Both the position numbers and the translations under genes were made by a program. 27,238 nt of DNA. Origin: a virus. This document shows positions 1 to 27,238 of the stretch, piece by piece; the stretch's first letter is position 1; the number at the start of each line of letters is the position of its first letter. The stretch is from positions 1 to 27,238 of IMG/VR virus record IMGVR_UViG_3300041403_001804; one strand, 5' to 3'. The notes under the pieces are model-generated. The model saw nothing but the letters and a program-made list of their open reading frames with translations, searched no databases and was not told where the DNA came from.

Positions 1-973
1 CGGGAATCGTGATCTGCGCCGGCTCGTCTTCAGGGATCAAGTAACCGACGTACTTCGGGAAGGCAGCAGTGGCGATGACGACGACAGTCGCCACCCACAA
101 CATGACCCGACTGAATCGCTGGAGCTTGAGATTAGGCGTTGCGCACGCGGATGCCGGGGCGCAGTGTGGCCTCCTGAAGTACACGAAGTAGAAGCCGGTC
201 CCGAGGAGAACGGCCGTGATACCAAGGAACAGCCAGCGGTACTGTTCGAACCACGCCGAGACGCCCCCGGCCGACACGCCGAAGGCAATGAGCAGCAGCG
301 GAATCCAGCAGCACGCAGACGCAGCAAGAGCGGAGAGCACCGAGCCGCCCACGGCCAGCATGCCTGTTCGCTGACCCTTGTCATTGGCATCGCCAGCCGT
401 GTCTGTGTTTGCGCAGCATTCGTGCATAGCTGTTCCTTCCGAGTCAGGTGCCGAATTGCAATGTGCTCCAGCGGCGCAGCAGTCGGCAGACTCCTCGTCG
501 ATGGCCGACACATCTTGTGTGCCGCCGTGTTCTGCCAGCGCTTGTTTCACGTACTTGCCCACCGTGCCGAGGCAACAGGATCCCTGGGGACTCTTCGTCT
601 CGCACCAGCATGCGTCCTTCATGCGCATCTTGATGTCGTCGAGGACGGTGCTCTGCCCGGTGTCCCGCACCTCGGCGTCGATCTCCTCGATCGTGTGATC
701 GAAGCAGTAGCAGACACGGCGCGGTGAGGTGCGCTCCTTCACGCCGACACGTACGGTGAGATCGCTCTTGGAGAACGCCGTGCCGTCGTCGCCGAAGTAG
801 ACGGTGTCACATTCGGCAGAGTCGCAGAAACGGTACTGCGCGTCGCCGATCCGGTGCGCTGCATCGGGTGTGAGCAGCGACTCGAGTGTGATGCGCTTGA
901 CCTTCTTGCCCTTCGTACTGCACTCGGGGCAATGTGTGGCTTGGGCGGTCGATGGTGTACTGGTGTTGGTCAT
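1..973 (-). CDS. CopZ-like zinc/[2Fe-2S] domain fused to MerT-type mercuric transporter (3' end cut by window)
   Basis: The frame read leftward from the ATG at 971-973 stays open for 324 residues to the window edge. Residues 13-80 resemble the zinc-binding domain of CopZ, with C15/C18 and C50/C55. Residues 86-140 resemble a BFD-type [2Fe-2S] domain, with C88/C90, C122/C124 and C133/C134. A Cys-rich linker (CC pairs at 165-166 and 186-187) leads to a MerT-like membrane domain: helices at about 204-236, 246-266 and 289-312, with the C221-C222 pair in the first helix that in MerT takes Hg(II) in through the inner membrane. The N-terminal part may buffer or pass on metal; this is inferred. The gene follows the repressor by 20 bp. 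An internal ATG (425-427, residue 183) preceded by AAGGA could also yield a separate MerT-like product. merA and merP are not seen. Confidence 0.85.
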   Translation of the reverse strand, partial: MTNTSTPSTAQATHCPECSTKGKKVKRITLESLLTPDAAHRIGDAQYRFCDSAECDTVYFGDDGTAFSKSDLTVRVGVKERTSPRRVCYCFDHTIEEIDAEVRDTGQSTVLDDIKMRMKDACWCETKSPQGSCCLGTVGKYVKQALAEHGGTQDVSAIDEESADCCAAGAHCNSAPDSEGTAMHECCANTDTAGDANDKGQRTGMLAVGGSVLSALAASACCWIPLLLIAFGVSAGGVSAWFEQYRWLFLGITAVLLGTGFYFVYFRRPHCAPASACATPNLKLQRFSRVMLWVATVVVIATAAFPKYVGYLIPEDEPAQITIP

Positions 974-993
974 GACTTTCGTTCTCTCTGGCG

Positions 994-1296
994 TCAGCCG
1001 TGCTTGAGCATTGATGCCAGCGCCGTCATCGCCTTGGCCATTCGGTCCTCGGCGTCTGGTTGGCCGCATGACGTCAGGCAGTTGAGCAACTCACCCTCGA
1101 CGAGTTTCACAGTCACCCGGTTGAGGGCCGAACGGACGGCAGCGGCCTGGGTCAGGATCTCGTCGCAGCAGCGTCGCTCCTCGACCATCCGTTTCACGGC
1201 GCGGACATGGCCCTCAATGCGGCTGAGGCCGTCAACGAGGCTCTTCATTGCTTCATCTGACAGGTATTCGTTCGGGTTGGCCTTGACTTTGGGCAT
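994..1296 (-). CDS. CsoR/RcnR/FrmR-family metal-sensing repressor
   Basis: A 100-residue all-helical protein of the DUF156 family. The signature segment around residues 24-45 (SRIEGHVRAVKRMVEERRCC) and the helix ending at C73 align with CsoR without gaps. Family members bind DNA in the apo form and release it when metal or another inducer binds at a Cys-His-Cys site. Here the equivalent positions are C44, E69 and C73, so the usual His is Glu, and an extra C43 is adjacent. This predicts altered metal preference; Hg(II) or another thiophilic metal fits the neighbouring MerT-like transporter, but that is inference. It is the first gene of the operon. GGAG lies 8 nt before the ATG, and a C/G-tract palindrome lies 25 nt upstream as the probable operator. 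Confidence 0.9.
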   Translation of the reverse strand: MPKVKANPNEYLSDEAMKSLVDGLSRIEGHVRAVKRMVEERRCCDEILTQAAAVRSALNRVTVKLVEGELLNCLTSCGQPDAEDRMAKAMTALASMLKHG

Positions 1297-1320
1297 AAGT
1301 GGTTCTCCGTCATGAACAAC

Positions 1321-1337
1321 ATCCCCCCCGGGGGGAT
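1321..1337. promoter_or_regulatory. Candidate CsoR-type operator
   Basis: A 17-bp perfect palindrome of C7 then G6 flanked by AT on each side lies 25 bp before the repressor start. CsoR/RcnR-family operators are typically C/G tracts flanked by A/T, so self-regulation of the metal operon is likely. On the minus strand a possible promoter, TTGACC then 17 nt then GATCAT, lies just upstream and would place the palindrome around the transcription start; the -10 match is weak. Confidence 0.6.
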
Positions 1338-1650
1338 ATATTCCATGATCGGCAAGATTCGATCAGAGGTCAAGCGAAGTCACAGGTGCGAGATTCATGG
1401 AGGAGCAGTTCCACGCCGCTCGTGGTGTGTCGGGCGAGTTGGCCGGGCATGAATCTACTCCTGGGAACGTCATTGACCCATAGTTCAATATTCAGGGCGA
1501 TGGCAGATCTCGGATCACGTGCGACAACGGTGCGCTAGACATAGCCCGACACGTTGGTTGGTGGCATCGAGCGTGCGACAACCTCGCCCCGACTGCAGAT
1601 ATAGACGGGTGAAACCCGCCCGTTGACAGCGGCGGCACGAGGACATGTCG
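1338..1650. other. Gene-free stretch, probable left junction of the mobile element
   Basis: About 310 bp with no convincing reading frame on either strand. It lies between the host-type metal operon (minus strand) and the recombinase module (plus strand), so the left attachment site should be here. I could not identify the core because the right end of the element is outside the window. The stretch also holds the first copy of the 31-bp element (1575-1605) and a 10-bp direct repeat (GTGCGACAAC) near 1518 and 1573. Confidence 0.4.
1575..1605 (+). promoter_or_regulatory. 31-bp module element, copy 1
   Basis: GCGACA, 19 bp containing TCGCCCC and CTGCAGA, then TATAGA. It lies 45 bp before the first start codon of the integration module. 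The same arrangement with identical spacing recurs at 8195 and 21014. The two hexamers resemble -35 and -10 boxes with a long spacer. A small hairpin (CGGGT/ACCCG) follows at about 1606-1618. Confidence 0.6.
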
Positions 1651-1923
1651 ATGCACGGACGCACATGCACCGCGGCAATGCCGCGAACGGGATCATCGCG
1701 CGCTGGCCGCATGTCGGTCAGGGAACGCCGCCGAGAACTCGCCGAGCTGATCGCGACCGGGCTTGCCCGGGCCATCGCGATTTGCGTTGAACCAGCCGCT
1801 GAATCGGCCGAGTCGGAAGAATCTGGCGTTGATGGACTTGCACTCTCTGCGACCTCGAGGCTCAGTGTCCACACGGGCGAGACGTCCGATCGGAACGAGT
1901 CCAAGGCCGGAGAGCGCGCATGA
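1651..1923 (+). CDS. Small protein of the DUF2924/recombinase module
   Basis: A 90-residue protein with a basic N-terminus, a helical segment around VRERRRELAELIATGLARAI, and an acidic tail ending in SATSRLSVHTGE. From memory, short proteins with this kind of helix and a closing 'TRLSV' segment often precede DUF2924 and large serine recombinase genes. Function is unknown. The start at 1651 is preferred over the ATG at 1645 because GAGGA lies 7 nt before it. The stop overlaps the next gene's start by 4 bp (ATGA), so the two are translationally coupled. Confidence 0.6.
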   Translation: MHGRTCTAAMPRTGSSRAGRMSVRERRRELAELIATGLARAIAICVEPAAESAESEESGVDGLALSATSRLSVHTGETSDRNESKAGERA

Positions 1924-2456
1924 CGACCAACACCAAGGAGAACGTGAAGCAGCAGATTGCCGTGCTCGACCGGATGCCGGTCCGGGAGCTTCAGGACAGG
2001 TACGCCGAGGTATTCGACGAACCGGCCCGGTCCGGCAACCGGCAGTGGCTGCTTCGGCGCGTTGCGTGGCGAATCCAGATGCTTGCAGAAGGCGATCTGG
2101 CCACGCGCGCAATGGAGCGCGCTCGCGAGCGGGCGCAGCACCTGGCTCGCGATGCGGACCTGCGTCTTCGCCCGCCGATCGCTCCTCCCGCTGTGCCGGA
2201 GAATGGTGCCAATGTCGTGTCTGGTCCGATGCAGGTCCATCGCGATGAGCGGATCCCGCCGCCCGGCACATTGCTGACGCGACGCTTCAAGGGACACGAC
2301 TACAAAGTGACCGTCCTCTCCGAAGGCTTCGAGTTCGACGGCGTCGCGTATCGATCACTCAGCGCCGTGGCACACGCCATCACCGGATCGCACTGGAACG
2401 GAATGTACTTTTTCGGCCTGGCCGAACGGAAGCGCAAGCGAGGGGCTGCGTCGTGA
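1920..2456 (+). CDS. DUF2924 domain protein
   Basis: A 178-residue basic protein. It has the DUF2924 hallmarks: an N-terminal segment with MPVRELQDRYAEVFDEPARSGNR followed by LLRRVAWRIQ, and a C-terminal segment with PPGTLLTRRFKGHDYKVTVL and FEFDGVAYRSLSAVAHAITGSHWNG. The closing part resembles the small domain thought to bind modified or recombination-site DNA, but its exact role is unknown. The family is almost always encoded directly before a large serine recombinase, as here, with GTGA overlap. It probably assists or directs recombination. Confidence 0.85.
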   Translation: MTTNTKENVKQQIAVLDRMPVRELQDRYAEVFDEPARSGNRQWLLRRVAWRIQMLAEGDLATRAMERARERAQHLARDADLRLRPPIAPPAVPENGANVVSGPMQVHRDERIPPPGTLLTRRFKGHDYKVTVLSEGFEFDGVAYRSLSAVAHAITGSHWNGMYFFGLAERKRKRGAAS

Positions 2457-4012
2457 GCCGGAACGGCGCAGTCAACCCGAAGCCGATTCGCTGCGCGATC
2501 TACACGCGCAAGAGCAGCGACGAGGGGCTGGAGCAAGACTTCAACTCGCTCGACGCCCAGCGCGATGCGGCCGAGTCATACATTGCCAGCCAGCGGGCCG
2601 AGGGCTGGACGTGCATCCCCGCCCGCTACGACGATGGCGGTTTCACCGGCGGCAACCTGGATCGGCCCGGAGTCCAGCGTCTGATGGCCGATATTGAGGC
2701 CGGGGTCATCGACTGCGTCGTGGTCTACAAAGTTGATCGACTGAGCCGGTCGCTGATCGACTTCGCTCGCATGTTGGAGGTCTTCGAGCAGAAAGGTGTC
2801 GCGTTCGTCTCGGTAACGCAGCAGTTCAACACGGCCAACTCGATGGGCCGGCTCATGCTGAACGTCCTCCTCTCGTTCGCACAATTCGAGCGCGAGGTCA
2901 TCTCTGAGCGCACCCGCGACAAGATCGCGGCGACCAAGCGCAAGGGCTTTTGGAGCGGCGGCCGTCCGGTGCTCGGCTACGACATCGAGCGCCGGCCCGG
3001 AGGCAATCGGCTCGTCGTCAACGATGCCGAGGCGTCGCAGGTCCGCCGCATCTTCGAGCTCTACCTCGAATGCGGGTCAGTGTCCCAGACGATCCGCCGC
3101 CTGGACGAGATGGGCTGGACCACGAAGCTATGGGTCACGAAACGTGGCCGTGAGATGGGGGGTCGGCCGTTTAACAAATCGCTGCTGTTCAATCTCCTCA
3201 CCAACGTCGCGTACCTCGGCAAGGTGAAACACAAGGAGGACGTCTACGACGGGCAGCACGATGCGATCATTGATGACGATCTCTTTCGGCGCGTGGAGCA
3301 GATGCTGAAGGCCAACCGCAGTGGTGACGGGCGCGGGAGCAGCAACAAGCACGGTGCGTTGTTGAAGGGTCTCGTCCGCTGTAAAGCGTGCGGTCGCTCC
3401 ATGATCCACCACTACGCTTCATCACGCCTGCAGTCCGGCACGGTCAAGTACTACCGCTACTACGTGTGCACCCGGGCGCAGAAGCGTGGCTGGGATGAAT
3501 GCCCAGGCCCGTCGCTTCCCGCGCCGGAACTCGAGCATTTCGTAGTGGACCAACTCCGATCAATCGGGCGCGACGATGCGCTGATGGCGGAGTCCGTTCG
3601 GGGCGCCCAAGATCAACTACGTGAGCGCGTTCATGCCCTCGACGCAGATCGAGCGAACACGATCGAGCAACTCGAGACGGCACGCGATGAGCTTCGCGGG
3701 TTGGTCGACAGCGGCCGCGACCGCAATGGATCCGGCGCTCGGGCAAGTGGGCTGCGCGAGGAGATCCGCGTGCTTTCGGCCGAGGACCGCCGGCAGACCA
3801 AACGTATCGCGGCAATGCAGGAGCGCCTGCTGGACGAAGACGAACTGGCTGGCGCGTTCGAGGCCTTCGACCCGATGTGGGACGCGCTGACCACGGCCGA
3901 ACGCGAACGATTGGTGCATCTGCTCGTTCGGAGCGTGGAGTACGACGCCGAGAACGAGGCGGTCAGCGTGTCGTTCCACGCGGCCGACGAGGAGGTTGAA
4001 TGTCCGACGTGA
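2453..4012 (+). CDS. Large serine recombinase (integrase)
   Basis: 519 residues with the full large serine recombinase layout. The N-terminal resolvase catalytic domain carries the nucleophile S21 in the Y-x-R-x-S motif and the downstream KVDRLSR motif near residue 95. A recombinase domain follows (about 165-290), then a zinc ribbon with Cys near 310, 313, 339 and 349. A coiled coil near 385-450 comes next; in this family it controls synapsis and integration direction. It would integrate and excise the element by cutting both DNA strands with a 5' phosphoserine link. It starts at GTG, overlapping the DUF2924 stop by 4 bp. No catalytic residue is visibly lost, so the element may still be mobile. 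Confidence 0.95.
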   Translation: MSRNGAVNPKPIRCAIYTRKSSDEGLEQDFNSLDAQRDAAESYIASQRAEGWTCIPARYDDGGFTGGNLDRPGVQRLMADIEAGVIDCVVVYKVDRLSRSLIDFARMLEVFEQKGVAFVSVTQQFNTANSMGRLMLNVLLSFAQFEREVISERTRDKIAATKRKGFWSGGRPVLGYDIERRPGGNRLVVNDAEASQVRRIFELYLECGSVSQTIRRLDEMGWTTKLWVTKRGREMGGRPFNKSLLFNLLTNVAYLGKVKHKEDVYDGQHDAIIDDDLFRRVEQMLKANRSGDGRGSSNKHGALLKGLVRCKACGRSMIHHYASSRLQSGTVKYYRYYVCTRAQKRGWDECPGPSLPAPELEHFVVDQLRSIGRDDALMAESVRGAQDQLRERVHALDADRANTIEQLETARDELRGLVDSGRDRNGSGARASGLREEIRVLSAEDRRQTKRIAAMQERLLDEDELAGAFEAFDPMWDALTTAERERLVHLLVRSVEYDAENEAVSVSFHAADEEVECPT

Positions 4013-4425
4013 CCGTGACCAAGCAGATTCATTTCTCGATGCGCAATCGTGGCCGCCGCGAGATGCGCGAGGGACCGAAGCCGGTCCCGCAGGTCACATG
4101 CGAGGGCCGCGTACCGCGCGTCGCCCGTCTCATGGCGCTAGCGATCAAGATCGACGGCTTGATCCAATCCGGCGCGATCACGGATCAGGCGGAGGCGGCA
4201 CGGCTCGGGCACGTCTCGCGGGCTCGGATGACGCAGATCATGAATCTTCTCCTGCTCGCGCCCGACATTCAGGAGCAGATTCTCAATCTGCCTCGAACGA
4301 TGCGCGGCCACGATCTCGTCGTCGAGACACACTTGAGATCGATCGTCCGTGAAATCAGCTGGTTACGACAGCGCGAGATGTGGCGCGGCTTGGTGGAGTC
4401 CGGCATGCCGCCGCAGGGGCGATGA
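4000..4425 (+). CDS. HTH protein of the recombinase module
   Basis: A 141-residue basic protein overlapping the recombinase stop by 13 bp. Its central part (about residues 45-92) is a ParB/KorB-like helix-turn-helix: QAEAARLGHVSRARMTQI followed by MNLLLLAPDIQEQIL. Small HTH proteins of this kind regularly follow DUF2924-recombinase pairs. It probably binds DNA at the attachment sites or acts as a recombination accessory factor; that is inference from position. The stretch after its stop up to 4556 holds only a 25-codon reading frame (4444-4521) with no support as a gene. Confidence 0.8.
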   Translation: MSDVTVTKQIHFSMRNRGRREMREGPKPVPQVTCEGRVPRVARLMALAIKIDGLIQSGAITDQAEAARLGHVSRARMTQIMNLLLLAPDIQEQILNLPRTMRGHDLVVETHLRSIVREISWLRQREMWRGLVESGMPPQGR

Positions 4426-4532
4426 TGGGGTCGATCCGATATCATGCTTGACATCGGCCTGTTCCACGCCCGTGAGCGTCTGGCCGAATCCTCAGGAGGC
4501 GGACTTCTGCCAGCGTAGACGTGCTGAATAGG

Positions 4533-4553
4533 GTCGCCTGATCTGGAGGCGAC
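4533..4553 (+). promoter_or_regulatory. Hairpin covering the ribosome binding site of the cargo operon
   Basis: GTCGCC and GGCGAC form a 6-bp stem with a 9-nt loop. The 3' arm contains part of the GGAGG ribosome binding site (4545-4549), which lies 7 nt before the ATG at 4557. Translation could be limited unless the hairpin opens. A TTGACA at 4448-4453 may be a -35 box, but no good -10 follows at the right distance. Confidence 0.35.
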
Positions 4554-4556
4554 TGC

Positions 4557-5330
4557 ATGGGTCATACGCTGCTCGGCGAACTGAAGAGGACGCGACGCTA
4601 CGAACAAGTAGTCGCTCTGCTCGCCGGCGGTGCCGACGCCCAGCAGGTTGCGCAGGCCGTCATTCAGATGGCCGAGCGCCACTTCAATCTTGCAGCGAAT
4701 GACAAAGCAGTCGTCGAGACGGTGTTTCTGTTGATGCAGTTGCCGGTAGCGGCACGATCGAGTGACTTTGAGAAGTCGCTGCGCCAGCATGGCATCGAGG
4801 TCTCCGCTGCGCCGACCGCCGATCAGTTGATTACAGCGGTCACTCAAGCGATCGATCAGAAACTGGCGGACAACCGAGGCCGAAGCGACCTTGGCGAGAT
4901 CGCGCAGAAGGCTGCCGCCGAGGCAATGAACCGACATCTACGAGAGCATCTCGGTCTGTTGTTCGATAACGCGCGGCCCGAGGACGTACGGGGCGCGTTG
5001 AAGGCTACGCACACACCGAAGAACTTCGGCGGCTTCGCACGGGTCTTCATTGGCACCATTGCAACGCATGTGCTGAACTACTTCCTCGGGCCGGCGATGA
5101 CCGACAACACGGGTGCGGGCGCGCGATTTCCAACACTCGCTGCAGCTCGCACATATCGCCAGGCGTTGAGCACGCATTGTTTCGAGGCGGCGAAGATCGT
5201 GGAGTCATTCTCCGGCGATTGGTATTCACAGGTGAAGCGGCCAGAGAAGGGCCTGACTCGTGAGGAGGTCGGCAAGTACGTGTACGGCGCGTTCCAGAAG
5301 CTCAATGCAGAACTGCGGCAGGGATTGTGA
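4557..5330 (+). CDS. Unrecognised partner protein of the QueC-like gene, candidate defence component
   Basis: 257 residues, mostly helical by appearance, with no motif I can assign. It begins Met-Gly, so Gly2 would be exposed after Met removal. Residues about 125-180 contain a mixed helical segment (HLREHLGLLFDNARPEDV, then FGGFARVFIGTIATHVLNYFLG). The C-terminal part (SFSGDWYSQVKRPEKGLTREEVGKYVYGAFQKLNAEL) looks folded and conserved-like. No signal peptide or clear membrane span is seen. It is coupled to the QueC-like gene 2 bp downstream, which suggests the two products act together. In Qat defence systems the QueC-like QatC works with a smaller partner, QatB, which also starts Met-Gly. I cannot show homology to QatB from sequence alone. 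Confidence 0.65.
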   Translation: MGHTLLGELKRTRRYEQVVALLAGGADAQQVAQAVIQMAERHFNLAANDKAVVETVFLLMQLPVAARSSDFEKSLRQHGIEVSAAPTADQLITAVTQAIDQKLADNRGRSDLGEIAQKAAAEAMNRHLREHLGLLFDNARPEDVRGALKATHTPKNFGGFARVFIGTIATHVLNYFLGPAMTDNTGAGARFPTLAAARTYRQALSTHCFEAAKIVESFSGDWYSQVKRPEKGLTREEVGKYVYGAFQKLNAELRQGL

Positions 5331-5332
5331 CG

Positions 5333-7366
5333 ATGGCGAACATTCGGCACATCATCTGCGGTGGACTCAGAGTCGCACGCGATGCGCGAGAAGCTGACAA
5401 ACCCCTGCGTCTCACCACGCAGGGCAAGGCGCCGAACACACGGCTTCAGTTGTCCGATCTCACGCGAGGCTTTGTGGCGAACATCCCTGAGGCGTTTCTC
5501 GACCTCCTCGAGATCGCCACGTATGTGTACGTTGCCGATCAGGCAGTCAAGCGCGGGTCTTACAAACTGGACGACATGGGGGAACGCTGGCGTCGTGAGC
5601 TGATCTTTGATATCCCCGTCCGGTGCCTGGACTTGTGGTCGAGTGCCGAAGTCACGCAGGAGCTGACATCGACACTCTCATTCCTGTCGGATGACGTATA
5701 CGAGTTCAGGTTTCATGAGTATCGGAAGGCACCGTCACCAGACGCCTACTTCCCGTTCGGCAAGGGGGAAGTCGCTACACAACCCGCACGCGTGGTCTTG
5801 TTCTCCGGTGGGTTGGACTCGCTTGGCGGTGCCATTGATGAAATCACGCAGCTCAGTGAGCCAATCGCGCTCCTTACCCACGAGCCATCGAAGAAGTTCC
5901 GGCCGCGCCAGCAGCTCTTACGGCAGCACCTCGATGATCGCGCTGCCGGTCCCAAGCCGTTACATGTCACGGTTGAGGTCAATAAGGCGAAGGCGCTGAA
6001 CAAGGAGTACACGCAGCGCAGCAGGTCTTTCTTGTACGCGAGCATGGCCGCTGCCGTCGCCGCTATGGCTGGGCTTCCGGGTATCCGGTTCTATGAGAAC
6101 GGCGTCATCAGCATCAACCTGCCGATCGCTGATGATGTGGTCGGTGGTCGCGCCACGAGGACGACGCACCCCAGGGTGTTGAACGGGTTTGAGCGACTAT
6201 TCACTGCGATCTCTGGAGACCGGTTCACGGTCGAGAACGGCTTCCTGTGGAAGACGAAGGCGGAGGTCATTCGTGGGATCGTCGGCGCGGGCTTCGGCAA
6301 CCTCATCGAAACGACGACCAGCTGTACGCATACCTGGCAATGGGAGAAGCAGTGGACGCACTGCGGCGTCTGTTCGCAGTGCATCGACAGGCGATTCGCC
6401 GTGCTCGCCGCGCAGGCGGAGAGCTTCGACCCTGGTGATCGATATCGCGCGGATCTGTTGCTCTCACCTCGACCTGACAACGAGCCACGCCGACTGTTGG
6501 CGAGCTATGTTGAAACCGCCCGACAGGTCGGTCTGATGAGCAAAGCTGAGTTCAAGGAGACGTTCGGCGACATCTACCGTGTCGCGGCGGAGCTGCCTGG
6601 CGCGGCCCATGAGAACATCGATCAGATCTGCGAGCTCTATCAGCGCCATGGTCGTGAGGTCGGACAGGCGCTCAGGTCAGCTGTGGCCGCCAATGGAACG
6701 ATGATCGCAAACGGTGAGTCTCCGGCCGACAGTCTCCTCCAACTGGTGCACGACATGAGCGTGCCGGCGGATGGCATGGTGAGTGCTGCAGTCGCTGATG
6801 TGACTACCAATTCGGAGCCAGAGTTCTTCTTTCGTCGTGAAGGGCCGGTGTGGTGGTATCGATTCAACGGCGATAGGCCCCGCGTCCTGTTGCCCTCACG
6901 AGGAGCTTCGTACCTGCACCTTCTCCTCTCCTCGCCCGGCACCGAGTTCTCCGTGGGGAAACTCATCCTCGCGTTGGCGAAGGATCCGAAGCAATATCAA
7001 TTCTCATCCGGCGATGAGGTGATGGATGATGAAGCACGAAGAGCAGTGTGGGCCGAATACCAGGACTACGCGAGACTGATCGAGGAAGCGGAGAAGCATG
7101 GCCACGAAGGCGAAGCCGATGGGCTGCGTGCGGAACAGGCAGAGCTGCTCTCTGAGATCAACAAGGCGGGCTACAAGAAGGTGCGAAAGCGGCTCGGCGA
7201 CGACACAGAACGACACAGAAGGTCGGTCGGAATGGCGCTGAAACGTGTGCGCGATAGCATTCGTGAGTTCGACGCGGAGTTCGCCGAACACCTGAAACGG
7301 CACGTTCGGGCGGGTCGCCACCCTCGGTACCTTGCTCCTGACGGTGTCGAGTGGGTGACGACGTAG
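5333..7366 (+). CDS. QueC-like PP-loop enzyme with C-terminal regulator-type domain, candidate defence enzyme
   Basis: 677 residues. The middle carries a QueC-type ATP pyrophosphatase domain: PP-loop SGGLDS at 158-163 and a zinc site C331, C344, C347, C350 in the CGxCxxCxxR arrangement. True QueC makes the deazaguanine preQ0 and is only about 220-240 residues. The N-terminal 145 residues are an extra domain I do not recognise. From about residue 495 to the end is a domain I recognise from the C-terminus of many bacterial regulators and adenylate-cyclase-type proteins: EGPVWWYRFNG, a winged-helix-like LHLLLSSPGTEFSVGKL, then a long coiled coil closing with FAEHLKRHVRAGRHPRYLAPDG. ATG 5333 is preferred over GTG 5327 because AGGGA lies 8 nt ahead. 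All key residues are present. A terminator follows. Confidence 0.8.
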   Translation: MANIRHIICGGLRVARDAREADKPLRLTTQGKAPNTRLQLSDLTRGFVANIPEAFLDLLEIATYVYVADQAVKRGSYKLDDMGERWRRELIFDIPVRCLDLWSSAEVTQELTSTLSFLSDDVYEFRFHEYRKAPSPDAYFPFGKGEVATQPARVVLFSGGLDSLGGAIDEITQLSEPIALLTHEPSKKFRPRQQLLRQHLDDRAAGPKPLHVTVEVNKAKALNKEYTQRSRSFLYASMAAAVAAMAGLPGIRFYENGVISINLPIADDVVGGRATRTTHPRVLNGFERLFTAISGDRFTVENGFLWKTKAEVIRGIVGAGFGNLIETTTSCTHTWQWEKQWTHCGVCSQCIDRRFAVLAAQAESFDPGDRYRADLLLSPRPDNEPRRLLASYVETARQVGLMSKAEFKETFGDIYRVAAELPGAAHENIDQICELYQRHGREVGQALRSAVAANGTMIANGESPADSLLQLVHDMSVPADGMVSAAVADVTTNSEPEFFFRREGPVWWYRFNGDRPRVLLPSRGASYLHLLLSSPGTEFSVGKLILALAKDPKQYQFSSGDEVMDDEARRAVWAEYQDYARLIEEAEKHGHEGEADGLRAEQAELLSEINKAGYKKVRKRLGDDTERHRRSVGMALKRVRDSIREFDAEFAEHLKRHVRAGRHPRYLAPDGVEWVTT

Positions 7367-7414
7367 CCGCTCCCAGGAAGACCGTAAGCAACCAGTAGTC
7401 AGTGAGTTGTGAAT

Positions 7415-7444
7415 GCCCGACGAGGTGGTGCTCGCCGGGCTTTT
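7415..7444 (+). terminator. Rho-independent terminator behind the cargo operon
   Basis: GCCCGACGAG and CTCGCCGGGC form a 10-bp stem with one A-C mismatch and a 6-nt loop, followed directly by TTTT. It isolates the two-gene cargo unit from the sigma factor gene. Confidence 0.8.
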
Positions 7445-7632
7445 CATGCGCGCCATCCCCGTCTGGTCTCGCCACATTTGGTGTGGCGGCTGTGCCACCT
7501 GATTCGTGGCCCCGTGCCGAGCGGAGACGCTGCTCGGCGCACCTCCACAACCTCACTCTCCGTCCAGAAGAGCCGCGCCGGGCCCTGCTTCTGGTCGCAG
7601 CTGTCCATTCGGACGCACGGACGAGGCCCAGC
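7445..7632 (+). other. Structured leader before the sigma factor gene
   Basis: 188 bp without a supported gene. Two hairpins are visible: CGCCACA/TGTGGCG at 7470-7488, and an imperfect one with arms near 7514-7522 and 7532-7542. An open frame runs through from 7402, but its translation looks like non-coding composition. The promoter of the sigma gene should be here; I see no strong box. Confidence 0.35.
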
Positions 7633-8184
7633 ATGACAGACGGATCAGGAAACAAGCCACACTCAATCATCGACGACTACGCCGTCGAACGAGTCGACTA
7701 CCAAGTCGCCCGGCTCGGGCGCACCCTCCGCCTTTCCCATCATCGCAAGGAAGATCTCCGGCAGGATCTCCTCCTCGAACTGTGCAACGCCGCGCGCCGC
7801 TTCAATCCGGCCACGGCCAGCGCCCGGACGTTCGTGTCCCGGGTCGTCTCTTCGGCGGCTGCCCACCATGCCCGGTGCATTCGCAACGAGCGCCGCAACG
7901 GCGCTCGCTCGCCGATTCTCCTCAGCCAACTCCAGCGAGACGGTCGTCGATTCTCGCCCGTCGCGCCGCGCTCCACCGAGCCGTCCGCACACGACCTGGT
8001 GATCGATCTCGACCACGGGCTTTCCACGATGAATCGGCGGCAGCAGCAACTGGCTGAGTCGCTCAAGACGAACACCGCAGCCGAGATCGCCAAGGAACGC
8101 GGCCATCACCGCAGCACGGTCTACCGCGATCTCGCCGCGATGCGTGTGACGCTGTCCGGTCTCGATCTGCAGCCGGCAAGTTGA
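7633..8184 (+). CDS. Sigma-70-family (ECF-like) RNA polymerase sigma factor
   Basis: 183 residues. Residues about 15-90 match region 2 (RLSHHRKEDLRQDLLLELCNA, RFNPATASARTFVSRVV, then RNERRN). Residues about 130-178 match region 4, with a helix-turn-helix (NTAAEIAKERGHHRSTVYRDLAAMR). It would direct host RNA polymerase to a specific promoter class. The reading frame is open from 7402, but the upstream part is not protein-like, so the ATG at 7633 is chosen; an AGG lies 8 nt before it. The gene sits first in the early module, and copy 2 of the 31-bp element starts 10 bp after its stop, so a role in reading those elements is an attractive inference. Confidence 0.75.
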   Translation: MTDGSGNKPHSIIDDYAVERVDYQVARLGRTLRLSHHRKEDLRQDLLLELCNAARRFNPATASARTFVSRVVSSAAAHHARCIRNERRNGARSPILLSQLQRDGRRFSPVAPRSTEPSAHDLVIDLDHGLSTMNRRQQQLAESLKTNTAAEIAKERGHHRSTVYRDLAAMRVTLSGLDLQPAS

Positions 8185-8220
8185 CACAACCCCCGCGACA
8201 GATCGGCCCCGGCTGCAGAT
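8165..8220. repeat. 12-bp inverted repeat spanning the sigma gene end and element copy 2
   Basis: ATCTGCAGCCGG (8165-8176) and CCGGCTGCAGAT (8209-8220) are perfect reverse complements 32 bp apart. The first arm lies in the last codons of the sigma factor gene, the second inside the 31-bp element. It could form a transcript hairpin or be a binding site with two half-sites. No T-tract follows, so it is not a typical terminator. Confidence 0.5.
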
Positions 8221-8225
8221 GTAGA
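8195..8225 (+). promoter_or_regulatory. 31-bp module element, copy 2
   Basis: GCGACA, 19 bp containing TCGGCCCC and CTGCAGA, then TGTAGA. The spacing is identical to the copies at 1575 and 21014. It lies 108 bp before the preferred start of the early module nuclease gene. Confidence 0.6.
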
Positions 8226-8333
8226 GGAGCGATGACTTCAACACATGCACGCAGCCGGGGTCCCCGGTCGCGTCCGCTGGTCCGCTTGGGCCAGGGGTCG
8301 TACCAACGCGACTACCACCCCGAGGACCTGGGA

Positions 8334-9167
8334 ATGTCCGACACAACCGACCGACCAACCACAGCCATTGATCTTCGATTCCTGATCCGCGAACCGGCCG
8401 ACGTGTACCACGCCCGAAGCAACGAGCACGTCACGTCGCATCGTCTCGCAGAGTTCCGCCGCTGTCCGCTTCTGTTTCGCAGGAAGGAACAGGGCCTGAT
8501 TGCCGATCGCGATTCGACGGCATTCGTCGTCGGCCGCGCAGCGCACGTGCTCGTTCTCGAAGGCCGAGAACGCTACGAGCACGAGTTCGCCGTCGGCGGT
8601 CCGATCAACCCGAAGACCGGCAAGCCGTATGGCTCGGCGACGAAGGCATTCGCCGAGTGGGCCGAACGGATTGGCAAGCCGGTGATCAGCGATGACCAGG
8701 CCGCGGTGATCGAGCAAATGGCCGATGCCGTTCGCTCGCACCTCTTTGCGGCGGAACTGCTCTGTGAAGGCGTGGCCGAGGGGGTGGTCCGGTGCGAGTT
8801 CGCCGGCCACACGTGTCAGTCGCGCATCGACTGGATCAATCCCCTGCACGAGCGCGGCATTGTCGACTTCAAGACGTGCCACTCACTCGATGATTTCGAG
8901 CTGGACGCGCGAGCGTTCGGATACGTGCACCAGATGGCATTCTATCGCGCCCTCGTCGCCGAGGCGTCTGGCTTCGTGCTCCCGGTGCATCTCATCGCGG
9001 CAGAAAAGCGCGAACCGTATCGCTGCGGCGTCTGGCAGTTATCGCCGCGGGTGCTCGATGCGGCGCAGCGGGAGAACGAGCAGGCAATGTGCGAACTGAC
9101 GCAATGTCGCCAGACCGGCACCTGGCCGACGCGGTTCGAGTCACTTCGTCTCTATGAGCACCCTTAG
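8334..9167 (+). CDS. PD-(D/E)XK nuclease, RecE/exonuclease VIII-like
   Basis: 277 residues. It resembles the PDDEXK-like exodeoxyribonuclease 8 family (DUF3799). Near residues 162-183 the acidic motif is visible: RIDWINPLHERGIVDFKT, with the core D..DxK, and then HQMAFYRALV, the Q-x3-Y type motif of RecB-like nucleases. Such enzymes trim double-stranded ends for phage single-strand-annealing recombination. The start at 8334 has GAGGA 7 nt ahead; an in-frame ATG at 8232 would add 34 residues of low-complexity sequence and has only a poorly spaced GAGG. The gene opens the replication and recombination block and is followed by a RecA-like ATPase. Confidence 0.8.
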   Translation: MSDTTDRPTTAIDLRFLIREPADVYHARSNEHVTSHRLAEFRRCPLLFRRKEQGLIADRDSTAFVVGRAAHVLVLEGRERYEHEFAVGGPINPKTGKPYGSATKAFAEWAERIGKPVISDDQAAVIEQMADAVRSHLFAAELLCEGVAEGVVRCEFAGHTCQSRIDWINPLHERGIVDFKTCHSLDDFELDARAFGYVHQMAFYRALVAEASGFVLPVHLIAAEKREPYRCGVWQLSPRVLDAAQRENEQAMCELTQCRQTGTWPTRFESLRLYEHP

Positions 9168-9175
9168 ACCCTCCG

Positions 9176-9252
9176 AGGAGCGAGCGGGATGGCGTGCCAC
9201 GGAAGGCCACGACGCCCACCGCAGGCCGGACTCCCTGTGCCCGCTCGCTCCT
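9176..9252 (+). other. Long stem-loop between nuclease and ATPase genes
   Basis: AGGAGCGAGCGGG (9176-9188) and CCCGCTCGCTCCT (9240-9252) pair perfectly over 13 bp and enclose 51 nt with internal GGCC repeats. A pyrimidine run (TTCTTC) follows, so an attenuator or terminator is possible; a structured regulatory RNA or protein-binding leader are alternatives. The ATPase start lies 40 bp downstream. Confidence 0.5.
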
Positions 9253-9292
9253 TCTTCAGAACACACGCAACCAATCGAGAAAGGAACCCGCA

Positions 9293-10078
9293 TTGACCGC
9301 ACTGAGCATGATCCAACGAGGTCGGGCAGAGCATCCGCGCCGCACGATGGTGTATGGCGTCCATGGCGTCGGCAAGAGCACATTCGGCGCCATGGCCGAG
9401 AAGCCGATCTTCATCCAGACCGAGGAGGGAATCAACGATCTTGATGCCGATCGATTTCCGGTCGCAACTGGCTACTCCGATGTGCTCGGCGCGCTATCCG
9501 CTTTGTACTCCGACGAGCACGAGTATCAGACGGTCGTGATCGACTCTCTCGACTGGCTCGAGCGGCTCATCTGGGCAGAGGTCTGTTCGAAGCGCGGCGT
9601 CGAATCGATCGAAGACATCGGATACGCGAAGGGCTACGTGTTCGCACTCTCGCAATGGCGCGAGGTCATCAGCGGACTCGATGCACTGCGCAACGAACGT
9701 GGGATGCAGATCATCCTGATCGCGCACGCTCGCATCGAGAAGTTCGACAACCCCGAGACCGAGTCGTACGACCGCTACGTGCCGCGGCTCAACAAGCACG
9801 CCTCTGCTCTCGTCCAGGAGTGGTGCGACGAGGTGCTTTTCGCGACGTACCGCGTGCACACCAAACACACGGACGAGGGGTTCAACCGCAAGCGTACGCA
9901 GGGCATCGGTACCGGCGAGCGGATCGTCCGCACCACCGAGCGGCCGGCGCACGTGGCGAAGAACCGCCTGAGTCTTCCCGACGAGTTCCCACTCGACTAC
10001 CGCCTCTACGCCGCGTTCGTGCGCGGCGAGTCACCTGAAACCAACGCCGACACAGCAGCCACTGAGCAAGGAGCCTGA
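9293..10078 (+). CDS. RecA-like ATP-binding protein (AAA_24, Sak4-type)
   Basis: 261 residues with Walker A GVHGVGKST near residue 23 and Walker B QTVVIDSLDW near residue 80. A conserved IILIAHARIEKFDNPE segment is typical of the phage AAA_24 ATPases. These are related to Sak4, which promotes single-strand annealing with a phage SSB. The start is TTG at 9293, because AAGGA lies exactly 7 nt before it; the open frame further upstream is not protein-like. The gene is followed 3 bp later by a DUF669 protein, the usual partner. Confidence 0.85.
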   Translation: MTALSMIQRGRAEHPRRTMVYGVHGVGKSTFGAMAEKPIFIQTEEGINDLDADRFPVATGYSDVLGALSALYSDEHEYQTVVIDSLDWLERLIWAEVCSKRGVESIEDIGYAKGYVFALSQWREVISGLDALRNERGMQIILIAHARIEKFDNPETESYDRYVPRLNKHASALVQEWCDEVLFATYRVHTKHTDEGFNRKRTQGIGTGERIVRTTERPAHVAKNRLSLPDEFPLDYRLYAAFVRGESPETNADTAATEQGA

Positions 10079-10081
10079 TCC

Positions 10082-10543
10082 ATGGCGAACCTGAATGGAT
10101 TCGATGCAACGACCGTGGACCCGAATGTGGGGTTCGACCCGATCCCCGCGGGGAAGTACCTGGCGGTCATTACCGACAGTGTGATGAAGGCAACGAAGGC
10201 CGGCACGGGCGAGTACCTGGAACTGACGTTCGAGGTCATCGACGGGCCGTACAAGGGGCGGAAGCTCTGGGACCGGCTCACGCTGAATCACCCGAACGAG
10301 CTGACGGTGCAGATCGCTCGGGGCATGTTGTCGTCGCTCTGTCATGCCGTTGGTGTCATGAAGCCCAAGGACTCGCTCGAGCTTCACAACCTGCCGCTGG
10401 TGCTGTCCGTCTCGATGAAGAACCGAGAGGACACGGGCGAGCCGACCAACGTCATCAAGGGATATGCGAAGCGCGAGACCGGCGCGGCGCCTCAGCCCGC
10501 CGTCGCTGCCGCCAATGGGAGCACGCCGCCGTGGAAGCGGTGA
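10082..10543 (+). CDS. DUF669 protein, SSB-like
   Basis: 153 residues. The opening NGFDATTVDPNVGFDPIPAGKYLAVI, then EYLELTFEVIDGPYKGRKLWDRL, identify DUF669. The family is an OB-fold-like phage protein found next to AAA_24 ATPases and is thought to bind single-stranded DNA during replication or recombination. A flexible Ala/Pro-rich stretch ends in PPWKR. AAGGAGCC lies 6 nt before the ATG. The 3' end overlaps the next gene. Confidence 0.85.
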   Translation: MANLNGFDATTVDPNVGFDPIPAGKYLAVITDSVMKATKAGTGEYLELTFEVIDGPYKGRKLWDRLTLNHPNELTVQIARGMLSSLCHAVGVMKPKDSLELHNLPLVLSVSMKNREDTGEPTNVIKGYAKRETGAAPQPAVAAANGSTPPWKR

Positions 10544-10899
10544 ACCCGGCTCTCGAACTTGAACTGCCGTACCCGCCGTCAGTGAACCACTACTGGCGGC
10601 GGGTCGGTCAGCGCACGCTGATCAGTCGCGCTGGCCGGCAGTTCCGTACCCGCGTTGTGGGGCGGCTGGCCCTGCGCCGGCTGCAGCCCCTGACGGGCGC
10701 ATTGGCTGTGCACGTCACCGTTCATCCACCCGATCGGCGCCGGCGGGATCTCGACAACGCAATGAAGGCGTTGCTCGATGCGCTCGCGCACGGCGGCGCG
10801 TACGAGGACGACAGCCAGATCGATCGCCTTGAGATCGTGCGCGGTGCCGTCGAACCCGGAGGGCGAGTCGTGGTGAAGATCGCGGAGGTCCGGTGCTGA
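10531..10899 (+). CDS. RusA-family Holliday junction resolvase
   Basis: 122 residues, close to the E. coli RusA length. PYPPSVNHYWRR at the start, the acidic motif RRRRDLDNAMKALLDAL near residues 68-84, and YEDDSQID near residue 92 carry the expected catalytic aspartates. The enzyme resolves four-way junctions made by phage recombination. The GTG at 10531 has GGGAG about 9 nt ahead; a second GTG at 10540 overlaps the DUF669 stop and is an alternative start. Confidence 0.9.
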   Translation: MEAVNPALELELPYPPSVNHYWRRVGQRTLISRAGRQFRTRVVGRLALRRLQPLTGALAVHVTVHPPDRRRRDLDNAMKALLDALAHGGAYEDDSQIDRLEIVRGAVEPGGRVVVKIAEVRC

Positions 10900-12596
10900 T
10901 GGAACTGCGACCGTATCAACGAGACGCGGTAGACGCGATCTGGACGCACATTGCGTCGAGCGAGTCCAACCCAGCGGTCGTTCTGCCGACGGGGTCCGGC
11001 AAGACTCACGTGATCGCCGAGGTCTGTCGGGATGCCGTTCAACACTGGGGCGGGCGTGTGATCGTCCTGGCTCACGTCAAGGAATTGCTCGAGCAGGCGG
11101 CGGACAAGCTGCGAACCGTGGCCCCGGATCTGCCCATTGGAGTGTATTCGGCCGGACTCGGATGCCGCGATCTCGGTTACGCCGTGACAATCGCCGGCAT
11201 TCAGTCGGTCTACCAGCGTGCCCATGACCTTGGGCCGCTCGATCTGGTGATCGTTGACGAAGCGCATCTCATTCCACCGGATGGCGAGGGCATGTATCGG
11301 CGCTTCCTGACCGACGCGAAAGACTTGTGTGATCACCAACGCGTCATCGGGCTGACTGCGACTCCGTACCGCATGAAGACGGGCACGATCTGTGGGCCGG
11401 CCCCGGAGCACGTCCTGAACGACGTCTGCTTTGAGGCGGGCGTGCGCGAACTCATCGTGCAAGGCTACCTCTGTCCGCTCCGCAGCCGGGCCGGAAAGAC
11501 CGTGGCCGACACGAGCGAACTTCATGTCCGTGGCGGCGAGTTCGTGGCCGGCGAGGTCGAAGATCTGATGAACACGGACGACCTCGTCCACTCCGCATGT
11601 ATGGAGATCGTGGCGGCTGCGGCGGAACGCCGGTCCGTGCTGGTGTTCTGCTCCGGAGTGGAGCACGGCATGCGTGTCGCCGGGACGCTGACCGAACTGT
11701 CGGGAGCAGAATGCGGATTCGTGTGCGGAGAGACTCCGACCAAGGAACGTGACAGGCTGATCGCCCGATTCAAACGCGGCGACCTCAAGTTCCTCGCCAA
11801 CGTCAATGTTCTGACCACTGGATTCGACGCTCCGAATGTGGACTGCGTTGCGATGCTGCGGCCGACCCTGTCGCCAGGCCTCTACTACCAGATGGTCGGA
11901 CGTGGATTCCGGTTGAACCCGGGCAAGGACGACTGCCTGGTCCTCGACTTCGGAGGCAACGTGCTTCGACACGGCCCGGTGGACGCCATCCGACTCGCGG
12001 ATCCGAACAGTGTTCCCGGAGAGGCGCCGGCGAAGCAGTGCCCGACATGCAATGCGCTGATCCATGCGGCCTACGCGAACTGCCCCGAGTGTGGGCATGC
12101 GTTCCCGCCGCGGCAGTTGGCTAAGCACACCTCAATCGCCTCGGACGAAGAAGTCGTCTCAGGTACGGAGGGGACCGAGCGCCAGAACGTCGGTGTCTCC
12201 GAGGTCGCGTACTACGTCCACTACAAGCGCGGCGACCCGCTCGCGCTGCCGACCATGCGCGTGGAGTATCGTTGCGGGTTTGCGAAATGGGCGCGCGAGT
12301 GGATCTGCTTCGAGCACCAGCGCGGCGGGTACGCCCGGCGAAAGGCCGAGCAATGGTGGCGCAAGCGCTCGAACGAGCCCGTGCCCGACACCGTCGATGA
12401 AGCTGTTGACCTCGCCATGGCCGGCGCACTGGCATCGACGCATCGGGTCACGATCGAGAAGAAGCCTGGTGATCAATGGGAGCGGATCGTTGAGCACGCG
12501 CTTGGCGAGAAGCCGCCGCGTCTCGAGTCCGAGGAGGGCTTGCCGGAGCCGGCTTGCGCAATGCATGGAATCCCTGACGACGAGATCCCGTTCTGA
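10899..12596 (+). CDS. DEAH-box superfamily 2 helicase with zinc ribbon
   Basis: 565 residues. It has Walker A PTGSGKTH near residue 33, DEAH in VIVDEAHLIPP near 118, GLTATPYR near 150, and the C-terminal helicase motifs LTTGFDAPNVD and QMVGRGFRL near 306-345. A zinc ribbon (CPTCN, 14 residues, then CPECGHAFPP) follows near 380. The C-terminal 170 residues are a phage-type extension of unknown role. It probably unwinds or remodels DNA at forks or recombination intermediates. The ATG shares one base with the RusA stop, and GGAGGT lies 9 nt ahead. Confidence 0.9.
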   Translation: MELRPYQRDAVDAIWTHIASSESNPAVVLPTGSGKTHVIAEVCRDAVQHWGGRVIVLAHVKELLEQAADKLRTVAPDLPIGVYSAGLGCRDLGYAVTIAGIQSVYQRAHDLGPLDLVIVDEAHLIPPDGEGMYRRFLTDAKDLCDHQRVIGLTATPYRMKTGTICGPAPEHVLNDVCFEAGVRELIVQGYLCPLRSRAGKTVADTSELHVRGGEFVAGEVEDLMNTDDLVHSACMEIVAAAAERRSVLVFCSGVEHGMRVAGTLTELSGAECGFVCGETPTKERDRLIARFKRGDLKFLANVNVLTTGFDAPNVDCVAMLRPTLSPGLYYQMVGRGFRLNPGKDDCLVLDFGGNVLRHGPVDAIRLADPNSVPGEAPAKQCPTCNALIHAAYANCPECGHAFPPRQLAKHTSIASDEEVVSGTEGTERQNVGVSEVAYYVHYKRGDPLALPTMRVEYRCGFAKWAREWICFEHQRGGYARRKAEQWWRKRSNEPVPDTVDEAVDLAMAGALASTHRVTIEKKPGDQWERIVEHALGEKPPRLESEEGLPEPACAMHGIPDDEIPF

Positions 12597-14722
12597 TGGG
12601 CGCCGCGCCGACACAACAGAATGGCACTCTCGGCAGCCATGCCGCGGCATGCGTCGAGGCTGGACTGTGTGCGCTGCCGGCGTTGAGGCGCGGTGATGAG
12701 AAGCGCGTCGCGCTGTCCTCGTGGAAGCCGTACCAGACTCGGCTGCCGGAGAGCAGCGAGATCGAAACATGGTTCACGGACAGCACCAGCGCGATGTGCC
12801 TGGTATGTGGCGCGGTGTCCGGCAATCTGGAGATGATCGATTTCGATCTCGGTGGGGAAGCGTTTGACGCTTGGGCGGACGCCGTCGAGCGCGTTGCTCC
12901 GGGTCTGGTTGATCGACTCGTCATTGAGACCTCGCCATCCGGCGGCCGTCACGCGATCTACCGATGTGAGGTGGCGGTCACCGGCAACATGAAGCTCGCC
13001 CAGCGACGGGTGGAGGTCGGAACGGATGAGCCGGTCGTCATCGGCGCGAAGACGTACCTGCCTCGCAAGGACGCCAGCGGCGAGTCGGTCGTCGTGATCA
13101 CGATGATCGAAACGCGCGGCGAGCGAGGACTCTTCCTGTGCGCACCATCCGACGGCTACGAGATCCTCCAGGGAGATCTGTGCCAACCTCCGGCCGTCAC
13201 CGCCGATGAGCGCGATGTCCTTCTGGGATGCGCGTGGGCGTTGGACGAGATGCCGAATCCGATCGTCGACAGCGCATGGAGCGCAGTGCCTACGAGCGCC
13301 GCCGGAGTTCGGCCGGGCGACGACTACAGCGATCGCGGCGACCCACGTGACGTCCTCCGTGCCCACGGCTGGACGCTCGTGCGTGGCGGTGACAACGAGT
13401 ACTGGCGAAGACCGGGCAAGACGGCGGGCACGAGCGCGACGCTGAAAGACAGCGTGTTCTACGTGTTCTCCACGAATGCGCCTCCGTTCGAGGCACACAG
13501 AGGCTATTCGCCGTTCGCGGTCTATGCGTTGCTCGAGCACAACGGGGACTTCACCGCCGCGGCTTCGGCGCTTGCAACTGACGGGTTTGGATCAGCTGGC
13601 GAGGTACACGGTGTTGACCTGAGCGCGTTCATCAAGGACGCGCCGGTGATTCCAAAGGACGCGCTGGTGCCTGCGCCCATCGCTGTGTGCGACCTCGTAG
13701 AGTCGCATCCCCGGCTTCGGGCACCGGTAATTCACGGCCTGCTGCGCGAAGGCGAGACGATGAACGTCATCGCGTCGCCCAAGACCGGCAAGAGCTGGCT
13801 CACGCTCGACCTGGCGATTGCCGTGGCGACGGGTCGTCCGTGGCTCGGCCGGTACGCCACCGAGGCCGGCGACATCCTGATCATCGACAACGAACTTCAT
13901 CGCGAGACCAGTGCACACCGAATCCCGAAGGTTGCATCGGCGCGCGACGTAGCCATGCGGGAGTTCGGGCGGCGGATCCACATCGACAACTTGCGTGGAC
14001 GGCTCCGTGACATCGAGAAGCTCGAGCCGTACTTCCTGGCGATCGAGCCGGGTCGCTTCAAGATCATCGTGCTCGACGCGTTCTATCGCTTCATGCCGTT
14101 GGGTGGCGACGAGAACGACAACGGCATGATGGCGAGCATCTACAACCGCATCGATGCGTTCGCCGACCGACTCCGATGCTGCTTCGTCCTGATCCACCAC
14201 TCAACCAAGGGAAGCCAGTCGGGCAAGTCCGTGACCGACGTCGGGGCCGGCGCCGGTGCCCAGAGTCGAGCCACCGACACGCACCTCGTCCTGCGCCCGC
14301 ACGAGGAGAGCGGCGTGGTCGTGCTCGACGCCGCCGTTCGATCCTGGGCGCCCATAGAGCCGACGTGCCTGCGGTGGTCGTTCCCCGTCTGGACCGTCGA
14401 GGATGGGCTGGATCCGACGCAGCTCAAGAGTGAGCGGCCAGGCAGGAAGAAGGACAGAGCCCCGAAGCAACCCGAGGCTCCGAAGGATCCGCCGTGGACG
14501 GTCGAGCGGGTGGTCGAGGCGTTCATCCCGGACGATCCCATCACGCTGGCCGAGCTCCGCGAGAAGACGGCAGACCAGCCAGGCCTCTCATGGCGGCGGG
14601 CCAATGACCTCATCGAGATCGCGGAGACGCGAGGGCTCATTGAGCGTCAGAAGCTCCCCGGGCGCGGCGGTCCGATCGGCTTCGTCCGGCGGCAGCCCGA
14701 TGGGTCTGGAGGTGGGTCATGA
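12596..14722 (+). CDS. Bifunctional primase-polymerase fused to RepA-like replicative helicase
   Basis: 708 residues. Residues about 15-200 are a prim-pol domain with the DxD metal site (MIDFDLGG, near 80) and SPSGGRHAIY near 107. A linker domain follows (WRRPGKTAGTSATLK ... YSPFAVYALL, about 265-320). Residues about 375-600 are a RecA-fold AAA_25/RepA-like helicase with Walker A SPKTGKSWL near 394, Walker B KIIVLDAFYR near 490 and VLIHHSTKG near 530. A winged-helix tail (about 630-700) reads like an origin-binding or control domain. This single protein would prime and unwind, making it the phage's initiator. It starts on the helicase stop (TGATG). A cluster of short repeats follows. Confidence 0.9.
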   Translation: MGAAPTQQNGTLGSHAAACVEAGLCALPALRRGDEKRVALSSWKPYQTRLPESSEIETWFTDSTSAMCLVCGAVSGNLEMIDFDLGGEAFDAWADAVERVAPGLVDRLVIETSPSGGRHAIYRCEVAVTGNMKLAQRRVEVGTDEPVVIGAKTYLPRKDASGESVVVITMIETRGERGLFLCAPSDGYEILQGDLCQPPAVTADERDVLLGCAWALDEMPNPIVDSAWSAVPTSAAGVRPGDDYSDRGDPRDVLRAHGWTLVRGGDNEYWRRPGKTAGTSATLKDSVFYVFSTNAPPFEAHRGYSPFAVYALLEHNGDFTAAASALATDGFGSAGEVHGVDLSAFIKDAPVIPKDALVPAPIAVCDLVESHPRLRAPVIHGLLREGETMNVIASPKTGKSWLTLDLAIAVATGRPWLGRYATEAGDILIIDNELHRETSAHRIPKVASARDVAMREFGRRIHIDNLRGRLRDIEKLEPYFLAIEPGRFKIIVLDAFYRFMPLGGDENDNGMMASIYNRIDAFADRLRCCFVLIHHSTKGSQSGKSVTDVGAGAGAQSRATDTHLVLRPHEESGVVVLDAAVRSWAPIEPTCLRWSFPVWTVEDGLDPTQLKSERPGRKKDRAPKQPEAPKDPPWTVERVVEAFIPDDPITLAELREKTADQPGLSWRRANDLIEIAETRGLIERQKLPGRGGPIGFVRRQPDGSGGGS

Positions 14723-15284
14723 ACCCGAGCCGCCCGGCCTCGCGAACTAACTGCGCGCACGCCGAACGGGTGTTTCCGTGCGCGCAGTTAGTTCAGATCC
14801 CGGGCCTGAACCGCGCGCACTCCCTCATCGGGGTGCGCGCAGTTCAAGCCTCTCAGGGGGTCAAATCGGCCCAACTAACTAACCGCGCGCACCCCCCCAT
14901 ACCCCCCCGGGGTGTGTGCGGCCACTTGGCCGGCACACCCGAACCAACTGCGCGCACGGTTGCGGTTCGAGTTCAGTGCGCGAGGTTCGAGAAGGTCCGC
15001 TCGGAGGCGATTAGGTACTCCCGGGCGGGATCTCTCAGCCGACGCCCGCGGGAACAGCCGCCAATCCAGACAGACTTTCTTCGCTTGTCCGGTCCGCTCC
15101 CGCCGAGGCCCCGGGCCACGACGTTGGCCCGTGTCGCGGCCGGCGCCGAGTCGCCTGCTCCTACCACCCGTCGGCCCTCCCGCCACACGGGCGAACGTCG
15201 CCCAACGTGGGCGAATCCATCACCGAATCACCGCCCCGGGGCACGGATCCGCCCCGATTCCCGCCTGCAAGGAGGCACATGCCC
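14723..15284. other. Gene-poor region with a candidate replication origin
   Basis: 562 bp. The left part (14744-14957) holds clustered copies of a GC-rich motif. The rest, to the methyltransferase start, shows no protein-like frame and no clear promoter. One 189-codon frame (14719-15288) has an ATGA overlap and GGAGGT ahead, but its translation is Arg/Pro-rich and it runs through the repeats, so I do not call it a gene. Confidence 0.5.
14744..14957. repeat. Iteron-like cluster of direct and inverted repeats
   Basis: Core GCGCGCAC preceded by GAAC with or without TAACT. Plus-orientation copies end at 14760, 14820, 14892 and 14957; minus-orientation copies lie at 14778-14794 and 14833-14845. 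Copies 14744-14760 and 14778-14794 are perfect 17-bp reverse complements with a 17-bp loop; the pair 14808-14820 and 14833-14845 forms a second hairpin. Clusters like this beside an initiator gene are typical of origins bound by the initiator. A centromere-like or regulatory role is possible. Confidence 0.65.
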
Positions 15285-16667
15285 ATGAAGGTCGTCCAAC
15301 GCCCGATCGATGACATCACCCCGTACGAGAAGAACCCGCGTCAGAACGATGCCGCCGTCGAGGCCGTCGCGGCTTCGATCCGGGAGTTCGGCTTCCGCCA
15401 GCCCATCGTCGTCGACGGCGAGGGCGTGATCATCTGCGGACACACCAGGTACAAGGCCGCGCAACAGCTCGAGCTTGCCAAGGTGCCCGTACACGTCGCC
15501 ACCGACCTCACTCCTGAGCAGATTCGGGCGTATCGCATCGCTGACAACAAGACGGGCGAACTCGCGGCCTGGGACATGGAACTGCTGCCGATCGAGATCG
15601 CCGAGCTCCAGGGCGCCGGCATCGACTGGTCTCTGCTCGGGTTCGACGCGGACGAACTCGCCAAGCTGCTCGCCGGCGATGAAGGTGTGTCGCAAGGTCT
15701 CACGGATCCGGACTCGGTGCCCGAGCCGCCCGATGATCCGGTCACACAGCCTGGCGATCTCTGGATCCTCGGCGACCATCGCCTGCTTTGCGGCGACAGC
15801 TCGAGCGCATCCGATCTCGATCGACTGCTCGACGGCGCGACGATCGACCTGGTCAACATGGATCCGCCGTACAACGTCAAGGTCGAGCCGCGCTCGAACA
15901 ACGCGATCGCCGCAGGCAACTCATCGTTCGCCGCACCCGAGGGCAAGCACCACCAGAAGTTCGACCTCGCCCGCCATCCGGAGAAGGCGAAGGGCACGCA
16001 CAAGAAGATGCGAGCCAAGGATCGTCCGCTCGAGAACGACTTCGTCACCGATGAGGCGTTCGATGAGATGCTCCTCGCGTGGTTCGGCAACGCCGCGCGC
16101 GTGCTGAAGCTCGGCGGGTCGTTCTACATCTGGGGCGGCTACGCGAACATCGGCAACTATCCGGCGCCGCTGGCGGCGAGCGGGCTGTACTTCAGCCAGG
16201 GCATTGTGTGGGACAAGCAGCACCCGGTCCTGACCCGAAAGGACTTCATGGGCGCGTTCGAGATCTGCTTCTACGGCTGGCGCGAGGGTGCTGGGCACAA
16301 GTTCTTCGGCCCCAACAACGCCACCGATCTCTGGCACATCAAGAAGGTCAACCCGCAGTCGATGGTGCATCTCACGGAGAAGCCCGTCGAGCTGGCGGTC
16401 CGCTCGATCCAGTTCTCATCGCGCCCGAAGGAGCGCGTGCTCGACCTCTTCGGTGGATCGGGCTCGACGCTCATCGGCTGCGAACAGACGGACCGACGTG
16501 CATACTTGATGGAGATCGATCCGGCGTACTGCGACGTGATCGTTCAGCGCTGGGAGGAGTTCACCGGACAGAAGGCGGAGCGGGCGCCGGGCCCTGTTCC
16601 CGGGCCAGACGCTGACGCCGAAGAGAAAGCCCCGACCGCAGTCGAGGCTGGGGAGGCGTCGGGATGA
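15285..16667 (+). CDS. ParB-like domain fused to adenine-type DNA methyltransferase
   Basis: 460 residues. Residues 1-95 are a ParB/Srx-like nuclease domain (YEKNPRQND, IVVDGEGVIICGHTRYKAAQQL). Residues about 160-435 are a beta-class methyltransferase: DPPY at 193-196, then FGGSGSTLIGCE starting at 389, in the IV-then-I order of N6-adenine or N4-cytosine enzymes. Such fusions are widespread in phages and islands and modify DNA without a cognate nuclease. No restriction enzyme is nearby, so protection from host restriction or regulation is likely. The start is ATG 15285, with AAGGAGG 9 nt ahead; ATG 15279 is too close to it. The stop is 5 bp from a convergent gene. Confidence 0.9.
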   Translation: MKVVQRPIDDITPYEKNPRQNDAAVEAVAASIREFGFRQPIVVDGEGVIICGHTRYKAAQQLELAKVPVHVATDLTPEQIRAYRIADNKTGELAAWDMELLPIEIAELQGAGIDWSLLGFDADELAKLLAGDEGVSQGLTDPDSVPEPPDDPVTQPGDLWILGDHRLLCGDSSSASDLDRLLDGATIDLVNMDPPYNVKVEPRSNNAIAAGNSSFAAPEGKHHQKFDLARHPEKAKGTHKKMRAKDRPLENDFVTDEAFDEMLLAWFGNAARVLKLGGSFYIWGGYANIGNYPAPLAASGLYFSQGIVWDKQHPVLTRKDFMGAFEICFYGWREGAGHKFFGPNNATDLWHIKKVNPQSMVHLTEKPVELAVRSIQFSSRPKERVLDLFGGSGSTLIGCEQTDRRAYLMEIDPAYCDVIVQRWEEFTGQKAERAPGPVPGPDADAEEKAPTAVEAGEASG

Positions 16668-16672
16668 TCTGC

Positions 16673-17035
16673 CTACTCGGGGCCCTTCTCCCGGAGGGCG
16701 TGGAACTCGATCATCGCGTCCTCGAAGAGGCACCGGCCCGCCGCGTAGTTGCGGCGGTAGCGCGTGACCACGCACCCGCGTTCCTTCATGAACGCGAGTG
16801 CGACGGCGGTCTGCGTGCTGGGCGTGTCGGCGGCCGTGGCGAGTTCCTCGAGCGTGAAGCCGGGGTCGCCCGTCTGTGTGCTGAACAACTCGGCCGCATG
16901 CGCGATGTTTTCGTAGGACGCGCGCGGGCATCGATGTTCGTATGGCTCGCCGCGCCCCCAGATGGGCACGACCGACCTGACCAGGTGGTCATCGGCGACC
17001 GTGAAGTGCTCGATGCGTTCGGGTGCGCTGGTCAT
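16673..17035 (-). CDS. Hypothetical protein with winged-helix-like part
   Basis: 120 residues. I recognise no named family. The middle (FTLEELATAADTPSTQTAVALAFMKERGCV) reads like a winged-helix DNA-binding unit, and the end (YAAGRCLFEDAMIEFHALRE) is well ordered. It is the last gene of the minus-strand cluster, 3 bp after the HARE-HTH gene, with AAGGGAG before its ATG inside that gene's end. It may be regulatory, but this rests on appearance alone. Confidence 0.7.
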   Translation of the reverse strand: MTSAPERIEHFTVADDHLVRSVVPIWGRGEPYEHRCPRASYENIAHAAELFSTQTGDPGFTLEELATAADTPSTQTAVALAFMKERGCVVTRYRRNYAAGRCLFEDAMIEFHALREKGPE

Positions 17036-17038
17036 CGG

Positions 17039-17692
17039 TCACGCTCCCTTCCGCAGCTGGAACCGGCCGCGGTCGACCTTCTCGAAACGGGCGTCCTTCG
17101 CCTTCTTCGAGATCTCGCGGATGATCGCGGCGTAGAGCGTCGCCGAGGGCGTCTTGCCGCTCGTGGACCAGAGCTTCTTCGCGATGGCGTGCTCGACGAT
17201 GTCCTTGCAGCCCATCGGTTCCTTGGCCTTGGCCAGGATCTGGGCCGCGGCGTCGAGGATGCCGGTGCGGGCCTTGGGTTTCTCGCCGCCGGACTTCGCC
17301 CTTGTCGCGGCCTTCGCGGTCGTGGCCCGTGTGGCCGTCTTTGCCTTGCCCTTCGCGGGAGTCGCGGCCGTCTTGCCGCGCGGTGCCTTCTTCGACTTTG
17401 CGCTGCGGTTCATCGCCCGCTCGCTCGAGGTCTGCCCGTCCTCGCTCGTCTTCCGTTCGTCGCGGACGCGGGCGTTCTCCTTGTCAGCGGCCGCGACCGC
17501 CTTGGCCTCGGCGCCCGTCATCGACGGCGCCCGCAGGCGCTGGGCGCTCTTGATACGGACCTTCTTCTTCGTGGCCAGGTTGGTCGCGTCCCAGCCGCCC
17601 CCGGCGTTCTCTGCGTCGATGCGGACGTCCGTGAGCTTGTCACTCACCTTGGCGCGATAGACGCTTCCGATCTTGATGTCTGCCTTCTTCAT
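17039..17692 (-). CDS. HB1/HARE-HTH domain protein with basic linker
   Basis: 217 residues. The N-terminal 50 residues read like a small beta-rich domain (IKIGSVYRAKVSDKLTDVRI, then ATNLATKKKVRIKS). A Lys/Ala/Thr-rich basic stretch follows (about 85-140), histone-tail-like, probably binding DNA without specificity. Residues 144-214 match the HARE-HTH winged helix (GILDAAAQILAKAKEPMGCK ... KLWSTSGKTPSATLYAAI ... FEKVDRGRFQL). The domain is proposed to link DNA recognition to modified or chromatin DNA, and is frequent in planctomycetes. AAGGAG lies 8 nt before the ATG. Confidence 0.85.
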   Translation of the reverse strand: MKKADIKIGSVYRAKVSDKLTDVRIDAENAGGGWDATNLATKKKVRIKSAQRLRAPSMTGAEAKAVAAADKENARVRDERKTSEDGQTSSERAMNRSAKSKKAPRGKTAATPAKGKAKTATRATTAKAATRAKSGGEKPKARTGILDAAAQILAKAKEPMGCKDIVEHAIAKKLWSTSGKTPSATLYAAIIREISKKAKDARFEKVDRGRFQLRKGA

Positions 17693-17713
17693 GGCGTGGA
17701 CTCCTTCTGCGAC

Positions 17714-18055
17714 TCAGTCGCGGTTCATGTTGGTGACCAGCGCCCACTCGGCGCGGATCGGTTCGTATCGGTGGGGAAAGACGGTGTGGCCGCGTCGCTC
17801 GAGGGCGTCGGAGAAGCGGCTGCAGAGCTCGCCGACGTTGACGCGGTGTTCGGCCAGTGCCGGGGCGACCGTGCTCGCGGCCTGGCCTCGGCGATCGGCC
17901 TCGATGGTGCGCCGGAGCGCGTCCGTCTTCTCGGCGATCGTGATCTCGAGGCGCTCGGCCTTCCGGGCGGTCTCGTTGATCAGGTCAGCCAGCTGTTGCT
18001 GAAGCGCCGCGATCTCGCGGACGGCGTCGTCGGTGTTGGTGGTCTTGCGGGGCAT
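17714..18055 (-). CDS. Hypothetical coiled-coil protein
   Basis: 113 residues, unrecognised. Residues about 12-55 form a likely coiled coil (REIAALQQQLADLINETARKA). The C-terminal part (VNVGELCSRFSDALERRGHTVFPHRYEPI) looks compact. GGAGGAG precedes the ATG. It lies in the same operon as the HARE-HTH gene, 21 bp upstream of it. Confidence 0.65.
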   Translation of the reverse strand: MPRKTTNTDDAVREIAALQQQLADLINETARKAERLEITIAEKTDALRRTIEADRRGQAASTVAPALAEHRVNVGELCSRFSDALERRGHTVFPHRYEPIRAEWALVTNMNRD

Positions 18056-18100
18056 GTGGCTCCTCCTGGAACGACAGCCCGCCGCGAGTTCGCGGCGGGC

Positions 18101-18337
18101 TCAGGTCGTGATCTGCTGGACGGTGACTTCCGATCCGCATCGCGGGCACGGTGCGGTGCGGGGCAAAGGCCCGCTCTCCCTTCCGGCGTGGTACGCGGCG
18201 AGGAGCGCCTCGCGGATCGACCAGACGGCGAGGTCGTGGAAGTCGAGGCTGTCGCTCCGCCGCGTTTCGAGGGTCGGCAGATCCAGCACGGTCTTGGCGA
18301 TCTCTTCAATGCGTTGGTTGATGTCGTCGTGTCGCAT
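18101..18337 (-). CDS. Small DUF6900-like protein
   Basis: 78 residues. The segment DSLDFHDLAVWSIREALLAAYHAGR matches, from memory, the DUF6900 pattern seen in small phage and plasmid proteins; its function is unknown. A CPRCG pair near the C-terminus is only half a zinc site. It is the first gene of the minus-strand cluster, 104 bp from the divergent packaging operon. AAAGGA lies about 10 nt before the ATG. Confidence 0.7.
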   Translation of the reverse strand: MRHDDINQRIEEIAKTVLDLPTLETRRSDSLDFHDLAVWSIREALLAAYHAGRESGPLPRTAPCPRCGSEVTVQQITT

Positions 18338-18441
18338 GGCGATGTCGTCCTTTCACGCACACAAGGGCATGGACTGGCGAAGACATCAAGGCCACTGCGC
18401 GAGGAATCGCCAGATGTGGGCAACTTCTCGCGGAGGGCGGC
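18338..18441. promoter_or_regulatory. Divergent intergenic region
   Basis: 104 bp between the minus-strand cluster and the packaging genes. Promoters for both directions are expected here by layout. I see no strong -35/-10 pair and no copy of the 31-bp element. Confidence 0.3.
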
Positions 18442-18681
18442 GTGACGGCGGAATCGGATGTCAAACAGGGGCAACTGAATCCCGCCGCGCTCGGGCCTGA
18501 CGACCTTGCGCGCCTCCTGTCCGCGGCCTCGGGTGTGGGCGTCGATGCGGACGATGTGCGCGCCGACATCGATGCCGGCGCGCCGGCAAACCCGGACGGC
18601 ACGCTGAACCTCGTGCACTACGCCGCGTGGCTCGTCCGGCAACTGGCCGCGCAGGGAGGCGGGCCCCGTGGTGGCGATTGA
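18442..18681 (+). CDS. Small packaging-region protein related to the terminase N-terminus
   Basis: 79 residues starting at GTG, with GGAGG 5 nt ahead. Its body (LGPDDLARLL ... TLNLVHYAAWLVRQL) follows the same pattern as residues about 5-60 of the next gene (LRPSELAQLL ... RVDLIRYVAWLVQEH). This suggests a shared domain. Small-terminase genes lie exactly here in many phages, so a TerS-like DNA-binding role is plausible. It overlaps the next gene by 14 bp. Confidence 0.6.
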   Translation: MTAESDVKQGQLNPAALGPDDLARLLSAASGVGVDADDVRADIDAGAPANPDGTLNLVHYAAWLVRQLAAQGGGPRGGD

Positions 18682-20956
18682 TCCGCGCAATCTGCGCCCA
18701 TCTGAGCTGGCCCAACTGCTGAACTCGACGCCGTTGGGGGAAGTCATCGGTGAGCGCCAGCTCAGGCGGCACCGCACTCGTGCCGGCATGCGCGTGACGT
18801 CCGCGACCGATCCAGGTCGTGTCGATCTCATCCGCTACGTCGCGTGGCTGGTACAGGAACACCGCCGCCTGTCGGCAGAGCCGGAGGGGCTGACCGGATA
18901 CGACGCACTGCGCGATCGCGCCCGCGACCGAGGCATGGCGCTCTCACTCTCGGGACGCAACATCGGCGAACTGCCGACGGTGGTCGATCCCGAGCGGAAG
19001 GCGCGGGCCGAGAAGGACTTTCGATTCTTCTGCGAACTGTACTTCCCGCAGACGTTCACATTGGAGTGGTCGGACGATCACCTCAAGGTCATTGCGAAGA
19101 TCGAGCAGGCCGTGTTGGAGGGCGGGCTATTTGCGATGGCGATGCCGCGTGGCAGCGGGAAGACGACGCTGTGCGAGATCGCGTGCCTGTGGGCGATCCT
19201 CATCGGCGCCCGCGAGTTCGTGTGTCTCATTGGCGCCGATGAGGAGCACGCCGCGAACATGCTCGACTCAATCAAGGCTGAGCTCGAGAACAACGAACTG
19301 CTCCTCGCCGACTTCCCCGAGGTCGTGTTTCCGATCCACTGCCTGGAAGGCATCCATCAGCGGGCTGGCGGCCAGCTCTTCCAGGGCAAGCCGACGAACA
19401 TCGGGTGGACCGCAAAGGAGATTGCTCTGCCGACCATCGCTGACTCGAAGGCGAGCGGCGCCATCATCCGCGTTGCGGGCATCACCGGGCGGATCCGCGG
19501 CATGAAACACAAGCGGGTGGACGGCCAGTCCGTGCGGCCGTCGCTCGTGCTGATCGATGATCCGCAGACGGATGAGTCGGCGCGATCGCCGTCGCAGTGC
19601 GTGACGCGCGAACGCATCCTCGCGGGTGCGATCCTCGGGCTCGCCGGTCCCGGAAAGAAGATCGCCGGTCTCATGACGATCACTGTTGTGAGACCGGATG
19701 ACATGGCCGATCGTCTGCTGGACCGCGAGAAGCACCCACAGTGGCAGGGCGAGCGGACGCGAATGGTCTACTCGTTCCCTACTGACGAAGCGATGTGGGC
19801 GCAATACGCCGAGCTGCGCGCCGATGGGCTTCGGAATGATGAGGGTTTGCGTCGCGCGACCGAGTTCTACGGTGCGAATCAGCACGCGATGGATGAGGGC
19901 GCGTCGATCGCCTGGCCGGCGCGATTCAACCACGACGAGTTGTCGGCGGTGCAGCACGCGATGAACCTGAAGCTCCAGGACGAGGGCGCGTTCTGGGCGG
20001 AGTACCAAAACGAGCCGTTGCCCGAAGACGAGCCGGATGAGGACCTGCTCACTGCTGAGCAGATCGCCAGCAAGACGAACGGCCTCAAACGCGGCGAGAT
20101 CCCGCTTGAATGCTCGCACCTGACGATGTTCGTGGACGTGCAAGGTGGCGTTCTGTTCTATCTGATCGCCGCGTGGACGGAGCAGTTCACCGGGTACGTC
20201 ATCGACTACGGCACCGAGCCCGACCAGAAGCAGCCTCCCGGTGCGTACTTCACGCTGCGTGACATCCGGCGCACGCTCGCTCTGGCGGCGCCTCGCGCCG
20301 GTCAGGAGGGAGCGATCTACGCCGGGCTCGAGCGCCTGGCCGATGCGAAGCTCGGCCGCGAATGGCGCCGCGACGACGGAGCGATGGTGCGCGTGGATCG
20401 TTGCTTGATCGACGCCAACTGGGGCGTCTCGACCGATGTGGTGTACCAGTTCTGCCGCCAATCACCGTTCGCTGGCGTCCTGTTGCCGTCACATGGGCGA
20501 TACGTCGGCGCATCGAGCATCCCGTTCTCCGAGTACAAGCGCAAGCGCGGCGATCGCGTCGGTCACAACTGGCGCGTGCCCAACGTCGCAGGCAAACGCG
20601 CTGTGCGCCACGTCCTGTTCGACACCAATTTCTGGAAGTCCTTCGTGCAGGCGCGGCTCGGCGTCCCGGTTGGTGACCCTGGCTGCCTGTCACTGTTCGG
20701 ACACAAGCCCGAGCACCATCGCCTCCTGGCCGACCACCTGACGGCGGAATACCGCGTCAAGACCGAGGGGCGCGGTCGAACTGTCGATGAATGGAAGCTT
20801 CGAGCAAGTGGAGTCGACAACCACTGGCTGGACTGCATCGTTGGTAGCGCGGTCGCGGCATCGATCCAAGGCGCGAGCCTGTTCGGCCAGGGGCTAAAGA
20901 GCACAGCGAGGCGCGGGCGTGTGAAGCTGTCTGAGATACAGCAGGCAAAGCGATAG
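18668..20956 (+). CDS. terL: Phage terminase large subunit
   Basis: 762 residues. An N-terminal domain (1-65) resembles the preceding small protein. The ATPase has Walker A AMPRGSGKTT near 158-167 and Walker B SLVLIDDPQTDE near 290-300. The nuclease domain shows Asp residues in MFVDVQGG (near 488), LIDANWG (near 580) and DNHWLDCIVG (near 717-721), as expected for an RNase-H-like fold. It would cut concatemers and pump DNA into the prohead through the portal. The start is GTG 18668, with GGGAGG 8 nt ahead. It is close to the upper length for TerL because of the added N-terminal part. Confidence 0.9.
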   Translation: MVAIDPRNLRPSELAQLLNSTPLGEVIGERQLRRHRTRAGMRVTSATDPGRVDLIRYVAWLVQEHRRLSAEPEGLTGYDALRDRARDRGMALSLSGRNIGELPTVVDPERKARAEKDFRFFCELYFPQTFTLEWSDDHLKVIAKIEQAVLEGGLFAMAMPRGSGKTTLCEIACLWAILIGAREFVCLIGADEEHAANMLDSIKAELENNELLLADFPEVVFPIHCLEGIHQRAGGQLFQGKPTNIGWTAKEIALPTIADSKASGAIIRVAGITGRIRGMKHKRVDGQSVRPSLVLIDDPQTDESARSPSQCVTRERILAGAILGLAGPGKKIAGLMTITVVRPDDMADRLLDREKHPQWQGERTRMVYSFPTDEAMWAQYAELRADGLRNDEGLRRATEFYGANQHAMDEGASIAWPARFNHDELSAVQHAMNLKLQDEGAFWAEYQNEPLPEDEPDEDLLTAEQIASKTNGLKRGEIPLECSHLTMFVDVQGGVLFYLIAAWTEQFTGYVIDYGTEPDQKQPPGAYFTLRDIRRTLALAAPRAGQEGAIYAGLERLADAKLGREWRRDDGAMVRVDRCLIDANWGVSTDVVYQFCRQSPFAGVLLPSHGRYVGASSIPFSEYKRKRGDRVGHNWRVPNVAGKRAVRHVLFDTNFWKSFVQARLGVPVGDPGCLSLFGHKPEHHRLLADHLTAEYRVKTEGRGRTVDEWKLRASGVDNHWLDCIVGSAVAASIQGASLFGQGLKSTARRGRVKLSEIQQAKR

Positions 20957-21013
20957 CGCCGTCGTGCCGCGTCGCAAACGCCCTCGCTACGAGCAGAAAT
21001 GTCCATCAGCCAT

Positions 21014-21044
21014 GCGACAGAATCGCCCCAGCTGCAGATGTAGA
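21014..21044 (+). promoter_or_regulatory. 31-bp module element, copy 3
   Basis: GCGACA, 19 bp containing TCGCCCC and CTGCAGA, then TGTAGA. The spacing is identical to copies 1 and 2. It lies between the terminase and structural genes, 61 bp before the next start codon, in the only sizeable gap of the late module. Confidence 0.6.
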
Positions 21045-21105
21045 GGCATGGAACGAGTGTCGGCGAAAGGCCGGCCTCAGACGGATCCCTGTCAGAGGAG
21101 CCACC

Positions 21106-21585
21106 ATGCCCACCAGCGTCGCCAACTTCGACATTGCCGGAGCCGCCGATCGACTCGTCACGTTCGCGAACGAGATCATCGCGAGCCAGTCTGCGCGCCA
21201 GGCTGAGTTCAACGAACACGACCGTGAGCGCGCGACCGCGTACCTCGATCGACTCGAGTCGTACGTCGAGGTCATCTCGAACCCCGCCAACCCGCTCGAC
21301 CTCCCAAAGACTCACCCGACGGCGTACCCGATCGCGGAGTTCCCGAGCGACGAGCAGATCAACGCGATCGAGAACGCCGAAGTGCGCGACCTCGTGCGCC
21401 GCTTCAAGGCTGCGCACGTCGAGCTGACCAACAGCCAGTCAAAGGACCGGGCGACCGGCATCTTCGAGTCTGACCGCGGTCGCCTCGAAGCACTCATCGA
21501 GAACGCTCGCGGCATGATCGAGTTCGGCGAGAACTCGGTGGATCTGCCGGAGAACCCGGGCGATGTCCCGGCCGTCGGAGGCTGA
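21106..21585 (+). CDS. Hypothetical structural-region protein
   Basis: 159 residues, acidic and largely helical, with no motif I recognise. It contains a helical N-terminus (AADRLVTFANEIIASQSARQAEF) and an Asn/Pro-rich end. Its place between terminase and portal suggests a virion or assembly role. It is the first gene behind the third 31-bp element, with GGAG about 7 nt before the ATG. Confidence 0.7.
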   Translation: MPTSVANFDIAGAADRLVTFANEIIASQSARQAEFNEHDRERATAYLDRLESYVEVISNPANPLDLPKTHPTAYPIAEFPSDEQINAIENAEVRDLVRRFKAAHVELTNSQSKDRATGIFESDRGRLEALIENARGMIEFGENSVDLPENPGDVPAVGG

Positions 21586-21588
21586 TCT

Positions 21589-21786
21589 ATGGCTGAGGAC
21601 CTGAAGGATGCCATCAAGGACAACGCCTCGGGTCCGAAGCGCGCTTCCGGCGATGCCGGCAGCGTCGAACAGCATGGCCTGAAGGACCAGGTCGAGGCAG
21701 ACCGCTACCTGAACTCGAAGGAAGCGGTCAAGAAGAAGGGGCTCGGGATCAAGGTGACCCGGGCCGTCCCGCACGGAACGGTATGA
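21589..21786 (+). CDS. Small hypothetical protein before the portal
   Basis: 65 residues (DLKDAIKDNASGPKRASGDA, then VEQHGLKDQVEADRYL). From memory, similar short proteins sit directly before the portal in other phages of this kind; the position resembles that of lambda gpW, but I see no gpW homology. The stop overlaps the portal start by 4 bp. Confidence 0.7.
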   Translation: MAEDLKDAIKDNASGPKRASGDAGSVEQHGLKDQVEADRYLNSKEAVKKKGLGIKVTRAVPHGTV

Positions 21787-23291
21787 GGACGCGAGCACGG
21801 ATGCTCACTCGACTCGTCAATGCACTGGCCGCCCGCACGCCGCACAAACGTGGCGTCCCCAACGCTGCAAACGCCGTGCGTGCAGGCGTGCCGGTCATTG
21901 GCCTCCGTCCTCTGCGCGCTCGGTACGACGCGGCGGTGACCACGGATGGGAACCGCCGCCACTGGGCGAATGCGGATGGCCTGAGCGCAGACGCCTCGGC
22001 CAGTCCGGAGGTCCGACGCGTACTGCGCAATCGCGCCCGCTACGAGGTGGCCAACAACAGCTACGCCCGTGGCATCGTCTGCACGCTCGCGAACGATGTC
22101 GTCGGAACCGGCCCGCGACTCCAGATGCTGACCGGTGACCCGGAGGCCGATCGTCGGATCGAGTCGGCATTCGCGGACTGGGCTTCGGCGATCGGACTCG
22201 CGGCCAAGCTCCGCACCATGCGGATGGCTCGCGCCGAGTCCGGCGAGAGCTTCGTGCTCCTTGCCCGAAACCCGCGTCATGGCTCGCCGGTCCAGCTCGA
22301 CGTCCGGCTCATCGAAGCGGACCAGGTGGCGACGCCTGACCTTCGGGTCAACGAGCCCAGGGCCATCGACGGGATCGTCTTCGATGAGGTCGGCAACCCA
22401 CTCGAGTACCACGTGCTCAAGCAGCACCCCGGCGACCTCCGTTGGACCACCGGACTGAAGTACGACCGCATCCCCGCGGCTGTCATCGTCCACTACTTCC
22501 GCGCTGACCGTCCGGGCCAGAGCCGTGGCATCCCTGACATCACGCCCGCGCTGCCGCTCTTCGCGCAGCTGCGGCGATTCACGCTCGCTGTCATCAGCGC
22601 AGCCGAGACGGCCGCCGATTTTGCCGGCGTCCTCTACACCGACGCGCCGGCCAACGGTGAGGCGGAAGACGTTGAGCCGATGGATGCCATCGAACTCGAG
22701 CAGCGGATGCTGCTCACGATGCCCGGTGGCTGGAAGATGGCGCAGCTCAAGGCTGAACAGCCAGCGACCACCTACGCCGAGTTCAAGCGCGAGATCCTCA
22801 ACGAGATCGCTCGCTGCTTGAGCATGCCGTTCAACGTCGCAGCTGGGAACTCGTCGGGCTACAACTACGCCTCCGGGCGACTGGACCACCAGACTTACTT
22901 CAAGAGCATCCGCATCGAGCAGGCGCACCTCGAGCGCATCGTGCTGGATCGCATCTTCGCCGCCTGGCTCGAGGAAGCCGTGCTCGTGGAAGACCTGCTG
23001 CCGCAGTCGATGCGGATGCGCGGCGCCGCGACGAAGCACCAGTGGTTCTGGGACGGCAACGAACACGTTGATCCCGCGAAGGAAGCGAACGCGCAGGCGA
23101 CCCGGCTCACGAGCCGGACGACGTCGCTCGCGCGTGAATACGCCCGTCAAGGACTCGACTGGGAAGCCGAACTCCGCCAGATCGCCAAGGAGCGAGAGCT
23201 CATGGCAACGCTCGGTATCGCGCCCCCGGACCAGACGGATGCAGCTATCCCCGCAGGAACGAAGGACGAGGACGATGACACAGAAGACTGA
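21783..23291 (+). CDS. Phage portal protein, lambda family
   Basis: 502 residues. YDAAVTTDGNRRHWANAD, RNRARYEVANNSYARGIVCT and LANDVVGTGPRLQM are hallmarks of the lambda gpB-type portal (PF05136). Later segments (VIVHYFRADRPGQSRGIPDI, CLSMPFNVAAGNSSGYNYAS) also fit. It forms the dodecameric ring through which DNA enters and leaves the head. The ATG overlaps the previous stop (ATGA). Confidence 0.9.
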   Translation: MRTRARMLTRLVNALAARTPHKRGVPNAANAVRAGVPVIGLRPLRARYDAAVTTDGNRRHWANADGLSADASASPEVRRVLRNRARYEVANNSYARGIVCTLANDVVGTGPRLQMLTGDPEADRRIESAFADWASAIGLAAKLRTMRMARAESGESFVLLARNPRHGSPVQLDVRLIEADQVATPDLRVNEPRAIDGIVFDEVGNPLEYHVLKQHPGDLRWTTGLKYDRIPAAVIVHYFRADRPGQSRGIPDITPALPLFAQLRRFTLAVISAAETAADFAGVLYTDAPANGEAEDVEPMDAIELEQRMLLTMPGGWKMAQLKAEQPATTYAEFKREILNEIARCLSMPFNVAAGNSSGYNYASGRLDHQTYFKSIRIEQAHLERIVLDRIFAAWLEEAVLVEDLLPQSMRMRGAATKHQWFWDGNEHVDPAKEANAQATRLTSRTTSLAREYARQGLDWEAELRQIAKERELMATLGIAPPDQTDAAIPAGTKDEDDDTED

Positions 23292-25335
23292 TGTCCCTGA
23301 CATCCTCGCGATCGACTGCGAAGTCGCGATCGAAGCAGCGGCCGCCGCGTCCGACGACTCGGGGGAGAGCACGCTCCCTCGCTTCTCAATGGTCGCCTAC
23401 ACCGGTGGCCCGATCCGCACACTCGGATTCGCGTACCCGGTGGTCGTCAACCTCGACGGGATGAAGATCCCCGCGCAGCGCCGGCCCGTGCGATTCCAGC
23501 ACTCCGCATTCGAGGGCGTCGGCCACACCGAACGCATCGCCGTCGAAGAAGGCCAGCTCGTGGCCGATGGTGTCGTCTCGCGCGACACCGCGGCCGCGCA
23601 GGAGATCGTCGCCAGCGGGAAGAAGGGTTTTCCCTGGCAGGCGTCGATTGGCGCCTCGGTGGACGAGCTCGAGTTCATCAAGCGCGACGTGGCGGTGACC
23701 GTGAACGGCCGGAAGTTCAACGGCCCCATCTACGTCGCCCACAAGACCACCCTCAACGAAATCAGCTTCGTCGATCTCGGCGCGGACCAGCAGACGCAGG
23801 CCCGGATCGCCGCTCAGCACCACAAGGAGACGCAGGCAATGCCTGACCACACCACTCCCCGAGGCACCGACACGGACGTGGCCGCCTCCGACACCGGCCA
23901 GGCACACGATCCCGCGCCGAACACTCCTCCGTCGCCGCAACGCAACGGCGCCATCGCCGCCAGCGATCCCGCTGCCGAGATCGATCAAATCACCGCTCGC
24001 GCTCGGGCTGAGTCCGATCGCCGGCAGCGCATCCAGGCCATGACGGCGGAGGTGCTCGCGCAGCGCCCGGAGCTGGCAGACGATCTTGGTCGACTCGCGC
24101 ATGCCGCGCTCGAAGCGGGCTGGAAGCCGGACAAGTACCAACTTGAGGTCATGCGCCTCGGTCGCTCCTACGAGGGAGTCGGCGGACCGCGCCCGCAGAG
24201 CGAGCGCATCGAGGGGTCGATCATCGAGGCCGCGCTGTGCATCGCTGGCGGTCTGGAGACCCAGGCGCTCGAGGCGCAGTTCAATGAGCGCACGCTCGAC
24301 GCGGCCAGCCGTGAGTATCGGCATGGCCTGGGCCTCTGTGAGACGCTTCTGATCTTCGCGCAGGCCAATGGCTACCGCGGCTTCGGACGCAGCGACCTCA
24401 AGGGCCTGCTCCAGTTTGCGTTCACCGATGTGCAAGCGGCGGGCTTCAGCACGATGAGCCTGCCCGGCATCCTCTCGAACGTCGCCAACAAGTTCCTCCG
24501 AGCCGGCTTCGAAGCGGTCGAGTCCTCGTGGCGTGACATCGCCGCGCTCCGCTCGGTCCGCGACTTCAAGCAGGTGTCCAGCTACTCGCTCACGGGCGGC
24601 TTCGTTTATGAGGAAATCGCGCCCGGCGGCGAGCTCAAGCACGCGACGGTCGGAGAGACGGCGTACACCAACCAGGCGAAGACGTACGGACGCATGTTCG
24701 GCATCGATCGTCGGGACCTCATCAACGATGACCTCGATGCGCTGACGGCCGTGCCGCGCCGGCTTGGGCGCGGTGGCGCGCTCAAGCTCAACGACGTCTT
24801 CTGGGCCGAGTTCCTGAACAACGCTGCGTTCTTCGTGGCCGGGAACAACAACTACGCCGACGGCGCCGGTACGGCGCTGGGTATCGACGCGCTCACGCAG
24901 GCCGAGACGATGTTCCTCGACCAGACGGATCCCGACGGGCATCCGCTCGCCGTGGCCCCGGTGATCCTGCTCGTGCCCAACGGTCTGTACGTTCCGGCGA
25001 CGCAGATCATGAACTCAACGGAGCTTCGCGATCCATCTTCGACCAAGAAGACGCCCGTCGCGAACCCGCACGCGGGCAAGTTCCGTCCCGTGCGCTCCAG
25101 CTACCTCAGCAACCCGAAGTACACCGACGCCAGCAGTCTGGCGTGGTACATCCTCGCCGATCCGGCAGACATGCCGGTCATCGAGGTGGCATTCCTCAAC
25201 GGGCAGCAGCAGCCGACCGTCGAGAGCGCCGACGCCGACTTCAACAACCTCGGCATCCAGATGCGCGGTTACCACGACTTCGGCGTCGCCAAACAGGAGC
25301 CGCGGGGCGGCGTGAAGATGAAGGGCGAGGCGTAA
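23275..25335 (+). CDS. Prohead protease-major capsid protein fusion
   Basis: 686 residues. Residues about 35-185 resemble a prohead protease, with candidate catalytic H76 (RRPVRFQHS) and S124 (WQASIGAS). An Ala/Pro-rich, protease-accessible linker follows (about 188-240), then a helical scaffold-like segment (about 240-310). The major capsid part (about 315-686) includes GFSTMSLPGILSNVANKFL and FGIDRRDLINDDLDAL, typical of the Mu gpT-like capsid family. The protease would cut itself from the capsid part during maturation. The start is ATG 23275, with AAGGA 8 nt ahead; the longer open frame from 23068 overlaps the portal gene and is not protein-like. Confidence 0.85.
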   Translation: MTQKTDVPDILAIDCEVAIEAAAAASDDSGESTLPRFSMVAYTGGPIRTLGFAYPVVVNLDGMKIPAQRRPVRFQHSAFEGVGHTERIAVEEGQLVADGVVSRDTAAAQEIVASGKKGFPWQASIGASVDELEFIKRDVAVTVNGRKFNGPIYVAHKTTLNEISFVDLGADQQTQARIAAQHHKETQAMPDHTTPRGTDTDVAASDTGQAHDPAPNTPPSPQRNGAIAASDPAAEIDQITARARAESDRRQRIQAMTAEVLAQRPELADDLGRLAHAALEAGWKPDKYQLEVMRLGRSYEGVGGPRPQSERIEGSIIEAALCIAGGLETQALEAQFNERTLDAASREYRHGLGLCETLLIFAQANGYRGFGRSDLKGLLQFAFTDVQAAGFSTMSLPGILSNVANKFLRAGFEAVESSWRDIAALRSVRDFKQVSSYSLTGGFVYEEIAPGGELKHATVGETAYTNQAKTYGRMFGIDRRDLINDDLDALTAVPRRLGRGGALKLNDVFWAEFLNNAAFFVAGNNNYADGAGTALGIDALTQAETMFLDQTDPDGHPLAVAPVILLVPNGLYVPATQIMNSTELRDPSSTKKTPVANPHAGKFRPVRSSYLSNPKYTDASSLAWYILADPADMPVIEVAFLNGQQQPTVESADADFNNLGIQMRGYHDFGVAKQEPRGGVKMKGEA

Positions 25336-25368
25336 GCCGCTCGCTGAACCACTCAAGGAGAGCATTTG

Positions 25369-25710
25369 ATGCCTACCGCAACATTCATTCAGCACGGCGA
25401 CGCCATCGATCACACGCCAGGCTCGGCGCTCAGTGCCGGCGACGTCGTGGTCCAGGGCGAGCTCGTCGGCGTCGCCAAGCAGGACATTCCCGCGAGCACG
25501 CTCGGATCGCTCAGCGTCACCGGTGTCTTCGACTTTCCGAAGGCGACCGGAGGCAGCACCGCGATCGGCGCTGGCCTCGACGTCTATTGGGACGAGAGCA
25601 ACACTGAGGCGACGACCGACAGCGCCGCCGGCGTCAACAGGAAGATCGGACGCAGCATCCTTGCCGCTGGCGATGCCGACACCCATGTACGCATTCGGAT
25701 GAGCCAGTGA
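25369..25710 (+). CDS. DUF2190 capsid decoration-type protein
   Basis: 113 residues with the DUF2190 pattern (TFIQHGDAIDHTPGSALSAGD, DVVVQGELVGVAKQDI, then VFDFPKATG). The family lies after capsid genes and is thought to decorate or stabilise the head. AAGGAG lies 8 nt before the ATG at 25369; the TTG just upstream is unlikely. Confidence 0.85.
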   Translation: MPTATFIQHGDAIDHTPGSALSAGDVVVQGELVGVAKQDIPASTLGSLSVTGVFDFPKATGGSTAIGAGLDVYWDESNTEATTDSAAGVNRKIGRSILAAGDADTHVRIRMSQ

Positions 25711-25713
25711 CCC

Positions 25714-26097
25714 ATGGGTGATCTCCTCGAACAAGGCGCTCAGTTCCTCGATGACCAACGCCATGCGCATATGGCGCGCCCCGTGGTCTATCACCGTGGT
25801 GCGTCATCGGTCGAACTCTCGGCCACGATCGGCCAGACGACGTTCGAGCAGGACTACGAGTTCGGCGGGATCCAGCGGATCCAGTCGCGCGACTTCCTCG
25901 TCCGCACGGCAGACCTGGTGCTGGACAGCGCCGAGGTCCTGCCGGCCGCTGGTGACCAGATCCGTGAAACCCAGGACGAGAAGGTGTTCGTCTACGAGGT
26001 GATGGCGCCCGGTTCGGAGCCTCCGTTCCGGTACAGCGACCCGTATCGCAAGGCGCTCCGCATCCACACCAAGCACATCGCCACGGAGGACGCATGA
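25714..26097 (+). CDS. Head-tail joining-type protein
   Basis: 127 residues. The layout (VVYHRGASSVELSATIGQTT, then a segment with SRDFLVRTADLVL and EVMAPGSEPPFRYSDPYRKA) resembles small lambda-type head-tail connector proteins. The family name is uncertain. It follows the DUF2190 gene by 3 bp and overlaps the next gene by 4 bp (ATGA). Confidence 0.7.
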   Translation: MGDLLEQGAQFLDDQRHAHMARPVVYHRGASSVELSATIGQTTFEQDYEFGGIQRIQSRDFLVRTADLVLDSAEVLPAAGDQIRETQDEKVFVYEVMAPGSEPPFRYSDPYRKALRIHTKHIATEDA

Positions 26098-26345
26098 CCG
26101 GGACGGCCGCCTCAACTCAGAAGCCGAACGGCAGTGGCCGCTGGGCCGGCGTCATTTTGACGGTCGTCTTCGCGACGCTCGCCGTCACCGTCCAGTGGGG
26201 TGTGGTGACGACCAAGCTCGACCACGTCGAGCAGCGACTCGATGAGTTGATCGTCGAGGCCCGATCGCTGCGCACGGAGTACCAGTCGATCGAGCGCCGC
26301 GTCTCCTACCTCGAGGGTCGGCTAAACGGACGGGATGAACCATGA
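26094..26345 (+). CDS. Small membrane-anchored coiled-coil protein
   Basis: 83 residues. Residues 17-38 form one hydrophobic span (WAGVILTVVFATLAVTVQWG), followed by a coiled coil from about 40 to 75 (TTKLDHVEQRLDELIVEARS, then EYQSIERRVSYLEGRL). A holin-like, spanin-like or XhlA-like role is possible, but the site within the head-tail genes is unusual for lysis. Overlaps of 4 bp at both ends fix it as part of the operon. Confidence 0.7.
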   Translation: MTGTAASTQKPNGSGRWAGVILTVVFATLAVTVQWGVVTTKLDHVEQRLDELIVEARSLRTEYQSIERRVSYLEGRLNGRDEP

Positions 26346-26764
26346 GCGTGATCACAGACATCGCCGATGCCGTCACGACGTCACTCAACGCTGCCACGTT
26401 CAGTGAGGACTTCACAGCTGAGCGTCTGCACCAGCCTTCGTTCGAGCTGACCGAGCTCCAGTCGCTGCATGTGAGCGTTGTGCCCAAGGCACTGGAGATT
26501 CGCAACGCCTCCCGGCAGCACTCGTTCTGGGATTGCACCATCGACGTCGGGATCCAGCAGAAGGTCGATGACGACGCGCGTGTCGATGAGCTCGTCGCAT
26601 TCGCGGAAGAGATCGCCGATCACCTGCGCCTGAAGCGACTGGCGGACTATCCGCTTGCGGCATGGATGGCGATCGAGCACGACCCGGTCGTCGCATCGGA
26701 ACATCTTGACCAGCATCGTCAGCTCACGAGCGTGTTGACGGTCACCTACCGGGTGAAACGGTGA
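26342..26764 (+). CDS. Tail completion/terminator-type protein
   Basis: 140 residues. The pattern of MSVITDIADAVTTSLNAATF, FTAERLHQPSFELTELQSLH and the beta strand ending LTSVLTVTYRVKR fits small tail completion proteins between connector and tail tube genes. The ATG overlaps the previous stop (ATGA). Confidence 0.7.
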   Translation: MSVITDIADAVTTSLNAATFSEDFTAERLHQPSFELTELQSLHVSVVPKALEIRNASRQHSFWDCTIDVGIQQKVDDDARVDELVAFAEEIADHLRLKRLADYPLAAWMAIEHDPVVASEHLDQHRQLTSVLTVTYRVKR

Positions 26765-26777
26765 TGAGGTGCCAGTC

Positions 26778-27038
26778 GTGAACACGCCAATCATCCGCAG
26801 GATCAACTTGCCGGTCACGTTTCAGCCGCTCACCGCGGAGCGACTGGTCGGCACCTTCACGATCCGGAACCCCTCGGCCGACAACGCCGTCCTCCTCTGC
26901 AGCGACGGCGTTACCGAAATGCCCATGGACAGGGGCCAGCAGTTCACACTCGAAGGGGTGGACCTCTCACAGATCCAGGCCAAGAGCAACGGCCTGGGCG
27001 ACTTTCTCATGGTCACCGGCGCGACGCGAACGGTGTAA
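26778..27038 (+). CDS. Small tail-region protein
   Basis: 86 residues, beta-rich by appearance, not recognised (NLPVTFQPLTAERLVGTF, then DNAVLLCSDGVTEMPM). The start at GTG 26778 is preferred because GAGGT lies 7 nt before it; GTG 26769 is possible and adds 3 residues. Its position between the tail completion and tail tube genes suggests a virion role. Confidence 0.65.
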   Translation: MNTPIIRRINLPVTFQPLTAERLVGTFTIRNPSADNAVLLCSDGVTEMPMDRGQQFTLEGVDLSQIQAKSNGLGDFLMVTGATRTV

Positions 27039-27050
27039 GGAGGTACAGCC

Positions 27051-27238
27051 GTGGCCATCAAGCTCGGCATGGAAGCCACACTCAACTACCAGGTCGGCGG
27101 CCAAGGAGGCGGCGGCGGGTGGCTTGAGCTCACCAACACGAAGGACGTGACGCTCTCGCTCGAAGCGGGCGAGGCGGACGTCACGACGCGCGGCAACGAC
27201 GGCTGGCGAGCAATCGTCGCCACGCTCAAGGAAGCGAG
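27051..27238 (+). CDS. Tail tube protein, start only (cut by window)
   Basis: GTG at 27051 with AAGGAGGT 6 nt ahead opens a frame that reaches the window edge. The 62 visible residues (MAIKLGMEATLNYQVGG ... WLELTNTKDVTLSLEAGEAD, then VTTRGNDGWRAIVATLKEA) match the N-terminus of phage major tail tube proteins. This indicates a long, tube-bearing tail, probably a siphovirus. Confidence 0.8.
   Translation, partial: MAIKLGMEATLNYQVGGQGGGGGWLELTNTKDVTLSLEAGEADVTTRGNDGWRAIVATLKEA

Follow-up and report, generated by a model that had tools for sequence, protein, structure and literature searches.

The window, that is, the whole stretch of 27,238 nucleotides that was analysed, is a phage record, and two overlapping genes on its plus strand form the locus under study. 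The upstream ORF (4557-5330, 257 aa; hereafter the partner) has an ATG start with GGAGG directly upstream, and because an in-frame stop lies at 4539, Met-Gly-His is the true N-terminus of the protein; the alternative that the partner lacks its true start is ruled out by the same stop. The downstream ORF (5327-7366, 679 aa; hereafter the enzyme) has a GTG start, and this GTG and the TGA of the partner overlap by 4 bases. Both ORFs lie where the original prediction had placed them, with the intact SGGLDS and the four zinc cysteines it had described. The features of the locus and of its borders are the following.

2453-4012, plus strand: large serine recombinase (phage integrase), left side of the apparent cargo slot
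4545-4549, plus strand: GGAGG ribosome-binding site of the partner gene, from sequence
4557-5330, plus strand: partner protein, 257 aa, predicted all-helical with the first ~12 residues flexible, probable divergent QatB
4557-4565, plus strand: Met-Gly-His N-terminus with Gly2 as the proposed acceptor (MGH in 57/61 collected partners)
5327-7366, plus strand: QatC-family PP-loop enzyme, 679 aa (profile, PDB sequence matches, and tree)
5804-5821, plus strand: SGGLDS ATP pyrophosphate-binding loop, residues 160-165
6155-6172, plus strand: TRTTHP, residues 277-282, the Qat-type Thr-x-Thr pocket and then His-Pro (residue roles from PMC13279940)
6323-6382, plus strand: zinc cysteines 333, 346, 349, and 352 (C...CGVCSQC)
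6677-7363, plus strand: C-terminal extension of the enzyme, residues 451-679, predicted to be an OmpR-like winged helix that a helical hairpin interrupts
7415-7444, plus strand: terminator-like hairpin and then UUUU (-20.5 kcal/mol, z -3.0)
8181-9167, plus strand: exonuclease VIII-like protein, right side of the apparent cargo slot

The pair had been credited with its own terminator, and the hairpin and UUUU are indeed present, but the consensus terminator scan does not report this hairpin because its T run is short. Scans of the window for sigma-70 promoters, Rfam families, and tRNAs gave no match. Third-position GC is 0.71 in the pair versus 0.75-0.81 in the flanking phage genes listed. The left flank encodes a DUF2924 protein, the large serine recombinase, and a small phage recombinase-associated protein, and the right flank a sigma-like factor, the exonuclease, a Sak4-like AAA protein, an SSB-like protein, a helicase, and a primase, beyond which lie the terminase, portal, and head protease genes. 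Elsewhere in the window, a DNA methyltransferase fused to a ParB-like nuclease/partition domain is encoded at 15207-16667, and between this gene and the terminase there is an ORF of 593 aa (16664-18445) for which PHROGs gives no match at E 0.001.

The order of recombinase, pair, and early genes is conserved in relatives (L002, L003/L049, and L163). In the related phage L153, the same recombinase-to-exonuclease slot is filled by AbiEi/AbiEii (L153:4762-7025), and the slot looks like a site of defence cargo. Another related phage carries, upstream of the exonuclease, an XRE-type regulator, a peptidase-like protein, and proteins of 402 and 427 aa (L210:213-6864), which are possibly another unnamed cargo system; by eye, the end of the 427-aa protein resembles the C-terminal domain of the window enzyme.

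The enzyme is a member of the QatC family, and the label QueC-like was too weak. The match to the NCBIfam QatC model (NF041925) has E 3e-57 and 194 bits, that to PADLOC QatC has E 2e-51, and that to QatC in the PDB by sequence has E 1e-29 (solved chains 9vlk_A and 9zee_B), whereas the canonical QueC model (TIGR00364) gives E 0.026 and 14 bits against a cut-off of 150 bits, which excludes a canonical QueC role. The score of 194 bits lies below the curated NF041925 cut-off of 280 bits, and intact relatives score about 170-224 bits. SGGxDS, an Asp, Arg-x-Arg, Glu-Asn-Gly, Arg-Thr-x-His-Pro, and the four zinc cysteines are invariant among the enzyme, a classical QatC, and a Leptospira plasmid homologue; across the relatives, SGGxDS is found in 55/56, and Thr/Ser-Arg-Thr/Ser-x-His-Pro and HCGxCxxC each in 56/56. 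In QatC of P. aeruginosa, two Thr stand in place of the deazaguanine-reading Tyr/Asp of QueC and Cap9, and mutating them abolishes defence (PMC13279940); both are retained in the window enzyme. That the pair is an operon of purine or deazapurine small-molecule metabolism, with no part in defence, is extremely unlikely: PF06508 does include metabolic branches (PMC13329287), but the enzyme groups with QatC and falls well short of the cut-off for canonical QueC, some of its relatives are fused to a nuclease, and the neighbours are defence and mobile genes.

The partner has no meaningful match in Pfam, PADLOC, NCBIfam, or PHROGs. Its AlphaFold2 model is all-helical (mean pLDDT 84.5); residues 1-7 are disordered, and the first helix is at 13. 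In hhalign, the partner matched nine QatB with probabilities of 75-78% (E 2e-5) across about 150 columns (wider range, probability 58-78 and E 1e-4 to 2e-5). The best of 100 column shuffles scored 18 against 43 for the real alignment; some block shuffles scored as high as the real one, since the matching segment can survive inside a block, and this weak match may rest on a short segment. The matched stretch covers QatB helix 164-182, which bears most of the QatC-contacting residues named (PMC13279940). Foldseek of the partner against the PDB, in a library that may not include the QatB structures, returned no match. On these sequence comparisons, the assignment to QatB is suggestive and not proof, and the partner probably represents a highly diverged QatB. 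The statement that none of the usual partners are present therefore holds for QatA, QatD, and CD-NTase, but probably not for QatB.

Neither the KAP NTPase QatA nor the TatD nuclease QatD was found among the window ORFs, and one QatA and one QatD query gave no phmmer match among the 3337 ORFs of the collected loci; as predicted, neither of these nor any queuosine gene lies next to the pair. With the QatB-QatC core of qatABCD (NF041925; PDB 9zee/9zef and 9vlk/9vll; PMC13279940), the pair shares the N-terminal extension of the enzyme, SGGxDS, Thr-x-Thr, and the zinc site, as well as a helical partner encoded just upstream in an overlapping gene, with a flexible N-terminus and Gly2. The pair is nevertheless not to be filed as qatABCD, because it has neither QatA nor QatD, no QatB signature, and an enzyme below the QatC score cut-off. 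Unlike classical QatB, the partner is invisible to QatB models, begins MGH and not MGTS, and has a tail of ~12 residues instead of 30-90; unlike classical QatC, the enzymes of this branch add a DNA-binding-like or nuclease C-terminal domain. A DNA-processing domain on the QatC C-terminus is likewise seen in a QatC-QatD fusion of a Bradyrhizobium plasmid (L035:3330-5459; 42% and 50% identity to the two halves), but there the fused domain is TatD, and a classical QatB and a separate NTPase gene lie upstream. Canonical QueC shares the PP-loop and zinc fold, and the window enzyme has no other Q genes beside it. Type IV CBASS (Cap9/CD-NTase) shares a QueC-fold enzyme and a Met-Gly partner and was ruled out, as the partner has no CD-NTase match, the pocket is Thr-x-Thr and lacks the deazaguanine Tyr/Asp, and the enzyme is much longer.

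The pair is a real coupled unit, as had been proposed. With the partner alone as bait across genome contigs, 27 chromosomal partner loci were recovered, and in every one a QatC-family gene follows the partner gene, either overlapping it or directly next to it (in one case truncated at the end of a contig, in another split). They come from Planctomycetota, Rhodobacteraceae, Verrucomicrobiota, Chloroflexi, Bacteroidota, Ignavibacteria, Brocadia, Omnitrophota, and a Clostridiaceae bin. Viral contigs contributed 20 loci, 18 of which carry the enzyme, one (L067) only a fragment of it, and one (L064) none; in almost all loci, the enzyme overlaps the partner. Among 296 Rhodobacteraceae genomes, the partner was found in 19, a QatC-family match in 22, and both in 16 (Fisher P 6e-19). 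One of the three partner-only genomes has a transposase gene in the enzyme position, and in the remaining two the match to the partner is truncated. In a tree of the QatC core, built from bait-driven samples only so that intermediate groups may exist, these enzymes stand apart from 12 sampled classical QatC on a 100/100 branch. The idea of an undescribed system is accordingly upheld as a minimal coupled pair but revised to a separate branch of Qat and not an unrelated system, because the enzyme is QatC-family and QatB and QatC alone already suffice for defence (PMC13279940). Our literature search, of incomplete coverage, found no account of this two-gene branch. Only about a third of QatC-cluster genes adjoin qatA or qatD (PMC13329287), and members of the branch may already be present, unnamed, inside that cluster.

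The enzyme carries an extra C-terminal region of ~230 residues that is absent from classical QatC. In the window enzyme, this region is predicted to form strands and helices followed by a long hairpin of helices and, at the end, a pair of strands; many of its best Foldseek matches in the PDB are OmpR/PhoB-family DNA-binding domains, none significant (E 0.2 or more), and from this modelling the domain is predicted to be winged-helix-like. Among the relatives, 17 enzymes have the window-type domain, 15 group with a nuclease-type profile, 14 fall into three mutually aligning Rhodobacteraceae classes, 7 are Ignavibacteria-type, 2 are of another type, and 1 is masked. Three representatives (L004, L016, and L023) pass the gathering score of PF18742 (PD-(D/E)XK, DpnII/MboI), L013 is a weak member of the nuclease-type group, and PF18742 has no match in the C-terminus of the window enzyme. 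A domain similar to the window-type one occurs on a Streptomyces plasmid under an AAA ATPase annotation.

The prediction of a mobile or defence setting agrees with the neighbourhoods. The two genes closest to the chromosomal pairs on either side matched 131 PADLOC families at E 1e-20, with Hma, SoFic, and type I restriction among them, versus 23 in control regions; the contrast is indicative, given that one restriction operon matches many models and that only some of these genomes supplied the control regions. Integrases and recombinases of phages are frequent in the neighbourhoods. The original prediction also fares well in that the two genes co-occur, their contexts are mobile or defence, and the Q pathway is absent nearby. 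These contexts bear on a further reading, in which the winged helix would bind phage operators, the pair would regulate lysogeny or early genes with the modification as signal, and defence would be secondary or absent. The predicted winged helix at the end of window-type enzymes and the position beside the integrase and early genes fit such a regulator, but the same pair is also found in chromosomes with a nuclease instead, and among defence genes, and the pair is not needed by the phage, since related phages hold AbiE or other genes in the slot; we regard a regulatory role as quite unlikely.

The Met-Gly start of the partner was borne out as Met-Gly-His, with Gly2 conserved among relatives. 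MGH is the N-terminus in 57 of the 61 collected partners, a count in which some chromosomal loci are biased, as one of their two bait patterns began MGH, and in which the viral-contig patterns and the Rhodobacteraceae profile search imposed no MGH; one more partner has MGH a few residues inside the called ORF, and one has MGN. The last two, MDH (L064) and MRH (L067), belong to the two viral loci without the catalytic domain. Both are full-length open frames on phage contigs with in-frame stops just upstream: in one (L064:7001-7765), the partner is intact and the enzyme is absent, and in the other (L067:7001-8106), an intact partner is accompanied by a 110-residue ORF whose only match is to the region beyond the zinc site (residues 354-449 in a relative), equivalent by position to the QatB-binding helices of QatC. 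Gly2 is kept wherever the enzyme is complete (P 0.002 for the association, from two orphans only and noticed after the fact), and a third enzyme-less partner, next to a transposase, retains it. In QatB, G2D abolishes defence (PMC13279940). The two Gly2-less orphans support Gly2 as the acceptor and are themselves candidate decoys, or possibly products of decay. It is very unlikely that the phage-borne pair is itself a counter-defence by which a Qat-type system resident in the host is poisoned; the decoy-like intact partners without Gly2 on two phage contigs, one of which retains just the piece of the enzyme that binds the partner, point that way, but catalytic residues and Gly2 are intact in the window pair and in most phage pairs, as in a working system.

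Type IV CBASS Cap9 links 7-carboxy-7-deazaguanine to Gly2 of its partner. A classical deazaguanylation, in which the enzyme would likewise join 7-carboxy-7-deazaguanine to Gly2 of the partner, would suit the conserved QueC fold, ATP site, zinc site, and Gly2, has already been proposed for QatB (PMC13329287), and is compatible with the QueD and QueE-like matches present in most Bacteroidota carriers and several others. We consider it unlikely, as Thr-x-Thr replaces the deazaguanine-reading Tyr/Asp (roles in PMC13279940), and QueE and canonical QueC are absent from 11/11 tested Rhodobacteraceae carriers and QueD from 9 of them, though TGT, the positive control, is present in 11/11 (some of the surveyed genomes are MAGs, but with a uniform pattern, and Caulobacter, part of the control set, scored positive). 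QueE and QueD are also absent from the six Rhodobacteraceae with QatC but no partner (G194, G261, G300, G081, G041, and G278), an observation that bears on the unsolved chemistry of classical Qat. The original suggestion of a deazaguanine on Gly2 thus keeps its glycine, but its deazaguanine is weakened by the pocket and by the carriers without QueE and QueC. Because QueE and QueC, and mostly QueD, are absent from the carriers, de novo 7-carboxy-7-deazaguanine (CDG) is unlikely to be the transferred group in Rhodobacteraceae; the host of the window phage may differ.

Alongside the computed QatC membership, catalytic residues, gene coupling, C-terminal domain classes, and mobile and defence context, we propose that the pair is a Qat-type anti-phage system, minimal and self-contained, which a temperate phage carries as cargo. 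The enzyme, of the QatC family, would bind its helical QatB-like partner and, using ATP, would put a small group on the N-terminal glycine of the partner after removal of Met, and the modified complex would be the active form; the ~12-residue tail of the partner may or may not reach the enzyme active site. The C-terminal domain of the enzyme, winged-helix-like in the window phage and a DpnII/MboI-type nuclease in many chromosomal relatives, would replace the separate QatA and QatD and direct the complex to DNA, a role that we infer. The attached group is probably not de novo 7-carboxy-7-deazaguanine, at least in Rhodobacteraceae. As a whole, this mechanism seems to us somewhat more probable than otherwise, and its anti-phage part taken alone is rather likely. 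A bolder and doubtful reading is that of a separate two-gene immunity by N-terminal protein modification, with a non-deazaguanine cofactor and an exchangeable DNA-binding or nuclease domain, countered by Gly2-less decoys of phages.

The group attached by QatC and the way in which QatBC stops phage are stated open questions (PMC13279940). The branch described here is a widespread and apparently unnamed two-gene branch of Qat, a naturally minimal version whose enzyme carries the likely effector as a fusion, and in which both questions are easier to test. The absence of QueD and QueE in many carriers counts against deazaguanine and directs the search for the cofactor elsewhere, and the Gly2-less orphan partners of phages are ready-made candidates for a Qat inhibitor.
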